Shown here one piece after another: positions 1 to 64,000 of a stretch of 64,000 bases of DNA. The position numbers were made by a program, and so were the translations under genes. Numbering within the stretch: position 1 is the stretch's first letter; the number at the start of each line of letters is the position of its first letter. The notes beneath the pieces were generated by a model. The model had not been told where the DNA came from. It worked only from the letters and a program-made list of their open reading frames with translations, and did not search any database. This DNA comes from Flavihumibacter rivuli (GTDB lineage Bacteria; Bacteroidota; Bacteroidia; Chitinophagales; Chitinophagaceae): assembly GCF_018595685.2 (NCBI RefSeq), contig NZ_CP092334.1, positions 586,001 through 650,000 of the forward strand, in the 5' to 3' direction.

Positions 1-936
1 AAAATCCTGGTGATCGGTGCCTGCGGACAGATCGGTGTTGAATTGACCCTGGCCCTGCGCAAGATCTACGGTAACAATAATGTGGTCGCTTCCGACCTGC
101 GGGAAGAGAATGACCTGTTGAAGGGCACGGGACCCTATGTGTCCCTCGACGCCCTGAACAAGGAGATGCTCCATGTGCAGGTGATCCGCCAGAACATTAC
201 GCAGATCTACCTGCTGGCGGCCATTCTTTCCGCTACCGGTGAGAAGAACCCCAACCTGGCCTGGCACCTGAACATGCAGAGCCTCCTGAATGTATTGGAT
301 ATCGCGAGGGAAGAAAAACTGACCAAGGTGTACTGGCCTTCCTCCATCGCTGTTTTTGGTCCCACTTCCCCCAAGCAAATGTGTCCGCAGCAAACGGTCA
401 TCGAACCCACCACCGTGTATGGCATCAGCAAGTATGCTGGTGAGTTCTGGTGTAATTATTATAACCACCGTTACGGGGTGGATGTGAGGAGCCTTCGCTA
501 TCCGGGACTGATCAGTTATAAGTCTGCTCCGGGCGGTGGCACCACGGATTATGCCGTGGAGATCTACCACGATGCCCTGGAAGAAGGCCAGTACAAGTGC
601 TTCCTGAAAGAGGATACCTACCTGCCCATGATGTATATGCCCGATGCCATCAGGGCTACGATCGAACTGATGGAAGCACCGGCTGATAAGATCTCTGTTC
701 GTACCTCCTATAATATCGCAGCCATGAGTTTTTCACCTGCTGAGATCGCTTCCAGTATCCAAAAACACATTCCCGGTTTCTCCATCAGCTACGAACCCGA
801 TTACCGCCAGGCCATTGCCGACAGCTGGCCACAGAGCATCGATGACAGCGTTGCCCGCAGCGACTGGGGTTGGAAGCACGATTACGACCTCGACAGGATG
901 ACGGCGGATATGCTGGTGAATTTGAAGGAAGGCTGA
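1..936 (+). CDS. L-threonine 3-dehydrogenase-like SDR epimerase (5' partial)
   Basis: An extended short-chain dehydrogenase/reductase that most resembles the epimerase-like L-threonine 3-dehydrogenases, which oxidise L-threonine to 2-amino-3-oxobutyrate with NAD+ in the cytoplasm. The reading frame is open to the left edge, so a few N-terminal residues are missing. The Rossmann glycine motif (GACGQIG) lies at the very start. The SDR catalytic triad is visible as Ser in WPSSIAVFG and as the YGISK motif (Tyr-x3-Lys). Length fits the roughly 310-320 residue family. The assignment to threonine dehydrogenase rather than a sugar-nucleotide epimerase rests on overall resemblance. A repeat-rich gap of 820 bases follows. 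Confidence 0.82.
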   Translation, partial: KILVIGACGQIGVELTLALRKIYGNNNVVASDLREENDLLKGTGPYVSLDALNKEMLHVQVIRQNITQIYLLAAILSATGEKNPNLAWHLNMQSLLNVLDIAREEKLTKVYWPSSIAVFGPTSPKQMCPQQTVIEPTTVYGISKYAGEFWCNYYNHRYGVDVRSLRYPGLISYKSAPGGGTTDYAVEIYHDALEEGQYKCFLKEDTYLPMMYMPDAIRATIELMEAPADKISVRTSYNIAAMSFSPAEIASSIQKHIPGFSISYEPDYRQAIADSWPQSIDDSVARSDWGWKHDYDLDRMTADMLVNLKEG

Positions 937-962
937 GAGGAGGGGAGGATGAGAAGATGTGG

Positions 963-1043
963 ACACCCCCTCCGCTTCGCTACGAGGGCACGGTGTGGAA
1001 ATGTGAACACCCCCTCCGCTTCGCTACGAGGGCACGGTGTGGA
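963..1043. repeat. Tandem duplication of a 37-base hairpin unit
   Basis: Two almost identical copies (963-999 and 1007-1043, period 44) carry a partly self-complementary sequence with ACACCCCCTC at one end and GAGGGCACGGTGT at the other. It lies just downstream of the dehydrogenase stop, at the start of the repeat-rich gap. Confidence 0.7.
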
Positions 1044-1082
1044 CATGAAATTTTACGCCAACCATTATTTATACGGAATACG

Positions 1083-1108
1083 GCCTTCGCTAGCGCGAAG
1101 GCTTTTTT
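1083..1108 (+). terminator. Rho-independent terminator
   Basis: A perfect 8-bp stem, GCCTTCGC / GCGAAGGC, with a TAGC loop is followed by six T residues. It sits 147 bases after the dehydrogenase stop with only the tandem hairpin repeat in between, so it probably ends that transcript. Confidence 0.75.
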
Positions 1109-1123
1109 GTGCCCGCATTATTA

Positions 1124-1231
1124 CCTCAGCAGGGTCTCCCGAAGGGGACCCCGATGGAATGAAATGTGCGATGCAATTCAATCCTGCGCCGCTGTTGGGT
1201 GTTATCACCAACAGCTTGTAGACGTCAACCT
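1124..1231 (-). repeat. Type-B intergenic repeat element, copy 1
   Basis: One end is the common GGGTCTCCC-GAA-GGGGACCC hairpin. Next to it is a second hairpin made of GCTGTTGGGTG and CACCAACAGC. The same arrangement, inverted, occurs at 20061-20162 and 25786-25924, with matching flanks (for example the GCATCGC block between the two hairpins). No open reading frame is conserved, so I treat it as a non-coding repeat. Confidence 0.7.
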
Positions 1232-1271
1232 ATAGCAATCTCAAGGTGTTTAATGAGTGTATACATGCTAA

Positions 1272-1426
1272 CCTCAGCAGGGGCTCCCGAAGGGGACCCT
1301 GATGTATAATCGCCGAAATAATCATTGCATCCAATCGCTCAATAGTTCTTCCAATCACCTGTTGGTCATAAGACACAACGGGGGCGTCGGGGGTGTTAAG
1401 CATTTTCACCTCATAGTGGTACTCTC
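1272..1426 (+). repeat. Type-A intergenic repeat element, truncated copy 1
   Basis: It begins with the terminal hairpin (GGGCTCCCGAAGGGGACCC) and carries the conserved core with the inner hairpin formed around TTGGTCATAAGACACAA. It lacks the closing terminal hairpin and runs directly into the complete copy at 1430. The two copies are nearly identical over about 150 bases. Confidence 0.8.
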
Positions 1427-1429
1427 TAA

Positions 1430-1650
1430 CCTCAGCAGGGTCTCCCGAAGGGGACCCTGATGTATAATCGCCGAAATAATCATTGCATCCAATCGCTCAA
1501 TAGTTCTTCCAACCACCCGTTGGTCATAAGACACAACGGGGGCGTCGGGGGTGTTAAACATTTTTATCCATAGTGGTACTCTTCAAGAGTCCCCAATAAA
1601 TTCTCATCCAACTATTCATCAGGGTCCCCTGCGGGAGACCCTGATGGGGA
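1430..1650 (+). repeat. Type-A intergenic repeat element, complete copy 2
   Basis: A roughly 220-base unit bounded by two palindromic hairpins: CTCAGCAGGGTCTCCCG... at the left and CATCAGGGTCCCCTGCGGG... at the right. Inside is CCCGTTG-N11-CAACGGG followed by a G-rich tail. Other copies are at 12652, 19604 (inverted) and 19839 (inverted). No transposase or conserved protein is encoded. Confidence 0.82.
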
Positions 1651-1707
1651 GAAAAGTGTAAAGGCCACACCTTGTCTGCCGAAGCTTCAGCGTAGGCAGA
1701 TTTTCAC

Positions 1708-1737
1708 ATTTCCACATCCTTCCATTCCCTATTTTTG
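1708..1737 (+). promoter_or_regulatory. Possible Bacteroidetes-type promoter
   Basis: TATTTTTG at 1730-1737 fits the TAnnTTTG -7 box, 19 bases before the ATG at 1757. The -33 element around 1708 (ATTTCC) is weak, so this is tentative. Confidence 0.35.
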
Positions 1738-1756
1738 TCCATCACATCAATAGACT

Positions 1757-2986
1757 ATGCGTAAAGGAATTTTATCCGCCCTGCTGATCGGTTTTTCTTT
1801 CTCCCAAACAAGTGCACAGCAACTGGCCACTGGTATGTGGAAGGCACAATTGTTGCGGGAGGACGGCCATCATATCGTTTTCAACTTCGACCTGCGATAT
1901 GAAAAGAAGCAGCCCTTTATCCGCGTCCATAACGCGGAAGAACGTTTGGAGGTGAGGTCAGTTAAGACCAGCGGTGATTCCGTATTCATCGATATGCCTT
2001 TTTTCGAATCTTCGTTTAAGCTTGCCCGTCAGGCCGACGGATCCCTGAAAGGCATCTGGGTGAAGGGGACTACAGGCGCCGATGTGGTGATGCCATTTGA
2101 AGCCCGTCCGGGTAATGAATCCCGATTCTCCCAGAAAGGCATCGATGGGGCAGGGCTCAACGGCAGGTGGGAGATGAGTTTCATCCGCAAGAACGGAACC
2201 TCACGACCAGCCATAGCCGAACTGTCCTCAAAAGGTACTCAGCTAACGGGCAGTATTCTCACCCCAACCGGCGACTATCGTTACCTCGATGGGGTTACCA
2301 CCGGTGATAGCATCTTCCTCTCCACTTTCGACGGCAGCCATGCCTATCGTTTCGAGGCGGCATGGAAAGGTGACCGCATTGAAGGCGGCGTATTCTATTC
2401 CGGCCCGGTATTCACCGAGTCCTTTAGCGCGGTCCGTAATGATACGGCCAATCTGTCCATGGATGCTGTTTCCATTTTCCTGAAGCCCGGCCAGGACAGG
2501 CTAGACTTCCGTTTCCCTGACCTGGACGGTAAAATGGTAGGCATCAACGATGGACGATTCCGTAATAAGGTGGTAGTGGTGCAACTGATGGGATCCTGGT
2601 GTCCTAACTGTATGGATGAGACCAATTACCTGAGCGACTATTACAAAAAGAACAAAAAGCGGGGCGTAGAAATGGTCTCCCTTGCCTACGAGTACAGCAC
2701 AGACCCCATTCGTTCCCGCAATAGCCTGAAGAAATTCCAGCAGCGCTTTGATGTGCAGTACCCCATGCTCATTACGGGGGTTACCAGTTCCGATACACTC
2801 CGGACAGAAAAAACCCTACCGCAGCTGACCCCCATCAAATCCTTTCCCAGCACCATCTTCATCGGTAAGGACGGCAGGGTGAAAAAAATCCATGGCGGTT
2901 TCTTTGGCCCGGGTACCGGTGAACATTATACGAAATACAAGCAGGAGTTTGAAGAGACGATCAATACCTTGCTGGAAGAGGAGTGA
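1757..2986 (+). CDS. TlpA-like secreted thioredoxin-fold protein
   Basis: A 409-residue exported protein. An N-terminal signal peptide ends at about residue 20 (SAQ). Residues 25-235 form a beta-rich domain of the kind found ahead of TlpA modules in Bacteroidota. Residues 245-405 are a redoxin/thioredoxin domain with the CxxC motif WCPNC (Cys282 and Cys285). The likely role is thiol-disulfide reduction in the periplasm, perhaps for cytochrome maturation or oxidative stress. The substrate cannot be read from the sequence. It is a lone plus-strand gene facing the acylphosphatase gene tail to tail, 9 bases apart. Confidence 0.85.
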   Translation: MRKGILSALLIGFSFSQTSAQQLATGMWKAQLLREDGHHIVFNFDLRYEKKQPFIRVHNAEERLEVRSVKTSGDSVFIDMPFFESSFKLARQADGSLKGIWVKGTTGADVVMPFEARPGNESRFSQKGIDGAGLNGRWEMSFIRKNGTSRPAIAELSSKGTQLTGSILTPTGDYRYLDGVTTGDSIFLSTFDGSHAYRFEAAWKGDRIEGGVFYSGPVFTESFSAVRNDTANLSMDAVSIFLKPGQDRLDFRFPDLDGKMVGINDGRFRNKVVVVQLMGSWCPNCMDETNYLSDYYKKNKKRGVEMVSLAYEYSTDPIRSRNSLKKFQQRFDVQYPMLITGVTSSDTLRTEKTLPQLTPIKSFPSTIFIGKDGRVKKIHGGFFGPGTGEHYTKYKQEFEETINTLLEEE

Positions 2987-2995
2987 GGTGTTGGA

Positions 2996-3265
2996 TCAAC
3001 GCTGGATGGAAAACTCAGGAAAATCCTGTAAGGGCATTGCAGTGATATCGATTTGGGTAACCTTAGCCAGGAGGGGGCCTTTTTTGCACCATTGCACCAG
3101 TTCATCCAGTTGCTCATTGGTGCCGGAAGCGATCACTTCCACATTCCCATTGTCAAGGTTCCGGACAAGGCCTGTCACCATCAGGGAGCGGGCATGCTGG
3201 CAGCAATAGTATCGATAGCTGACACCTTGTACCTTACCCCATATTTCGATGCGGATGGTTTGCAT
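2996..3265 (-). CDS. acyP: Acylphosphatase
   Basis: An 89-residue cytoplasmic enzyme that hydrolyses the carboxyl-phosphate bond of acyl phosphates. The family signature GKVQGVSYR supplies the phosphate-binding loop and the catalytic Arg18. The second signature GLVRNLDNGNVEV supplies the catalytic Asn36. Length is normal for the family. The start lies only 2 bases after the stop of the Rrf2 regulator, so the two are probably cotranscribed. Confidence 0.93.
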   Translation of the reverse strand: MQTIRIEIWGKVQGVSYRYYCCQHARSLMVTGLVRNLDNGNVEVIASGTNEQLDELVQWCKKGPLLAKVTQIDITAMPLQDFPEFSIQR

Positions 3266-3267
3266 GT

Positions 3268-3681
3268 TCAGGAACTGAAAGCAAGGTCAGCAACGGTCTT
3301 GTTTTCCAGGATAGCCAGGCTGGCATCACGAACCTCAGCCATTACATGGTTCAGGCCACAAGTCACCTCATCGCAGTCCTCACATTTTTTATAGAAGTTC
3401 ATACTAACGCAGGGGAGAAGGGCAATGGGTCCATCCAGCAACCGCATTACTGTAGATAGTTTGATCTGGTTGGGTGGAATGGCGAAGAAATAACCGCCAC
3501 CCTTACCTTTCTTGCTTTCCAGCAAGCCGGCCTTGCGCAGGTCCAGCAGGATGCTTTCCAGGAACTTGAGCGGTATATTCTTTTTCTCGGCGATATCGGA
3601 GATCAATACCGGTCCGGATGCTGCATGCTGGGCAAGATAAACAAGGGCCTTAAACCCATACTGGCTCTTTTTCGATAACAT
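3268..3681 (-). CDS. Rrf2 family transcriptional regulator
   Basis: A 137-residue regulator with an N-terminal winged helix (MLSKKSQYGFKALVYLA) and the GGGYF wing typical of Rrf2 proteins. Four cysteines (Cys91, Cys100, Cys103, Cys108) lie where IscR/NsrR-type members bind an iron-sulfur cluster, so it may sense iron-sulfur status, nitric oxide or redox state. The exact effector is unknown. It is the first gene of a two-gene unit with the acylphosphatase. Confidence 0.88.
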   Translation of the reverse strand: MLSKKSQYGFKALVYLAQHAASGPVLISDIAEKKNIPLKFLESILLDLRKAGLLESKKGKGGGYFFAIPPNQIKLSTVMRLLDGPIALLPCVSMNFYKKCEDCDEVTCGLNHVMAEVRDASLAILENKTVADLAFSS

Positions 3682-3734
3682 GGCTTAGCAATTCTTCTCT
3701 GACAATGATACAAAACTTAGGCCTGGCTTTTTAA

Positions 3735-4451
3735 TTAAAATCCAAGCACATCCTTCATACTGAAAATACCTTTCTTGTTGCGGATGTATTCCGCTGCCAA
3801 TACGGCCCCGGTGGCAAAGCCGGTGCGGTTATGGGCCGTGTGGATGATCTCGATATCGTCAATGGCGGAATGGTATTTTACCTTATGGGTACCGGGCGCC
3901 GGGTCGATCCTTTCGCTGATGATCTCGAGTTCCTCCGGATTGTCGCTGATATGGTTCACCCAGGTCTTCTTCCTGCCCAATGTGGCCAGGATCTGTTCGG
4001 CAAGGGTTACGGCCGTACCGCTGGGGGCGTCCTTCTTTTCGGTATGGTGGATCTCCTCCATGCTCACTTCATAAGTGCCATGCGGGGCCATCAGCTCTGC
4101 CAGCCTTTTGTTCAGCTCGAAGAAAATGTTCACGCCTACACTATAATTGGATGCATAGAGAAAAGCACCCTGCTGGTCCTTGCAAATGGTTTTCACCTCC
4201 TCGAATTGATCGAGCCAGCCGGTAGAACCGCAAACCACGGGTACGCCCCATTCCAGCAATTGCTTAACGTTGGCGAATGCACTGTGCGGACTGGTGAACT
4301 CAATGGCCACATCTGCCAGGACAAGGTTTTCACGGGTGAATTCATGGGCATTGGTGATATCGATCCTCAAAACGATCTCATGGCCTCTTTCCAGGGCAAT
4401 GGTTTCAATGGCCTTACCCATTTTACCATAACCAATCAGTGCAATTTTCAT
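3735..4451 (-). CDS. dapB: 4-hydroxy-tetrahydrodipicolinate reductase
   Basis: DapB performs the NAD(P)H-dependent second committed step of the diaminopimelate/lysine pathway. The Rossmann motif GYGKMG begins at residue 7. The signature EEIHHTEKKDAPSGTA contains the catalytic His136 and Lys140. The start at 4451 (MKIALIGYG) is preferred over an upstream ATG at 4475 because it places the glycine loop at the normal distance, giving 238 residues. The protein is shorter than E. coli DapB, as is usual in Bacteroidota. dapD lies 6 kb away on the other strand. Confidence 0.95.
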   Translation of the reverse strand: MKIALIGYGKMGKAIETIALERGHEIVLRIDITNAHEFTRENLVLADVAIEFTSPHSAFANVKQLLEWGVPVVCGSTGWLDQFEEVKTICKDQQGAFLYASNYSVGVNIFFELNKRLAELMAPHGTYEVSMEEIHHTEKKDAPSGTAVTLAEQILATLGRKKTWVNHISDNPEELEIISERIDPAPGTHKVKYHSAIDDIEIIHTAHNRTGFATGAVLAAEYIRNKKGIFSMKDVLGF

Positions 4452-4510
4452 GTTTCTGCTATTTTCCATCCGCAATATACTCCATTTAAAAGGAAGACTT
4501 CTTCCACAAT

Positions 4511-4558
4511 GCCCAAAGCCCTTCGTGATACTTGGTGTCTTAGAGCCTTCGTGGCCCC
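4511..4558. repeat. CTTAGTGTCTTCGTGGC-type repeat, single arm
   Basis: A short sequence resembling TTGGTGTCTTAGAGCCTTCGTGGC lies between dapB and the DUF5683 gene. Related sequence forms the inverted repeat at 9671-9744. It may be a dispersed REP-like repeat. Confidence 0.5.
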
Positions 4559-4562
4559 AGAA

Positions 4563-5207
4563 TTATCTCGTGAAAGTCACGACCTGCCTGGGTTTGGCCT
4601 TGTGGATGTCGAAGACGAGCCCTATGCCCGCCATATTACCACCCGATGGGGTAGCCGGGATCATGGGCTTGATGCGCATGCTGAGGTTGGGGCTGACATC
4701 AAAGTCCTTGAGGTGCGCATCAACAGATGCGTCCAATACGTTCAATCCCCAGAATAATAAAAAGAAGAGGACAGAGTAGTCAATATTTTTCCGGTATTCG
4801 GCCCTGTAATTGCTGAGCGAGTTCTCCGCACCTGCCTTTACAAAGGGCTTCAGGTAATCCGCTACATTTTCATAGTTGGCCGTATCGTTGTTCACCAGCA
4901 CCTTATAAGCAAAGTTCACCTCGTTATAGGTCTGGATATTATCGTAGATAAGGTAGCCCGTGATCCCTAGCGCTGTATAAACGATGGGGATCTTCCAGTA
5001 TTTACGGTTATAGGCCTGCCCCCATCCGGGAAGGATCGCTGAGCGTATGGCGGCTTTCTTCGGGGAATGGGGCTTCTTTACAGCGGTATCCATTGGGGCA
5101 ATAGTTGCTGTTGCAGCAGGAGAAGTGCGTACACTACTGTCCTGTTGCGCCAGGGAAGCCAGGAAGCACCCTGTCAGCAGAATGATGGTGAAGAGAAATC
5201 GCCTCAT
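4563..5207 (-). CDS. DUF5683 membrane protein
   Basis: A 214-residue protein with a signal peptide (cleavage near SLAQ, residue 21). A conserved segment AILPGWGQAYNRKYWKIPIVY is followed by two hydrophobic segments, around residues 76-90 and 147-162. The pattern fits DUF5683, which in many Bacteroidota sits beside parB and dapB. Function is unknown; an envelope location is likely. The gene starts 2 bases downstream of the parB stop, so it is probably cotranscribed with parAB. Confidence 0.82.
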   Translation of the reverse strand: MRRFLFTIILLTGCFLASLAQQDSSVRTSPAATATIAPMDTAVKKPHSPKKAAIRSAILPGWGQAYNRKYWKIPIVYTALGITGYLIYDNIQTYNEVNFAYKVLVNNDTANYENVADYLKPFVKAGAENSLSNYRAEYRKNIDYSVLFFLLFWGLNVLDASVDAHLKDFDVSPNLSMRIKPMIPATPSGGNMAGIGLVFDIHKAKPRQVVTFTR

Positions 5208-5209
5208 GC

Positions 5210-6127
5210 TTAATTAGCCGTAACACCCATGGCTTCCAGTAACTTGTTGAGTTCCTGGATGGAATAATAATCAAAAGTGATGCTACCATGACCTTTCTTG
5301 TTATGGTTCAGCTTCACCCGGGTGCTAAAATGCGACGCTAAATTATCTTCTATTTTCTTATAGGCGGGCGGTAAACTGGATTTTGCAGCATTTTTAACAG
5401 CGTTGCCGCCTTCTTTGTACACTTTTCTTACCAGTTCTTCGGTTTGGCGAACCGACAGCCCCTTCGACCTGATCTCATTGAAGATATAGAGCTGCTTGTC
5501 CACCACATCCACATTGATCAATGCCCTGGCATGCCCCATACTGATATCGCCATTGCGGACGGCCACCTGGATATCAGGCGGGAGTTTCAACAAGCGGATA
5601 TAATTCGCGACCGTGCTCCTTTCCTTGCCCATCCTTTCAGCCACCTGTTCCTGGGTATGGTTGAGTTCGTCCATCATCCGCTTATAGCTCAGCGCCACTT
5701 CTATGGCATTGAGGTCTTCGCGTTGCAGGTTCTCCAGCAGGGCCAGTTCCAGCAACTGCTGGTCATTGGCCTGGCGGATATAGGCGGGAATATCTTTCAG
5801 CCCGGCGATCTTGGATGCCCTATACCTCCTTTCACCGGAGATCAGCCTGTATTTGCCGGTAGGCAGCTTGGAAACAGTGATGGGCTGGATGATATCATGC
5901 AGCTTGATAGAGGCAGCCAGTTCATTCAGGGCGGTCTCATCAAAATGATGACGGGGCTGCTTGGGGTTGGTCTCGATCTGGTCGATCGGGATACGCATGA
6001 TGCCGGTAGCGGCTTCCACCACCTGCGGCTTCAACTGGCCGGAAGTATTCTTCAGGTCAGCATCAATATTCTGCAACAAGGAACGGATTCCTTTTCCTAA
6101 CGCTTCTTTTTTATTGGGGTTGTTCAT
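5210..6127 (-). CDS. parB: Chromosome partitioning protein ParB
   Basis: A 305-residue ParB/Spo0J CTPase-like DNA-binding protein that loads at parS sites and works with ParA in chromosome segregation. The ParB/Srx nuclease-like domain spans about residues 40-130 and includes the motif LISGERRYRA. A helix-turn-helix follows (about 145-190, with TQEQVAERMGKERSTVANYI). The C-terminal dimerisation region ends at residue 305. The gene lies 90 bases downstream of parA. Chromosomal rather than plasmid origin is supported by the dapB neighbour. I did not locate a parS site. Confidence 0.95.
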   Translation of the reverse strand: MNNPNKKEALGKGIRSLLQNIDADLKNTSGQLKPQVVEAATGIMRIPIDQIETNPKQPRHHFDETALNELAASIKLHDIIQPITVSKLPTGKYRLISGERRYRASKIAGLKDIPAYIRQANDQQLLELALLENLQREDLNAIEVALSYKRMMDELNHTQEQVAERMGKERSTVANYIRLLKLPPDIQVAVRNGDISMGHARALINVDVVDKQLYIFNEIRSKGLSVRQTEELVRKVYKEGGNAVKNAAKSSLPPAYKKIEDNLASHFSTRVKLNHNKKGHGSITFDYYSIQELNKLLEAMGVTAN

Positions 6128-6217
6128 GTGGTCTATCGTAAAAGGTGAATGGTCATTGGTGAACCTTCCCGTTGCCGGGTAAATTCTTGTCCACTATTGT
6201 CCATCTTCCAGTGTGAA

Positions 6218-7057
6218 TCAATTTTCTTCCATTTCTTCCTTATCGCCTTCGCCTTCGGTCTCAAATACCCGGTCTTCCTGGTTGATCTTGGTCATATTGT
6301 TCTTCTGCAATATCTCCTTGGCCAGGTTCAGGTAGTTGACAGAGCCCTTGCTGTAGGCATCGTAAAGGATGACCGGCTTACCCACAGATGGCGCTTCACT
6401 GATACGGGTGTTCCTATGGACAATGGTATTGAAAACCAGTTCGTCGAAATGGCGCCTTACCTCGTTCACCACCTGGTTGCACAAGCGGAGACGGCCATCG
6501 TACATGGTCATCAGGATGCCCTCGATCTGCAAGTTGGGGTTCAGCCTGTTCTGGACGATCTTGATGGTATTGAGCAGTTTACCCAGACCTTCCAAGGCGA
6601 AGAATTCCGTTTGAACCGGAACGATCACGGAATTGGCTGCAGTCAGCGCATTCACCGTGATCAGGCCCAGTGAAGGGGAGCAATCTATGATGATAAAATC
6701 ATATTCGTCCTGTACCGGTGCCAGGATACCCTGCAGAACCGTTTCGCGGTTGGGGTAATTGATCATTTCGATCTCGGCACCCACCAGGTCGATATGGGAG
6801 GGAACCACATCCAGGTGCGGGATATCAGTTTTCAGGATCACATCCTTGATCGGCGTGGCATTCACCATGCAATCGTAAAGGCTCTGGGTAATATTATGCA
6901 GGTCGAAGCCCACGCCCGTAGTGCTGTTTGCCTGTGGGTCAGCATCTACCAGCAGGGTGCGGTATTCGAGCACGGCAAAACTGGCTGCCAGGTTAATGGC
7001 AGTGGTGGTTTTGCCTACACCACCTTTCTGATTTGCTACGCCAATGATTCTAGCCAT
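6218..7057 (-). CDS. parA: Chromosome partitioning ATPase ParA
   Basis: A 279-residue ParA/Soj ATPase. The deviant Walker A motif QKGGVGKTT contains the signature Lys11-type and Lys16 residues. Walker A' (LVDADPQANST) and Walker B (FIIIDCSPSLG) are also present. The start at 7057 (MARIIGVANQKGG) is chosen because the motif then falls at the N-terminus as in other ParA proteins. An upstream ATG at 7099 would overlap the neighbouring hydrolase gene. ParA drives ParB-parS segregation along the nucleoid. Confidence 0.95.
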   Translation of the reverse strand: MARIIGVANQKGGVGKTTTAINLAASFAVLEYRTLLVDADPQANSTTGVGFDLHNITQSLYDCMVNATPIKDVILKTDIPHLDVVPSHIDLVGAEIEMINYPNRETVLQGILAPVQDEYDFIIIDCSPSLGLITVNALTAANSVIVPVQTEFFALEGLGKLLNTIKIVQNRLNPNLQIEGILMTMYDGRLRLCNQVVNEVRRHFDELVFNTIVHRNTRISEAPSVGKPVILYDAYSKGSVNYLNLAKEILQKNNMTKINQEDRVFETEGEGDKEEMEEN

Positions 7058-7095
7058 AAATGAGTTCCTCTTTCTATTGGTTTTCAGGGTTCGGA

Positions 7096-7779
7096 TCAAA
7101 TAGTGATGCTTCCGCCAATGGTTACCAGGGTCAGCTTCCTGCCGCCATCAGCAAAGGTCTTAATGGCCTGCTCATGGTCGATCTTGATAAAGCCGAAGGT
7201 ATCATAGTGGACGCCGATCACCTGTTGGCACTGGATCATTTCAGCGCAGGCCAGGGCATCGGCAGCATCCATGGTAAAGTTGTCGCCAATTGGCAGAACG
7301 GCAAAATTAAGTTTTGCCCACCGGGGAATCAACTGCATATCCAGGGTCAGGGCGGTATCGCCACTGTAGTAGAAATTGCCGGCATCGGAATACACGATGA
7401 AGCCCATGGGGTTGCCGCCATAGCTGCCATCGGGCAGGCCGCTGCTGTGCTGGGCCACCACGCATTTTACCCGGAAATCACCAAAATTCCAGCTGCCGCC
7501 GGTATTCATGGGATGGGTATTGGTTACCCCATTCTTATTCAACCACTCATGGATCTCCCAATTGGTGATCACTTTTGCACCTGTGCGCTGGGCAATGGCA
7601 ATACAATCCGCGATATGGTCGGCATGGCCATGGGATACCAGGATATAGTCGGCCGGTACACTGTTGACATCTACCTGCTTAGCCAGTTCATTATAGGTGA
7701 TGAACGGGTCGAAAAGCAGGTGTTTCCCGTTGATGGTCACGGAAAAACAGGCATGTCCATAATAAGTGAATTGCATCAT
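7096..7779 (-). CDS. Metal-dependent hydrolase, UPF0173 (MBL fold)
   Basis: A 227-residue metallo-beta-lactamase-fold protein of the UPF0173/YtkL type. The metal-binding motif is SHGHADH, with a second His in VVAQHSSG, an Asp in YYSGDTAL and a His near the end (GVHYDTFGFIKID). There is no signal peptide, so it is cytoplasmic. The family is widespread and its physiological substrate is not established. It is read in the same direction as parA and ends 38 bases before the parA start. Confidence 0.88.
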   Translation of the reverse strand: MMQFTYYGHACFSVTINGKHLLFDPFITYNELAKQVDVNSVPADYILVSHGHADHIADCIAIAQRTGAKVITNWEIHEWLNKNGVTNTHPMNTGGSWNFGDFRVKCVVAQHSSGLPDGSYGGNPMGFIVYSDAGNFYYSGDTALTLDMQLIPRWAKLNFAVLPIGDNFTMDAADALACAEMIQCQQVIGVHYDTFGFIKIDHEQAIKTFADGGRKLTLVTIGGSITI

Positions 7780-7899
7780 GTGTGTGTCCTTTTGAAGCTA
7801 AGGACAGCAAAAATAACGTTTCCCTTTAAAAATCAGGGAACAAAGCGACTTGGGTGGTGTTAATGAATCACAGAATTTTACAATCAGAATTTATTCGGC

Positions 7900-8400
7900 A
7901 TGTATACGATCATTTCCGGTACCAATAGAAAAGGAAGTAATACCATCAAGATCGCGGAACAGTACAGGCAATTGCTGTCCAGGAAAGGGATAGAAGCCAA
8001 CTTGGTGTCACTGGAAGGACTGGAGGTGACCTCCCGCAACCCTGACCTGGTGGAACTGGAAAAAAGCATCCTGGTACCCACCCAAAAGTTCATCTTTGTA
8101 ACCCCGGAATACAATGGCAGCATCCCGGGGGTCCTGAAATGCCTCATGGACAGCAGCGATATCCAGCCGACCTGGTGGGGAAAGAAGGCCCTGCTGGTAG
8201 GGGTGTCAACAGGAAGGGCAGGCAACCTGCGGGGCATGGAACACCTGACCGGTATCCTGAATTATTTAAAGGTGGTGGTGCACCCCAATAAACTGCCGAT
8301 CTCGGTAGTGCATGTCATCCTGAATGTGGATGGCACCATCAAAGATGAGCTGACCCTCCAGGCCATCGACCACCAGTTGGAGGAATTTATCCATTTCTAA
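7900..8400 (+). CDS. NADPH-dependent FMN reductase family protein
   Basis: A 166-residue flavodoxin-fold protein. The FMN phosphate-binding loop is GTNRKGSNT, near the N-terminus, and a second flavin-contacting motif is TPEYNGSIPGVLK. Family members use NAD(P)H to reduce FMN, quinones or azo compounds. Length is typical. The metallophosphoesterase gene follows after 11 bases, suggesting an operon. Confidence 0.88.
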   Translation: MYTIISGTNRKGSNTIKIAEQYRQLLSRKGIEANLVSLEGLEVTSRNPDLVELEKSILVPTQKFIFVTPEYNGSIPGVLKCLMDSSDIQPTWWGKKALLVGVSTGRAGNLRGMEHLTGILNYLKVVVHPNKLPISVVHVILNVDGTIKDELTLQAIDHQLEEFIHF

Positions 8401-8411
8401 GACCTATTCTT

Positions 8412-9662
8412 ATGCGACGTACCGGTTTTCTTTGGGTGATCATTTTCATTTTGCTGGTCCTGGATACCTATATCTTCCAGGCCCTGAAGCATGTTACCCA
8501 ACCCATGGCCAATAAGACCCGGACCATTGTGCACACCTTGTACTGGGTGGTTTCGGTCTTCACCATTATTACCCTTATCGCCCTTCCTTACCTGCAGAAT
8601 GCGAATATCCCCAAGGCCTTGAGGACCTACCTGTTCGCTACGGTGGTAGGCCTGTTCTTTGCCAAGCTCATCGCGGTGATCTTCCTGGTGGTGGATGATG
8701 TGAGAAGGGGGATGATGTGGACAGTAGGGAAACTGTATAGCAATCCATCTGTACCTGTCTCCGAAAGTTCGGATGGTATCACCCGTTCCACCTTCCTCAG
8801 CTGGATGGGCTTTGCTGCAGGCGGAACCTTGTTTGGCTCTTTGCTCTATGGCTTTACCAATAAATACAATTACCAGGTCAAGAAAAAGCAGTTGAGCTTC
8901 CCCAACCTCCCTGCCAATTTCCATGGGTTGAAAGTGGTGCATATCAGCGATATCCATTCAGGGAGCTTTACGGATAAATTGGCCGTGGAAAAGGGTATCC
9001 GGAAGATCCTGGACCTGGAACCCGACCTCATTCTCTTTACCGGCGACCTGGTGAATGACCGGGCAGTAGAGATGGATGAGTACAAAGAACTCTTCAGTAA
9101 ACTGAAGGCGCCCATGGGGGTGTACAGTACGTTGGGTAACCACGATTATGGCGACTATTACCAGTGGGGTTCAAAGGAAGAAAAGATGGCCAACCTCGAG
9201 GCCCTGAAAAAGGTACACGAAGAAATGGGCTGGCGCTTGCTGATGAACGAACATGTAGTGCTGGATCGCGATGGCCACCAGATCGCCTTGCTGGGTATTG
9301 AGAACTGGAGTGCCAAAGGCAATTTCCCCAAGTACGGTAAATTGAAGGAAGCCTACGAAGGCGCGCAACACCATCCCTTCAAGATACTGATGAGCCATGA
9401 CCCCAGTCACTGGGATGCGGAAGTTCGGTTAGGCTATACCGATATAGACCTTACGCTGAGTGGCCATACGCATGGCATGCAGTTCGGTGTGGAATTACCA
9501 GGCATCCGCTGGAGCCCTGTACAATACATGTACAAGCAATGGGCGGGATTGTATGAGAACGGCAGGCAGAGGCTCTATGTGAACCGTGGCTTCGGTTTCA
9601 TCGGCTATCCGGGCAGGGTGGGGATCCTTCCTGAGATCACGGTGCTGGAGTTGGTGGGGTAA
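8412..9662 (+). CDS. Membrane-anchored metallophosphoesterase
   Basis: A 416-residue protein. Four hydrophobic segments occupy about residues 1-140. A calcineurin-like phosphoesterase domain follows, with motifs in order VVHISDIHSG, LFTGDLVND, LGNHDYGD, MSHDPSHWD and LSGHTHGMQ, which supply the dinuclear metal ligands. The layout matches the YkuE/YaeI-like family; YkuE and YaeI members act on lipids or phosphodiesters, but the substrate here is unknown. It probably shares a transcript with the FMN reductase. Confidence 0.88.
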   Translation: MRRTGFLWVIIFILLVLDTYIFQALKHVTQPMANKTRTIVHTLYWVVSVFTIITLIALPYLQNANIPKALRTYLFATVVGLFFAKLIAVIFLVVDDVRRGMMWTVGKLYSNPSVPVSESSDGITRSTFLSWMGFAAGGTLFGSLLYGFTNKYNYQVKKKQLSFPNLPANFHGLKVVHISDIHSGSFTDKLAVEKGIRKILDLEPDLILFTGDLVNDRAVEMDEYKELFSKLKAPMGVYSTLGNHDYGDYYQWGSKEEKMANLEALKKVHEEMGWRLLMNEHVVLDRDGHQIALLGIENWSAKGNFPKYGKLKEAYEGAQHHPFKILMSHDPSHWDAEVRLGYTDIDLTLSGHTHGMQFGVELPGIRWSPVQYMYKQWAGLYENGRQRLYVNRGFGFIGYPGRVGILPEITVLELVG

Positions 9663-9670
9663 TTGTTTAG

Positions 9671-9744
9671 GCCACGAAGGCACGAAGACACTAAGATGCA
9701 CTAAGACGTCTTCGTGTTGCTTCGAGCCTTAGTGTCTTCGTGGC
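9671..9744. repeat. Dispersed inverted repeat (CACGAAGACACTAAG / CTTAGTGTCTTCGTG)
   Basis: The left arm at 9671-9695 (GCCACGAAGGCACGAAGACAC) and the right arm at 9728-9744 form a long imperfect hairpin directly after the phosphoesterase stop. It may also act as a transcription end. A related arm lies at 4511-4558. Confidence 0.65.
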
Positions 9745-9835
9745 GAAAAGAACACCAACTATTTACGATACAATTAACATCGCCATTTTCGTGTTGGCAT
9801 AACAGTTGGGAAATAATAAGCAAAACCAACGCAAT

Positions 9836-10429
9836 ATGAAGACTACTCTAATGGGCATGCTGCTCCTCTTGCTCGGCAGCACCTGCGTAAAGGCACAAGG
9901 TTTCCACCTGGGTATCAAAGGCGGCGCCAATATCACCAAGGTAGATGGTAAAGCCATGAGCGAAGAATTCAATTATGGCTATAACCTTGGCGGTTTTGCA
10001 GAGATCGGCCTCGGCAAGAAATGGCTGCTTCAGCCGGAAGTGATGTTCAACCAGTACACCACCCAAACGGGAACCGACTTCGAAGACATTTTCAACAATG
10101 CCCTTCCCGGATCCAATGAAACCAAAGTGAAACTGAATTACCTGTCAATCCCTGTGTTGCTGGGTTACCGGCTGACCGATTGGCTGAGCCTGAATGCAGG
10201 CCCACAATTCGGTATCCTTATGAACAGCGATAAGAACCTTTTTGAGAATGGCGAAGACGCATTCAAGAATGGTGCGGTATCCCTGGTGGGCGGTGCCCAG
10301 GTCAATATTGGCGCCTTCCGCTTCAGTGGCCGTTATTTCACCAACCTTAACGATATCAATACTGCCGAGGTGAGCAATCCCTGGCAGAACAAAGGATGGC
10401 AGTTGAGTGTCGGCATCAAGATATTGTAA
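9836..10429 (+). CDS. Outer membrane beta-barrel protein (PorT-like)
   Basis: A 197-residue protein with a signal peptide (MKTTLMGMLLLLLGSTCVKAQ) and alternating beta strands typical of the Bacteroidota outer-membrane barrel family (OMP_b-brl_2), starting FHLGIKGGANIT and ending with an aromatic-rich last strand (WQLSVGIKIL). The start at 9836 is chosen over 9806 because the signal peptide begins there. The function of this family is generally unknown. A strong terminator follows. Confidence 0.85.
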   Translation: MKTTLMGMLLLLLGSTCVKAQGFHLGIKGGANITKVDGKAMSEEFNYGYNLGGFAEIGLGKKWLLQPEVMFNQYTTQTGTDFEDIFNNALPGSNETKVKLNYLSIPVLLGYRLTDWLSLNAGPQFGILMNSDKNLFENGEDAFKNGAVSLVGGAQVNIGAFRFSGRYFTNLNDINTAEVSNPWQNKGWQLSVGIKIL

Positions 10430-10453
10430 TATCTATCCCTCATCAATTTTTTT

Positions 10454-10485
10454 GAAGCCCTTCATTGGAAGGGCTTCTGTATTTT
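10454..10485 (+). terminator. Rho-independent terminator
   Basis: A perfect 10-bp stem, GAAGCCCTTC / GAAGGGCTTC, with an ATTG loop. It has a T-rich tail and a T-run ahead of the stem, and lies 25 bases after the outer-membrane protein stop. Confidence 0.8.
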
Positions 10486-10502
10486 AGCGAAAATTTTTCG
10501 CA

Positions 10503-11315
10503 ATGTCTTTACAGCAATCGATACAGGAAGCCTGGGCCAACCGGGAATTATTAAAAGAGAACAACTATCGTCACGCCGTGCGTGCCGTGATAGAAGAAGT
10601 GGATAAGGGCCGCCTCCGTGTGGCTAGCCCGGAAGGGGATGGCTGGGTGGTGAACGAATGGGTGAAGCAGGCCATCCTTATGTACTTTGGTATCCAGACC
10701 ATGAAGACCTGGGACCTTCCCCCGTTTGAGTTCTACGATAAGATGGAACTAAAGAAAGGCTACGAAGCACTGGGTGTACGTGCCGTTCCGCATGCGGTTG
10801 CCCGTTATGGCGCATTCATCGCGAGGAATGTGGTGCTGATGCCCAGCTATGTGAATATCGGTGCCTATGTAGATGAAGGTACCATGGTAGATACCTGGGC
10901 AACTGTTGGCAGTTGTGCACAGATCGGCAAGGGTGTACACCTAAGTGGTGGTGTGGGTATCGGCGGTGTGCTGGAACCCTTGCAGGCCGCTCCTGTGATC
11001 ATTGAAGACGGCTGCTTCATCGGTTCCCGTTGTATTGTGGTGGAAGGCGTAAGGGTAGAGAAGGAAGCCGTGCTGGGCGCCAATGTAGTGCTGACCCAGA
11101 GCACCAAGATCATTGACGTGAGTGGTCCTGAGCCCATTGAATACAAGGGAAGGGTGCCGGCCAGGAGCGTGGTGATCCCCGGAACCTATGCCAAGAAATT
11201 CCCTGCAGGCGAGTACAATGTGAGTTGCGCGCTGATCATTGGCCAGCGCAAGCCCAGTACCGACCTCAAGACCAGCTTGAATGACGCGCTGCGTGACTTT
11301 AACGTAAGCGTATAA
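10503..11315 (+). CDS. dapD: 2,3,4,5-tetrahydropyridine-2,6-dicarboxylate N-succinyltransferase
   Basis: DapD transfers a succinyl group from succinyl-CoA in the succinylase branch of diaminopimelate/lysine synthesis. The 270-residue length is typical. An N-terminal helical domain (about 1-100) precedes a left-handed beta-helix of hexapeptide repeats (about 105-240), with conserved segments VNIGAYVDEGTMVDTWATVG and GVLEPLQAAPVIIEDG. With dapB nearby this indicates the succinylase branch of lysine synthesis. A clear terminator follows. Confidence 0.95.
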   Translation: MSLQQSIQEAWANRELLKENNYRHAVRAVIEEVDKGRLRVASPEGDGWVVNEWVKQAILMYFGIQTMKTWDLPPFEFYDKMELKKGYEALGVRAVPHAVARYGAFIARNVVLMPSYVNIGAYVDEGTMVDTWATVGSCAQIGKGVHLSGGVGIGGVLEPLQAAPVIIEDGCFIGSRCIVVEGVRVEKEAVLGANVVLTQSTKIIDVSGPEPIEYKGRVPARSVVIPGTYAKKFPAGEYNVSCALIIGQRKPSTDLKTSLNDALRDFNVSV

Positions 11316-11341
11316 CCGAAATAATAACAACAATTGTGAAC

Positions 11342-11370
11342 ATGGCCCGGGCAAATGCCAGGGCCATTTT
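11342..11370 (+). terminator. dapD terminator
   Basis: ATGGCCCGGGCA-AA-TGCCAGGGCCAT forms a stem with one bulged base, followed by TTT. It lies 27 bases after the dapD stop and overlaps an upstream ATG of the next gene, which argues that the next gene starts later. Confidence 0.72.
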
Positions 11371-11378
11371 GCTCCTAT

Positions 11379-12302
11379 ATGGCAACCACTACCCGTCAAC
11401 AGGTCACCCTCGCAGGACTGCTGCTCACCCTTTCAGGGGCTATCCTCTTTTCTACGAAAGCCGTTATGGTAAAACTGGCTTTCCGGGATACCCATGTGGA
11501 TGTGGTGGTATTGCTGGCCCTGAGGATGTTGTTTGCCCTTCCTTTTTATCTCGGGGCCGTGTGGATGACAAGGGGCAAGGAGCTTACACCCCTTACGCGG
11601 CAACAATGGCTGAAGGTGATAGTACTGGGATTAATGGGCTATTACCTGAGTAGTCTATTCGACTTTATTGGATTGCAATACATCACGGCCGGTTTGGAGC
11701 GGCTGATCCTTTTCCTTTACCCCACCTTTACGGCCCTGATCAATCATTTTGTATTTGGGCAGCGATTGTCAAGGACCCAGCGTTTTGCCCTGGCCCTGAC
11801 CTATGCGGGGATCCTTTTTGCGTATGTGGGGGAGATCGAACTGGCGGGTGCAGGTAAAGGTTTTGTGGAAGGAAGCCTATGGGTCTTTGCCTGCAGCATC
11901 ACCTACGCGATCTATATCGCAGGAAGCGGCCGGATGATCCCGCAGGTGGGCGTGACGAGGTTCACCGCCTATGCCATGTTATCGGCAACGGCCGGGGTAT
12001 TCCTGCACTTTTTGCTGAAGGTAGATACAGCAGCCATTAGCATCACCGGGACACAATGGGGTTATGGGTTAATGCTGGGGGTGATCGCAACGGTACTGCC
12101 CTCCTTCATGGTGTCGGCGGGTACCCAACGAATCGGGGCCAATAATGTGGCGATCATATCGAGTATCGGTCCGATCTCTACGATCTTACAGGCCTGGGTA
12201 TTCCTGGGGGAGACCATCCACTGGCCGCAGGTAGTGGGGACTATTTTGGTAGTGGCAGGCGTGGTGGCCTTGGGTTGGAAACGCGGCTTGGTTGAGAAAT
12301 AA
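11379..12302 (+). CDS. EamA/DMT family exporter
   Basis: A 307-residue inner-membrane protein with ten predicted hydrophobic segments in two repeated EamA halves (about 15-145 and 160-300). The second half ends with the typical SSIGPISTILQAWVFLGE motif. DMT-superfamily members export amino acids, nucleosides or other metabolites; the substrate cannot be predicted. The ATG at 11379 is preferred because an earlier ATG at 11355 is inside the dapD terminator stem. Confidence 0.88.
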   Translation: MATTTRQQVTLAGLLLTLSGAILFSTKAVMVKLAFRDTHVDVVVLLALRMLFALPFYLGAVWMTRGKELTPLTRQQWLKVIVLGLMGYYLSSLFDFIGLQYITAGLERLILFLYPTFTALINHFVFGQRLSRTQRFALALTYAGILFAYVGEIELAGAGKGFVEGSLWVFACSITYAIYIAGSGRMIPQVGVTRFTAYAMLSATAGVFLHFLLKVDTAAISITGTQWGYGLMLGVIATVLPSFMVSAGTQRIGANNVAIISSIGPISTILQAWVFLGETIHWPQVVGTILVVAGVVALGWKRGLVEK

Positions 12303-12320
12303 AAAAATATGTAGCAACTC

Positions 12321-12350
12321 TTGGTGCGAATAATTTGCTTCGTATATTTG
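12321..12350 (+). promoter_or_regulatory. Bacteroidetes-type promoter of the tRNA-Leu gene
   Basis: TTG at 12321-12323 and TATATTTG at 12343-12350 are separated by 19 bases. This matches the sigma-ABfr consensus TTG-N19-TAnnTTTG. The tRNA starts at 12375, consistent with a short 5' leader. Confidence 0.8.
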
Positions 12351-12374
12351 CACCCCGTTAAGCAATTAACGAAT

Positions 12375-12456
12375 GCCCAGGTGGCGAAATTGGTAGACGC
12401 ACCGTCTTCAGGTGGCGGCGCCGCGAGGTGTGCTGGTTCGAATCCAGTCCTGGGCA
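12375..12456 (+). tRNA. tRNA-Leu (anticodon CAG)
   Basis: A class II tRNA with all arms visible: acceptor GCCCAGG / CCTGGGC, D-arm GCGAAATTGGTAGACGC, and anticodon stem CCGTC/GGCGG around the loop TTCAGGT (anticodon CAG). The long variable arm is CGCC-GCGA-GGTG and the T-arm contains TTCGAAT. The discriminator base is A and the CCA end is not encoded. The gene has its own promoter and terminator. Confidence 0.96.
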
Positions 12457-12457
12457 C

Positions 12458-12495
12458 AAAGCCCCAAACCACGAAAGTGGTTTGGGGCTTTTTCT
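12458..12495 (+). terminator. tRNA-Leu terminator
   Basis: A perfect 15-bp stem (AAAGCCCCAAACCAC with its complement) around a GAAA tetraloop, followed by more T residues. It begins two bases after the tRNA end. Confidence 0.9.
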
Positions 12496-12497
12496 TT

Positions 12498-12580
12498 TCA
12501 CACACATGCGAGCTCGCTCGCTCATGTGTGTGCAAAGAAAAAGCCAACCCTTCGACGCAGGAGAAGGGTTGGGGCTTTGG
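12498..12580. repeat. Two further hairpins after the tRNA terminator
   Basis: CACACACATGCGAGC pairs with GCTCATGTGTGTG, and AAGCCAACCCTTC pairs imperfectly with GAAGGGTTGGGGCTT. The second resembles the tRNA terminator stem. No coding sequence is apparent. They may be remnants of terminator-like repeats. Confidence 0.5.
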
Positions 12581-12651
12581 GTAAGACCAGTCGTTCGGGA
12601 TCGGCTTTAGCCAATCCAGTTTCGCTCACTATCCAGCTCGCTCGCTTTAAA

Positions 12652-12871
12652 CCCCATCGGGGTCTCCCGAAGGGGACCCCGATGTATAAAGACGAAATAA
12701 TTTATCCAACCAACACCTAATCTGATCTTCCAACTACCCGTTGGTCATAAGACACAACGGGGGACAACGGGGATATTTAATCTGTTTGCACCTAGTGGAA
12801 TTTTTCGAGCGTCCCCACTGAATTTGTAACCTACTATTCATCAGGGTCCCCTTCGGTAGACCCTGATGAGG
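12652..12871 (+). repeat. Type-A intergenic repeat element, complete copy 3
   Basis: Bounded by CCCCATCGGGGTCTCCCG... and ...CTTCGGTAGACCCTGATG hairpins. It contains the inner stem CCCGTTG (12737-12743) / CAACGGG (12755-12761) with the conserved loop GTCATAAGACA. Same orientation as the copy at 1430-1650. Confidence 0.82.
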
Positions 12872-12892
12872 AAGAAAAAATATTCTGAAAAA

Positions 12893-13312
12893 TTAATCCT
12901 GTTCATCTCCATCTCCCCGCATTCCTTCCTTCACCGTGAGCCATTCAAGGTAAACCACTATCCCCACCACCACTATTTCCACCAAAAAATAGATAGTGCC
13001 CAGCAAGGTAAGCTGGCCAATATAGCGGATGACTATCCCCAATGATACCAAACAATAGGTGGTATTGCCAATGATAACGGGTATCAACAACCTGGCCGAA
13101 GAAGGGTTAGTGAAGAAGTAACAACCGAAGGAATAGATAGCAAAGATCAATCCTATGAACGCAAGCCCCAGGATAACGGTCTGGGGTAATCCAAAATACC
13201 CACGGAAGGGCAGGACGACCAAAAATAGCAAGGTCATAGTGAGGGTGGCACCCAGTCCGTCTATTAACAGGACTTTGCGGGGGGATTGTATGAGTTGTTT
13301 CAGTCTTCCCAT
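12893..13312 (-). CDS. Hypothetical four-helix membrane protein
   Basis: A 139-residue protein I do not recognise. It has a short basic N-terminus (MGRLKQLIQSPRK) and four hydrophobic segments, at about residues 17-36, 44-64, 72-92 and 98-120, ending in an acidic tail. The start at 13312 gives a normal cytoplasmic N-terminus; an upstream ATG at 13423 would add an unlikely polar leader. It is isolated between repeat elements. Function cannot be inferred. Confidence 0.65.
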   Translation of the reverse strand: MGRLKQLIQSPRKVLLIDGLGATLTMTLLFLVVLPFRGYFGLPQTVILGLAFIGLIFAIYSFGCYFFTNPSSARLLIPVIIGNTTYCLVSLGIVIRYIGQLTLLGTIYFLVEIVVVGIVVYLEWLTVKEGMRGDGDEQD

Positions 13313-13463
13313 AATAGTTGAAATGCGATCATTTTGTATGTGGACTAGGTGTGATATTTTATTTAAATATCCTGAATCATAGGGAGGATAATACAATTTG
13401 ATTCCAGGCCTATTGGATACCACAACTTCCTTCTTTAGTTCTTTATTTGATAGTTATTCTATT

Positions 13464-13543
13464 CATCAGGGTCCCCTTCGGGAGACCCTGATGGGGTGAA
13501 GGTATGGGTACACGCTAGCCCCTCCCGGGAGACCCTGATGGGG
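13464..13543. repeat. Terminal hairpins of the type-A/B repeat family
   Basis: One complete hairpin (CATCAGGGTCCCCTTCGGG... at 13464-13495) and one truncated copy (13518-13543, CCCCTCCCGGGAGACCCTG) lie upstream of the membrane-protein gene and downstream of the PIG-L gene. No element core is present. Confidence 0.7.
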
Positions 13544-13570
13544 TAGAAAGTATAGAATAAATAGCCTGAA

Positions 13571-14353
13571 CTAAAAGAATCCGTTCTTCATCTTTTGATT
13601 GGCCGGTGCCGTGAACTTCCTGAAATAGATACTTTTCTCCTTTTCACTGGTCAGTAGTTCCTTTAGCGCTTCCATTTCTGCTGCTGTCTTCTGCGACTTG
13701 TAGCATTTTTCGGCAGCTATGGCCCGGGAGGCATCCTCATCCGAATACCTGACGGCTACCTGCAGGTACTGTGCATCAACATAGCCCAGGTCTTCGTCAT
13801 CTGTTACCTGTTCCTTTTTCCAGCCAAGAAAGTATAGCGGGTATTTGTCTACCCACCCTTCCCTTAGCAGGATCTCGGTTGTCGCCGCACCGACGACTAT
13901 ATGTTCCGGGTGGCCGTATTCCCCATCGGGACCGAAGGTGATGATGGCGTCAGGATCAATCCGGGTAATATGCTGTTGCAGCTCTTTTAGGAATTGTTTG
14001 CGACCATTCAGGTAGGGACGGACGCCGTTCCGGGTGTCGAGCCTGTCGATTCCTAAATAGATCGGGGGAAGTATTCCCAGTGCCTGGCAGGCGCAAATGG
14101 TCTCCTGCCTGCGAATCCTACCCAAGGAATCCCCTTCGGGTATATTGGTCGCCTTCGGGGAGTATTTACCGTCTGTTGCGATGATGACCTGCACCTGGTA
14201 CCCTTCCCGTGCATATTTGGCCAGGACTGGCCCGATCATGTTTTCGTCATCGGGATGTGCGAATATGCCCAGGATGGTCTTTTGGCTTTTGGTTTGTCCA
14301 TTTACGGCTATTGCCAGTAGCCAGGTGAATAGGAGGAGGGACATCTTTGGCAT
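13571..14353 (-). CDS. Secreted PIG-L/LmbE family deacetylase
   Basis: A 260-residue protein. It has a signal peptide (MSLLLFTWLLAIAVNGQ) and the zinc-binding motif AHPDDE (His33 to Glu37), with further family motifs TDGKYS, GPDGEYGHPEH and YKSQKT. Members hydrolyse N-acetyl groups from amino sugars such as GlcNAc conjugates. The exported form suggests action on extracellular or periplasmic glycans, which is inference. Confidence 0.87.
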   Translation of the reverse strand: MPKMSLLLFTWLLAIAVNGQTKSQKTILGIFAHPDDENMIGPVLAKYAREGYQVQVIIATDGKYSPKATNIPEGDSLGRIRRQETICACQALGILPPIYLGIDRLDTRNGVRPYLNGRKQFLKELQQHITRIDPDAIITFGPDGEYGHPEHIVVGAATTEILLREGWVDKYPLYFLGWKKEQVTDDEDLGYVDAQYLQVAVRYSDEDASRAIAAEKCYKSQKTAAEMEALKELLTSEKEKSIYFRKFTAPANQKMKNGFF

Positions 14354-14424
14354 ATGATAAGGTTAGGTTTGTTATAGGTTGCCATACCCGTTTTCGGTTG
14401 CTCCTGTCTGGTAGTTCGTCAGTT

Positions 14425-14504
14425 CATCAGGGTCCCCTCCGGGAGACCCTGCTGGGGAAGAAAAAATCACACCTCAGCGGGGTCTCCCGAAGGGGACCCC
14501 GATG
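14425..14504. repeat. Pair of type-A/B terminal hairpins
   Basis: Two hairpins in opposite variants (14425-14458, CATCAGGGTCCCCTCCGGG..., and 14472-14504, CCTCAGCGGGGTCTCCCG...) are separated by a short A-rich spacer, with no element core between them. They fill the gap between the PIG-L and ACT-domain genes. Confidence 0.7.
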
Positions 14505-14517
14505 CTCTTTTCTCTCT

Positions 14518-14913
14518 TCATCTTCCCGATAGTTTCCTCAACACTTCCATCGCTTTCTCCACATCATTATGGTGCACAAAAATATGGTCGTGATAATAGG
14601 CCGCTACCACATTGCAGCTGATGCCTTCCTTACTGAGCGCAGTGGCGAAGGCTGCTGTTAATCCCACTGCTTCCAGGGAGGAATGGATGGTAATGGTGAT
14701 CCATGCGGCAATATAGCTATAGGCAAGCCCCAGCTTGTCTGCCAGCTCCTTATGGATGATGAAGGTATGCCCTTCTTCTTCCCTGAAGTACATGATGATG
14801 TCTTCGAACTGCAGATTGCCGGTTTCGGCAAGGGTACAGAAGACATAGTCCCCGGCTACCTGTTTGGGTTCAAGTCCTTTCAGCAATAGGCTAAGGTCTT
14901 TTTCTCCGCTCAT
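14518..14913 (-). CDS. ACT domain-containing protein (COG3602-like)
   Basis: A 131-residue cytoplasmic protein. An N-terminal segment begins MSGEKDLSLLLKGLEP and contains DYVFCTL. A C-terminal ACT-like domain follows (about 70-130), with ITIHSSLEAVGLTAAFATAL. It resembles the COG3602/ACT_7 proteins. ACT domains bind amino acids or other small ligands; the role of this family is unknown. The internal start at 14913 is chosen because homologous proteins begin at the LLKGLEP region. Confidence 0.75.
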   Translation of the reverse strand: MSGEKDLSLLLKGLEPKQVAGDYVFCTLAETGNLQFEDIIMYFREEEGHTFIIHKELADKLGLAYSYIAAWITITIHSSLEAVGLTAAFATALSKEGISCNVVAAYYHDHIFVHHNDVEKAMEVLRKLSGR

Positions 14914-15140
14914 GGTTTTGGTGATATTATCGAAGGCTCTTAAATGGCAATGCTGCTTTTCCGAAATCCTATCCAATGCTCCACGGTTAAATGAAACCCT
15001 GTCTTTACTGGTCTTTCCGGAAACAGTAGCCTTGTCATTCCCAATATAGGATTATTTCTTATTCGGGCCTATGCAGGCAGGATATGGTGTCAGCAGTGCA
15101 ATTGGGGATTTTCCTTATGCGGGATGGGGGTCTTGTTCTT

Positions 15141-15548
15141 TCAGTACCAATCGATGATCCGCTCCCTTAACCGGTCATAGAGGTCTTCTTCCAGGTAGGG
15201 CTCATTTTCCTTAGAAAGGGTATCCAGGTCCTTTTTGATCTGCTCAATGGTTTCGGGTGGAAAAAGTTGGTCGTTCACCAGGTGCTTCCTCAGGTAGGCG
15301 ATCAGGATGGTATGGCAGTTGGCATTGAAATTAATGTTACCATTACGTTGGGCCTCGTCAGCCAGTTTTTCAATGGCCCTGAGCAATTCCCCCTGAACGG
15401 TCTTCGCCTGACCCGATTTGGGGACATAGGTTTGCCAGATATACCTTCCTGTGTCGAGATAGGCTTCCGGGCTCATTTTTTGGGCGCTGGTTGTAAAGGA
15501 ACAGCTCAAGGCAGCTATTGCCAGAAGTATTTGGATGTTGCGGTTCAT
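15141..15548 (-). CDS. Hypothetical exported protein
   Basis: A 135-residue protein with a signal peptide ending near SAQ (about residue 22). The mature part is a mainly helical, charged sequence (from KMSPEAYLDTGRYIWQTY) without a domain I can name. The start at 15548 (MNRNIQILLAI) gives the best signal peptide. It is on the same strand as its neighbours, with more than 100 bases on each side. Confidence 0.7.
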   Translation of the reverse strand: MNRNIQILLAIAALSCSFTTSAQKMSPEAYLDTGRYIWQTYVPKSGQAKTVQGELLRAIEKLADEAQRNGNINFNANCHTILIAYLRKHLVNDQLFPPETIEQIKKDLDTLSKENEPYLEEDLYDRLRERIIDWY

Positions 15549-15671
15549 GGTCGATTTCCGGCTTTTAAGATACCCCAATTTTTGGATGCTTGTACCGTCA
15601 TTGATGGTTGGCTGGCTCCTTTTCCTGGGATGGGTTGATATTTCCCCATTTGTCGTAGCATTGAAGGAAGC

Positions 15672-16493
15672 CTACCGGAGGTAGTCATTGGTCCTGGCTA
15701 GCTGGTATTCGGGAGAGCATTCGAAGAAGTAATTCAAAAGGGTGAGGTGTCCAGCGCCATAAATGACGAGGATCCTGTCCGTTGGTTGGACCGCTATCCG
15801 CTGGATGTTACGGAAGATTTTCAGGTTCCTGCTGAACCACCTCCCTGTTTCAAAATCAACACCGGTAAAATCCCGCTCTTTGGATTCATACTTAAAGAGC
15901 CCGATCAGGTAATTGCCCATGTCTTTTTTAATAGTTGTTTCATCATTGGCCTGTACGAGGGCAGGCAGGATGCCTTTTGTTTTAAAGATCCTGGGTTGGA
16001 TGAATCTTTTGGAAGAATCGGGGTTATGGTTGAAATAATTTTCGAACCGGGTGGCTTCCAAACTGTCCTGTCCATTCAGGATACCATTGATCCGTTCCGT
16101 AAAGTTTCCCCATTCATCTACGCAATACAGTGTTTTGATGCCCAGCTGACTGGCCAGCCTGAATCCTATTTGTTCTGCTTCATCCCTTTTGAGTGAGTAC
16201 TTCCCCTGAACGTATTGGTTAAGGGTAGAATCAGTGACATGTTGTTCCGAAACAAACCTTTCAATAACGATCACCGTTGGTTTGAACCTCGCTATTTTTT
16301 CTGCAATTTGTACAATCTCTTTCTGGTATTTGGGTTCCAGGACATCGATCTGGTCGTTTTTACTGACCTGCTGTACATCAAGGTTGGGAAAATTGAAATG
16401 GAAACACCCCAGGGTCATTACCTCAACCTTTTTATCCTGCGCCCTTAGCGCCGAACAGGAGATAAGCAGGAGCAGGGGTATTAATCTTTTCAT
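15672..16493 (-). CDS. DUF5694 exported protein
   Basis: A 273-residue protein with a signal peptide (MKRLIPLLLLISCSALRAQ). The mature part begins KVEVMTLGCFHFNFPNLD and ends with the conserved IYGAGHLTLLNYF segment. The arrangement resembles DUF5694, which has the general look of the TraB/EreA-like family with conserved His and Glu residues. The function is not known. A hydrolytic role is possible but not shown. Confidence 0.75.
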   Translation of the reverse strand: MKRLIPLLLLISCSALRAQDKKVEVMTLGCFHFNFPNLDVQQVSKNDQIDVLEPKYQKEIVQIAEKIARFKPTVIVIERFVSEQHVTDSTLNQYVQGKYSLKRDEAEQIGFRLASQLGIKTLYCVDEWGNFTERINGILNGQDSLEATRFENYFNHNPDSSKRFIQPRIFKTKGILPALVQANDETTIKKDMGNYLIGLFKYESKERDFTGVDFETGRWFSRNLKIFRNIQRIAVQPTDRILVIYGAGHLTLLNYFFECSPEYQLARTNDYLR

Positions 16494-16515
16494 ACGGATG
16501 GTTGGTTTGAAATAG

Positions 16516-17091
16516 TTATCCCTTCAGTTTGTCGATGAGTTCATCTGTGTTCATTACAATGGCAAATTCATTATGCAAGCTGGCCAATGCGGTATCATGG
16601 ATCAGTTCAGCAGGATAGTTTTGTCCGTCTGCACCAACCTTATTAAAGGTGGCACAAGCATCGGCAACCAGGAAAGTTTCATAACCGTAGTTGCCTGCCA
16701 TCCGGGTAGTGGTGGAAACGCAATGGTCAGTCGTAAGCCCGGCAATGACCAGTTGGCTGATCCCTGCATCGTCTAATTGTTGTTTGAGGTCGGTTCCTAT
16801 AAAAGCACTGTTGACATTCTTTTTGATGACCGGCTCACCTGCTAAGGGTTTCACCAAATCTTTGATCTCATTGCCTTCCTGGCCTTCTGCCAGCCTGGAA
16901 TCGGGATTGGAGGAGCAGTGTTGGATATGGATGACAGGGAGGTTGTTTTCCCTCCAGTAGTGCAATAGCCTCGCTGCGTTCGCTTCGGCAGCCGGGTTGT
17001 TCCTTTGTCCACCCCAATAACTGATATCTTCGAATCCTTTTTGGAAATCTATTAAGACGAGGGCTGGGTTGCCTTCCAATGAAATTGACAT
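16516..17091 (-). CDS. Isochorismatase-family cysteine hydrolase
   Basis: A 191-residue cytoplasmic enzyme with the family triad: Asp15 in LVLIDFQKGF, Lys91 in the VIKKNVNSAF segment and Cys124 in TTDHCVSTT. A cis-peptide motif (VIAGLTTDHC) precedes the nucleophile. Members include nicotinamidases and other amide or ether hydrolases. The substrate cannot be decided here. The gene lies 22 bases upstream of the DUF5694 gene, so they may be cotranscribed. Confidence 0.88.
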   Translation of the reverse strand: MSISLEGNPALVLIDFQKGFEDISYWGGQRNNPAAEANAARLLHYWRENNLPVIHIQHCSSNPDSRLAEGQEGNEIKDLVKPLAGEPVIKKNVNSAFIGTDLKQQLDDAGISQLVIAGLTTDHCVSTTTRMAGNYGYETFLVADACATFNKVGADGQNYPAELIHDTALASLHNEFAIVMNTDELIDKLKG

Positions 17092-17277
17092 GATTATTAT
17101 GGTTTAGCTAGGGAATATTCTTTTATCGGATAAATGTACTGCAATGGTCGGTTGGTGATCAGGAGAATTGGATGGTTTGCCGATAGGGCAGGATGAACTG
17201 TAAATGGATTGGAAGGTGTTTCTATGGCAACCACCCTCCTGATAAATGAAAGCATGCTGGATTTTACTGCAATGGGG

Positions 17278-18627
17278 TTATTTATATGCGTTCTCGACCT
17301 CTTTTAGAAAGTTATCTAATGCTGCCCTGTCCAACCATTTACCTTTCAGCATTACCCCACGGATCGACCTGGTATTCCGGATATCTTCCAGCGGATTCTT
17401 ATCGAGCATGATAAAGTTGGCATTTTTACCTTCTTCTATCGTGCCTTCGGTTGGATAAGTTCCCAGGTACCTTGCTGGATTCACCGTGCTTGCCAACAAG
17501 ATGTCATAAGGTTTGAGTCCGGATTCCTGCAACAGTTCGAATTCCTTATGGATCGAGAATCCAACGATCACCATCCCATAAGTGTCGCTTCCGGTCAGCA
17601 ATTTCACTTCATGTTGGGAAAGGTTTTTGGTGAACGCTTTCATCCATTCGAAATTGGCCTTGAAGAAATCCTTTGCCTTCATCCCGTCAAACTCTTTGTC
17701 CTTCAATTTGCGGTAATCGTTCTTTTCCGAGAGGAATGCATCCCGCTCTTTACTGGCCAGGTATTTGCCCAGGCTGTCCTTTTGGTAGGCGGCGAAGGTT
17801 TTGTCATCGAGGCAATTATTGATGAAGTCAAACACTGAGAGGGTGGTGCCGATATAAATACCACTTGCTTTTATTGTAGTGGTGACCTTTTCAAGTGCCG
17901 GGTCCTGTAATTTGAAAAAGGATCGACCAGTATTCGCATCCTTGATATAGAGGAATTCCTCAATATGCTCTATGGAATGCATCCGTAGGGAATATTCCAG
18001 CGGCAGCTCCCGCTGGCTATGGCCCAGTACGGGAAGGTTGTTGGCCTGGCATTCTGCCAGTAGTTTCAGGTAAATATCCCTGGGGAGGTTATCTGCTATC
18101 TTGAGGAAATCATAGCCCTTTTCCTTATGCTGCTTAACCATACTCGCCACCGCTTCCTTATTGGCAAGGTCAGGTGATCTCAGGTAAGGACCGGTAGTGA
18201 AATAATTGGGTCCGGTCAGCTCGCCTGCACGCACTTTGTTCCTGATGCTGATATGGTCCTGCCCCGGCCATTCCGCCATGTTCCGGGCCGTGGTGATGCC
18301 ATTGGCGATCAGTAGTTTGAAGTCGCTTTGGATATCATTGCTCCTGAGGTGGTAATGCATTTCCGAAAGTCCCGGGATCAGGTAGCGGTTGTTCCCGTCA
18401 ATACTTCGGGTGATGGTATTGGTTAGGGGCTTTGAAACAGGTTCTATCCTGAACACTTTCCCACCTGCTATGATCACCCGCTGATGCTCCAGGATTTCTT
18501 CCGTTAGCATGGTGATGACATTGACATTTTCAATGGCAATGGTATCTGCCTTCTGTGCTTTGGTAGCTATGGTGCCTGCCATCAGGAACAATATCACAAA
18601 TAATTGCCTGGTCATATTATTAAGCAT
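17278..18627 (-). CDS. Secreted amidohydrolase family protein
   Basis: A 449-residue exported metal-dependent hydrolase. The signal peptide is MTRQLFVILFLMAGTIATKAQ. The HxH motif appears as His91 and His93 in EMHYHLR. Later metal ligands are likely the His residues in LGHSQREL and HSIEHIEEF and the Asp in LTGSDTYG. A C-terminal beta domain (GKNANFIMLDKNPLEDI) completes the family layout. It resembles prolidase- or imidazolonepropionase-like amidohydrolases. The start overlaps the stop of the upstream membrane gene by 8 bases, indicating translational coupling. Confidence 0.87.
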   Translation of the reverse strand: MLNNMTRQLFVILFLMAGTIATKAQKADTIAIENVNVITMLTEEILEHQRVIIAGGKVFRIEPVSKPLTNTITRSIDGNNRYLIPGLSEMHYHLRSNDIQSDFKLLIANGITTARNMAEWPGQDHISIRNKVRAGELTGPNYFTTGPYLRSPDLANKEAVASMVKQHKEKGYDFLKIADNLPRDIYLKLLAECQANNLPVLGHSQRELPLEYSLRMHSIEHIEEFLYIKDANTGRSFFKLQDPALEKVTTTIKASGIYIGTTLSVFDFINNCLDDKTFAAYQKDSLGKYLASKERDAFLSEKNDYRKLKDKEFDGMKAKDFFKANFEWMKAFTKNLSQHEVKLLTGSDTYGMVIVGFSIHKEFELLQESGLKPYDILLASTVNPARYLGTYPTEGTIEEGKNANFIMLDKNPLEDIRNTRSIRGVMLKGKWLDRAALDNFLKEVENAYK

Positions 18628-19312
18628 TGTTTAGGTGATTGCCCTTCAGTAGCTGCCTGATAGCGGTGAGGTGGGAAAGCAATACCAGCGGGACGATGCA
18701 GCCCGGCAACCAGATAAAGGGGAAATGGAGCAAGGCAATATTGGGTTGTTCAAAACCGAATCGCTGGAAAGGGAAGGGGGCTGAAAGAACGCCATGAAAG
18801 ACAATGTTCAATAATAAACCCATGCAAAGGATATTCCATGCGAGCAATAATGTCTTATTCATTCCCTTACCCTTGTTGAATCCGAAGTAGAGAACGAAGG
18901 GGGCTGTCAGGCCGGAGAGGATATCCCAATTCCTGCCTTCGAAGGTCATGACCTCCGGAACCGTTTTGTACACGAAAAGCCAATACAGGACGAGTTCTAC
19001 AGGTATCCTCACGATATGCAGGATCGTTAAGGTTTTGAGGTCAAGTTGGTCAAGGAATGCCCTGCCTGCTTTGGTGGCGAAGAGTCCAAGGATCAAGAGT
19101 AGGGGAGGCAGGACCAATAGGACAAACCTGGGTGGCAAGGTGTTGGTGACGGTATAAAACCCTGTAAGTCCAATTATGGCCTGAATTGCCAGCCATGCCA
19201 GCAGGATGGAAAGGGTGATGATGGATCGGTTTGAGGCCCTATAAAAATAATAAACGGTCAAGAGTGCAGAGGCTCCTAATACAATGCCTATGTAGGCGGG
19301 TAAATTTTCCAT
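18620..19312 (-). CDS. Hypothetical seven-helix membrane protein
   Basis: A 230-residue integral membrane protein with about seven hydrophobic segments spread over its whole length. The conserved-looking stretch FEGRNWDILSGLTAPFVLYFG lies between helices. I do not recognise the family by motif. It is translationally coupled to the downstream amidohydrolase, which suggests the two work together at the envelope. No operator or regulator is adjacent. Confidence 0.75.
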   Translation of the reverse strand: MENLPAYIGIVLGASALLTVYYFYRASNRSIITLSILLAWLAIQAIIGLTGFYTVTNTLPPRFVLLVLPPLLLILGLFATKAGRAFLDQLDLKTLTILHIVRIPVELVLYWLFVYKTVPEVMTFEGRNWDILSGLTAPFVLYFGFNKGKGMNKTLLLAWNILCMGLLLNIVFHGVLSAPFPFQRFGFEQPNIALLHFPFIWLPGCIVPLVLLSHLTAIRQLLKGNHLNNA

Positions 19313-19603
19313 GTTTAGGTCTTAAGGTTTAAAGATGGACCTGGATTCATTTACATAGGTGGAGAATCGGGTCATTTCATAGGGGATGGGTGATTCGTGT
19401 GACCGACCTGTAATGCTGTATGTTGATATATGGCGCGACAAGCTACGATTTTATGGTATCGGGATGGATGGATTTGTTATGAATGGTTGTGCTTTTATCC
19501 AAATAGGTAAGGGGCTTGTGTGAAGCCCTGCGAGGATAGGCGCTGCTTGGTTTACAGTCATTTTGTCCCTGGCAGGAGGCTCTGATGGGAAAGAAGTTCC
19601 TCA

Positions 19604-19823
19604 CCTCAGCAGGGTCTCCCGAAGGGGACCCTGATGAATAGTAGGTGGAGTTCCATCGGGGACTCCCGTAGAGAACTCCTATGGTGTGATACTATGTAAT
19701 AGCCCCCGTCGCCCCCGTTCTGTCTTATGACTAACGGGTAGTTGAAAGATTAGCTTAACTGTTGGATGTATACATATTTCGCCTTTTATACATCGGGGTC
19801 CCCTTCGGGAGACCCCGCTGAGG
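19604..19823 (-). repeat. Type-A intergenic repeat element, inverted copy 4
   Basis: Same structure as the copies at 1430 and 12652 but in the opposite orientation: terminal hairpins at both ends and the inner ACGGGTAGTTGAAAGATTAG side of the core. The inner loop reads TGTCTTATGACTA. Confidence 0.82.
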
Positions 19824-19838
19824 TTAAAAATTCTCTTA

Positions 19839-20060
19839 CCCCATCAGGGTCTCCCGCAGGGGACCCTGATGAATAGTAGGATGGAGTTCCATCAGGGACT
19901 CCCGAAGAGAAGTCCTTTGTGGTGAAAATATGTAATAGCCCCCCGTCGCCCCCGTTTTGTCTTATGACCAACGGGTAGTTGGAAGATGAGCTTAACTGTT
20001 GGATGTATACATATTTCGCCTTTTATACATCGGGATCCCCTTCGGGAGACCCCGCTGGGG
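19839..20060 (-). repeat. Type-A intergenic repeat element, inverted copy 5
   Basis: A second inverted copy directly beside copy 4, about 90% identical to it by eye. Its hairpin ends vary slightly (CTCCCGCAGGGGACC and GGATCCCCTTCGGG). The two copies form a direct tandem array of about 460 bases. Confidence 0.82.
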
Positions 20061-20162
20061 TTAACTTTAAGAGCTGTTGGTGGTAACACATAACAGCGGC
20101 GCAGAATAGTATTGCATCGCTACAATCTTACCCCATCAGGGTCTCCCGAAGGGGACCCTGTT
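20061..20162 (+). repeat. Type-B intergenic repeat element, copy 2
   Basis: It contains the hairpin GAGCTGTTGGTGGTAACAC...AACAGCGG, then GCATCGCTACAATC, then the terminal hairpin CATCAGGGTCTCCCGAAGG.... It is joined directly to the end of type-A copy 5. Matches 25786-25924 and the inverted copy at 1124-1231. Confidence 0.75.
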
Positions 20163-20271
20163 GTACAAGGGTCCGGGAATTGGACGGATGTCTAATCGGG
20201 TTTACTAGTCCTGGATCAGGTACAAAGTATTTAAGAACTGTCCATCATTACGATTTTACAAATGAAATGCA

Positions 20272-20586
20272 CTATCCAGGGACATTAGGCACTTCTATTT
20301 GTAAATTTCCCGTGCCTTTTGTAAAATTTATGTTTATAAATACTGTCCTTTCCCGATTTGAAGAGGAGTTTAGGACATTGAATGGATCCATTTCCATGAT
20401 ACTTCTAAGTTCAATGTATAGATGGTCTATCCTCGATTCTTCCAACTCTATCCTGATGTTGAGGGAAATATCTGAGAAGAACTTAAAATCTACAATATAG
20501 CCATGGTTTTTGACCAACTGGTTGATTTCTTCAATCGCTGCATGTCGCTCCTTATTACTATATGCCGTCCAGAAGATATTTTCCAT
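20272..20586 (-). CDS. Hypothetical small protein
   Basis: A 104-residue cytoplasmic protein with no signal peptide. It begins MENIFWTAYSNKERHAAIEE and ends in a short beta segment with GTGNLQIEVPNVPG. The predicted pattern is a helix followed by alternating strands. I believe similar small proteins occur in Chitinophagaceae, but I cannot name a domain or function. It is isolated, with the repeat array upstream of its stop side. Confidence 0.65.
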   Translation of the reverse strand: MENIFWTAYSNKERHAAIEEINQLVKNHGYIVDFKFFSDISLNIRIELEESRIDHLYIELRSIMEMDPFNVLNSSSNRERTVFININFTKGTGNLQIEVPNVPG

Positions 20587-20794
20587 TGTGTAGGTAAATT
20601 AACATAGGGCTATTCACTTCGATTTACCGGGTATTGATGAGTAGAAATTCTGCCTTTAGTGGCTATTTGTAATGCGAAACTAAAGTAGTGAGGAGCAATT
20701 GTAGAACCAAATATTAGAATGGTTTATCCATGAGGTATGAATTATAAGCAGACAAATGGGCAGTGTTGCCTGAATAGATAGTGAAGCTATAGAT

Positions 20795-21379
20795 TTACTT
20801 TTTTTCCTGGTATTGCCTGCGGATCCGGCTTAGGCTTTGAGGTGTAACGCCTAAGTATGAGGCGATCTGTTGAAGTGGTACCCTTTGTTCAAGGTGGGCA
20901 TACTTTTCCCTGAAATCCTGGTACCTCTGTAGGGTTGTTTTACTCAATGCTGAAACCGTCCGGCTTTCATGCCAGATAATTGAATTGCGATACAGGATCA
21001 AAAAAAACTTGGTTAGTTTAGGGATTTTTTCAGACAATACCTCCAGCTCGTTTTTGTTTATCTGTAAAACAAGGGTGGGTTCAATGCATTCAATGTTGTA
21101 ATCTGATGGTTTTTCAAGGTAATGACTCCTCAGGTCTCCTATCCAATGGTCTTCAATACCAAAATATACAATATGATCCCGTCCATTTCGATCTACAAGG
21201 TACATTCTGGCAAGTCCGCTCACTACAAATGATTCATGCCTTGAAATGTCGCCCTGTTGTAAAATAAATTGATTCCTCTTGTATTGCCTGATCCTGAAGG
21301 ATGATTGAAGTAATGAGGTTTCCTCTTCATCCAGAATGATGCCTTTTTTTGCAATATTTTGAATTAAGGATTGCCACAT
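20795..21379 (-). CDS. Crp/Fnr family transcriptional regulator
   Basis: A 194-residue protein with an N-terminal cyclic-nucleotide-binding-like beta barrel (about 20-120, with FILQQGDISRHESFVVSGLARMYLV). A helix-turn-helix near the C-terminus reads VPLQQIASYLGVTPQSLSRI. It lacks the cysteine set of Fnr. This short form is common in Bacteroidota and often controls nearby genes, but no obvious target gene lies beside it. The effector is unknown. Confidence 0.88.
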   Translation of the reverse strand: MWQSLIQNIAKKGIILDEEETSLLQSSFRIRQYKRNQFILQQGDISRHESFVVSGLARMYLVDRNGRDHIVYFGIEDHWIGDLRSHYLEKPSDYNIECIEPTLVLQINKNELEVLSEKIPKLTKFFLILYRNSIIWHESRTVSALSKTTLQRYQDFREKYAHLEQRVPLQQIASYLGVTPQSLSRIRRQYQEKK

Positions 21380-21688
21380 ATGATTGGATTGATGGATGAA
21401 TAATGTTGAAATTCACTTAATCCAGAGTAGGATAGTATTAAGCCAAATGTATTGATTAAGTAGCTATTAGGAATTGTTTTTTATTATATAGGTTGATAGT
21501 AGCCTTCTTGTTATGGAGGTATGGGTGAATAGGCCTGCTAGCGTGAATAGGAATGGTTTTCTATCATGATTGCTGTTACGTTTGTTGTTTTTAGTGTATT
21601 TCCTGATGGATGAGTAAAGGTATTTTGACTATATCCCCTTTATGGAAAGAAGCAATTTCCTTTATGTGGATTGGAAGATTGGATAAAA
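21380..21688. other. Intergenic stretch without a gene
   Basis: An AT-rich gap of about 310 bases between the Crp-like regulator and the next lipoprotein-like gene. I see no ORF, RNA or repeat in it. It should contain the regulator's own promoter. Confidence 0.5.
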
Positions 21689-22171
21689 TCATTGGGTAGT
21701 GACTGAATTGTAATTGGTTTCATTTGCTGGTAATAGTTCGCCCGATTCTATGGCTCCTTCAATGTCCATGAGATAGCGATTGATGCGGCCTACCTTAATT
21801 TTTGCAAAAACTCTATAGCCCGTTGTCCTGTTTCCGGAAACGATCAAATTCGAGATTTGCACCTTTCTTCCTGAATAAGTGTATTCCAGGGGTTGCCTGA
21901 AATATTTGTAATGGTTTTCGTCCAAAATCCGGCTTGATTCTTCTTTGATGAATGCAAATGATTTATCTGGGAGACTTCCTTTTCCTAGTATGACCAGGCT
22001 ATCCGTATAAAAGTTCCAGCCGTTTGAGGCTTTATAACATGAATTGTTGATAGCTTGATTAGCTTCTTTTCTGGATTCGTATATTCTTCCCTGTGCCTTA
22101 GTCTGTAATCCGGCTATAAAAATGGCTGAGACGAATAAAATCGATCTTTTAGTAAGATTTTTTTTGTTCAT
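21689..22171 (-). CDS. Hypothetical exported protein
   Basis: A 160-residue protein with a signal peptide (about residues 1-27, ending TKAQ). The mature portion starts GRIYESRKEANQAINNSCYK and includes several beta-like strands. No domain is recognised. It has its own gap of 500 bases upstream, containing an inverted repeat at 22350-22388. Confidence 0.65.
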   Translation of the reverse strand: MNKKNLTKRSILFVSAIFIAGLQTKAQGRIYESRKEANQAINNSCYKASNGWNFYTDSLVILGKGSLPDKSFAFIKEESSRILDENHYKYFRQPLEYTYSGRKVQISNLIVSGNRTTGYRVFAKIKVGRINRYLMDIEGAIESGELLPANETNYNSVTTQ

Positions 22172-22349
22172 TATCGATTGCTTGTTTGATTTATTGGATG
22201 CTAATAGATATTGTTTAAATTGATTTTCATTGATACAGTAATACTTGCTGATCCTTCTGATCTATTATTTGAATTCTATGCTGTGGTTTAAGAATCCAAG
22301 GTTTTAATTTAAACCGGGTGCAAAATTCCAAATTTGATTCACTTCCTGC

Positions 22350-22388
22350 ATTACCATTTGGTAAGAAATAGGGTTGCCAAATGGTAAT
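22350..22388. repeat. 12-bp perfect inverted repeat
   Basis: ATTACCATTTGG (22350-22361) and CCAAATGGTAAT (22377-22388) are perfect complements separated by 15 bases. They lie in the 500-base gap between divergent genes. This could be an operator or a hairpin. The rest of the gap (22172-22671) shows no credible gene. Confidence 0.5.
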
Positions 22389-22671
22389 CGTACACTTCAT
22401 TATTATCCAGTTTTTTATTTTTTATCATAGCGTTTTTCCTGCTTGTTGTGAGCCTGGGGTATTCTTAAATATTCATATTGCCTTTTGTTGATTGCTTTTT
22501 GAAATTGAATCTCCGTTAGCGAATATGTATGGTTGACTGGTCTTATCATTTTGTAAGTATATTTCTTACCAGATGAGATTGGTGGAAGGTTAAGTAGTGC
22601 AGAGTTTTGCATCCTCAATTTCCTGTTTGTGAAATCGGGATAATTTCTTCATTTATTAATCTGAATCAGTA

Positions 22672-23235
22672 ATGTGTTTGAAAAAGTTCTTTTTGAATGG
22701 TTTATTCATAGTTGGATTGGGTGCTTTTTGGGTGTTTGATTCACAAGCTCAGATCAGGGCTAGTAATGCCTTTAAATTAAACCCTTTGTCCTTATTGTAT
22801 CGCACCACTAATATATCCTACGAAAGAGCTGTTTCTTCGAATCAGTCTTTGCAAACTGGTTTCATGCTTTCTAAGGTCAGGTTAGGAAAATACCATTACT
22901 CTGGTTTGGGCTTTACGCCTGCTTATCGGTTTTTTGTTTCAGGCAGCAGGGAAGCCCTTAATGGAATATATGTCAGCCCTTTTTTTAGTTTCCGGAGTTT
23001 TAAGATAAGGGAAAGTAACACCAGTTTATCTGCTTCCTTTTATACGATTGGTGGGGGTATGCTGTTTGGATGGCAAAAGATATTCGACAGTGGATTCGTA
23101 CTCGATATGTTTCTGGGCCCTTCCTACAGTGATGCTACATTTACCAGGAAAGATGATGGGGAATCCTTCGTATTGCGCAGTATTTATGCCGGCTATGGCA
23201 TGAAGGCGGGTGTTACTATTGGGTTTGCATTTTAA
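22672..23235 (+). CDS. DUF3575-like outer-membrane protein
   Basis: A 187-residue exported protein. The signal peptide ends at about residue 26 (DSQAQ). The mature part has alternating hydrophobic strands (LNPLSLLYRTTNISYERA...) and a glycine/aromatic-rich end (AGYGMKAGVTIGFAF). This fits a small beta barrel of the DUF3575 type. Function unknown. It is followed 61 bases later by a lipoprotein gene on the same strand, so the two may form an operon. Confidence 0.7.
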   Translation: MCLKKFFLNGLFIVGLGAFWVFDSQAQIRASNAFKLNPLSLLYRTTNISYERAVSSNQSLQTGFMLSKVRLGKYHYSGLGFTPAYRFFVSGSREALNGIYVSPFFSFRSFKIRESNTSLSASFYTIGGGMLFGWQKIFDSGFVLDMFLGPSYSDATFTRKDDGESFVLRSIYAGYGMKAGVTIGFAF

Positions 23236-23296
23236 AACGGTTTGTGTGGTTTTCGTTTTGTTTACATTGAAAATTTTTAATTATAAATAGTGTAAT

Positions 23297-23731
23297 ATGG
23301 TAAAGAAGGTTTTATTAATTTCTTTCAGTGTGCTTACTGTGTTTTCCTCGTGTCGGAAGAATGATAGATTGGATTGGAATGACAGTATCGTTCCTACACC
23401 AGAGAATATTCAAGGTGTATATGCTATCAAAGGGGCTCGTTGGGGAAATCTTAATGTATTCGATAATTCATTTCCGGATGCTAACGCAGTTCGTCCTTGT
23501 GATAAGGATGATATTTATCGGTTGGGTCCTGATTATTCATTCAAAGTGTCTGATATCGGTATGGTATGCAGTCCCTCTAATAATGAAACTGGTACCTGGT
23601 CCCTGATTGATTCAAAAACCCTCAGGTTGAATCATGACCTTGGAACTATCTATTTTTTTGACGGAACTAAATTGGTATTGAAGTATAAAGTCAATGGGAA
23701 CTGGTTAACGGTTTCCTTTATCAAGCTATAA
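23297..23731 (+). CDS. Lipocalin-like lipoprotein
   Basis: A 144-residue predicted lipoprotein. The signal sequence ends in the lipobox-like FSSC (Cys19). The mature domain has the lipocalin-like strand pattern seen in Bacteroidota lipoproteins (VPTPENIQGVYAI ... GTWSLIDSKTLRLN ... WLTVSFIKL). Ligand unknown. It follows the outer-membrane gene and ends with a terminator at 23943. Confidence 0.7.
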   Translation: MVKKVLLISFSVLTVFSSCRKNDRLDWNDSIVPTPENIQGVYAIKGARWGNLNVFDNSFPDANAVRPCDKDDIYRLGPDYSFKVSDIGMVCSPSNNETGTWSLIDSKTLRLNHDLGTIYFFDGTKLVLKYKVNGNWLTVSFIKL

Positions 23732-23942
23732 TGTTTATTCCAGCTTAATCTGTTTTTAGATTAATGCTACTCTGGAGATCAGAACGGTTATTGATGCAGG
23801 AAGGAATAAGGCTTATTGGGTGGTATTGGATAATGATTTGGCATAGTAGATGTTGTAAGGGTAGTTAGTTTGTTGGATGAGGTGGAACTTGTTTCCATTT
23901 TTAATGGTTTAGAGATCAGGTGCCTTTTTAATGGCGCTGAAT

Positions 23943-23973
23943 AAATCCTGCTGTTTCCCAGTAGGATTTTTTT
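23943..23973 (+). terminator. Rho-independent terminator
   Basis: AATCCTGCTG and CAGTAGGATT pair with one mismatch around TTTCC, followed by a run of T. It lies 212 bases after the lipoprotein stop in an otherwise empty gap (23732-24068), and might also serve a short transcript. Confidence 0.7.
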
Positions 23974-24068
23974 GGATTTTGGGGTTAGTATTTTAGTGTG
24001 GCAATTTTTAGGTTTAAAATACTTGCATTTGGTTGCATCGTATTTTGTCTGCTAACATTTATAGATTG

Positions 24069-25547
24069 TTATCTCTTTTTAACTGCCTTAAATGTTCCGT
24101 TTGGTTGAATGGATGTAAAACCAATTGCCTGGTTACCTTCCATTTGAAAAGTGATCCTGTATCCCTGTTTCCCTGTAATAGTAAATACGTCTTTTGAAAT
24201 GGGCAGTAATTCATCATCTGCCTGTCCGGGTACTTTTGACCATATCCTGCCATTCCTGTTCTCCAGCACAATGGCAAGGTTGTAGGCTTCCAGGAGGTAA
24301 GTGCCGGTATATTGCCCTGCTTCATCTGCTGTAAGCATATAGCTTCCCTTTTTGGTGAGGTTATTGAGTTTTACGCGGGTTTCGGATTTATCATTTTTTT
24401 CCAGTGATCTTCTGTAATAGGCGACTGCATTAACTGTATCTTTTTGGGCAATGCAAAAGTCGCCATAGGCTTCGAGGGCATTACTGCTTTGCGGGAAATT
24501 TTCGAGGTTGAGTTGGAATAACGCCCCTGATTTTCTGAATTGCTTTTTGAATAAGGCCTCATAGCCTAAATAGTTGATAAAGCTTTCAGGTGGATAATTG
24601 GCATAGCCCATTTCCCTGGAGACTTTTGTATAGTGTGCTTTTAGTTTGTTGGCGATCAACGCTGAGGTGTCGAGAAAATCTTTTATGGTTGCTTCAAAGG
24701 GATAGTAATCAAAGATGTACCGCAGTCCATCATATTCACTGATCAATGGAACGGAGTTATGGCCTTCTTTTTCATAGAAGCTTGATGCGTATTGCAGGCC
24801 GTTCTTGTTGCCTTTCAGGAATTCATCCAGTTTGTAGATGGCCCGTATATGCGTAGTCTCTATGGTCTTGTCTGTTTTAAGGGCAGCTAATGCCATACCC
24901 TTTGGCATCGTGTTCGCAATGCCAATGAATAGTTTTGTCCGGTCCAGTTTTTGGCTGGGGATCTGGTTTTTTGCCTGATTCAGGAATCTTTCGTTGTCAA
25001 ACCACATGCTGGGGTCGATGGCAATATAGGCATGGAAAAGACTTGGGGAATGGGTGAGGATATTGATGGCTGTTAGACCACCCAATGAATGCCCCACCAG
25101 TAGCCTGTATGGGGCTGTCGAATAGTTTTTGTCTATATAGGGGATCAGTTCTGATGACAGGAAATTGACGAATGGGTTGGGGGCATAGGGTTTGCCATTT
25201 TGCTCCTTTGCCGGTGTAAGGTCCCGCGTCCTGTTGGTGTTCTCTATCGCTACTACTATCATTTCTGGAAGGATGCCATTTCCGTTGGCCTGGCTGAGTT
25301 GTTGGATAATGCCTACTGTTGACAGGAAATGTGCTTCCCCATCCAAAATATAGAGGACCGGGTACTTTCTTTCATTATTGTTGTCCAGACTGGTTAGGCC
25401 AGGTGTATATACCCTAATGGTCCTGTTTTCCTTAAGTACATTGGAATAGATGGTTTCCCTCTTGCCAATGAAAAGGCTGTCCTTTGGTTGGGAAAAGCTT
25501 GTTGCATTTAAAAGGATCAGCATGCTAATGATCAGGAGAAATCTCAT
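24069..25547 (-). CDS. Secreted esterase, alpha/beta hydrolase (D-family esterase-like)
   Basis: A 492-residue exported protein. It has a signal peptide (about 1-19, SFSQ), then an esterase-D/Fes-like alpha/beta hydrolase domain (about 40-290) with the nucleophile motif GHSLGG. A tetratricopeptide-like segment follows (about 330-400, NYPPESFINYLGYEA...). The C-terminal beta domain (about 405-490) is absent from the paralogue at 33056-34303. Substrates may be siderophores, acyl sugars or other esters; this is not decided. It is a single gene with a repeat-rich gap upstream. Confidence 0.85.
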   Translation of the reverse strand: MRFLLIISMLILLNATSFSQPKDSLFIGKRETIYSNVLKENRTIRVYTPGLTSLDNNNERKYPVLYILDGEAHFLSTVGIIQQLSQANGNGILPEMIVVAIENTNRTRDLTPAKEQNGKPYAPNPFVNFLSSELIPYIDKNYSTAPYRLLVGHSLGGLTAINILTHSPSLFHAYIAIDPSMWFDNERFLNQAKNQIPSQKLDRTKLFIGIANTMPKGMALAALKTDKTIETTHIRAIYKLDEFLKGNKNGLQYASSFYEKEGHNSVPLISEYDGLRYIFDYYPFEATIKDFLDTSALIANKLKAHYTKVSREMGYANYPPESFINYLGYEALFKKQFRKSGALFQLNLENFPQSSNALEAYGDFCIAQKDTVNAVAYYRRSLEKNDKSETRVKLNNLTKKGSYMLTADEAGQYTGTYLLEAYNLAIVLENRNGRIWSKVPGQADDELLPISKDVFTITGKQGYRITFQMEGNQAIGFTSIQPNGTFKAVKKR

Positions 25548-25785
25548 GAATTTATTTGGCGTTTAATGGTGGTTAGCAGACAGATTATATCTTGTTCAAA
25601 AAGGCTGGCAAAATCCAATCTTTAGCTGTCCGGATTAATGTTTATTATGTAATAATAATAAAAATTTATTGAAAAACAATAAAAAATTGCCTCCTGATTG
25701 CTTACCGCCCTATTTTACCCGAATGTGGTATCTCTATGAGAACCATGATGATCAATGATTTCATGAATTTATTTCTCCTTCTAAA

Positions 25786-25924
25786 CATCGGGGTCCCCTT
25801 CGGGAGACCCCGCTGAGGTTAACTTTAAGAGCTGTTGGTGAAAACACACAACAGCGTCGTAGAATATACTTGCTTCGCTACAATCATACCCCAGCAGGGT
25901 GCTCCCGCAGGGGACCCCGATGGG
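25786..25924 (+). repeat. Type-B intergenic repeat element, copy 3
   Basis: A terminal hairpin (25786-25815, GGGGTCCCCTTCGGG...), then GAGCTGTTGGTGAAAACAC...CAACAGC, then CTTCGCTACAATC, then a second variant hairpin with GCTCCCGCAGGGGACC. It matches 20061-20162 over its length. The surrounding gap of 607 bases (25548-26154) has no credible gene. Confidence 0.75.
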
Positions 25925-26058
25925 AAATTGAAGTATATGTCACCCTATATAACCGAGCCATGGTTGCCGCTCAGAGACCCAGCGGGTTTCCTTATTTGTA
26001 GCATGGTTGTACATAACGATTAATCACCACGAGCCCCGTAGGGTGCTCCTTATTTGTA

Positions 26059-26098
26059 TTTTCGCCGCTGCTGGTAATAGTACCAACAGCGGCGAAAA
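26059..26098. repeat. Strong 40-base hairpin with CAACAGCGGCG arm
   Basis: TTTTCGCCGCTG-C-TGGTA pairs with TACCA-A-CAGCGGCGAAAA around ATAG. The arm resembles the type-B hairpin (CTGTTGG.../CAACAG). It lies 56 bases after the cupin stop, so it could terminate that minus-strand gene, but the T-run is weak on that side. Confidence 0.6.
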
Positions 26099-26154
26099 AC
26101 AGCTACTATAGGAATGAACTCTTGCACCTTCCTGTGGACCATTAATGCATCAAA

Positions 26155-26880
26155 CTATTTGTCCGCCAGGAAGATTTCGGGAGCGGTTAATCCGGTCTCT
26201 TCAACCACAGTGGGACCTTGAATGATATTGTAATCTTCATAGTAACTCCTGATTCCCAGAAGCCTTGCCATTGGATTGGCCACCAATCCGATCAGCTTTT
26301 GCAGGAATACCGGCGGGCCGTCAACTATGTAAGAATCAAAGCCTGCCTGCTGTAGCATGGCTATTTGAAAGATGGTCCCTGGTTCCCTGGTAAAATTGGG
26401 ATGGCTCTCCATATACCCATAGGTTTGAACCAGGTGGTAGGCAAATTTCTCCGGGAAGGCAAATGTGCCCTTGGTTCGAATGGTGTCTGCTGTTTCATTA
26501 TAGGGCTGGTGTGGGGTGCCTTTTGGAATACGAATGACTTCCCCGGGATGCAGTTTTTTGACCTCCCCGCCGACCCAGATGCTTAGTTCACCGTTCTCGA
26601 TTTCAAAAACTTCATCAAAGCCATCATGGATGTGTTTGGGAGGACCGGCTGCAAATGGTTCAACCTCCAGCCTGCAGTGAACATGACCATTCTCCTGTTT
26701 CACTACCGTTTGCCGGAAGCCTTCTGCCTTGCTGTAGAATTGCTGTCCCGGGTGGAAAAAAGTGGAGACCTCCGGTTTTCTTTCCGGAAAGATGACCCTG
26801 TGAAGGAGATTGCCAATGACCAGGTAAAGACCTGTTAACATAAGTAGGTACATGGCCGCGCGTTTAATTTTTGTTTGCAT
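26155..26880 (-). CDS. Membrane-anchored cupin-domain protein
   Basis: A 241-residue protein. An N-terminal membrane segment (about 9-26, LYLLMLTGLYLVIGNLLH-like) is followed by a cupin_2 domain (about 60-140). The cupin motifs are visible as EPFAAGPPKHIHDGFDEVFEIENGE and HPGEVIRIPKGTPHQPYN, which supply the usual His and Glu metal ligands. The role is unknown. The next gene upstream on this strand is an AraC regulator, which could control it. Confidence 0.8.
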   Translation of the reverse strand: MQTKIKRAAMYLLMLTGLYLVIGNLLHRVIFPERKPEVSTFFHPGQQFYSKAEGFRQTVVKQENGHVHCRLEVEPFAAGPPKHIHDGFDEVFEIENGELSIWVGGEVKKLHPGEVIRIPKGTPHQPYNETADTIRTKGTFAFPEKFAYHLVQTYGYMESHPNFTREPGTIFQIAMLQQAGFDSYIVDGPPVFLQKLIGLVANPMARLLGIRSYYEDYNIIQGPTVVEETGLTAPEIFLADK

Positions 26881-26965
26881 GGAATAAGTGTTTTTGACGA
26901 TGCAAAGCTCAGGTATGCGGCCAGCGTGAAATTGTATATATCGGACAAATCGGGGAAATGCGGTC

Positions 26966-27763
26966 CTAGTAAAGGATATGAAAAGGCAATGTCCCTTTCT
27001 GTTTGCGGTAACTGTTCGGTGTCATCCCGGTGTAAGATTTGAATACCCTGCAAAAATGGGCCTGGTCATAAAAGCCTGCTGAATAGGCCACAGCTGTTAG
27101 TGACAGGTTCTCATCATGGATGAGCCGGATCGATTCCAGGAATTTCTTGTAAAGGGTAAGCTCTTCAGCCGATAAGCCAAAAAGACTGTGCGCAACCCTG
27201 TTCAATTGCCTGGGGGAATAATATACCTGTTGCGCCAAAACATCCACCGATTGGAAATGTGCCGGCTGCGCTGCAGTAAAGAGGTTGGACAGCAATTGGG
27301 AACGATGGCAGATCGGCTCGGTGAACTGGGGTAATTCCCTTTCCAGCAACTGGTATTTTTCAATAAAGGAGTCCAGCTCTGCCAGTTGGTGCCACAAGCG
27401 ATCATATTCCGGTTGGATCAGGGTGAGGTCAAGGATAGTATTATTCAACTCAGAGGGAAGGATACCCAGTAAAGACTCAACGCTGTAAGGGTGAAGCCTG
27501 ATGCCCAACAGGTGGTGCTTGCCAACATAATCTGACTGGATACAATGGGTATGGATGCCCTGGATAAAGCATCGGGGTGCCTGTGCAATGATCTCGCCCC
27601 CTGGCATAATACCCTGGATCTTCTCCGCGAAATTGAATACGATCTCTATGATGCCCTGGGGCAGGATCAATTCGCTGGCGTTTAGGTTGCCTTCCACTTC
27701 CCAGATCATGCTCACATAATCCTTCAGTCGGGAGTTTGATGGTATGGTATAGGCAGTGTTCAT
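26966..27763 (-). CDS. AraC family transcriptional regulator
   Basis: A 265-residue protein. The N-terminal sensory domain (about 1-150) resembles the DUF6597-type ligand domain of AraC-like proteins (ELILPQGIIEIVFNF). The C-terminal double helix-turn-helix spans about 160-262 and ends with the typical AFYDQAHFCRVFKSYTGMTPNSYR-like signature. It lies 85 bases upstream of the cupin gene and may regulate it. Confidence 0.88.
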   Translation of the reverse strand: MNTAYTIPSNSRLKDYVSMIWEVEGNLNASELILPQGIIEIVFNFAEKIQGIMPGGEIIAQAPRCFIQGIHTHCIQSDYVGKHHLLGIRLHPYSVESLLGILPSELNNTILDLTLIQPEYDRLWHQLAELDSFIEKYQLLERELPQFTEPICHRSQLLSNLFTAAQPAHFQSVDVLAQQVYYSPRQLNRVAHSLFGLSAEELTLYKKFLESIRLIHDENLSLTAVAYSAGFYDQAHFCRVFKSYTGMTPNSYRKQKGTLPFHILY

Positions 27764-27889
27764 CGTATTCGAAAATAAAATTATACATTTCTTTTCGAAT
27801 CTGTCCTGCCGTAATTGGACCTTATGGTACCGACGACCGGCTGGTGCAACGGTTTTCGCTATCCTGTTTGGGCCGGCCTATTCCTTTCC

Positions 27890-28666
27890 TTATGCGTCCA
27901 GCCATTCCTTCAGGGCCGGGGTATTGCTTTGGCTGGTCCGGTAATAATTCTGGTATCCTTTCATTTTTACCGCCAGGGTATTCCTGGTGTCGCGCTCAAT
28001 TTTCTCTATATGCTGCTTGCTGATGAGTTCACTCCGGTTGATCCTGAAAAACTCCTGTGGGTCCAACTGGGCCTCGAGCTCCTTCAGGGTCGAATAACCC
28101 AGTATATGTTTCTTCCCCGATTGGTCGAAGGCGAATACCACCCCATCATTGGCCTGGAAAAAAACAATGTTCTCAATATCCAGGAAATAGACATCATGAT
28201 GGGTGTGGATGGTGAACCTTTTCTTGTATTTCTTTTCAGCGAGTTTCTCCTCGATCATTCTGGACAGGTTGCCCAGCAGGTCATCCCGGTCTTTTTCCGA
28301 ATGGCGCAAGCGCAGGAACTTATCCCAGGCTTTTTGGAACCGCTCCTGTGAGAAGGGTTTCATCAAATAGTCTATGCCATTGCTTTCAAAGGCATCCATC
28401 CAGAACTGGTCATAAGCGGTTGTGAAAATGATCGGACATTTCAGGGAAACCTGCTGATAGATCTCGAAGGCATTGCCATCCTGCAGTTCAATGTCCGATA
28501 TGACCAGGTCTATGTCCGTGGCCCTAAGGAACGCAACGGCACCTTCTACACTGTTGATCTCCCCGGCAATCTGGACGGGTTCCTCCAACGCCTCAATGAA
28601 GCGCCTGAGCTTGTTCCTTGCGGGGATCTCATCTTCTATGACCAGGATCTTTATCATGGTAGTCAT
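27890..28666 (-). CDS. LytTR family response regulator
   Basis: A 258-residue protein with a receiver domain (about 5-120): acidic pocket ED at residues 11-12, phosphoacceptor Asp58 in LVISDIEL, and Lys103 in LMKPFSQ. A LytTR DNA-binding domain follows (about 150-256, with FFRINRSELISKQHIEKIE). It overlaps the sensor kinase gene by 4 bases (ATGA), so the two are cotranslated. Targets are unknown. Confidence 0.92.
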   Translation of the reverse strand: MTTMIKILVIEDEIPARNKLRRFIEALEEPVQIAGEINSVEGAVAFLRATDIDLVISDIELQDGNAFEIYQQVSLKCPIIFTTAYDQFWMDAFESNGIDYLMKPFSQERFQKAWDKFLRLRHSEKDRDDLLGNLSRMIEEKLAEKKYKKRFTIHTHHDVYFLDIENIVFFQANDGVVFAFDQSGKKHILGYSTLKELEAQLDPQEFFRINRSELISKQHIEKIERDTRNTLAVKMKGYQNYYRTSQSNTPALKEWLDA

Positions 28667-29688
28667 TGTTCCTGAATAATGGGAATGGTAACGGAGAATT
28701 GGTTGGTGGATGCATTCACCTCGACCTTCCTTTTGGTGAGCATGGTGTATTGTTCTTCCAGGTTGATAAGGGCTTTCCCGGAGCCTCCCGCTGCCCTTTG
28801 TTTCGGGATTCGGTTATTGGATACCGTGATCTGTTCGCCTATGTGTATGACTATTGCGACAGGTCTGTCTTCCGTTCCCATATTGTGCTTGACCGAATTT
28901 TCGATCAGCAGTTGAAGGGTAAGCGGGACTATAAAACCCTTGTCATCCTGGCAATCGATATGGAGCTGATAGGCATTGCCGTATTTATAGCTGATCAACT
29001 GGAAGTATTGCTGGGCAAAGGCCAACTCTTCCCTGAGGGGTACAGTGGACCTGTTGGTGGACTGCAATACATAACGATAGATATCTGCAAATTCATGGAG
29101 GAAGCCAGAAGCTTTCGTCCTGTCTTCATAAATGAGTTGGTCCAGTACATTCAGGTTATTGAATAGGAAGTGGGGGTTAAGCTGGGACTTGAGCTGGCTA
29201 ATCCTGCTTTCCGAAAGGGCCTGGTTATAATTGGCCAATTCTTCCTGCTGTTTCCGGTTCTTCTTGTAGTAATAGAAGGCCAGGTAGAAACTGCCGTAGA
29301 TAAACCCGTCCAGCAGGTTGGCGAAGTTGGTCTGGAGAAGGGTAGCGCTGTTGAAATTCCTTTCAACATTCCCGAATAGAATGGAGATCGACAGGCTGAT
29401 CAGGTTGATCAGGACCAGGCTGGTGAACAGGGAAGCGCCAAATATCTTCATCATCTCCCGGAGGTTGAAGAGGGCTGACCGCTGCCATTTATGGGTAAAT
29501 AATTGTAGTGCCAGGAAGAGAATGGTGACCGTGATCAGGGTGGAAATGGCGCCGTCCGGGGTGAAGGTGTAGGCATTCAGTTCCTGCCTGACGAGTATCC
29601 TGGAATGGATGGTTTGCGCATACGCGAACAGTACAATGAAGGCTATAAAGTACCGGTTCTCCTTTATGGTGGTCCAGTTAATGTTCAA
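28663..29688 (-). CDS. LytS-like membrane sensor histidine kinase
   Basis: A 341-residue protein with four hydrophobic segments (about 14-28, 48-66, 84-106 and 128-142). It has no periplasmic domain of note. A His_kinase domain follows with the phosphoacceptor His173 in NPHFLFNNLN, and an HATPase region with the N-box LQLLIENSVKH. Partner is the overlapping LytTR regulator. The stimulus is not evident. Confidence 0.9.
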   Translation of the reverse strand: MNINWTTIKENRYFIAFIVLFAYAQTIHSRILVRQELNAYTFTPDGAISTLITVTILFLALQLFTHKWQRSALFNLREMMKIFGASLFTSLVLINLISLSISILFGNVERNFNSATLLQTNFANLLDGFIYGSFYLAFYYYKKNRKQQEELANYNQALSESRISQLKSQLNPHFLFNNLNVLDQLIYEDRTKASGFLHEFADIYRYVLQSTNRSTVPLREELAFAQQYFQLISYKYGNAYQLHIDCQDDKGFIVPLTLQLLIENSVKHNMGTEDRPVAIVIHIGEQITVSNNRIPKQRAAGGSGKALINLEEQYTMLTKRKVEVNASTNQFSVTIPIIQEQ

Positions 29689-29714
29689 GGCTGCAATTTG
29701 GGCTTAAATTAATC

Positions 29715-29740
29715 AATAGCCCGGTTATTGCCGGGCTATT
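29715..29740 (-). terminator. Hairpin terminator
   Basis: AATAGCCCGG / CCGGGCTATT, a perfect 10-bp stem with a TTATTG loop. It lies 13 bases after the stop of the minus-strand gene at 29753-30499. The following T-run is weak (ATTAATTT on the minus strand). Confidence 0.65.
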
Positions 29741-29752
29741 GGTCGTAAGGTA

Positions 29753-30499
29753 TTATTTTTTCTTTTCCGGGAAGGAGGCGATGGTGTTTCCTTTGTCGTC
29801 AAAGAAATCCAGTTTGGCATTGTTGTCCTTGTCCACATAGAACATGGCGCGGGGCATCCCTTTATCGTCGAAGAGGAACAGGCCATTATTCTGGCTCCTG
29901 GTTTTTCCCAGCAATACCCTGGGCGCACCGCCGATCAGGCCAGCTGCTTCATATTCCTTGTATTTCTTCCTCATGGCATCAGGGTCCTTTTTCCCCAATG
30001 CTTCCAGTTCCTTCATTATCTCCAGGGAGCGGGCTTGTGATTCCTTGCCGGGACGATCATTGAATGCCAATACGCTTCCTACATAGCGTTCATTTCCTTC
30101 CTGGTAATCCTCTGTAAGCAATTGAACTACCTGGTCGCCATCGTATTGGTCATAGGTCAGGGAGAGCCCGGCGCTATGGCCATTGGCCGATTTCTTCCCG
30201 TCATAGATGAATCCGCCGCATTCGATCCCATCTTCATTAAAGAAGAGCATACCGGAGCGTTTTTTCCTGTCCTCATTGGTGGGCCTGCTGTTTACCTTAT
30301 CACTGCCGTTGGGGAACCTGTTCACATTTGTAATGATCATTTTTACCGTGCCGTCCTTTTCCACGATATTGATCCTTTCTACATCTATTTCGCTGAATTT
30401 TTGGTTACCCCTGGTTCTAAAGGCGGAACTAGTGAGGAATACCATTCCCATCACGGTGGCTGCTGCAAATGCCCTCAGGAAGATCAATTCTTTGTTCAT
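29753..30499 (-). CDS. Hypothetical exported protein
   Basis: A 248-residue protein with an N-terminal hydrophobic segment (about 8-26). The mature part is rich in DKGMPRAMFYVDKDNNAK-like beta strands that resemble one another, and contains YDGKKSANGHSAGLSLTYDQ and VLLGKTRSQNNGLFLFDDKG. No named domain is recognised. It ends with a hairpin and lies just upstream of the sensor kinase gene on the same strand, but the terminator argues against cotranscription. Confidence 0.7.
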   Translation of the reverse strand: MNKELIFLRAFAAATVMGMVFLTSSAFRTRGNQKFSEIDVERINIVEKDGTVKMIITNVNRFPNGSDKVNSRPTNEDRKKRSGMLFFNEDGIECGGFIYDGKKSANGHSAGLSLTYDQYDGDQVVQLLTEDYQEGNERYVGSVLAFNDRPGKESQARSLEIMKELEALGKKDPDAMRKKYKEYEAAGLIGGAPRVLLGKTRSQNNGLFLFDDKGMPRAMFYVDKDNNAKLDFFDDKGNTIASFPEKKK

Positions 30500-30835
30500 G
30501 GTTAATTGGTTTGTTTGAATAGCTTAATGGATACGAAGCTATTTCGGTGATTTTTTGGATTACAGCTAAACAAATGAATAGGGGAGTTTTTCCGCTGAAC
30601 TACGGAAATACAAGGTTGAGCGAGCATCGAAATGGGTTTTTTCAGGTAAATGAATAGTTGGGATACCAACCTGGTTCTTAAAGTTTTCAAATATTGTCAG
30701 GATTGCACTCCAGGTTTTCAGGTCTTTCTGGTTTGTGTGGAATTTGATAGGTTGCGATTTCCATGCTTTCCATACTTTGAAATGTCCCTAATGGTGTTGG
30801 GCTGAACTTTCTCGCAGGTATACTGAAGCAATATA
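30500..30835. other. Intergenic stretch without a gene
   Basis: No credible gene is seen here. The gap leads to the palindromic operator of the toxin-antitoxin locus and contains the promoter region of the minus-strand gene at 30499. Confidence 0.5.
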
Positions 30836-30859
30836 AAAGTTTCCATATATGGAAACTTT
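30836..30859. promoter_or_regulatory. 24-bp perfect palindrome, likely operator
   Basis: AAAGTTTCCATA is followed directly by its exact complement. It lies 25 bases ahead of the toxin start, where HigA/HicB-type antitoxins bind to repress their own operon. The binding itself is inferred. Confidence 0.7.
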
Positions 30860-30884
30860 ATTACCTTTGGCAAAAGTCTGGTGA

Positions 30885-31225
30885 GTGCGCTATTTTGAGA
30901 CAAGGTTTTTAGAGGAGGCAAGTGAATATTTAGCCAGTCTTGACCAGAAGGCAGCGGCGAAGGTTATTTACAATATTGACCTGGCTGAACAAACGAATGA
31001 TCCAAAACTTTTTAAAAAGTTGCAGGATGATATTTGGGAGTTCAGGACCAGGTATGCGGGACAACAAATCCGCTTATTGGCCTTTTGGGATAAATCGAAA
31101 AAATAGATACGCTTGTAATAGCGACACATGGGTTTGTCAAGAAGGTGGACAAAGTGCCTGTAAAAGAGATTGAAAGGGCCAAAAACCTGCGAAAAAGATA
31201 TTTTGAAGTGAATGCCAAAAAATGA
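30885..31225 (+). pseudogene. RelE/HigB-like toxin, frameshifted
   Basis: The first 73 residues (GTG start at 30885, MRYFETRFLEEASEYLA...) match the Gp49/HigB-like RNase toxin family and end at a TAG (31104-31106). A one-base slip in the A6 run just before that stop opens a frame that continues with IDTLVIATHGFVKKVDKVPV and ends ...RYFEVNAKK at TGA 31223-31225. That continuation is exactly the expected C-terminus, so the toxin gene has lost or gained one A, or is read by slippage. The intact toxin would be 113 residues. The antitoxin gene overlaps its end by 4 bases (ATGA). Confidence 0.75.
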
Positions 31226-31557
31226 TCATCATGGCAAAGACAAGAATGAAAACATATTCCCTTGCCGAGATGAAAGACAAGTATTTCGGTAAAAAAGGGA
31301 CAAAGAAAAGGCAACAATACGAATACGAACTCCGTATGGATGTACTTGGTCACATGATAAAGAAAGCCAGGCAGGAACGCAACCTTACACAAGAACAACT
31401 GGGGGCCTTGGTGGGTGTGCAGAAGGCACAGATCTCCAGGTTGGAAAGTAGCGCCAACAGCGCCACTATTGATACCATTTTAAAAGTATTTAAGGCGTTA
31501 AATGCTGAAATTCATTTTAACGTCACCATTGAGGATAAACAATTGCAGCTTTCCTGA
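31222..31557 (+). CDS. HigA-like XRE antitoxin
   Basis: A 111-residue protein with an XRE helix-turn-helix (about 45-90, LTQEQLGALVGVQKAQISRLE). It follows the toxin with a 4-base ATGA overlap at 31222-31225; a second possible start lies at 31231. Toxin-first order is typical of higBA. The protein probably neutralises the toxin and represses the operon through the palindrome at 30836. It is intact, unlike the toxin. Confidence 0.85.
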   Translation: MIIMAKTRMKTYSLAEMKDKYFGKKGTKKRQQYEYELRMDVLGHMIKKARQERNLTQEQLGALVGVQKAQISRLESSANSATIDTILKVFKALNAEIHFNVTIEDKQLQLS

Positions 31558-31691
31558 TATGCAGTTTTAGGATGGTGGTAAAACTGTGTAGGCATTGGTT
31601 CTACCGCTGATGGTGTTAGGGTCGCAGGTAACATTTTGTTAGGGCTGCTGAGAGTAGTCTTATGCAAACATAGAAGTAGGATATCCGGGTT

Positions 31692-32429
31692 TCACCACAT
31701 GGATTCCTCCAGTTCCTTGCAATCCCTTTTTACGCCGGACCTGTAACAGTGGTTGGCGTCCCTGGCATCCCTTGTCCTGAATTTGATGGTGAAGCTTTTG
31801 GCATCTGCGCCCGGAAGGATCTCGCCCAGGTAATACACATTTGACTTGTCCTTGGCGTAAAGGGCATTCAGGATGGACAAGCTTTCCCGGTCGACATATC
31901 CCAGTTTTTTCCCTTTATAGTAATACGCGTTCTTGTCGCACTGCCAGCCCCAGTCCAGGATCTTAAATGTCCGGGCGTCGGCACCGATGAGCAGGGAGTC
32001 GTAGTAATAGACTTTATTATCAACGATCCTGAAATCTTCCTGCATCCCAAGATAAACTTGCTTTTTCCGGTTGATTTCGGCCTTCCTGCTTTTGTACTGG
32101 TCAATGGTTTCCTGGAGGAAGAGATAGGCAGCTGCCGTCCCGATGGCCAAAAGGAATGCAGCCGGCAGGATGGCGCCAAGGAACCTGTTTTTCCGGAGAA
32201 GCCTGATGTTGAAATAGGCGATCGCCATTAAATACAAGGGATAGGCATTAATGGCGAAGAAGGCCAGGTAAACAGGCAGGTAGTCTTCCCGGGGTTGATC
32301 AAACAGGAATATGCTCAGGAAGAATACAAAAGGCCAGGCCAGGATGGGCAGCAGGATGACCGTATTCAATAACCTGAGACCATGGGGAAGGTCCTTCGGG
32401 AACAATTGTTGAACGAAACGATTGGCCAT
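31692..32429 (-). CDS. DKNYY-repeat membrane protein
   Basis: A 245-residue protein with three or four hydrophobic segments in the first 105 residues. A soluble domain follows with DKNYY-like repeats: VDNKVYYYDSLLIGADARTFK, CDKNAYYYKG and KDKSNVYYLGEILPGADAKSFT. The DKNYY family is widespread with no known function. The gene is isolated on the minus strand. Confidence 0.78.
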   Translation of the reverse strand: MANRFVQQLFPKDLPHGLRLLNTVILLPILAWPFVFFLSIFLFDQPREDYLPVYLAFFAINAYPLYLMAIAYFNIRLLRKNRFLGAILPAAFLLAIGTAAAYLFLQETIDQYKSRKAEINRKKQVYLGMQEDFRIVDNKVYYYDSLLIGADARTFKILDWGWQCDKNAYYYKGKKLGYVDRESLSILNALYAKDKSNVYYLGEILPGADAKSFTIKFRTRDARDANHCYRSGVKRDCKELEESMW

Positions 32430-32560
32430 GGACTAATTTAATGTAAAATGGCTAATCGTAAAGGGGGAATGATATGGGGGCATGCATCCCTAGTCAACCT
32501 ATGATACAATGACCGTCAAATTTGATGATGCCATTTTGCTGTTGGTTAATGATTGATTCT

Positions 32561-33043
32561 TCATTTTCTTTTTTTCTTCTTGGGGATGATTGCTGTTGCT
32601 TCAATTTCAATCAATAGGTCATCCCTGACCAATTTACTCACTTGCACCAGTGTACTTGTTGGCGGGTTTTGCTGGTTAAAGAACCTGCTCCTTATTTCCC
32701 TCATGGTCTGCACCTGGCTTACATCGATCATGTAAATGCCAATCCTGACTATATCGTCCATTGTCCCGCCACTTTCTTGTACAATATTCTTCAGGTTTTT
32801 GAAAACCTGTTCAGTCTGTTCGGCCAGGTTGCCTTTGCCTATTAAATTCCCTTTGTTGTCCAGTGCAATTTGCCCTGAGATCATAACCATTTTGCAGTTG
32901 CCCAGATCTATCTCCGCAGTATGGGAATATCCTGTTGGCTTGGATACCGAGCTAGGGTTGTAAAATTTTACCAGTGAACTGTCTGCCTGTAAAAATCCTG
33001 CCAGGGAAATAAACAATAAAAAGAAGGGATAGATTGATTTCAT
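32561..33043 (-). CDS. Exported RidA family protein
   Basis: A 160-residue protein. It has a signal peptide (about 1-20, FFLLFISLAGFLQA) followed by a RidA/YjgF domain (about 28-153), with MISGQIALDN and a substrate-contact Arg in DIVRIGIYM. Cytosolic RidA members hydrolyse reactive enamines and imines. The signal peptide places this one in the periplasm, where its role is unclear. The C-terminus is Lys-rich (PKKKKRK). It lies 12 bases downstream of the esterase gene, so they probably share a transcript. Confidence 0.85.
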   Translation of the reverse strand: MKSIYPFFLLFISLAGFLQADSSLVKFYNPSSVSKPTGYSHTAEIDLGNCKMVMISGQIALDNKGNLIGKGNLAEQTEQVFKNLKNIVQESGGTMDDIVRIGIYMIDVSQVQTMREIRSRFFNQQNPPTSTLVQVSKLVRDDLLIEIEATAIIPKKKKRK

Positions 33044-33055
33044 GGTTCTTACAGT

Positions 33056-34303
33056 TTATTTATTCATCGATTCAAGTTCTGCCAATTTTTTTCTTGATGG
33101 GATGTTTTCTTTCAGGGCAAGGGCCTTGTTCAATTGTTCAATGGCTTTTTCCCTATCACCCATGGCGATGAGGTAATCTGCGTAAGAATCATAGGCGTTA
33201 AAGCTTTCCGGATAATTATCAATATTGAGCCTGAACAGGTCAGCCGATTTTTTATAGTGCTTTTGTTTCAGGAATTCATAGCCAAGGAAATTGATCTCTG
33301 CTTCGTCTGGTTTGATGGTATAGCCCATTTTCTTCGAAAGGTAGGCGAAGTGGTTTTTGTATTTATCCGCTAGCGCTACAGTAGAGTCTGTATAGTCTTT
33401 GGCGGAAAATTTAAGCGGGAAATACTGGAAGAAAAAGCGTAAGGCGTCATATTCGGTTATGAAGGGGACTGATCCATGCGAATCATCGGGATAGTATTTG
33501 CTGCGGAACTGTAAACCGTTTTGCTTATTCTTTTCAAAGGCGGATTGTAAGGCTAAGATGGAGCGGATATGTCTCGAATCAATGGAAGTGTCCTTTTGTA
33601 CCTTTTTAAGGTCCATTCCGTCTTCCATCGTATTGGCTATGCCCAGGTATAGGGATTTTCCTTCAAACTTCTTTTCTGCCAAAGCCTTTTGCGATTGTTT
33701 CAGCAATGTTTGCTTATCCCACCACATGCTGGGGTCAATGCAGATATAGGAATTGAACAGTTCGGTATGGTGGATAAAGGCTTGCATCACCGTTAAGCCG
33801 CCAAAGGAATGACCGATCAGCATTTTATAGGGAGCCGTGGGATACTTGGCTTCGATGTGTGGCATCAATTCCTTTTCTATAAAGGCGATGAAGTTCTCGC
33901 CACCCCCTGAAGTTTTGGAAGAAAGGCTGTCCATATAGGGCGGGTCGGCCTCAACATGGGTAGGCGTGAGGTCCCTGGTCCGGTCGGTGTTTAAAATGGC
34001 CACTACGATCATTTTGGGACATAAGTTATTGCCGCCGGTACTCAATTGTTCGATCATGCCTGCCACTGAGGAGAAATGACCTTCCCCATCCAGTAAATAG
34101 ACAACAGGGTAGCGCTGCGGACTAAAGATGCTATTTGGATTGGAGTTGGGGGTGTAAACCCATAATTTCCTCTGTTCGCCCAATATTTTTGATTGAACAC
34201 TATCTGTTTTGCCTATAACTATATTCTGATTGTTTTCTACCCCTTGCGCTATATTGGCCTTAGCGATCAAACTGATGGCGAATACTAATATTGCTTTTTT
34301 CAT
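33056..34303 (-). CDS. Secreted esterase, alpha/beta hydrolase (paralogue of 24069-25547)
   Basis: A 415-residue exported esterase-D/Fes-like protein with a signal peptide (about 1-19) and nucleophile motif GHSFGG. The Asp/His region is near the KYYPDDSHGSVP segment. A short TPR-like tail follows (about 345-410). It aligns with the first 400 residues of the 492-residue paralogue, including the shared TRDLTP and EGHFS motifs, but lacks the C-terminal beta domain. It is upstream of the RidA-like gene. Confidence 0.86.
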   Translation of the reverse strand: MKKAILVFAISLIAKANIAQGVENNQNIVIGKTDSVQSKILGEQRKLWVYTPNSNPNSIFSPQRYPVVYLLDGEGHFSSVAGMIEQLSTGGNNLCPKMIVVAILNTDRTRDLTPTHVEADPPYMDSLSSKTSGGGENFIAFIEKELMPHIEAKYPTAPYKMLIGHSFGGLTVMQAFIHHTELFNSYICIDPSMWWDKQTLLKQSQKALAEKKFEGKSLYLGIANTMEDGMDLKKVQKDTSIDSRHIRSILALQSAFEKNKQNGLQFRSKYYPDDSHGSVPFITEYDALRFFFQYFPLKFSAKDYTDSTVALADKYKNHFAYLSKKMGYTIKPDEAEINFLGYEFLKQKHYKKSADLFRLNIDNYPESFNAYDSYADYLIAMGDREKAIEQLNKALALKENIPSRKKLAELESMNK

Positions 34304-34499
34304 TCTATAATGTACTGATTTTTACCTGTTCATTTTAGGTTTTTACTCGATGGATGAATGGTTAGGATTTGGGGTAGGGGCTTGGACTGTTTCTGAATGC
34401 CTTCATGTGGCTAGTTCCATTGAAAGGAAAAGGCAGGGGTGGTTTATGTCCCTAAATAGGGTATATTGGTCTCCTGCCCTTACCATAAAATTAACCAAT

Positions 34500-34772
34500 A
34501 TGAATTTACCTGCCTTTCCCAATGGTTTTGAATCCTGGCAAAAGACGCATTTCGAGGTGGTGGAAGTATTGTGTTATATCCGCAGTCTCGAAGAAGGTGA
34601 TCAGCCTAAGAGCTTTACTGAAATGATCGATCAGTCTGCTACCGAAGAAATGTATCGACTGGCACTTGAGTTGACCAATACCTTTGAGGAACAAACAAAG
34701 GGTAGGAAAAGGGAACGATTCCTTTTTGATGAGATCGAGGATTTTGTCTGGGCCGAATTGAGAAACCGTTAA
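34500..34772 (+). CDS. Small hypothetical protein
   Basis: A 90-residue cytoplasmic protein starting MNLPAFPNGFESWQKTHFEVVEVL, helical and acidic at the end (FLFDEIEDFVWAELRNR). An ATG at 34350 would add an unrelated leader and is not preferred. Similar small proteins occur in Bacteroidota, but I do not know a function. It is the only plus-strand gene between the antitoxin and the end of the window. Confidence 0.65.
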   Translation: MNLPAFPNGFESWQKTHFEVVEVLCYIRSLEEGDQPKSFTEMIDQSATEEMYRLALELTNTFEEQTKGRKRERFLFDEIEDFVWAELRNR

Positions 34773-34976
34773 TGAATTAGGTGAACGGTAGCACGGGGAA
34801 GGGGTAGTTCCCTAAATCCTGAATATTGATATTGGGTAATAGACTAGTTGGATATAGAAGCTTTTATGAATGAGGGGGCTGGATAATAGGTGATGTCAGT
34901 TTGCATATATAGTTCTGCAGCCTCTATCCATTTTATCATGGCTCTATTGAAAAGGTAAGTTTTCCTTATTCTTCAA

Positions 34977-35540
34977 TTACTTCTTATCAATTGCTTTTAT
35001 TACCCTGCATGGGTTACCTGCCGCGAATACATCTGATGGGATGTCCCTGGTTACCACGCTGCCCGCGCCAATAACAGCCCTGTCGCCGATGCTTACTCCC
35101 GGACAGATGACCGCACTGCCGCCGATCCAGACATCGTTCCCGATGGTGATCGGTTTGGCATATTCCAGGCCGCTGGCCCTTTCCTGGTAGTCCATGGGGT
35201 GCATGGCGGTATAGACCTGGACATTAGGGCCGATTAAGGTCCGGCTTCCAATGCTTACCGGTGCTACATCCAATACCACGCAATTGAAGTTGAAAAAGAC
35301 CTTGTCCCCAAGTTTGATATTGAAACCATAATCGCAATAGAAGGGCGGTTGCAGCCAAAGGTCGGTCCCTGCGTCTGGCATCAACTCCTTGAGTAAACGC
35401 ATCCGTTCTTCGGTTTGGTCTTCCCTGGTGTCGTTCAGGTCCTTCAACAAGCGCCTTGCCTTCAGCCGTAAGTCTGAGAGTTCTGCGTCCAGGGGGTTAT
35501 ACAATTCACCCGCCAGCATTTTATCCTTTTCTGTTTTCAT
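34977..35540 (-). CDS. Sugar O-acetyltransferase (maltose/galactoside type)
   Basis: A 187-residue hexapeptide-repeat acetyltransferase. It starts MKTEKDKMLAGELYNPLDAEL, the typical N-terminal helix of Maa/LacA proteins. A left-handed beta-helix follows (about 55-185) with GNDVWIGGSAVICPGVSIGDRAVIGAGSVV-type repeats and the catalytic His in YTAMHPM. It uses acetyl-CoA to acetylate sugars. The start at 35540 is chosen over 35576 because the family sequence begins there. Confidence 0.9.
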   Translation of the reverse strand: MKTEKDKMLAGELYNPLDAELSDLRLKARRLLKDLNDTREDQTEERMRLLKELMPDAGTDLWLQPPFYCDYGFNIKLGDKVFFNFNCVVLDVAPVSIGSRTLIGPNVQVYTAMHPMDYQERASGLEYAKPITIGNDVWIGGSAVICPGVSIGDRAVIGAGSVVTRDIPSDVFAAGNPCRVIKAIDKK

Positions 35541-35631
35541 GAACTTAATTGAACTTGGTTGCTTAAGGAAGACCATTCAATAGGGCTGGAATAAAATATG
35601 TATTCTCGCTTTCTGATGTTTGGAAAGTGGG

Positions 35632-36372
35632 CTAGATACTCTTTATTTTCTTTTTAAGCTTTTTTGCCAGTTGGATGGAGTGGTCGAGTGAGTTCTTGTC
35701 CTTCCAGTCGCTATGGGATATGATAATGTATTCGGGGTCCGGGCATTTGGCCTTCACCTGTCGAAGGGTGGTTTCGTAGGCGAAAGTGTTGGCATCCCCC
35801 AGGTAGCCCAGGTCTTTTGCAGTTGATCCCTTGATCAGGCAGCCGCCGTACAGGATGCGCTCTTTGCCAAACCATATCACAATATTATCTGCGGTATGGC
35901 CTTCGCCGGGATAATAGGTTTCAAAGGAGTACTGCCCGGTATGGAAGGTCGTATCCTTCGACATTAAAAATTCAGCCCTTTTCTTATTGTTCTTTTTACT
36001 GCATTCATCGGTGAGGATCGTGGTATAGGTTTTAATGCCTTGCTGCCTGTAGTATTCAAGTCCTTCTGTCCTGTCGCTATGCCAGTGCGTGGCAATGCAC
36101 AGGGTTACTTTTTGCTGGTGTTTGGTTTGGATGCTGTCTAGTAAGGGCTGGAATTGGGTGGTGTCCCATGGTGTGTCGAACAATACTGCCCCATCATCAG
36201 TGAGCAGGTACATCCCGTTGGCGGGTATTTGCTCCCCCTGGTAAGTGCTATAGGTGGTGTAGATGTAAAAATCGCCTTTCAGGTGGGATATCTTTAATGG
36301 CTTTGCTTCCTGCTGGGCAAAGGCCGTGAACTGGGAAATGGTGAAGAGCAGGATGGTGAGGATGATTTGCAT
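35632..36372 (-). CDS. bla: Subclass B1 metallo-beta-lactamase
   Basis: A 246-residue exported zinc enzyme that hydrolyses beta-lactams, in this subclass typically carbapenems. The signal peptide is MQIILTILLFTISQFTAFAQ. Zn1 ligands are His96, His98 and His159 (THWHSD and GEGHTADN). Zn2 ligands are Asp100, Cys178 (YGGCLIKG) and His220 (IISHSDW). All six B1 ligands are present, and the overall pattern is closest to the chromosomal flavobacterial enzymes such as IND/BlaB. The gene is a single unit without its own regulator. Whether it is expressed is not shown. Confidence 0.92.
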   Translation of the reverse strand: MQIILTILLFTISQFTAFAQQEAKPLKISHLKGDFYIYTTYSTYQGEQIPANGMYLLTDDGAVLFDTPWDTTQFQPLLDSIQTKHQQKVTLCIATHWHSDRTEGLEYYRQQGIKTYTTILTDECSKKNNKKRAEFLMSKDTTFHTGQYSFETYYPGEGHTADNIVIWFGKERILYGGCLIKGSTAKDLGYLGDANTFAYETTLRQVKAKCPDPEYIIISHSDWKDKNSLDHSIQLAKKLKKKIKSI

Positions 36373-36516
36373 CTGGTTTAATTTCTATCCGTTTGGGTAT
36401 CCTTAAATAAAAATCTAAGGTGCTGGCTGTCCCGGCTGGAGTATTCAAAAATAGCGGTTAATGCTGGTTAGTTGGCTGGTAAATGTTGTATCCAGCTTGA
36501 TTCCTTATTTCCTGGT

Positions 36517-37065
36517 TTATTGTTTTGAATATCTTAACACCACCCCACCTGTCTCAAGTGGCTGGGTGGAAAGGAGGGATAGGCTTTTGACTCCGGCTCC
36601 CTTCCTGAAAAGGGGGTGCCCATTGCCTAACAGGACCGGAACAATGCAAATGCGGTATTCGTCAAACAGGTCATCATGGATAAATGTCTCGGAAAGATTA
36701 GCGCTGCCAAAAACAAACAGGTCCTTTTCCGATCCGGCTTTCAGTTTCCTGATCTCCGCACTGGCATTTTCACTGATGAGGGTGGAATTGTTCCAATCGG
36801 CCGATTGCAATGTCTTGGAGCATACGAGTTTGGGGATGCTATTCATCAGGTCGGCAATTTCACCTGTCTCTTTTGTCCAATAGTCGGCCATGCCTTCATA
36901 AGTCTTTCGGCCAAATACAAGATAGGCTGCTGCATGGAGTTGCCTGATGCTGAGTTGTTCGAGTTCAGTCCCCCAAACAGTTTGGTGAAAGCTCAGGTCC
37001 CAAGGCTGGGTTCCTTCAAAATAGCCGTCAAGCGTCATTAGGTTCCACATGATCAGTTTTGCCAT
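36517..37065 (-). CDS. Dihydrofolate reductase family protein (RibD C-terminal fold)
   Basis: A 182-residue cytoplasmic protein with the RibD C-terminal/DHFR-like fold. It begins MAKLIMWNLMTLDGYFEG and has LVFGRKTYEGMADYW and LFVFGSANLSETFIHDDLFDEYR, the typical NADPH-binding segments. It is not a true FolA enzyme and trimethoprim resistance is not implied. Function unknown. Confidence 0.85.
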   Translation of the reverse strand: MAKLIMWNLMTLDGYFEGTQPWDLSFHQTVWGTELEQLSIRQLHAAAYLVFGRKTYEGMADYWTKETGEIADLMNSIPKLVCSKTLQSADWNNSTLISENASAEIRKLKAGSEKDLFVFGSANLSETFIHDDLFDEYRICIVPVLLGNGHPLFRKGAGVKSLSLLSTQPLETGGVVLRYSKQ

Positions 37066-37222
37066 CGTTAAGATTTTAGTGGTTAGCTAGATTGGATTAC
37101 CCTGCAATCATCCGTATTGCAGTGGATGTTGGATAGTCCGGTATTGGCTACCCGCGCTAGGAATGGCTTTGCCCGATATCCTTCTACTCAGTGACTAAAC
37201 CTCGTACTATTGCTGGGATAGG

Positions 37223-37729
37223 TCATTGCTTTCCCAATTGTTCCATCAGGCCGTCCCTGTCAACTACTTCCCATTGTTCCGCTATTTTCCCGTCTTTCAG
37301 TCGGTAAAAGAACATTTGTTGGTAGCGGACCTTCTTCAGTCCTGCTGGCAGACCGAACAATTCGCTTTTTGCTAAGCCTGTAGCGGTTGTATTTACGGCT
37401 ACCATGTCTTCTTCTGCCAGGATATGGTCAATGGTATAATGAACATCAGGTATAGCGGAAAAGAGCCATCTTAAAGTGGCGTTATGACTGGTATCCTGGC
37501 TGCTTTGTGTCGTCTTTCCGTCCATCGTGTGCCAGGTATAATCTGGTTGAAAAAAATTTCCCTTACGGTCAAGGTTGTGGGCATTGATGACTACCTCAAA
37601 GTATTTATTGATCATCTGTTTGTTTTGGTTGGAAAGCTTGGTCGCCTGCCCGAAAGCGGTGGAATGAAAATAGACGAGTAGTACAATGATGCTAAACCTG
37701 GAAAACAGGGGGATTGAATAGGTATACAT
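37223..37729 (-). CDS. SnoaL-like/NTF2-fold exported protein
   Basis: A 168-residue protein with an N-terminal hydrophobic segment (about 5-27). A SnoaL-type polyketide-cyclase-like domain follows (about 35-160), with DVHYTIDHILAEEDMVAVNTTATG and DGKIAEQWEVVDRDGLMEQLG. This is the ester-cyclase-like subgroup. Such proteins have varied or unknown functions. The gene is isolated. Confidence 0.8.
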   Translation of the reverse strand: MYTYSIPLFSRFSIIVLLVYFHSTAFGQATKLSNQNKQMINKYFEVVINAHNLDRKGNFFQPDYTWHTMDGKTTQSSQDTSHNATLRWLFSAIPDVHYTIDHILAEEDMVAVNTTATGLAKSELFGLPAGLKKVRYQQMFFYRLKDGKIAEQWEVVDRDGLMEQLGKQ

Positions 37730-38214
37730 ATTCGGCTGTTTAGGTTGTCATTCGGGAAGGGTGGCCGGATAACAGTTCACAATAGCAATGGCCTGGTGAA
37801 GGTGGGTTAGGTTGGATTCCAGCTGCCATTTACCTTTTTTGATCCTGATTGCTATTCAAGTTAAGGTATTTTACGGGAAGAAGCGCTGGAGGATACGTCT
37901 GCCCTGTTTCCTGCAAGGCATAAGATGTCCTGCTCATTTTAGGGTGACAAAATCTTTGTCTGATTTTCACCTGAGTTTTTAAATGATGGATGCAGATGGT
38001 TTCAAGGGAGAATGGCTAGTTGTATTCTGGATAGTACTAAAGCCAGCACAATTGTTGATTGTGGAGCAATCGCCGAAGCTACTGGCTATATTAGGATCGC
38101 TTTATCAGGTGCTTTCCCGGGACAAAATTTATCTGGAATTACCCCATTCTGAAAGCGGCTAGCCCCAGCAATGGAAGTATGGCCTGAACTGTTGAAGGGT
38201 AGGTGGCAGCATGT
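37730..38214. other. Intergenic stretch without a gene
   Basis: A gap of 485 bases between the SnoaL-like gene and the DUF2846-like gene. I see no ORF, RNA or repeat that I can support. Confidence 0.5.
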
Positions 38215-38625
38215 TTATTGACATTTCTTATCCAATTTAAAAACCTCTGCCCTTTTCTGGCCTTCTTCCTCACTCAGTTGTTCACAATAGAAACTTCCCT
38301 TTGCGAAGGCCTTGGTGGCAATGTTAACGGAGATGTAGTAGGTTTTCCCGGATTCCAGGTTGACGGTGAGGTCTGTTTCGGGACTGGGTTTCAGCTTGCC
38401 CTTATACTGTGCATGGAATTTATATTCCCCCGGCGCTACCTCATGGACGGAATACTTTCCATTTCCCAGTTTGCATAATAGGGTGGAGTCCAGGTAGGTG
38501 AAATAGGGCACATACTGGTCCGGGCCGACAGACCTCAACAGGTATACGGTGGCTTTATCGCTTTGGGCCTGTAACTGGCAATAGGTGGTGATCATCAGGA
38601 ACAGTACGATATGCCATTTTTTCAT
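38215..38625 (-). CDS. DUF2846-like exported protein
   Basis: A 136-residue protein with a signal peptide (about 1-20, CQLQAQ). The beta-rich domain contains ATVYLLRSVG, VHEVAPGEYKFHAQYKGK and the GKTYYISVNI segment typical of DUF2846 proteins. It ends in a charged helix. Function unknown. Confidence 0.75.
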   Translation of the reverse strand: MKKWHIVLFLMITTYCQLQAQSDKATVYLLRSVGPDQYVPYFTYLDSTLLCKLGNGKYSVHEVAPGEYKFHAQYKGKLKPSPETDLTVNLESGKTYYISVNIATKAFAKGSFYCEQLSEEEGQKRAEVFKLDKKCQ

Positions 38626-38897
38626 TGTCTCTTTTGTTTTGACTAAAGTTATTAAATGAAATTATGGGAAGAATTAATATGAGGAGATATTTTAATGGGG
38701 TGTAGTTCAGTCGGGATGGTATTAAGCTTTACCCGGTTTGGTAGACAGGTAAAATGGATGCCAGATTCCTGAGCAGGCTTTCTGTTTGTTTGACTGATTG
38801 TTTTAAATGCAATAGAAAAAGTTATCAAAACTGGTATTGATCTTGCATCCCCTGATCGGCACATCAAGGTGTTTCTCCTTTTCATGACAACCATTCT

Positions 38898-39491
38898 TTA
38901 AAGCCCCCAACCTTTTTTTGTAAGATGGGCTTTGCAGCTCGGACAAAATCCTGTTTCTGCTGCAGTTGGGTTCCCGCCTTCGGCATCGCGCATGTAGCAA
39001 GTGCTGACAGGACAGTGGTGAAGTCCCTGGGTGTGCCCGATTTCATGAATGGCTACCTTAAAGAATTGCTGCTGCTTTTGTCCGGGATTTAGCCTGTAGG
39101 AAGAAGCTATGCATGCTTTGCCAGGACGATAGCCCAGTCCCATTACGCCCCAGTCATGGATCTCCCCCTTGGTGGTACTGATATCCCTGCCCGTGAGTCC
39201 AATGGTTACGGATTTTCCGGGTGTACGATCCCTTAAGTACCTGATGAGGGAGTCCGCGCGATACCTGTTCCTGGTTCGGTTAAAGGCATCATCAGGAAGG
39301 GGTATGGGGGCTTTTAATTGGAGCTGGGGATATACTTTTCTGAATTCGGTATATACGTATTCATAATCTTTTTTATCCATGTCGTTGAAGGGCTGGATAA
39401 TGACGGTTAATGGACCAGAAGGTTCTTTTCGCCTTTCAGTGCAGCCTGATATTATCAGGATGAATAGGATATGAGGTATTGCTAGCTTCAA
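38898..39491 (-). CDS. Archaemetzincin-like (M54) lipoprotein
   Basis: A 197-residue predicted lipoprotein with a lipobox around residue 17 (IISGC). The metzincin motif HEIGHTQGLHH (His149, His153, His159) is followed directly by Cys160 and Cys165, then Met167 and the pair Cys183/Cys186. This is the archaemetzincin signature of a zinc protease with an additional structural zinc site. M54 proteins are best known from archaea and eukaryotes. The lipoprotein form would act at the envelope. Substrate unknown. Confidence 0.85.
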   Translation of the reverse strand: MKLAIPHILFILIISGCTERRKEPSGPLTVIIQPFNDMDKKDYEYVYTEFRKVYPQLQLKAPIPLPDDAFNRTRNRYRADSLIRYLRDRTPGKSVTIGLTGRDISTTKGEIHDWGVMGLGYRPGKACIASSYRLNPGQKQQQFFKVAIHEIGHTQGLHHCPVSTCYMRDAEGGNPTAAETGFCPSCKAHLTKKGWGL

Positions 39492-39589
39492 GGTTAAATT
39501 GAAATGTCGGTTTAATGCTCAGCTTAATAAGGGTTACAAATGATTCTGCCAGTAGAAAATAAATGTTGTCCAAAAACTAGAAAACCTGC

Positions 39590-40078
39590 TTAAGATGGAT
39601 GATATTGCCTTTTCTTGCCTTTCGCCAATCCCATCAGGATGTTCATCAGGTAGGTTAATTGGCCCAAGACCAGGATGGCTGTTGTAATGAGTATGACCTT
39701 TTTCAATGTTTCCTGAAGCCTGTAGTGGTTGAGGTATCCTTTAGCATTATATACGCTTGATAGCGTAACACTACTTTCAGTTGATTCGGATAAGAAATAG
39801 GAGAATACCAATATGATAACTGAACAGGATGCCGTAAGTAATATATGGATCCAGTTGAGTGTCTTTGAAAAGAGGAGATTATGGGTAAGTAGGTAAAGCA
39901 TCCAACAAAAGATCAGCAGGAAGGATGATGCCCAGGCGATGTGATGTAATGATACTATGTAATAAGCATCGTTAAGGTATATGTCCAAATACTTATCAAA
40001 GAATATAATTCCAGCCAGGAAAAGTAGAATGGCTATTGCTAACAGAATGCTATATGGTCTTTTTATTATTAGCATCAT
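39590..40078 (-). CDS. Hypothetical four-helix membrane protein
   Basis: A 162-residue integral membrane protein with hydrophobic segments at about residues 10-28, 45-63, 78-96 and 128-147. It has short polar loops and ends with a basic tail (KGKKRQYHPS). The family is not recognised. Regulation cannot be judged. Confidence 0.65.
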   Translation of the reverse strand: MMLIIKRPYSILLAIAILLFLAGIIFFDKYLDIYLNDAYYIVSLHHIAWASSFLLIFCWMLYLLTHNLLFSKTLNWIHILLTASCSVIILVFSYFLSESTESSVTLSSVYNAKGYLNHYRLQETLKKVILITTAILVLGQLTYLMNILMGLAKGKKRQYHPS

Positions 40079-40197
40079 ACTTTAATTATTCCTATTCAAT
40101 AACCCCAACTCTATGAAAGGGGGTGATTTTCCATTCGGAATTGGGTATACAGAGTGGTAAAGGAAGCTATAAACTGGCCAGCTTAATTCCATTAGGG

Positions 40198-40743
40198 TTA
40201 GTCCAGCCCGTTTTTGGTCTTTTGCTGAAATCGTTTGGTGGCGATCATTTCATTCAGGGTGTATAGGTTTATATCAAGGAAACTGGCTGTGATATGGATA
40301 GGTGATCCGGATATTTTATGGTTCATCCGCATGGCCAACCTTTTGAGGAAATTGGATTCCCTTTCCAGGTATTTTTCAGGTTTTTTAACGAACACCACCA
40401 GGGTGGTAAAATTACCGTTCTGGGTATATTGGATCTTTTTGATCTCATTCCAGCCGATGAAGCCTACGGATATGCCGCTTGCATTATCGATCATGCCTTC
40501 ATCTGTAATGGTCATCCCTGCCTTATTACTGAATATTTTCATTAGCATCACCAGGGCAACCAGGCCAAAGAACAAGAGGGCGGAAAGTCCAATGACAAAG
40601 AATATGACCTGGCTGATCAGTTGGTTTTTGACCCTAAGGGCTAAGTTGATCATCCAGATCCCTGTCAGGGAAAATGCCAGTGCCCCCAGTAAGAGCGGCA
40701 ACATCTTTTTCTTGTTCAATGGGATCTCTACCTGTTCGTTCAT
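40198..40743 (-). CDS. STM3941-like membrane protein
   Basis: A 181-residue protein with two hydrophobic segments (about 15-35 and 45-67). A PH-like soluble domain follows, with ITDEGMIDNASGISVGFIGWNEIK and LGLVALVML-type preceding helix. It resembles the STM3941 family of unknown function. An upstream ATG at 40947 is rejected because it would overlap the GrpB gene and add a polar leader. Confidence 0.7.
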   Translation of the reverse strand: MNEQVEIPLNKKKMLPLLLGALAFSLTGIWMINLALRVKNQLISQVIFFVIGLSALLFFGLVALVMLMKIFSNKAGMTITDEGMIDNASGISVGFIGWNEIKKIQYTQNGNFTTLVVFVKKPEKYLERESNFLKRLAMRMNHKISGSPIHITASFLDINLYTLNEMIATKRFQQKTKNGLD

Positions 40744-40870
40744 TTTTCTATGGTTTAGGGTGTTCTTTAGGGAATGCTTGATGGCGGAGAAGGTTGATGT
40801 TTTTGTATATGGAATGGTGTAAGACCAGAGCCTAGTAAAGGAATGGTCCCCAGGTGTAAAAGGGGAGGGG

Positions 40871-41431
40871 TTATGGTTCCTTCCCGGTATTTTGTACGGG
40901 GTTGGTTTTGAGTTTTTCTTTGGCAATAATAAGGTCAATGAATGCATTCACCCGTTCCTCTTTCAGTGCGGCATATTTTTTCCTGTCCTGGTTGACTTCC
41001 GCCGCTATTTCGTATTTCATTTGCTGGTAGGTTGCCCTGGCCCATTCATTGGCTCGCAAATGGTCCCTGGACAGGAGGTGCCTTTCCAGTGCGGGGCTAT
41101 GGATGGGACAAACATAAAGATGATGCATGATGCTGTCCAATACCTCATTTTTTATTGCCCCGCTTCTTTTAAAGACCTCGCGGTCTTCAATACCCTGGTT
41201 CCCGTTATGGTAATAGCCGATTTTCTCCAGCCCCGATCTGATCCGGCTGAAAGCTGCAGGGTTCGGATAGATGATGTCGATGTCGATGATTGGTTTGGCG
41301 TCCAGGTTGGGAACGGAGGTGCTTCCGACATGTTCGATGCTGCATTCAAGACCGGATAAGCCTTTCTCCAGCTCGGCTTTGATATCGGTAAAATCCCTAA
41401 CCCATTGGGAGGAGTATTTCTGGATGAGCAT
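40871..41431 (-). CDS. GrpB family protein
   Basis: A 186-residue protein of the GrpB/nucleotidyltransferase-like family. The signature IEHVGSTSVPNLDAKPIIDIDI lies at about residues 31-52, followed by a His-rich region (IMHHLYVCPIHSPALERH). Members are predicted nucleotidyltransferases with unknown substrate. The start at 41431 (MLIQKYSSQW) fits homologues better than the ATG at 41530. Confidence 0.85.
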   Translation of the reverse strand: MLIQKYSSQWVRDFTDIKAELEKGLSGLECSIEHVGSTSVPNLDAKPIIDIDIIYPNPAAFSRIRSGLEKIGYYHNGNQGIEDREVFKRSGAIKNEVLDSIMHHLYVCPIHSPALERHLLSRDHLRANEWARATYQQMKYEIAAEVNQDRKKYAALKEERVNAFIDLIIAKEKLKTNPVQNTGKEP

Positions 41432-41772
41432 GCTTTTCTGATTGATACCAGGGGTTAATCCATTTTTAAAATGTTGGTGTAAAATAATCCATTCTGGGTT
41501 CACCATTGTTGAAATTGTCAAGCATTTCATTATGATTTATCCGTATACTGGTGCGCTACATGCTGTAGGTTTATAGGATCAATTGTACAAGTGGAAAGGA
41601 GGTCGATTGCTATTAGGGTAGCTTGTAATACGTTTTATGGGTTGTGCTAAATTCAATGCTCCGGAATGAAACAGCCCTTTGCCATTTGTATTATCCCTTT
41701 GTTACACTGTTTTCTTTTTTGGGTTAGATAGTGTTATTTATCGTTAGTATAAACGGGGATTAGCCTATTGGG
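41432..41772. other. Intergenic stretch without a gene
   Basis: A gap of about 340 bases between the GrpB gene and the OmpA-like gene. No credible gene, RNA or repeat is visible. Confidence 0.4.
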
Positions 41773-43041
41773 CTATTGTTTTACAAATTCCACCCTTCGG
41801 TTAAGCGCCTTGTTGGAAGGTGTATCATTGGAAGCAACTGGTTGTGTTTCCCCTTTCCCTTCCGTTTCAATGCGGCTGGCATCAATGGTAAAGGTTTTCA
41901 CCAGTTCGTTCTTTACAGCAGCAGCCCTGCGTTTGGACAGATCCAGGTTGGCGGCGTCGTTGCCATCCGAATCGGTATGGCCAATTATCTTGATTTTTAC
42001 ATCAGGATTTTCATTGAGCACATCGGCAATGCCTTTGAGGGTGCCATAGGATTCTGGTTTGACCACATCCTTATTCACATCAAAGTAGATGCCATAGGAC
42101 ACTAATTTTCCTTCGGTAATGAGTTTGCTGCGCATATCAGGGGCGCCTATGGCAATTCTTACGTTGCTGATCATGGCTGCCCCGTATTCAAACCGGAGGC
42201 GATCCGGTTTTACACAACCGGTGGGGAAGGCTTTAGGTAGATCAATGATCTTATGCTGATCCTGGTAAAGCCGGAGCCTTGATTTCTGTACCCAGATGGC
42301 AATATGATACTTCTGGTTGATCTTTTCTTTCAGGTTTTCATCATTAACATATCCACTCATGTTGGCCTTGGAACACTCATCGCCATACAGCCAGGTGCTG
42401 TATCCCGGGCGCCCAAAATATTCTACGTGCAGTTTAAATCCGCCGTTTCCAGGTGCAGAGCCGCCATCCCAGGCCTTTGCATTCTTGGCCTGCATGAGCC
42501 TTAGCTGCCAGCCCGACATGCCCGCCCCTTCCAGTCCGCCCAGCGGTACAATATCAAACTCTATGGTATAGTTGTCTGGTAATTTCAACAAGTCATCTGT
42601 CCATACACATTCATGCATCACAAACTTCATCCATTTTCCGGGATAAAGGTTAGTGGTCACCACTTCTGCTGAACCATTTGTATTCCACGCAGCAGGAAAA
42701 TCGCCGACAGCATCCTGGCTGAAATCATCAAAGAACAAAACTTTCTCCCCTGGCACAAAATCAAATTTGGAATAGGATTCTAATGTAGGTTCACCACTGG
42801 AGGATGGACGAACCACCGTATCTTCGGCAGCTTGAGTCTCTTTTTGAGACTGCTCTTTGGGGTTTTTCTTACCAGTAAGAACAGTGTCTACCGCCTTTTC
42901 CGCTTCCTTATTGATGACCTCGTTGGTTTTCTTGGTTGCTTTCTTTTCAAGTACTTTCTTGGGATTGATGATTTGTGCTCCTGCCGGGTTTGCCGATAAT
43001 AACAATAGGGCAACCGTGGTTGTCATCAAAAGGGCTTTCAT
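41773..43041 (-). CDS. OmpA family outer-membrane protein
   Basis: A 422-residue exported protein with a signal peptide (about 1-22). A Lys/Ala-rich linker follows (about 27-75), then a lectin/concanavalin-like jelly-roll region (about 85-290) and a C-terminal OmpA domain (about 300-420). The OmpA domain has the peptidoglycan-binding motif IKIIGHTDSDGNDAANLDLSKRRAAAV. It likely anchors the outer membrane to peptidoglycan. The start at 43041 is chosen over 43101 for the signal peptide. Confidence 0.88.
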   Translation of the reverse strand: MKALLMTTTVALLLLSANPAGAQIINPKKVLEKKATKKTNEVINKEAEKAVDTVLTGKKNPKEQSQKETQAAEDTVVRPSSSGEPTLESYSKFDFVPGEKVLFFDDFSQDAVGDFPAAWNTNGSAEVVTTNLYPGKWMKFVMHECVWTDDLLKLPDNYTIEFDIVPLGGLEGAGMSGWQLRLMQAKNAKAWDGGSAPGNGGFKLHVEYFGRPGYSTWLYGDECSKANMSGYVNDENLKEKINQKYHIAIWVQKSRLRLYQDQHKIIDLPKAFPTGCVKPDRLRFEYGAAMISNVRIAIGAPDMRSKLITEGKLVSYGIYFDVNKDVVKPESYGTLKGIADVLNENPDVKIKIIGHTDSDGNDAANLDLSKRRAAAVKNELVKTFTIDASRIETEGKGETQPVASNDTPSNKALNRRVEFVKQ

Positions 43042-43263
43042 GACTTTTAGTTTTAATAAAAGTACTGAAGAGCCCCGGGTGCATTCCTTGACGTGCATCA
43101 CAAACTGGGCTGATTCCGGTCATATCAGTCCCTTATTCATTTCAAATACGGCGGGTAATGTATATGGTTAGTTTCTTCAATTTCGCCCAACGGTTTTGAG
43201 TATTTATTTCGGATGGGAATTGGGTAACAAAGATGAAGATTTGCCCTTGTTCCAATTTGACTT

Positions 43264-43290
43264 TAAAACCTGATTTAGTGATCAGGTGTT
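43264..43290 (-). terminator. Rho-independent terminator
   Basis: ACCTGAT and ATCAGGT pair around TTAGTG and are flanked by A and T runs. On the minus strand it lies just after the VOC-family gene stop. Confidence 0.6.
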
Positions 43291-43305
43291 TTGCCTAAGT
43301 TAAAT

Positions 43306-43737
43306 TTACCCTTTGTTGGCGGGATCGAATTCCACCATCCATTCAATGCCATATTTGTCCCGGAACATCCCGAAATAGGTCCCCCAGGGGCTGTCAGCAA
43401 TCGGCATTTCAGTCTGGCCTCCCGCCGACAGGCCATTGAATAGTTTGTCGGCTTCTGCTTTGCTTTCTGCCCTGACCACAATTTTGCTCCTGTTCTCGTT
43501 CTCATTGGTTCGTCCCAGGATTTCAGGTACATCATTGGCCATTAAAATACTATTGCCAATTGGTAAGGCAATGTGCATGATCTTATTGGCTTCATGAGCT
43601 GCCACCGGAAATGCTTCACTGGCCAGGTCCTTGAAACGGACGAGTTTTGAAAACTCACCGCCGAATACCGACTTGTAAAAATGGAAGGCTTCTTCGGCAT
43701 TGCCGTTGAAATTAACATGAGGGTTGATACTTGCCAT
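43306..43737 (-). CDS. VOC family protein (PhnB-like)
   Basis: A 143-residue protein of the vicinal-oxygen-chelate fold. It begins MASINPHVNFNGNAEEAFHFYKSVFGGEF and has the second half-domain GGQTEMPIADSPWGTYFGMFRDKYGIEW. It resembles the 3-demethylubiquinone-like PhnB group. The metal-binding residues of glyoxalases are only partly evident, so enzymatic activity is uncertain. Confidence 0.87.
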   Translation of the reverse strand: MASINPHVNFNGNAEEAFHFYKSVFGGEFSKLVRFKDLASEAFPVAAHEANKIMHIALPIGNSILMANDVPEILGRTNENENRSKIVVRAESKAEADKLFNGLSAGGQTEMPIADSPWGTYFGMFRDKYGIEWMVEFDPANKG

Positions 43738-43972
43738 TTGCTGAGTTTGATGGTTAAATTACAATTTATGCTATTATGATGCCGGCCTGGTTAATGGCCC
43801 TGATTCTGGCAGTTGCCTTGTATTTAATGTATTGGTTGCAGCTTCCTTTCGAATCAGCAGTGGAGAGGGTATGGTATCTCCTTCCCGGATGCCTGTAGTG
43901 CATGGTTAGCTTCCTCCCTGGATTTATTCAGTCCGGGATGTTATTGATGAATGAATTGAACTGCCCTGTTCC

Positions 43973-44590
43973 TTACTTTCTTACTAATACCGGAGGGGTG
44001 GGTTGGACAGAATTGTTTTTTATAGGTTTAATGGTTTTGAGGTAGGCAAATATGGCCTTCAACTCATCATCAGTCATGTGTTTAACCGGCATCATTGACA
44101 TGGGTGGCATGAGTGGTCTTCCCCCGGGAAGCCCTTTACTGACGCTATTTTTTAACGCAAAAAGGAATTGTTCTTCCTTCCAATAGCCTAATCCTGTTGC
44201 ATCTGGTGTAAGATTGGCTGAATAAGAAATGCCCCAGGGACCTATCCAGGCGGTAAAATCTGCGGTAACGACCAATCCTTTGCTTTCCATGGCTTTCCTG
44301 TCCACTTCTGGTGCGGGTAGCTTTTCAGGATGCCCCGATAACAGTAAGGTGCTGTCATCAACTGGACCCATAGGTGTCATTTTCTTGGGGGTGTGGCAGT
44401 CATTGCAACCTCCAATAGTTACGAGGTGTTCTCCCCATTCGGCTTGGGATGCATACCCTCCGTAAAGCGGTTTTTCTGCCTCGGTAGTGGCGGTGGTTAC
44501 TGGTTCATTAGTCTTATTGTTGGAACATTGGGTAAAGCAGGTCGCGGTAAATACCAGGCCTGCGATAAGGGGAATGTAAGTCTTACGCAT
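43973..44590 (-). CDS. Cytochrome c-like lipoprotein
   Basis: A 205-residue exported monohaem protein. The haem-binding CxxCH is Cys62, Cys65 and His66 (CNDCH). A leader with a possible lipobox (TCFTQC, Cys22) suggests a lipoprotein. The sixth ligand is probably a Met in the MPPMSMM segment. It is an electron-transfer protein of the periplasm; partner not evident. Confidence 0.85.
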   Translation of the reverse strand: MRKTYIPLIAGLVFTATCFTQCSNNKTNEPVTTATTEAEKPLYGGYASQAEWGEHLVTIGGCNDCHTPKKMTPMGPVDDSTLLLSGHPEKLPAPEVDRKAMESKGLVVTADFTAWIGPWGISYSANLTPDATGLGYWKEEQFLFALKNSVSKGLPGGRPLMPPMSMMPVKHMTDDELKAIFAYLKTIKPIKNNSVQPTPPVLVRK

Positions 44591-44895
44591 GATGGGGTGG
44601 TTTTATTTTTAGGGTCAATTGTTTATCTAAACCAGAAAAGGGGGTAAGACTAATTGTCGTTGGTTCATTGAGTCAAACAACCTGAAAATAAACCGGGGCA
44701 ACATTCACGGATAACTTGTTTTCGGGGAGGGGAGAAATGATTAAGGAAGGATGGCTGTTTCTAAGTAAAAGCTAAGCAATTTCAGCCAATAATCTGCAGG
44801 AAAATTTACGGATCGGGAAATTAGACTTTTTTTAGCAACCATTGATCCGACCTAAAAGACCTAAAGGTGTTCTGCCTTTTCAGTAGTCGGGTCAT
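44591..44895. other. Intergenic stretch without a gene
   Basis: A gap of 305 bases between the cytochrome gene and the next membrane-protein gene. No feature is supported. Confidence 0.45.
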
Positions 44896-45630
44896 TCAAG
44901 TGGCCGAAAACCATTCGCAAAATTTTATCCAGAAGGGATATTTGTAAAAATTCAGTACGGAAAAATGGTAGCCGATCAATAGGAGCAAGGCAAATGGAAA
45001 TACGTTCCAACGCTTATGGGATCGCCAGTCCCAAATAGATAAACCAATAAGTAGTATATCTGCCAATGTAAAGCCAAATACAGGCGCAACAGGTTCGCCA
45101 CCTATATTGGGAACGTAGTTTAGCCAGGAAGGAAAATAGATAAAGATTATTCTGTCCGTAATTGGCGTAAACATTGGGAATGCTGTGCATAGCATATATC
45201 TGGCATGAATGGCTCCTTTTCTCCGATTGTAAATAGCCAGTCCATATAGGATCACAAATATCACCAGGGCATTGAGCACTAATGCCACTGCATAGAAATT
45301 TGTATTGGTCAATGCTGTAGTTTGAGATAACCTGTATTTAAGAAGGTCAAGGGAGGTCAATAGGATAAGTGGGACAAGGAGGTAAGAGAGTTTTCCGATC
45401 TTTCTATGGATGTTGACTTTTTTAGCCCGGATCAGGTAGGGCTGAACGATTAGCATAAGGCACCACAAGATCAACGTGACCCCATGAAGGTGCATTCTGT
45501 AATTTTCCTGGTGGAATAGTTTTGTGAAATAGGTGGTCCAAAAGGCCCAAAGCATCAATATAAAAAATACTATAAAGTAGAGGTAGCTCTTTTGAAATAG
45601 TGATTTTTCAAGTTTTATTTTATTTTCCAT
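44896..45630 (-). CDS. Hypothetical six-helix membrane protein
   Basis: A 244-residue integral membrane protein with about six or seven hydrophobic segments. It has conserved-looking His residues in MHLHGVTLILWCLML and NIHRKIGKLSY. The pattern resembles DUF2306-type proteins, a cytochrome b561-like arrangement, but I cannot confirm the family. The gene is single. Confidence 0.68.
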   Translation of the reverse strand: MENKIKLEKSLFQKSYLYFIVFFILMLWAFWTTYFTKLFHQENYRMHLHGVTLILWCLMLIVQPYLIRAKKVNIHRKIGKLSYLLVPLILLTSLDLLKYRLSQTTALTNTNFYAVALVLNALVIFVILYGLAIYNRRKGAIHARYMLCTAFPMFTPITDRIIFIYFPSWLNYVPNIGGEPVAPVFGFTLADILLIGLSIWDWRSHKRWNVFPFALLLLIGYHFSVLNFYKYPFWIKFCEWFSAT

Positions 45631-45698
45631 AACCTTCTTGTGTTACAATAGATGTAACCTTTTTTGGTTTTCTTTTTCCCGAATACTGCAATACATTG

Positions 45699-46253
45699 TT
45701 AGCGGTAAACATTTCCCATTTTTTTGTGTCTATATAAATAGTATCCAATTCCGGCCATGATAAATAGCGGTCCAATCATGTATTGGATTATATTATTTTC
45801 TTTTTTTAGGGTGAAGCTACTCAGGAGAAAGGATTGACTTTCTGTCTGTAAGGAGTAGATTCTTATGCGGTAATTGGAATGCCTGGTCTTATTAATGTCA
45901 TCCTTTGAAATGGAAATAGAAATAGTTTGTCCCGGACCTACTGCTTCTTTAAAATGGTCCTTGTCAAAATAACTTATAAAGTCTGCAGGTATTTGGAAGC
46001 TTGCATTATATTGGGTCAGCCATATATAATACCGTTTTGTTCCCTTTTTGCCGTCAATAAAAGAATACCTGGAAAGTTGACCCTCAACTGTGGTTAAATC
46101 TGCAAGCGAGGAAACCTTTCTTGATGTAATGGAAGAATATAGCAGCCATGATCCTACTAGTACGGAAAAGGTCACCAATGCATATTGTCTCCTGTCAATC
46201 CAGGGTTCTATATAGTTCCACATGATAAAAGGTAAACTATTTTTCAATACCAT
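45699..46253 (-). CDS. Hypothetical membrane protein with external domain
   Basis: A 184-residue protein with hydrophobic segments at about residues 24-42 and 155-173. The domain between them (about 43-150) contains YYIWLTQYNASFQIPADFI and is beta-rich. No family recognised, though the layout resembles DUF3592-like proteins. Confidence 0.6.
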   Translation of the reverse strand: MVLKNSLPFIMWNYIEPWIDRRQYALVTFSVLVGSWLLYSSITSRKVSSLADLTTVEGQLSRYSFIDGKKGTKRYYIWLTQYNASFQIPADFISYFDKDHFKEAVGPGQTISISISKDDINKTRHSNYRIRIYSLQTESQSFLLSSFTLKKENNIIQYMIGPLFIMAGIGYYLYRHKKMGNVYR

Positions 46254-46639
46254 TTATTGGGAATTTGATTGGCACCTGAATTTTCCTGGTGGAGGATTTA
46301 CCTTGTCTTTTTAAGGCTTTGAATTTGTGTTTTTTGAGTTGCAATATCTGTTATTGGCTCTTTATCGAATTTGGTCTATTTCCTGATTGTCAGGAGGTAA
46401 TTTCCATTCCAGCTATCTTCCTGATTTTTCAAGGGAGGGCAGAGGACAGATCATGGGTCATTAGCGTTCTTCTGTCTTTTACTGTTGCCTTATAGCCTTT
46501 CTGTTGTATCTCTAGATAGCCTGTTCCTTAATTTTTTTCAGGGATTGACAGCGTAAGATAACAGGGATTACTATTATTCATAGTGCAACCAATAAGATGA
46601 GTTTTTTATTAATTGTCCAAATGGTTTAATGGAGAATAG
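46254..46639. other. Intergenic stretch without a gene
   Basis: A gap of 386 bases between the genes at 45699 and 46640. No credible coding sequence, RNA or repeat is visible. Confidence 0.45.
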
Positions 46640-47416
46640 CTATGATAATCCCAGGATTATTCCCAGTATCAGAATGATCCCTAATACCCCTTCCAGTCCA
46701 TGGATAATGACTGCCATCCAGCTGGATTGAAATAGCCTGGATGGGAAAGCAAATACAAAGCCGAAATAGAGGGCCGTGGATAGTATGATCTGAGGTTTGT
46801 GGAGATGATAGAGTCCAAACAATATGCCGTTAAAGAACCAATCCCATTTGCCAAATACCCCATTCATTTTAGGCAGAAGTATGCCTCTGTATATGTATTC
46901 TTCGCCTAGCAAGTAATTGAACAGGCTTGTGAGTATGAATAATGCCAGGATCCACCAGGCACCTTTGAATTCTTGGGTAGCGAGGCTGGATAGGTCATAT
47001 TGGGGTAAATTCCGGATAAATGGTGTCAACAAGGAATCTACCGGGGGTAAATTGATTTTTCCGGATTGTATCAAAGCGCTGAGGATAATAAAGGGGATGG
47101 TCCATAATAGCAGCCAATTATTGGGTTTGCCTGTTTTGGGGCTTATGGGTTTTTGGTATTTACCGCGTTTTGCCATCGTCGACCAATTCAATGGATGTCC
47201 CTCCTTTTTTAGGATAACCAGGGAAAGTGCAAACTGCCATACTAGTCCTATGAGAGTAGCTATCCAATAAACGATCAAGGGAGGCCAGTTTGTGGCACTG
47301 GCCACTAAAGGCGTGATGATGAAAGCCAAAATACCCATGGGTATGGCAGACAAAGCCCAGACCGCCAGGATCTTTGTTAAGCTATATTGTGTATCCGGTT
47401 GTTTCATTTTTGTCAT
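46640..47416 (-). CDS. CPBP family intramembrane metalloprotease
   Basis: A 258-residue membrane protein with about seven hydrophobic segments. CPBP (CAAX/Abi-type) motifs are visible: GEEYIYRGILL (the EExxxR motif) and FGLYHLHKP with the conserved His. Members cleave prenylated or other membrane proteins, and some are linked to bacteriocin immunity. Substrate unknown. Confidence 0.88.
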   Translation of the reverse strand: MTKMKQPDTQYSLTKILAVWALSAIPMGILAFIITPLVASATNWPPLIVYWIATLIGLVWQFALSLVILKKEGHPLNWSTMAKRGKYQKPISPKTGKPNNWLLLWTIPFIILSALIQSGKINLPPVDSLLTPFIRNLPQYDLSSLATQEFKGAWWILALFILTSLFNYLLGEEYIYRGILLPKMNGVFGKWDWFFNGILFGLYHLHKPQIILSTALYFGFVFAFPSRLFQSSWMAVIIHGLEGVLGIILILGIILGLS

Positions 47417-47558
47417 GGTATGCCTGTTCGTTGTTATTCATTACAATTTTTGAATTTACCAATTCTTATAATTGGGCATTTTAATAGTGATACAGTTTGT
47501 TTGCCTAGGATATTTTGAAGGTATTGAATAACTGTTATTTTGCTAAACCTTCATGCTA

Positions 47559-47980
47559 TTAGCTATTGTGTGGTATTCTTTTTTGAATCCACCCGCTTTT
47601 CTCATTCCACTTCATAAACGCTATGGCTTTTTCAATATCCATAAGCTTCCTGGGATAGCAGTTATCTGGGGATTTATTTGCCAATGCGTAATCTAAACAA
47701 ACTGCCGAATGACCTAAACCCTGCAATTCCTTAGCCCAATGTGCTGCTTCAGTCTTGCTGCCAGTGTACCAGCCCCCACCGTGAACATACAATATTAACT
47801 TGCCATTGTTGGAATCCGGAGAGGGCTTATAGATATCCATTTTGTTTATCCCCTCACTTCCGTATTGAACAGCTGAAACAACTGACGATTGATGTTCTTT
47901 GGATTGGCTGGCGCTGTTCTGGTGGCAACCAGCCATCACTAGTAGGGAATGAGGGCTAGTGTTAAATGTAAATGCCGCAT
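47559..47980 (-). pseudogene. Truncated and frameshifted alpha/beta hydrolase lipoprotein
   Basis: The readable part (47559-47939) is a lipoprotein start (VMAGC) and the first strands of an alpha/beta hydrolase with the oxyanion motif LYVHGGGWYTG. It stops before the nucleophile elbow. Upstream, an ATG at 47980 gives MRHLHLTLALIP, which would continue into LLVMAGC if one C were added to the CCC run, so the signal peptide is broken by a one-base deletion. The gene is therefore very likely dead. Confidence 0.75.
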
Positions 47981-48206
47981 GGTTTACAAGGTTTTCTGCA
48001 GATCGATCGGGCTGGCTAATCTATGACGACAACTGACTACTGTCGCCAAAGGAATTACGGTAAATGAATGTAAAGAATTATGGTGAGTTTTGAACGTTTT
48101 GACCGGAACCTAAGCGGATCAATAAAATTAAGTTCAATATACATTATTGATCAACCGGTTGCTGCCAAACGGTGCATTGGTGAGAGTTGCTCTATAGCTG
48201 AAGGAT

Positions 48207-48725
48207 TTATATGCCGTCTTCCATATTAAATTCATGTACTATTTTCCATTGTCCGCCGTCCTTTTGTTCAATAAGGCTAATGGTGTTGAAATATAATTGG
48301 GTAGGCAGATCTATTGTTTGCACTTGTTTATGGATTTCGTCAGTGCACGTTGAATTTCTTGGGTGCATTAAGGTTATATGGGCTTCATGTTTCCTCGGGT
48401 TTTCAATAATCCCATTTAAAATCTTACTGCGTAATTCGTCAAATTCTTCATTATCATTTGCTGCTGGAAGGTAAAGTCCTTTCCCGTTGTCAAACCTTGT
48501 AACCTTGCCAAACCCAATCAAGATCGGCTGTTTCGTCTTTGTTAAGGATAAAAGGTTGGCTATTACTGGTTCAATATTTTCTATTTCATCTTCCCTGCAC
48601 AATGTAACGTGGGCCTTTATTATTTCAAATTGTAGGGGATTGTATTGTTGTCTGATCTGCTCAATTGGAGTAGCGTCTTCGGGCGCTACAAATAAAGTCA
48701 ATTGTCTGCGAAGGGGAGAGGCCAA
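48207..48725 (-). CDS. 2'-5' RNA ligase family protein
   Basis: A 172-residue protein of the 2H phosphoesterase superfamily with both HxT motifs: His39 in AHVTLC and His116 in AHITLMHP. Members act on cyclic nucleotides or RNA phosphodiester ends. The precise substrate is unknown. No signal peptide. Confidence 0.85.
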   Translation of the reverse strand: MASPLRRQLTLFVAPEDATPIEQIRQQYNPLQFEIIKAHVTLCREDEIENIEPVIANLLSLTKTKQPILIGFGKVTRFDNGKGLYLPAANDNEEFDELRSKILNGIIENPRKHEAHITLMHPRNSTCTDEIHKQVQTIDLPTQLYFNTISLIEQKDGGQWKIVHEFNMEDGI

Positions 48726-48796
48726 TTTGGAAAAGATTGAATGGTTTGCGTGTATTATTTCTAGCTTGGCACTAATTTATAAGTTTTCAGCATATA

Positions 48797-49531
48797 TTAG
48801 GTTCCTGCCAGTACCTTATCCCAGGCAATCACCTTTACTCCGTCCGAGTAGTGAACAAGGTCTGGTTTTTCTAAAATATCTAGTTCTCCAACCCGGTAGT
48901 TGATATCCAGGTTAATTTGTTCTATCTGTAATAGTTCCCAAGGTTGGTGATGGATATCATAACGGAATAGTGATCCTTCCTTTTCCATGTACAAGCAATA
49001 TTTTTCAGTGAGAAAAAGGTCAAGAGCAGACTTATTCAATTCCTTTTTGCCAATGGTAAATGACGCATCCAGATGGAAGTGCCGATTTGTATTGGTTGAT
49101 GCATACCGTTGGAATGCCTCTCCCTGACGCAGGATAGTTGCTGGTTCATAAGGAAGGCCGGACAGCATTCTTGCTGTATACGCCGACAGTGACTTGCTGG
49201 CTTCTATACTCAGGAAATAAACGCCTGGCTTATCACCTGATCTGACGTAGGTCCTTATGTTTACTTCGTGGAAATTGGATAGGAAAGGGACTGCTGGCAG
49301 TCCTTTGGGTCGGATCCGCTCCATTGTAAAGGCGACTAAAGTAACCCAGGCCTCGTTATTGTAGGTGTCTAATAGGAGCGGAGTAGGTACTAGTTTGCTG
49401 AGCTGCCTTTCAGGTACTTTCCAGTGAAGAAACAAGGCGCGATTCCACTCCTGATAGTAGGTCCATTGTGCACGGGGCAGTGCCCAGGGGCGGTGGTCTA
49501 CGTAGCTTAAAATGGCTTTGACTGTCTTCAT
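48797..49531 (-). CDS. DUF2071/YqjF-like protein
   Basis: A 244-residue cytoplasmic protein with the DUF2071 pattern: WTYYQEWNRALFLHWKVP, LVPTPLLLDTYN and FLSNFHEVNIRTYVR near the N-terminus, and DKPGVYFLSIEASK. Fold and function of the family are poorly understood. It lies 71 bases upstream of the RNA-ligase-like gene on the same strand. Confidence 0.82.
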   Translation of the reverse strand: MKTVKAILSYVDHRPWALPRAQWTYYQEWNRALFLHWKVPERQLSKLVPTPLLLDTYNNEAWVTLVAFTMERIRPKGLPAVPFLSNFHEVNIRTYVRSGDKPGVYFLSIEASKSLSAYTARMLSGLPYEPATILRQGEAFQRYASTNTNRHFHLDASFTIGKKELNKSALDLFLTEKYCLYMEKEGSLFRYDIHHQPWELLQIEQINLDINYRVGELDILEKPDLVHYSDGVKVIAWDKVLAGT

Positions 49532-49686
49532 AAAGCATCTGGTACAGGATAAAGTATTGGCACTGTTTGTTTCAGGCTTTGCAGTTGGGTGGGTTTTAGA
49601 TCGGTAAGGTCAAATTTGTTACTAAAGTTTATAAGCGGGTTATGGTTCCTGTTTTGCACTATGGATAGGCTTCCGCTATTCTCTTG

Positions 49687-50121
49687 TTAGGTGCTGTATT
49701 TGTTTCTCCAATCGTCAGGAACATCTAGCCAGATTGCTGGTACAAGCCAGCTGCTTTCTTTAAATGTTACTGTCTCGTTTGAAAATGAAATTACCTTTGT
49801 TTCAATTTTGTAAAGGATGGCTGCAATAATATTTTCTTTTGAAATGTCAACAGAAAAGCTGAAGTCCTCCACGCTAACCGGGATTTCGAAAAACCATCCT
49901 TCGTAAAAAATACTTTTTGGTCCGCCAAGCCCGTATTGTTTTTCTTGATTCTCTTTATGCCATTCCCACCAACTCACGCCGGTAATTTTAAAGCCATTGG
50001 CCACAAGATCGATAATAAAGGCTTTATAATTGTCACGGGAAACAATGATGTCAATGTAGCCTTTTCCGACGGGTTGGGCTTTGTTTTTTTCAATTATGTC
50101 ATCAAGTAATGCTTTGTCCAT
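49687..50121 (-). CDS. Hypothetical protein
   Basis: A 144-residue cytoplasmic protein with no recognised domain. It contains aromatic stretches (GVSWWEWHKENQEK, YGLGGPKSIFYEGWFFEIPV). Its TAA stop (49687-49689) is part of a GTTAGGT sequence that looks like an attC core, but I found no matching left arm. Confidence 0.62.
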   Translation of the reverse strand: MDKALLDDIIEKNKAQPVGKGYIDIIVSRDNYKAFIIDLVANGFKITGVSWWEWHKENQEKQYGLGGPKSIFYEGWFFEIPVSVEDFSFSVDISKENIIAAILYKIETKVISFSNETVTFKESSWLVPAIWLDVPDDWRNKYST

Positions 50122-50411
50122 GTTGTGGTAAAGTTTGTTATTACGCCTAATGTCTACAGGTTAACGACAGTACGGAAATTTGGATAACAATCTTTCAGTT
50201 TATTTACTATATATACGCATGGCTTTCTAGCTAATTCCTGTTCGTTAATCCAAATTTGGCTAATCCTAAATGTAGTGTGTCCGGTTTATGCTGGAGTAGA
50301 CTTATCAATTTGTCCATTAGCTTGCTTCTTCCTGGCGTGCAACAGTGAATTGTAGATTATAATTCCGCACAAATGCAGCTGAGTATTTCCATTCTTATGC
50401 GCTGTTTTCTT

Positions 50412-50810
50412 CTATTTTGGCTTCCACGCTTTTGCTATGAAGGATAATAAGATGATTTGTCCGGCAACGAATACGGCATTTGGTAATAGTACAGCTATGA
50501 CTTCATAATGAGATCCTGTAGCATCGGTAGAGCCTTCCTGGGAGATAAAATTGGCTATCGTACAAAATAGATGTATCGCTACCACTGGATTTGGTAAGAT
50601 TATGTTTCTATTCTTAAGTACTGAATAGATAATCGGAAGAAGCCAAATCCAGATTAGTTCACAAATAGAGAGGATGGTGTATGGAGCTAGAATAGGAGTG
50701 GACCAGCCAGGCACAACAGAAACTGCAAGGGTTCCTGTTAAGAACCCTGAAATGAGTTGAAGGATTGTAGCCAATGCAAGGACCAGGAATACTGTGGTAT
50801 GTCCAATCAT
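50412..50810 (-). CDS. Hypothetical membrane protein
   Basis: A 132-residue protein with four hydrophobic segments over almost its full length and a short basic end (KAWKPK). Not recognised. It may be a single-gene unit like its neighbours. Confidence 0.58.
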   Translation of the reverse strand: MIGHTTVFLVLALATILQLISGFLTGTLAVSVVPGWSTPILAPYTILSICELIWIWLLPIIYSVLKNRNIILPNPVVAIHLFCTIANFISQEGSTDATGSHYEVIAVLLPNAVFVAGQIILLSFIAKAWKPK

Positions 50811-50954
50811 AAGGAGGAGGGTTATTGTTGTCGTTTTACCTATAAGCGATGATGGGGTGCTTCAAGTATAGCAACCTGACATTTCGTCAAAATATTAAAA
50901 ATAATTGTAAGCCTTTAGTTTTCAATTGTCATCCTTGTTAATTCCATTAAGATG

Positions 50955-51269
50955 TTAGTTGTTGATTGTGCTTCCGCTTTCAATAATTGTCTCGTAATGT
51001 TCAACTATTGGAAATGGATCGTAATAGTGATGCAGTAGCTTTTTCCACTCAAGGTATTCTGCAGATTGTCTAAATCCGACTGTATGGTCTTCCAGGGTTT
51101 CCCAATCGACAAGTAATATATATTTGTTGTCCTGTTCCAGACATTTCCTTAAGGTATGTCTTACATATCCATTTATGGAGCTAATGTATTTTCCGGCTGT
51201 AAGGAAATCCCTTTCAAAGTCTTCTTCTTCACCCTTTTTTACATTTAATATAGCTACTTCTAAAATCAT
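50955..51269 (-). CDS. Antibiotic biosynthesis monooxygenase (ABM) domain protein
   Basis: A 104-residue protein with the ABM fold. It begins MILEVAILNVKKGEEEDFERDF and has YVRHTLRKCLEQDNKYILLVDWETLEDHT, the usual segment around the ABM cleft. These small enzymes or binders have varied functions and the name does not imply antibiotic synthesis. It lies downstream of the first cassette-like repeat region on the same strand. Confidence 0.85.
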   Translation of the reverse strand: MILEVAILNVKKGEEEDFERDFLTAGKYISSINGYVRHTLRKCLEQDNKYILLVDWETLEDHTVGFRQSAEYLEWKKLLHHYYDPFPIVEHYETIIESGSTINN

Positions 51270-51452
51270 ATTTCTTTCATTATTGATTATCTTATCGATT
51301 GGTAACCTGATTTCTATGACCGGCTTTTTGTATGTATATCTTTGCCGGTACTATTTGGTCCAATTATGGTTGATATATTGTCTAAGGTAGGGTATTGTTC
51401 GACCAGTTCTTTCCTGTTGCCATATTTTTGGAATCGGCATAAAAGGTTATTC

Positions 51453-51713
51453 TGTCCGATCGGTGTACAGATGCAGGGCGGGCTTTGCTTTCAATGAAGC
51501 CCCATGCGTGCTGCTGTTGCTGGTAGCCCCTTTAATGGATATTATACAACCATTTGCCTTAACAGGCTATCCTGAGCGTGAAACGGTTGCCACTAGTCCA
51601 AGCCTCATTGATTACTTTTAACTCTAGCCGGCCAGGCGGACTTTAAGTATGCCTGCCTTCAATTAGCGAGCGTCGACCCTACTCAGCATTATTGGTTATT
51701 GCGATTGGAGGGG
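51453..51713 (-). repeat. Leader-like module, copy 1
   Basis: About 260 bases with no coding sequence. It resembles 61995-62255, with a nearly identical core from TATCCTGAGCG to ACTCAGCA. Both lie on the same side of an attC-like site (51715 and 62256), at the 5' side of the following unit on the minus strand. Confidence 0.75.
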
Positions 51714-51714
51714 G

Positions 51715-51847
51715 CCATAACGGCCAGGGCTTTGCGTTCTTTGTGCTATTCAGGGATCCACTGCCTAGCCCTGGATTAAATATGAGTAGAAATCCTGCCG
51801 AACAGATTTAGGCGTCCGCCACCATGGCGCAAAACCCGCTGTTAGTT
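51715..51847 (-). repeat. attC-like site A
   Basis: Left core CATAAC at 51715-51721 with arm GGCCAGGGCTTTGCG. Right core GTTAGTT at 51841-51847 with arm GCGCAAAACCCGC. The arms pair imperfectly, as in integron attC sites. Confidence 0.72.
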
Positions 51848-51918
51848 GCATTTGATGATTGCTGTTGCATTATTAATCCTAATATTCTACCAGATTTAAT
51901 ACAATCTATAATAGAAAT

Positions 51919-52293
51919 TTACTGCATCCAGCATACTTCATTATCTTTCAGAGCAATTTGATATATTTTTTCACCATCAAAAGCACTAATTTGGTATTTC
52001 AGATCCTTCATCAAAACTGCTTGCTTGTCTGCAATTAACAATAAATTCCTTTTTTACAATTAGCTCGCCATTATCTCCATATACCGAAATAATGGTGCTT
52101 TTCTATGATCGTTTAAAGAATGAATAACATACCAATTTCCTCCATCAACTCCTCCGCTCCAGAAAGCTGAATCTGTGACGCCAGCAGGTTTCAAATTAAT
52201 AGTTGAATTTTGTGAAATATTTGAACAAGCTAGACCAGATATTAATATTATCATAGTAAATAAATGGCTCATTGTATCACATCTGGCGTCCAT
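51919..52293 (-). pseudogene. Frameshifted small lipoprotein
   Basis: The N-terminal part (lipobox SGLAC, MSHLFTMIILISGLAC) reads well. The frame then changes twice: near HSLNDHRKAP and again at an AAGCAAGC duplication. Joining the pieces gives a coherent C-terminus, GDNGELIVKKEFIVNCRQA then LKYQISAFDGEKIYQ, ending CWMQ at 51919. This looks like a degraded gene. Function unknown. Confidence 0.65.
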
Positions 52294-52337
52294 TAGCTTT
52301 CTGCTTTGAAGATATTCTGTATTGCTGTTGGCATCCG

Positions 52338-52907
52338 TCATCGCCTATAGTCTAACTGCGCATCAAAGCGTCCGTCTTGTATTCTAATACTGTCATTCAA
52401 ATTGTTAGGGTTGTAGAGAATTCCTGCGAATGTTCCAGCAACAACATTGTTGATGGTATCAAAGCGGGTAATGGTTAAAGTGCATTTATTGGGCAGGTTG
52501 TTTTTGTATTCCCTGTACCACTGGTTATAGCGGCTTCCAATGAAAGCCATTCCTCTTCCAAGGTTATTATCAATTTGATACGTTCCTGTTGTTGTTATGT
52601 TTGTAGTGGAAATGTAAAATGACTGGTCTGTCGTATCAGAAGTTACCGTATAGTCTGCGCTTACACCAAAGTCAAAGTCTCCATTTGGCTGTTTATACAA
52701 ATATGCAGTCACTTTATTATCCTTGCAACCGGCTATTGTGCAGCGTTTACCGTAGTTTGTCCACACTTTACCATCCAGTAGAAAACCAAGCGTATTTTGC
52801 CCAGTTTCGGTGGCTGGTGGTAAAGTCAAATCTGGAGCTTTCTCCTTCCTGCAGGAAAGAAATGGCAACATCAGGAAAAGTATCGTGAACCTATACTCTT
52901 GTATCAT
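52338..52907 (-). CDS. DUF6252-like lipoprotein
   Basis: A 189-residue lipoprotein with lipobox LSC (MLPFLSC). The mature part reads PATETGQNTLGFLLDGKVWTN and ends in the conserved-looking RIQDGRFDAQLDY segment. It resembles the DUF6252 family. The start at 52907 fits the signal peptide. It is the neighbour of the decayed lipoprotein, sharing an ATGA overlap at 52338. Confidence 0.68.
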   Translation of the reverse strand: MIQEYRFTILFLMLPFLSCRKEKAPDLTLPPATETGQNTLGFLLDGKVWTNYGKRCTIAGCKDNKVTAYLYKQPNGDFDFGVSADYTVTSDTTDQSFYISTTNITTTGTYQIDNNLGRGMAFIGSRYNQWYREYKNNLPNKCTLTITRFDTINNVVAGTFAGILYNPNNLNDSIRIQDGRFDAQLDYRR

Positions 52908-52927
52908 AGGTGTGCTTTTTAGATTGC

Positions 52928-53060
52928 TGCCAACGTCCATCGGTTTGCCGCTGGACGGCTATTTGGATTACGACGGCTTAGTCTTTGTTCTGTTGTTTTT
53001 CAAAAATAATCAGTTTAGTACTTACACGTCAGCCCGTATTTTAGCACACCGCTGTTCTGC
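52928..53060 (-). repeat. attC-like site B (degenerate)
   Basis: Left core TGCCAAC at 52928-52934 with arm GTCCATCGGTTTGC. Right core GTTCTGC at 53054-53060 with arm GCACACCGC. Pairing is weaker than at other sites. Confidence 0.5.
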
Positions 53061-53067
53061 GTTCGTT

Positions 53068-53607
53068 TTATTCGCCCAAAGTTATGATTGTCCTGTAAAT
53101 CAATGTATTGTCGTTTGTATAGAAGTTCCCTTGCTGACCACCTGAATTGTCACGGAGGAAAATATACCTTAATTGTTTCGGCGGTTCAACTGTCTGGTCT
53201 TTCAAAGCTACAATGACTTGTCCTTTTAAAATAAGCGCTCTTGCAATAGAGGTTTCTAGAATGCCGCTTAGGGTCTTATCATTAACTGCGGATAAATCCC
53301 GAAATACAAGCGTGTCCCTGCTTTGATTCTTCATAACTCCCGCAAGATCTTCCCACGTTTGACTGGTCAAATAGCCTTGGTGCTCAATTTGCTTTTTTAT
53401 GGCTTTTTCCAGTTCTGAATATATGTCACGGCTGCTAAATTTTAGTGTATCGCGATTTTCAAGTACAAAAAGAACGTGAGGAGCTGGAGCCCCGGTCAAC
53501 ACGATGAGTTTCTCTTTCCTTGATTTGATAAAGTTGGGTTTTTGTGCGGTCTTGCAGCTAAACAAAGCAATCAACGAAAGGAATAGGTAAGCAGTTGGAT
53601 ATTTCAT
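53068..53607 (-). CDS. Hypothetical lipoprotein (cassette gene)
   Basis: A 179-residue lipoprotein with lipobox FSC (ALFSC). The mature region alternates helix and strand and ends NTLIYRTIITLGE. No domain is recognised. Its stop is 8 bases from site B, as is usual for integron cassettes. Confidence 0.65.
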   Translation of the reverse strand: MKYPTAYLFLSLIALFSCKTAQKPNFIKSRKEKLIVLTGAPAPHVLFVLENRDTLKFSSRDIYSELEKAIKKQIEHQGYLTSQTWEDLAGVMKNQSRDTLVFRDLSAVNDKTLSGILETSIARALILKGQVIVALKDQTVEPPKQLRYIFLRDNSGGQQGNFYTNDNTLIYRTIITLGE

Positions 53608-53737
53608 GAAACATTCTGTAAAACGTTTATCTGCTTTGCGATTGAAAACTCCCCTTATTCGTCACATTCGAAAATATAAATTTCCAATTGTAGTGGTACC
53701 TCAATGCCATATTTGACCACTGCATCAGGGTAATATC

Positions 53738-54841
53738 TCAAGGATCAATAGTATAATCTTTCACTTTTCCTGCAAGGGGCCTGATGTCATTTACCAGTGT
53801 AATTAAAAACCTTCCCGGTTCTTCGATCATGGGGAAGTGCGCACTTCTCTCATAGGTAATAAATTTTTTTGAGGGTGCTTTCAGGTTATCAAAGTATATT
53901 TTGGCTTTAGCATAGGGTGTATATAAGTCATATCTGCCCATAAGTATAAATATGGGCACTTTAAAGTTCATTGGAGAAGTTGCTCTTTGCATATCATCTA
54001 CCAGAAATCTTGAACCAAAAGCCATACTCTGGAACTGAAATTTTAAATCATTTTCATTGTAATCCGGAGATAGTTGTGGCAAGGTATAATACAATTCGAG
54101 GGAAGGTTTTCCGTACCATCCTCCGTTAAATATGCTGGCCCATTTTCTGGTAACAAGCATTTTTGTTATGGGTGTTTCTTCATCTATATGAGGATAAGGC
54201 TGAATGCTTTTCAGTTCTTCTAAAGCTGCGGTATTATTATATTTTTTTGCCAGTTCAAGCAATCTGCTATATAGATAATCTTCATTGTTGGCATGATATA
54301 CTTGTCCTACTCCAATATAAGCGTATATTTTTTCGGGAATTATTGTAGAGATATGGGTGCCAATCATTGTTCCCCATGAAAGCCCAAGTATAAATATCTT
54401 ATCCTTTTTGTAACGCTTACACAGCCAGTTTACCAGTTCAACGCCATCTTTAATAATAGTCTCGGCTCCTAATTCATTACGAGCTTTAACTGTATCTGCT
54501 GTTGCCCAGTTTTTACCTGTGACTCTCTGATCCCACTGCACTACAGTAAAGTAATCTTCCCAGCTACTCTGGAATGTCCAGCTTATGGGCATAATAGGAC
54601 TTGCAGGGCCACCATGAATAAACAATAGTATAGGGTTATCACGATTACGTCCTTTTATAGAAATCCACTGTTTCTCTTTATTTAATTCAATCTGTTGTAG
54701 TGTATCAATACCTTCAGGTGTATGGATTTTCCTGAGATTAGTTAACATCTGAACCGCCTGCTCCCTTGTCGATATTAAATTTTGGGCAGATATAGAAATG
54801 CTCATCAGGATTAAAAGTGAAATTAATGAGAATTTATACAT
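53738..54841 (-). CDS. Secreted alpha/beta hydrolase (proline iminopeptidase-like)
   Basis: A 367-residue exported hydrolase. It has a signal peptide (about 1-20), oxyanion motif IHGGPASP, WDQRVTG motif and nucleophile elbow GLSWGTMIG. The acid/His region is near the GRYDLY and ERSAHFPM segments. It resembles S33-family aminopeptidases. No attC-like site was found on either side. Confidence 0.82.
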   Translation of the reverse strand: MYKFSLISLLILMSISISAQNLISTREQAVQMLTNLRKIHTPEGIDTLQQIELNKEKQWISIKGRNRDNPILLFIHGGPASPIMPISWTFQSSWEDYFTVVQWDQRVTGKNWATADTVKARNELGAETIIKDGVELVNWLCKRYKKDKIFILGLSWGTMIGTHISTIIPEKIYAYIGVGQVYHANNEDYLYSRLLELAKKYNNTAALEELKSIQPYPHIDEETPITKMLVTRKWASIFNGGWYGKPSLELYYTLPQLSPDYNENDLKFQFQSMAFGSRFLVDDMQRATSPMNFKVPIFILMGRYDLYTPYAKAKIYFDNLKAPSKKFITYERSAHFPMIEEPGRFLITLVNDIRPLAGKVKDYTIDP

Positions 54842-55006
54842 ACAATAGTATTTTGGTATTAATTCATTAGGACTCGCAATTTAAATTCACCTTTTAACCT
54901 TTTCTAGCCTATGTTGGAGTTCGCCTGCGGCCTTTGTTGTTTTTTTAACCAACAAAACTGCTCGCTTTCATTTTACTAAGTCCCAAATTGTACCCTGGCA
55001 TTTAGC

Positions 55007-55240
55007 TTATCCCCGTGGGGAATCTTTGTTTGTAGTCTGTCGTCCCAGTTTTTTGAAACAATAACTTTTCCAGGCCGAATTACTCCCATCGAGAAGGGTT
55101 TCTGCAGGGCTGGAATTCATTGCTCGTCCATCCCGGAATCGCTGCTGATTAAAGATATAAAAGTAGAGGGTGATAAACAAAAGCCCAACAATGTTAGCCC
55201 AGCCGAGATGAAGCTCAAAAGTGATAGAATGACCATTGCT
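55007..55240 (-). pseudogene. Possible decayed membrane-protein fragment
   Basis: An open frame of 77 codons without a good start. It reads FELHLGWANIVGLLFITLYF (a membrane segment) and then SSPAETLLDGSNSAWKSYCF. This looks like the C-terminal part of a lost gene. The rest of the gap (54842-55325) shows nothing. Confidence 0.35.
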
Positions 55241-55325
55241 TCAATGACCTGCCAATCTTGCAGAAAACCCAATTTTGTGTGCAGGCTTATATTCAATCAA
55301 AAAATAGTCTTACATCAATTATATC

Positions 55326-55988
55326 TTAGTTTATGAATTCGATACGTCCACAGGGGATTATCAATGAAGGTTGAGAGTCTATGTTAATCCTGTAAAATAG
55401 ATTTTTTCCTTTTAAAACAAGTGCTGAACGTGCTGTCCCTTCTGATTCATGAAATAGAAATATTGTATTATAATAATACTCCTCCCTGGGCTTTAATGTT
55501 ATTTCTAATTGGCTTGGTTTCTTGAATCCATTATCTAATATGGATTTAATATTAGTCACTCCAAAGTCAAATAGTTCTAGCTTCTCAAGCGTCATCGTGT
55601 CTGGGGGAATTAACGCTTTTATAAAGGCATCGGGAGAAGTTACAGTCGGAAATGAATCAATAGGGAATTCCACTGTTAGTTTTAATGGAGTTGTAGATTC
55701 GTTAACTATACTTGTCCAGAATATCCTATATCCATCTATTTGTCCTGAACTATTGTATGCTCCGCCCCTCGGGTAACTGTTATACACTCTTATAACTCTT
55801 CCTAAAGAATCTTCGTATCTTTCTTCAGTATGAACCCATTTCTTTTTTGAAGGAGATTGCTTAATTAGCGGAATAGAATCTATGTTTTTCAAATTATCTT
55901 GACTGCTTACTTGATTGATGATTTCACTTTTACCATTTTGGGAGTTTGTACATCCTATAAAAATCAATATATATAAGCAAAATCGCAT
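55326..55988 (-). CDS. Hypothetical lipoprotein
   Basis: A 220-residue lipoprotein (lipobox FIGC near residue 13). The mature part contains VNESTTPLKLTVEFPIDSFP and a C-terminal IIPCGRIEFIN. No domain is recognised. No attC-like site is recognised beside it. Confidence 0.65.
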   Translation of the reverse strand: MRFCLYILIFIGCTNSQNGKSEIINQVSSQDNLKNIDSIPLIKQSPSKKKWVHTEERYEDSLGRVIRVYNSYPRGGAYNSSGQIDGYRIFWTSIVNESTTPLKLTVEFPIDSFPTVTSPDAFIKALIPPDTMTLEKLELFDFGVTNIKSILDNGFKKPSQLEITLKPREEYYYNTIFLFHESEGTARSALVLKGKNLFYRINIDSQPSLIIPCGRIEFIN

Positions 55989-56229
55989 TTTGTCTGATTT
56001 AAGTTAGTAGAGTGCCCATAAAGCTTGCACACAATGTTTGAGTATATGGGAAGGCAGGCAATTCATAGATTGTCCAGCCTGGTACAAATGCCCATTTGAA
56101 AATGTGTTGATGAAGTTATGAACTAAAGCTGAAAATTGAATGTTGAGCCCAAACCGCTGCTGATGCTTGCACATAGCTGATGTTTCAGTTTCCAGCCCTG
56201 CATTTGCATATACATTTGATGTATGCTGC

Positions 56230-57957
56230 TTATCGCAGTTTGTCAAATCGATGATTCATTAATCGGGGATGGGAAACAGTAAAATGAGTCACATTTCCTT
56301 GTTCATCGTAATGAAAACGAACCCAGCTTTCACTCGAATATTCCCCATAATCTGTAGACAGTCTAAACTCACCATCTGTCCACGGCTCCAATATTTTATC
56401 AGCAATGGTCGGTCGCTTTACCACCAATTCATCTCTTTCGTTTAATACCAAAGTCAAATAAAAGTCAAGATGGGCACTGTAGTATTTACCGGTAAGCTTA
56501 TGCAGTTCTTTGCTCACCGGCTTTTGAATGGCAGACTTTGTTTTTTCCATTTGAATGGTGTCACCATCATATGTATACAATACCAAGCGTTGGGCTGAAT
56601 CAGAGTTGGACTGATAAAATATAAATACATCAGGGAATTCTGGGTCTCTGAATTTGTTTTTTGACAGTTGAACCAAATCCAAGGTGTCATTCTCACTGTA
56701 TACTACCCGAAGTACACCTTTGCCTGCAACAATTGAAGTAAACCGTTTACGTGGCATAAAGCTTTGGAATGTGAGAGGCACTTGCCATTGATATAGGCCT
56801 GAAAGCAATTCTAATTGCTGTTGATTAATAGTTGCCTTCTCCACGGTTACATCAGGCATTACTGGAGGTTTTGTTTCAATCTTAAGACATGCTGACAGCA
56901 CATTCTTCATCAAATTCCATCTTGGCTGAAACTGGTTGCTTACCATAATCACAGTTAGCTCCTCTTCGGGCACACGAGCAAGGTATGGATATTCACTCAC
57001 GCCCATATGAACGGTAGCTGTATAAGTTCCGAGTATTTTTTCATTATGCCCAAACACATAATTTTTTCCGGGTAATACTGGAATAACTCGGGCATTTTGT
57101 TTTAGGCGTTTTATTGCAGTAGATATAAATGATTTAGGATCGGTATAAGCGGAAGCCCATTTCTCCAGGTCGTTGGCTGACGTGAGTACATAATAATTTC
57201 CGCCGGGCGATGTTTTATCCTTCAGCCATAATTTGAATGTATTATTCTCGCCAACAGTATACGAAAATGCATGATTGGGAATCACATCTTCCCGATCGTT
57301 GTGAATACGGCTATCTTTCATATCCAGTGGTTGAAAAACCCTGCGCTTCATATAATCCGACAGATTTTCACCAGATGCTTTTTCAAGAATCAACCGTAGC
57401 AAACCAAAGTCTGAATTAGAATACATATACCCTTTGCTGGGTTCAACAGAAGGCGTTGGTTGATTATAGAGAAATTGAAGGAACTGAGATTTGTCGATAC
57501 GGTTGGTCATACTCGCCTGGGTAAGTGCAAGAGTTGCCCACTCATCAGCAAAGCCGCTACTATGGTTCAATAAATCTTGAATAGTTATATTACTGCTCCA
57601 CTGCGGAAGTTGCGGAAAATATTCTTGTACTTTATCATTCAATTGTAGTAGCCCATCACTTTCCATCAGCGCTGCGGCTATTGAAATAAATTCCCTTCCT
57701 TCTGAATATGGCATCCTTACAAGTGTCTTATGTTCAAAAGGAACGTTGAACTCAATACTAGCCATTCCATATGCCTTTTTAGCAATCACTTTTCCCTTCT
57801 GTATAACCGTAACTGCTATACCTGGCGTATTTGCTTTGAATCCGGAAAAGATACTATCTAGTTTGATATCAATCTGATTTTTTATGGTAGATTGTCCAAA
57901 GCAAGAATAGTCCAGTGTAAAGGAAAGAATCCAAACTATAAGAAAATTAGATTTCAT
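56230..57957 (-). CDS. Beta-lactamase-like serine hydrolase with altered SxxK
   Basis: A 575-residue exported protein with a class C-like serine hydrolase domain (about 30-360) and a C-terminal beta domain (about 380-560). The expected SxxK motif reads S85-E-G-R88 in MPYSEGREF, so the general-base Lys is replaced. The YxN motif is intact (YSN at 179-181), and an HxG-like HMG is present. Such a change may abolish hydrolase activity, leaving binding. The start at 57957 is used because an earlier ATG at 57987 lies within attC site C. Function not established. Confidence 0.78.
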   Translation of the reverse strand: MKSNFLIVWILSFTLDYSCFGQSTIKNQIDIKLDSIFSGFKANTPGIAVTVIQKGKVIAKKAYGMASIEFNVPFEHKTLVRMPYSEGREFISIAAALMESDGLLQLNDKVQEYFPQLPQWSSNITIQDLLNHSSGFADEWATLALTQASMTNRIDKSQFLQFLYNQPTPSVEPSKGYMYSNSDFGLLRLILEKASGENLSDYMKRRVFQPLDMKDSRIHNDREDVIPNHAFSYTVGENNTFKLWLKDKTSPGGNYYVLTSANDLEKWASAYTDPKSFISTAIKRLKQNARVIPVLPGKNYVFGHNEKILGTYTATVHMGVSEYPYLARVPEEELTVIMVSNQFQPRWNLMKNVLSACLKIETKPPVMPDVTVEKATINQQQLELLSGLYQWQVPLTFQSFMPRKRFTSIVAGKGVLRVVYSENDTLDLVQLSKNKFRDPEFPDVFIFYQSNSDSAQRLVLYTYDGDTIQMEKTKSAIQKPVSKELHKLTGKYYSAHLDFYLTLVLNERDELVVKRPTIADKILEPWTDGEFRLSTDYGEYSSESWVRFHYDEQGNVTHFTVSHPRLMNHRFDKLR

Positions 57958-57981
57958 AAACAAAGTGATGATAATAATGGG

Positions 57982-58114
57982 ATACAACGGCCGGTGTTTT
58001 GCGTTCTTTGCGGTTTCATTGATCCTCAGTCCAACTCTGGTTTATAGATGATTAGAATTCTTGGCGATCATGATTTAAGCGTCCGCCGCTATGATTCAAA
58101 ACACAGTGTTGTGC
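57982..58114 (-). repeat. attC-like site C
   Basis: Left core ATACAAC at 57982-57988 with arm GGCCGGTGTTTTGCG. Right core GTTGTGC at 58108-58114 with arm CAAAACACAGT. The arms pair well (CAAAACAC / GTGTTTTG). Confidence 0.82.
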
Positions 58115-58122
58115 ATTCGGCT

Positions 58123-58833
58123 TTAGTTCAGATATATTTTTTCAGACCAATTTAAGCCTTCGGGTAATTCCATATTCGAGAATTCGATATGAATTACACG
58201 TCGCTGTTTTTTATTCGTTGTTCTTCCTGAACTGTGCAAAAGAAGGGGCTTCATAAGCATAATTCCACCTTTTAGGACATTACAAGATACTACGCTTTCA
58301 GTCGTCCAGTTAGTGCTTTCTGGTCTGTAGATACTTTTTAAATGTGAGCCAGGGATGACCTTTAAGGCGCCATTTTCTTCATCTGTGTTGTCAAGGTGGA
58401 TTCTGACAGTAACGATATTTTGCAGGATTTCAGTAGGAGGTTGGACTGCGAATTGATTTTGTTTTACCGTCCAAAATGAAAAACCGGGAAGTTCAACCTT
58501 TTTGTCGACCGAAATTGTAAGGTCTTGGTGGTAAGAAACGTACCAGTTCGAGGATGCAGGTTTATCAAAGTAAATACTCTTTACAGCAAAGTAATTCTTG
58601 CTAAACAGCTCCGTTAGGATCTTTTTTAGATTATCATTAAGTATAATGCTTAAAGTTGAAGGAACTTCTTTGAGAAACTGCCTGATTGCAAAGAGGTCGG
58701 ATGATTTTCTAAAGGTGTCTTTGTCGGTGTTTGCTTGTTTTATTTGGTTGATAATTTTATCAACTTCCTCCGAAGTATAAATATTATCTATCGTAATAAA
58801 ACCATTATTCAGGAATTGATCTTTTTCTATCAT
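58123..58833 (-). CDS. Phytanoyl-CoA dioxygenase family protein
   Basis: A 236-residue protein of the PhyH family of Fe(II)/2-oxoglutarate oxygenases. The HxD motif is in VSYHQDLTIS, and the distal His and Arg region is in LLLHSSGRTTNKKQRRVIH. The N-terminus (MIEKDQFLNNGFITIDNIYT) is typical. The substrate is unknown. It is a single gene between sites C and D. Confidence 0.85.
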   Translation of the reverse strand: MIEKDQFLNNGFITIDNIYTSEEVDKIINQIKQANTDKDTFRKSSDLFAIRQFLKEVPSTLSIILNDNLKKILTELFSKNYFAVKSIYFDKPASSNWYVSYHQDLTISVDKKVELPGFSFWTVKQNQFAVQPPTEILQNIVTVRIHLDNTDEENGALKVIPGSHLKSIYRPESTNWTTESVVSCNVLKGGIMLMKPLLLHSSGRTTNKKQRRVIHIEFSNMELPEGLNWSEKIYLN

Positions 58834-58856
58834 AGATGCTGCTGGTTTAAGCTGAC

Positions 58857-59054
58857 GCATAACGTTGACGGCTTGCTGCTGTGCTGGTGTTTTTTAATTG
58901 TCAGCCTGGCAAGTGAAGTCAATAGAATAACCAAAGTACAAAATATATTCTGTTGTTCAATAGCGTTCGGTTACGCTTGAAGTGCTGCTGATAAGCGAAC
59001 AGAAGTTGATGCTGCGAATTGTCAGCCAGCATAGCAGCAAATCGATTGTTGTAG
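58857..59054 (-). repeat. attC-like site D (long)
   Basis: Left core GCATAAC (58857-58863) with arm GTTGACGGCTTGCTGCTGTG. Right core GTTGTAG (59048-59054) with arm CATAGCAGCAAATCGAT. Arms pair over more than 20 positions. The site is longer than most because of a large central region. Confidence 0.78.
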
Positions 59055-59064
59055 GCAGCTTTCG

Positions 59065-59532
59065 TCATTCGTAACAATGATTTTTGGCAAGGCACGGTTC
59101 TGCATAGCATATAATTTCAGCATCTTCAAGTTCTGTCAGGATTTGCCTGATTGGCGAATAATCTTTAGCAGCAGGAATTTCCATTGCAAAGTATTGGTCA
59201 TTCAGCTTTTCTGATATGCAGCCTAAGTTTTTGAAAGCGTCACGAATGGAATTTATGTCCTTTGATGTGTCTAGTAGTATTACCTGTACTGTTGAATTGC
59301 CTGAATGTTCAACTGTCTCACGGTAGGTTAGTCGTTCTTCGGTTTCGTCATACTCCGCAAATACAATGTCGTCTGATGCCACAGGAGCATAAAAAGGTAT
59401 GCTGTCCAGTTTGTAGTGTCCTTTCTCCGCGTCTACTGTGTTTGCCCACATTGTTTCAACTGTCCACTCGTCTAAAACATTACTAAAAAACCGAAATACG
59501 ATTTTTACGGATGTGTCGTTTGTCTGAGTCAT
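59065..59532 (-). CDS. DUF4265 domain protein (cassette gene)
   Basis: A 155-residue cytoplasmic protein with the DUF4265 pattern (PFYAPVASDDIVFAEYDE near the middle and VIL/LGCISEKLN after it). The family has no known function. Gene ends 11 bases from site D and begins 25 bases from site E, a compact single-gene cassette. Confidence 0.82.
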   Translation of the reverse strand: MTQTNDTSVKIVFRFFSNVLDEWTVETMWANTVDAEKGHYKLDSIPFYAPVASDDIVFAEYDETEERLTYRETVEHSGNSTVQVILLDTSKDINSIRDAFKNLGCISEKLNDQYFAMEIPAAKDYSPIRQILTELEDAEIICYAEPCLAKNHCYE

Positions 59533-59556
59533 TTTTAGGGTATCTCTCTAAGTTGC

Positions 59557-59691
59557 CTACAACGCCAGGGGATTTGTGTCGGGGCGGACCCCGTGTTACG
59601 CTGGCTGAGGATTTATGCTGTTGTCAAATATAGTTCCGAATGTATAGCCTTTGTTCGAATGCCCGCCATGGCACCAATACCCCTGTTATGT
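59557..59691 (-). repeat. attC-like site E
   Basis: Left core CTACAAC, then GCCAGGGGATTTGTGTC. Right core GTTATGT, preceded by GGCACCAATACCCCT. One of five near-identical sites of this type in the array. Confidence 0.82.
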
Positions 59692-60204
59692 GCCTGTGTT
59701 TGTTTCAATCTCCTTTGCATAATATTTTTCTGATAGCATATATCCGACTAAGTAATCCTTAGGTATTGTTTTGTTATTGATAGTAACTGGCTGAGCTTTT
59801 TTATATTGTTTTCTAGTTTTACGGAATTCTCTAATAAAATTACGTCGTTATTCGGGTGGTATAAAAAAGATGAAGTGGTCAAGTTTAATTATGTCAAAGT
59901 ATTGCTTTTGCTTATTTGATTTTAAAACAACAGTACTGTAATTTTTAATTTCCCACACTCCACTGTCAGCAACTAGGTTTGACAGGCAGTCAGTACTCAA
60001 TTTGCTAAAATTCATATTGGAGTCGAGTATTAAGTTGTAGCCGCCAAAACCGTCGCCTAAATGGATGGTACCCACTATGTCTTTAAAAGCAATTGATGCA
60101 TAGGTCGGATATGACTCATTTTTGTTATTTATTTTCTTTTTTATCACTTGGCCATAAGCAAGTATTGGAAATATTAACACTATCACTATAAGACCCTTTT
60201 TCAT
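59686..60204 (-). pseudogene. Exported hypothetical with in-frame stop
   Basis: The first 118 residues (59848-60204) have a signal peptide (ILAYGQ). A TAA at 59848-59850 is followed in the same frame by RRNFIREFRKTRKQYKKA and further codons until TAA 59686-59688. Since the frame stays open and the tail is protein-like, a nonsense mutation is the simplest reading. The final stop overlaps the GTTATG core of site E. Confidence 0.65.
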
Positions 60205-60227
60205 GCTGGTTTGTTCATATTACTGGC

Positions 60228-60362
60228 ACATAACGCCAGGGGATTGGTGCCGGGTCGGACCCCGTGTTACCCTGGCTGATGATTTATGCTGCTGTCAAAT
60301 ATAGTTCCGAATGTTGAGCCTTTATTCGAAAGCCCGCCATGGCACCAATACCCCTGTTAGTA
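60228..60362 (-). repeat. attC-like site F
   Basis: Left core ACATAAC then GCCAGGGGATTGGTGCC. Right core GTTAGTA (60356-60362) preceded by GGCACCAATACCCCT. Near-copy of sites E, G, H and K. Confidence 0.85.
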
Positions 60363-60920
60363 GCCGGTTATTGTCTCAAGCATATAAGATCTAAATGTGC
60401 CCAAATCTACTTCTTTGAATAACGCTCTTTCTGGATAACTATGTCCAAACAGCCCAACATAAAATGGTATTTTACTTTGAGTCGGAGCCCCAATATCAGG
60501 AGATTTATGCTCTTTAATTTTTAGATACCCTCGATTTACATAGATACTAAATCCTGAATAAGCATAGTCATAAGTAGAGCCACATTTTTTACATGTCCAA
60601 ATTTGCGAATTATCCTCTTCTTTGTTATAGCCTTCCGTGATATCGAAGTAAGGTCGTGAAAGTTGTATGAATCCTTGTGTCTCACTACTATAAAATGATT
60701 TTCCATATTCAACGCAGTCAAGGCTTATAATTTGCCTGTACCGAGGAAAGGCGCATTGGCAGGAAATATCATTGTAAAAAGTTATTATCTCCTCAATACA
60801 TTTCCAGAGCTTTTCTGCGTTGTCTTGAATAGTTGGTAATGTTTCAACAGAAGCAGTCCTTTGCGTTTGTTTAGTTATTGTTGGTTTATGCCCAAACATT
60901 TTGTGAAGAATGTTCATCAT
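60357..60920 (-). CDS. Hypothetical CxxC protein (cassette gene)
   Basis: A 187-residue cytoplasmic protein. It contains a Cys-x-x-Cys (IWTCKKCGSTYDYAYSGFSIYVNRGYL). Similar segments occur in other Bacteroidota hypotheticals. Its stop lies in the core of site F. The function is unknown; a zinc-ribbon role is possible. Confidence 0.7.
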   Translation of the reverse strand: MMNILHKMFGHKPTITKQTQRTASVETLPTIQDNAEKLWKCIEEIITFYNDISCQCAFPRYRQIISLDCVEYGKSFYSSETQGFIQLSRPYFDITEGYNKEEDNSQIWTCKKCGSTYDYAYSGFSIYVNRGYLKIKEHKSPDIGAPTQSKIPFYVGLFGHSYPERALFKEVDLGTFRSYMLETITGY

Positions 60921-60928
60921 GATATGGC

Positions 60929-61063
60929 TACTAACGCCAGGGGATTGGTGCCGGGGCGGTCACCGTGTTACCCTGGCTGATGATTTATGCTGTTGTCAAA
61001 TATTGTTCCGAATGCTGAGCTTTTGATAGAAAGGCCGCCATGGCACCAATACCCCTGTTATGT
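60929..61063 (-). repeat. attC-like site G
   Basis: Left core TACTAAC, then GCCAGGGGATTGGTGCC. Right core GTTATGT (61057-61063) after GGCACCAATACCCCT. Near-copy of sites E, F, H and K. Confidence 0.85.
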
Positions 61064-61663
61064 GCCGCTATTCTTTCGCTTTCGGTCAAACAATACTTTA
61101 GTAGAGTCCCAATTCACTTTGTCTGGATAATAGAACTTTTGCTTTCTTTTATAGTCAAGTACAACGTTCTCTTCAAAAGTCGTTTTTCTCACCAAATAAG
61201 CAATGTCGTTTAATGTGTCGGTCAAAATGTTCATTAGTGGTATAAGACTTTTTGACTTAATTGTATCTGTCAGGCCAATTACTGTTACACTTCTAAAAGC
61301 CGCATCTGCTTTTAGCACGTTTTGTTCAACAAAGCTTTTAACACCGTCCGCTGGTATACTTATTATTTTGTCAGGATTTAGATTAATAAAAATCGGAGCA
61401 TTACTGTCAAAGTCAATAACTCTTATTGGCTTTTTATCTCTGTCGTAGAAATGCTGATAAAAATAAATTGCGCCAGTTGAATCAAAAATAAAATTGAAGC
61501 ATCCGTAATAAGCATAAGGACTTAACGGCGGTGGCGGCGGCTCTTTTGGGTCTGTAGCCTTGCCTATCTCTGGTATCGCTAAACTTATGTATTTATCGTT
61601 TGTCCTGCATGAACATCCCAAACAAATTATTAGGCATAAAAGCAATATTCTTTCAACTGTCAT
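61058..61663 (-). CDS. Hypothetical lipoprotein (cassette gene)
   Basis: A 201-residue lipoprotein (lipobox around CLGCSC). It has a Pro-rich stretch (KEPPPPPLSP) and a mixed alpha/beta remainder. Its TAA (61058-61060) lies inside the GTTA of site G. No domain recognised. Confidence 0.7.
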   Translation of the reverse strand: MTVERILLLCLIICLGCSCRTNDKYISLAIPEIGKATDPKEPPPPPLSPYAYYGCFNFIFDSTGAIYFYQHFYDRDKKPIRVIDFDSNAPIFINLNPDKIISIPADGVKSFVEQNVLKADAAFRSVTVIGLTDTIKSKSLIPLMNILTDTLNDIAYLVRKTTFEENVVLDYKRKQKFYYPDKVNWDSTKVLFDRKRKNSGT

Positions 61664-61705
61664 TTTTATATAGGATGCACAGTTAGTAGGTTTCCATATA
61701 GTGGC

Positions 61706-61840
61706 ACATAACGCCAGGGGATTGGTGCCGGGGCGGACCCCGTTTTACCCTGGCTGATGATTTATACTGATGTTATATATAGTTCCGAATGCTGAGCCTT
61801 TGATCGAAAGCCCGCCTTAGCACCAATACCCCTGTTATAG
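61706..61840 (-). repeat. attC-like site H
   Basis: Left core ACATAAC then GCCAGGGGATTGGTGCC. Right core GTTATAG (61834-61840) after AGCACCAATACCCCT. Near-copy of E, F, G and K. Confidence 0.84.
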
Positions 61841-61947
61841 GCCGCAATCTCCCGAAAGGTTAAGGGATATTTATTGCTGTCCGGCCCATGACTATTCTGT
61901 CCAACTTTGTTAGAATTGTTGTCTGGGGTAGGGTATAGGCGGCTCAT
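61762..61947 (-). CDS. Small ORF reading into site H
   Basis: A 61-residue ORF beginning MSRLYPTPDNNSNKVG. Its middle (HGPDSNKYPLTFREIAAYNRG) resembles the sequence at the right edge of the window, and the last 20 residues are translated from attC. A purine-rich AGGATAAAAGT precedes the ATG. It may be a real small protein or a fragment. Confidence 0.4.
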   Translation of the reverse strand: MSRLYPTPDNNSNKVGQNSHGPDSNKYPLTFREIAAYNRGIGAKAGFRSKAQHSELYITSV

Positions 61948-61994
61948 TACTTTTATCCTTTTATTTGTTTCGGTTATGATTACCGAGCTACTCT

Positions 61995-62255
61995 GATTGA
62001 TCAGGGCTCTGACGCTGGGGGTGGCCGTGCTTGCACTGAAGCCCGATCCGTGTTACTTCTGCTGGAAGTCCCTCTGATGGTTATTTTAAAACCTGGACCT
62101 TTACCAGACTATCCTGAGCGGAAAACTGTCACCACTAGTCCAAGCCTCATTAGTTATTTTTAACTCTTGCCGGCCAGCCTGACCTAAAGTATGCCTGCCT
62201 TCACTTAGCGAGCTTCGACCTTACTCAGCAAACCAGGTTGGTAAAATTGGGTGGC
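61995..62255 (-). repeat. Leader-like module, copy 2
   Basis: Similar to 51453-51713 over about 260 bases, with the same TATCCTGAGCG...ACTCAGCA core. It has no coding sequence and sits just after site I on the minus strand. A shared promoter or a remnant of a mobile unit are possible explanations. Confidence 0.75.
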
Positions 62256-62387
62256 CTATAACGTTTTCGGGCTTTGCGTTCGGGCGGGTTTCGGAGCACA
62301 AAACAGTCAACCAGTACTGCACTTGAATAGAAGCACAAAGCTCCAAGTTTGCACGTCACCCCGCCTGACGCAAAACCCGTGTTATGT
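62256..62387 (-). repeat. attC-like site I
   Basis: Left core CTATAAC then GTTTTCGGGCTTTGCGT. Right core GTTATGT (62381-62387) after ACGCAAAACCCGT. Arms pair with few mismatches. Related to sites A and C. Confidence 0.85.
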
Positions 62388-62400
62388 GTAGCCTTTCTTT

Positions 62401-63117
62401 TCATTCTATTGTGTATCTGCTGTAAGGATGAGGAGTTCCGCCAAGTTCAACTTGTAGTTTTTGAAAATAGAATCCCATTCCTCTATTTGGTATCCAGTCG
62501 TAAAACGATGCAATTTCTTTTTCATAACCAGTTTTTTCAACTGCTTTGATGAAATCAGCATATATTCCTGTTATATGTAATGAATCTTGGCTCATTCGAA
62601 TTGTATTTATTAGTCGAATGATTTGGAAATTTTCTTCGTCAGTTATTTCAGCTAGTCTTTTTTTCTTGAGAATTGCTGTTGACTCATTAACCTTTAATTC
62701 AAATTGTTTTTTTGTTAAAGCATTCTTTGAGTCCATATTTGGTTTCTTAAGAATGTCGTAACGCTTCTTACTTATATATTGCCAGTCTTTGTGATTTGGT
62801 GAATAGTCATAAAAATTGTCAAGGTCAATAAGCATTGAATCTTTGTCCAACAGATAGTATTCGTTCAATGTCCCGCTAGTATTTTCAAATCCAGTGATTA
62901 TATGAATTGTGTCTGACTTTATTGTATATTTCCCGGTATAAACTGGGCTTCCAAAATGCCCTGAAGATGTCCTTTTGTAAGTTCCGTCTTTATGAAACTC
63001 ATAAGTCCAAGAAGTCATGGCCCATTGTCCAGAAAATTTTTTATCAAAAGTCTGTCCGTTGACTATGTTAGATATAGTCAATATTAAAAGTGTCGATATA
63101 TTTCGTAGTGTCGTCAT
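62401..63117 (-). CDS. Hypothetical exported protein (cassette gene)
   Basis: A 238-residue protein with a signal peptide (about 1-22, SNIVNGQ). The first part looks lipocalin-like (FSGQWAMTSWTYEFHKDGTY and YTGKYTIKSDTIHI), the second part is helical. No family is assigned. The start at 63117 matches the signal peptide; upstream ATGs fall in site J. It fills the cassette between sites I and J. Confidence 0.7.
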   Translation of the reverse strand: MTTLRNISTLLILTISNIVNGQTFDKKFSGQWAMTSWTYEFHKDGTYKRTSSGHFGSPVYTGKYTIKSDTIHIITGFENTSGTLNEYYLLDKDSMLIDLDNFYDYSPNHKDWQYISKKRYDILKKPNMDSKNALTKKQFELKVNESTAILKKKRLAEITDEENFQIIRLINTIRMSQDSLHITGIYADFIKAVEKTGYEKEIASFYDWIPNRGMGFYFQKLQVELGGTPHPYSRYTIE

Positions 63118-63125
63118 AAGGTTAC

Positions 63126-63322
63126 ACATAACGAAAGCGGCTTGGCGATGTAGCGGCATTTGATAATCGTCAGCCCGTATCCGCTGCTAAATTTATAAAT
63201 AAACATTCATTTTATATTCTATTGCTCGGCGTTATTCTTCGGCTTGAAATTAAGCCGAATAGCGAACAAAAAGATGAGTATATATACGTCGCCCCGCCAT
63301 ATTGCCAAACCGCCTGTTGGCT
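63126..63322 (-). repeat. attC-like site J (long)
   Basis: Left core ACATAAC with arm GAAAGCGGCTTGGCGATG. Right core GTTGGCT (63316-63322) with arm CATATTGCCAAACCGCC. Strong pairing. The central region is longer than in the E-type sites. Confidence 0.82.
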
Positions 63323-63328
63323 GCAGTA

Positions 63329-63805
63329 TTATTGTGCTGCTGCATAAACATGTCCAGCAATAGAAATTGTATCTGAATACGTTTCTGTCCACCGGTGAAG
63401 TACAGATATTTTTACTTTCATAAACCCCTTTAAGTTATCTCCTTTGTCATAAGATGCTTTGTCTAATTTAATACTTGGTTCTATAGCTGTAAATATTAGC
63501 TTTTTGTATGAGCTATCTGTAATCGAAAATAGTTGTTCGAACTGTACGCTTAAGTTTTCTTTGACTTTAAGGATATTCAACTGGTAATTGGAAGATGAAT
63601 CAGTAACTTTCAAAAATAATGAGTCACTTTTCTTTACAGCTTCACACTTGGTTAGCTCTACCTGATTACTGTCGGAGAAATAAATTAAGACGCTTGATTT
63701 AGGGTCGGGGAATTCTCCATAGTTTTTCCTAACATTTTTTTTGTTACTTGTCTCGCAGGAAAATAAAAATAGACAGAATGATATTTTTAAAAATATATGG
63801 TTCAT
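63329..63805 (-). CDS. Hypothetical lipoprotein (cassette gene)
   Basis: A 158-residue lipoprotein (lipobox FLFSC, Cys near residue 16). The mature part is strand-rich and ends SIAGHVYAAAQ. No domain recognised. It lies between sites J and K. The start at 63805 precedes the signal peptide. Confidence 0.65.
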   Translation of the reverse strand: MNHIFLKISFCLFLFSCETSNKKNVRKNYGEFPDPKSSVLIYFSDSNQVELTKCEAVKKSDSLFLKVTDSSSNYQLNILKVKENLSVQFEQLFSITDSSYKKLIFTAIEPSIKLDKASYDKGDNLKGFMKVKISVLHRWTETYSDTISIAGHVYAAAQ

Positions 63806-63814
63806 AATGGTCGC

Positions 63815-63949
63815 AGCCAACGTTAAGGGATTGGTGCCGGGGCGGTCCCCGTGTTACCCTGGCTGGTGATTTATGCTGTTGTCAAATAAAGATCCGAATG
63901 TTGAGCCCTTGATCGAAAGCCCGCCATGGCACCAATACCCCTGTTATAG
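63815..63949 (-). repeat. attC-like site K
   Basis: Left core AGCCAAC then GTTAAGGGATTGGTGCC. Right core GTTATAG (63943-63949) after GGCACCAATACCCCT. It resembles sites E-H. Confidence 0.85.
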
Positions 63950-64000
63950 GCCGCAACCTCCCGATATGCATCTGGATAACTATTGCTAGCCGGCCCATGA
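63871..64000 (-). CDS. C-terminal part of a cassette gene (cut by the window edge)
   Basis: An open frame runs in from the window end and stops inside site K. Its HGPASNSYPDAYREVAAYNRG segment resembles the tail of the small ORF at 61762-61947, and it also continues through attC in the same frame. The gene body is outside the window. Confidence 0.4.
   Translation of the reverse strand, partial: HGPASNSYPDAYREVAAYNRGIGAMAGFRSRAQHSDLYLTTA

Follow-up and report, generated by a model that had tools for sequence, protein, structure and literature searches.

We found that the 64,000-nucleotide stretch of the Flavihumibacter rivuli genome analysed here (the window) closes with an array of hairpin-separated cassettes, which most probably, judged from sequence, is the distal part of an orphan array belonging to a phylum-wide, integron-like platform with an integrase other than IntI. 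The hallmarks of an integron in the broad sense were found, namely codirectional single-gene cassettes with complementary ends and units with exact boundaries in varied surroundings; in relatives an integrase with an attI-like box heads the arrays, and neither was found at the window's own array. The initial annotation had read the region as an integron-like cassette array or a CALIN: its array, its units and its CALIN-like state are borne out, while the IntI type is not, as the recombinase of relatives is patchless and the core consensus does not hold.

Eleven imperfect inverted repeats (A to K), each running from AAC to GTT, separate leftward genes at 51.7–64 kb of the window (Table 1). All eleven had been picked out in the initial annotation and were located again, in agreement with a covariance model (R1) that we built from ten of them and that also recovered the left-out site B and a degenerate site with broken cores. 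R1 draws on ten sites from a single genome, and the E-values it gives are approximate. An Rfam search gave a single match, far under the gathering score, a strict inverted-repeat scan recovered too few sites, and a loose duplex scan was uninformative (116 hits in the window, 95 of them within the first 50 kb; 12–19 per shuffled 14 kb). Sites A–K belong to a 28-kb array (genome 637.7–665.8 kb), of which they form the distal end; it runs past window position 64,000, and further arrays of the same sites lie elsewhere in the genome. With at least two sites and no integrase nearby, the window array is a CALIN if divergent sites are admitted, and it falls outside the strict attC definition because the core consensus fails. 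The integrase and attI had been expected to the right of 64,000; the genome encodes no integrase there or at any other position, and the search for an attI-like box at the head of this array was negative. Only XerD and an XerC-like protein were found among PF00589 proteins in F. rivuli, which rules out a classical IntI in this genome; the array recombinase of relatives (see below) was likewise not found.

Table 1 The cassette array at the right end of the window (window coordinates)
Feature	Position	Strand	Evidence or remark
Site A, attC-like hairpin AAC to GTT	51719..51843	-	inverted repeat + R1; arm towards B decayed, 4/7
Gene between A and B, DUF5025	52338..52940	-	ORF + Pfam
Site B	52932..53056	-	inverted repeat + R1, 42.7 bits, outside R1 training set
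Gene, no Pfam family	53068..53607	-	
Gene, alpha/beta hydrolase	53738..54841	-	
Degenerate site, cores AAA and GAT	55078..55286	-	R1, 28 bits
Gene, no Pfam family	55326..55988	-	
Gene, PF00144 (Beta-lactamase family serine hydrolase)	56230..57987	-	
Site C	57986..58110	-	inverted repeat + R1
Gene, PhyH dioxygenase family	58123..58860	-	
Site D, long type	58861..59050	-	inverted repeat + R1
Cassette D-E: gene 59065-59532 (DUF4265) + hairpin D	58863..59562	-	arms 7/7
Site E	59561..59687	-	inverted repeat + R1
Cassette E-F: gene 59848-60204 + hairpin E	59563..60233	-	arms 7/7
Site F	60232..60358	-	inverted repeat + R1
Cassette F-G: gene 60357-60920 (no Pfam family) + hairpin F	60234..60934	-	arms 7/7
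Site G	60933..61059	-	inverted repeat + R1
Cassette G-H: gene 61058-61663 + hairpin G	60935..61711	-	arms 7/7
Site H	61710..61836	-	inverted repeat + R1
Cassette H-I: no evident gene, + hairpin H	61712..62261	-	arms 7/7; longest stop-free frame between sites 74 codons
Site I	62260..62383	-	inverted repeat + R1
Cassette I-J: gene ending 62401 + hairpin I	62262..63131	-	arms 7/7
Site J, long type	63130..63318	-	inverted repeat + R1
Cassette J-K: gene ending 63329 + hairpin J	63132..63820	-	arms 6/7
Site K; array extends rightward beyond window	63819..63945	-	inverted repeat + R1

Next to the GTT of a site lie 7 nt that can pair with the 7 nt flanking the AAC of the following site, a pairing that spans the gene and not the hairpin. 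In the comparison that included the window sites (58 of 79 R1 matches), the cassettes from D to K match at 6 or 7 positions (Table 1), and the distal arms are weaker (4/7 for A-B and C-D; 3 and 4 from B to C via the degenerate site). Overall, neighbouring sites agree at 6–7 of 7 arm positions in 175 of 211 pairs, and pairs taken from different loci do so in 5.4%. The arm counts were drawn from 328 of 368 R1 matches, after removal of echoes on the opposite strand, of matches that were short or weak and of most loci with one site; the pair counts use the 280 sites in which AAC and GTT are both exact. Matching arms were also present in 36 of 47 pairs from further genomes (17 of 20 stretches, three single-site stretches being left out). 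The arms covary position by position, with a conserved mismatch; one covariation analysis was free of selection for arm match, and the outer-stem analysis was limited to cassettes with arm matches of at least 5/7. The outer stem consists of GTT and 7 paired positions, a conserved A-C mismatch and then about 4 more pairs, whereas IntI attC sites have a heptanucleotide box. These covarying arms are compatible with a folded single strand as the putative substrate. In 60 sampled sites, fold energies were mildly unusual (mean z −2.15, 47% under −2), and strand preference was absent. Genes and sites are codirectional in 159 of 165 cassettes.

The attC core consensus is RYYYAAC and GTTRRRY. The initial annotation had quoted this consensus for integron cassettes; none of the 11 window sites fits at either end, and among the 280 sites, for which AAC and GTT were prerequisites, 23 fit RYYYAAC, 21 fit GTTRRRY and 3 fit at both ends. 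The distance from AAC to GTT exceeds 165 nt in 206 of the 280 and is at most 130 nt in 69, compared with 57–142 nt for attC as stated in a section of PMC2727003.

Near-identical units occupy unrelated surroundings and are bounded at CG|TT (the bar marks the cut), with the gene and the hairpin within. A comparison with relatives for conserved boundaries had been proposed, and the boundaries hold at exactly this cut. We inspected 21 unit pairs, and in most of them the flanks were unrelated on both sides. Cassette G-H, for example, has a 98.7% copy with different neighbours at genome 3556.5–3557.5 kb, and one cassette is present twice, at 100% identity, in different arrays of the F. rivuli genome.

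In relatives, the arrays are headed by a distinct tyrosine recombinase that is codirectional with the cassettes, usually with an attI-like box directly after it. Over 80 recombinase loci in other genomes, 154 sites lie downstream and 0 in the 684 kb searched upstream (154 of 157 matches, three echoes being left out), and R1 is thus not a chance finder. Contig ends fall within 2 kb of the recombinase downstream at 43 of the 80 loci and upstream at 4. Against the proposal, 11 of the 48 loci where 1.2 kb or more of downstream sequence is available have no site. The attI-like box, whose pattern was derived from the same loci, occurs at 29 of 39 first-cassette starts versus 58 of 11,268 control GTT.

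A search for an IntI-type recombinase with the patch had also been suggested; it yielded none in F. rivuli, and the patch is absent from 19 of 19 array-head recombinases, in which the spacing between two motifs is 68 residues versus 107 in IntI. The catalytic residues are invariant across 36 recombinases. The best NCBIfam model of the array recombinase is NF040815 (XerA/integron integrase; 215 bits, cut-off 220), its closest solved structures are XerA and VchIntIA, and it shares its fold with XerC/XerD and archaeal XerA. Unlike these, it carries an extra N-terminal domain (model pLDDT 87; no solved fold matched at E up to 0.001), and the array recombinases form their own clade in trees, with Xer proteins apart. 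The trees do not separate loss of the patch from a pre-patch state, because they include few outgroups, which sit on long branches, and because every IntI row is related to the same IntI.

A sample of 247 genomes from the phylum included 61 with matching sites. Among 59 relatives, co-occurrence of sites and recombinase is moderate (Fisher p 0.01, classes assigned by hand). Two observations weigh against the proposal: 16 of the 59 have sites without a full-length recombinase, F. rivuli and G034 being among the most site-rich, and just one of 20 stretches from further genomes has the recombinase beside the array. The recombinase gene is intact in G005 and shortened in G012; in G013 a remnant of it precedes an attI-like box, and F. 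rivuli lacks it. The arrays decay in step with this gene in the few genomes examined. Three attI-like boxes lie at other arrays of F. rivuli (224 kb of genome searched; two weaker scores there, 15.4 and 13.2, were treated as chance), and the stretch of roughly 400 bp that precedes each box yielded no recombinase remnant. F. rivuli retains its arrays and three attI-like boxes without the recombinase.

These features suggest how the platform may work. The mobile unit reads |TT-N7-A, usually one gene, N7'-AAC-A, hairpin, C-G|, and on circularisation its two ends would join into one site made of an outer stem, an unequal inner loop and an inner stem. The patchless recombinase, which we infer from the sequences to carry out cassette recombination, most likely cuts at CG|TT, both in attI and in the folded site of the cassette; such cutting would insert, excise and shuffle cassettes. 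The N-terminal domain may substitute for the IntI patch.

Three other explanations were weighed. The sites could be a divergent classical attC branch made by an ordinary IntI that has since been lost. AAC/GTT cores, an inner loop and the cassette logic are common to these sites and attC, a genuine IntI is present in G052, a member of the same order, and the array recombinases score higher than Xer proteins against the IntI profile TIGR02249, though in two pieces and under the cut-off. That cut-off is passed by only 1 of 59 relatives, one without R1 sites, and this, together with the missing patch, the separate clade, the poor core fit and the long sites, makes the explanation very unlikely. 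Xer proteins act on dif sites. The host XerC/XerD could move the cassettes and leave the array recombinase a bystander; they are the sole PF00589 proteins of a genome in which one cassette recurs unchanged in different arrays, and XerCD acts on the folded, hairpin-forming site of CTX phage DNA, as related in part of a 2016 paper (PMC4792948). Yet a special recombinase fixed before the array would have no role under this model, and the arrays decay along with its gene in the few genomes examined, so we consider it very unlikely, a minor rival.

The hairpins are also palindromic, intergenic and repeated, as would be independent mobile elements (MITE- or REP-like) inserted between genes. We give this idea almost no credence: the matching arms span the gene and not the hairpin, the shared units start and stop at CG|TT with gene and hairpin inside, and all sites have a single polarity relative to the recombinase. 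The cross-gene arms and CG|TT-bounded units rule out hairpins as mobile elements of their own.

The integron-like platform with a non-IntI integrase shares with IntI integrons and CALINs the codirectional, mostly single-gene cassettes, a hairpin after each gene, the G|TT cut, complementary cassette ends, an attI-like site at the array head and orphan arrays. It differs from IntI integrons in its patchless recombinase, which has an extra N-terminal domain and is codirectional with the cassettes, in its unmet core consensus and in the greater length of most sites. By description, it resembles Treponema integrons, in which the integrase is transcribed towards attI, in cassette direction, although these are described with intI in a passage of PMC3607928. 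The IntegronFinder 2.0 paper names, in one passage, a single complete Bacteroidetes integron, that of Salinibacter ruber M1 (PMC9024848), which was found with IntI and attC models and is set beside the present arrays by description. Searches of open-licence full texts (preprints outside) turned up no title or abstract describing such a system, which is no proof of absence from print.

A passage of PMC8138268 describes the insertion in the catalytic domain of integron integrases as essential to the working of integrons, and part of the 2016 paper raises the problem of how this domain and attC sites could each have arisen without the other (PMC4792948). Given integron-like behaviour with a recombinase that lacks a part thought essential, these arrays may be a second, overlooked integron kind. 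It is possible, though we hold this tentatively, that Bacteroidota harbour a second kind of integron that operates without the IntI patch and either arose independently from a Xer-like recombinase or survives from a pre-patch state; its N-terminal domain and the long outer stem of its sites, with the mismatch, would replace the patch and extrahelical bases. If true, it would be a functional intermediate of the kind demanded by that chicken-and-egg question, and a platform of hairpin sites with a patchless recombinase would make the question directly testable. The presence of sites in about a quarter of the sampled genomes suggests a large cassette pool that tools relying on the patch and classical cores would probably miss. 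Integrons are known for spreading antibiotic resistance. As a side observation, the layout of the tet(X3) surroundings on Acinetobacter plasmids raises the possibility that the pool fed a resistance gene outward.

The covariance model R1, trained on ten of the eleven hairpin sites placed by hand in the window, returned 64 matches at E up to 1 over the own genome (a single contig of 4.30 Mb around the window, 586001-650000), a count that includes some opposite-strand echoes of palindromes; their clusters are listed in the table. The initial annotation cited RYYYAAC and GTTRRRY as the cores of classical attC; neither fits any site in the window. Across 280 exact-core sites, RYYYAAC fits 23, GTTRRRY 21, and both 3. 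The A following AAC (278/280) and the C preceding GTT (274/280) are near-invariant. The sites are also long, 206 of the 280 exceeding 165 nt; PMC2727003 gives attC length as 57-142 nt.

The cassette as a unit is defined by complementary arms: the 7 nt next to GTT in one site and the 7 nt next to AAC in the following site are complementary to each other, with the gene lying between. Of the 51 adjacent pairs in the own genome, 31 match at 6-7 of the 7 positions (7 in 20), compared to 140 of 3192 non-adjacent pairs (7 in 33) and 4 of 58 comparisons between the two ends of the same site. With sites from 17 genomes, the figure is 175 of 211 adjacent pairs (7 in 119), against 5.4% at 6-7 and 1.0% at 7 among 75942 pairs across different loci. 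In 182 distinct cassettes restricted to at least 5 arm matches, positions 1-7 are paired in 73-98%, position 8 is unpaired (3% paired; A in 178/182, opposite mostly C), positions 9-12 pair again (55-76% vs 29-39% shuffled), and no pairing extends past position 12. Without this selection, positions 1-7 are paired in 68-94% and position 8 in 5% of 176 distinct pairs. Since most arm positions use several pair types, the pattern reflects covariation rather than a conserved sequence; the almost fixed position 5 carries little information on this point. We also considered the hairpins themselves as the mobile pieces, for which relatedness would be expected between the two flanks of one hairpin; instead, the arms match across the gene.

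After an all-against-all comparison of cassettes cut at CG|TT (median 816 nt, n=211), we examined both ends of 21 similar pairs. Most are highly identical within the unit and only about a quarter to half identical outside it on both sides. For example, a G011 and a G005 cassette are 99.4% identical over the full unit (719 nt), a G004 and a G005 cassette 99.8% (866 nt), and two arrays of the own genome share a cassette at 100% (837 nt). As exceptions, c104/c156 retains its 5' neighbour, c137/c166 is rather similar beyond the 5' end too, and three of the 21 pairs differ largely in length. Of 165 well-paired cassettes, 159 have their longest frame on the gene strand; the median distance is 27 nt from TT to its start and 15 nt from its end to AAC. 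A recurrent cassette of ~420 nt has no evident gene, its longest stop-free frame being 72-74 codons.

Coordinates of array features and of the tet(X3) layout
Feature	Location	Remark
Main R1 clusters, own genome	637.7-665.8 kb; 3379-3405 kb; 3546-3562 kb	R1
Smaller R1 groups, own genome	near 2885-2888, 2615, 2418 kb	R1
Gene-less ~420-nt cassette, three copies in one array	window 61837-62259; genome 649955-650359, 650505-650911	
Fragment of this cassette, distal end of the array	window 51476-51688	
attI-like boxes, own genome	3393271, 3405220, 3554356 (L019, L020)	each after a shared non-coding ~400-bp block
tet(X3) layout	L265:5052-7151	NZ_CP041297.1, Acinetobacter indicus plasmid

An integrase had been expected to the right of the window, but the own genome holds only two PF00589 proteins, one over the XerD model cut-off and the other, adjoining tuf, with XerC as best model below cut-off; tblastn with a relative's array recombinase returned these two only. 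Among 59 genomes, TIGR02249 exceeded its cut-off only in G052, from another family of the same order, whose contig C40 (L116) encodes a true patch-bearing IntI (422 bits) and which has no R1 sites. R1 sites occur in 36 of the 59, the own genome included, and their co-occurrence with full-length recombinase is moderate (classes assigned by hand: 20, 5, 16, 18; Fisher p 0.01).

A profile scan of named genomes for the array recombinase of relatives yielded at least 551 loci, of which the 80 best were used. Over these, R1 found 154 sites in 42 loci, all downstream and on the recombinase strand (292 kb of downstream sequence), and none in 684 kb upstream; where 1.2 kb or more of downstream sequence was present (48 loci), 11 loci had no site. 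Contig ends lie no more than 2 kb downstream at 43 of the 80 loci but no more than 2 kb upstream at only 4, a bias that a repetitive array behind the recombinase would produce. The first-cassette start, located via the complementary arm in 39 loci, is preceded in 29 by an attI-like box, YRTVWAT plus 5-7 nt. For comparison, 58 of 11268 upstream-flank GTT have such a box; the pattern was derived from the same loci on which it was counted. The box lies 104-289 nt past the recombinase match in 26 of the 29, and reads TAATTGCGTAAATAAACGC|GTT in some Flavihumibacter loci. Other small tyrosine recombinases were also seen: L099:6209-7153 encodes a 315-residue protein without the N-terminal domain, between array sites as if array-borne, and G011 contigs C4, C7, C10, C13, and C14 (L105) carry five equal-score 318-residue frames, one of them adjoining an array site; these may represent an independent mobile element.

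The recombinase gene is intact in G005, has a shortened reading frame in G012, and is reduced in G013 to a C-terminal remnant ahead of an attI-like box. The own genome has three such boxes, preceded by blocks 80-86% identical, and no such recombinase, perhaps representing several platforms served in trans. The head of the array in the window itself showed no recognisable attI-like box, so the cassette array or CALIN proposed initially holds up as an orphaned array. The 100% identical cassette copy suggests recent activity, whose source may perhaps be a recombinase on a replicon absent from the assembly.

The array recombinases differ from IntI in the KGxKDR-to-HxLRH spacing, 68 residues (19/19) versus 107 in IntI (12/12, all with the patch motif). 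In a tree, one branch (SH-aLRT 97; IntI 100) has the 19 array recombinases on one of its sides, and R275, K302, H367, R370, H393, and Y402 are invariant across 36 aligned proteins. The full-length predicted model (pLDDT 82, pTM 0.49) best matches XerA and VchIntIA; the N-terminal domain (pLDDT 87) matched no solved fold at E up to 0.001. In the simplest reading, the patchless recombinase would recombine attI with cassette and cassette with cassette at G|TT, acting on a folded cassette strand. We argue from the covarying arms that the fold matters; fold energy by itself is weak evidence (60 sites, mean z -2.15 vs mononucleotide shuffles, z below -2 in 47%) and does not favour either strand. According to PMC4792948, the IntI extra domain recognises extrahelical bases and blocks second cleavage. 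In the present system, the unequal inner loop, fixed mismatch, and N-terminal domain are candidates for this job.

Among the titles and abstracts listed for open-licence journal full texts, none describes such a system. PMC8618304 lists integrons for Bacteroidota, PMC2426708 lists intI for the Bacteroidetes/Chlorobi group, PMC3607928 describes Treponema integrons with intI likewise in cassette direction, and the recombinase survey PMC8138268 includes an integron-like subgroup whose insertion is not fully conserved, all of which speaks against full novelty. Bacteroidota do not appear among the taxon-specific attC models of PMC8352920.

At E up to 1e-4, R1 detects sites in 61 of the 247 genomes sampled from the phylum, covering 40 of 122 genera and many families. 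In 17 stretches of R1-positive genomes, one family member included, adjacent arms match at 6-7 of 7 in 36 of 47 pairs, vs 3.4%. Of 20 stretches, one (G080) has at the head of its array a recombinase that carries the N-terminal domain; no such gene was seen in the 10-20 kb covered for each of the remaining 19. Searched against plasmids, the array recombinase matched 25 records, 24 from Acinetobacter. The three that were examined carry a 221-residue patchless recombinase, placed by a tree outside the array-recombinase clade, directly ahead of tet(X3) and codirectional with it. The tet(X3) gene comes after a cassette-like start, GTT-ATGTGCC-A, and before GGCTACT-AAC-A with a weak hairpin (R1 13 bits, E 0.005 for 4 kb; second core CTT; 4/7 arm matches). 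As no more than a lead, such a platform may in the past have carried tet(X3) as one of its cassettes.
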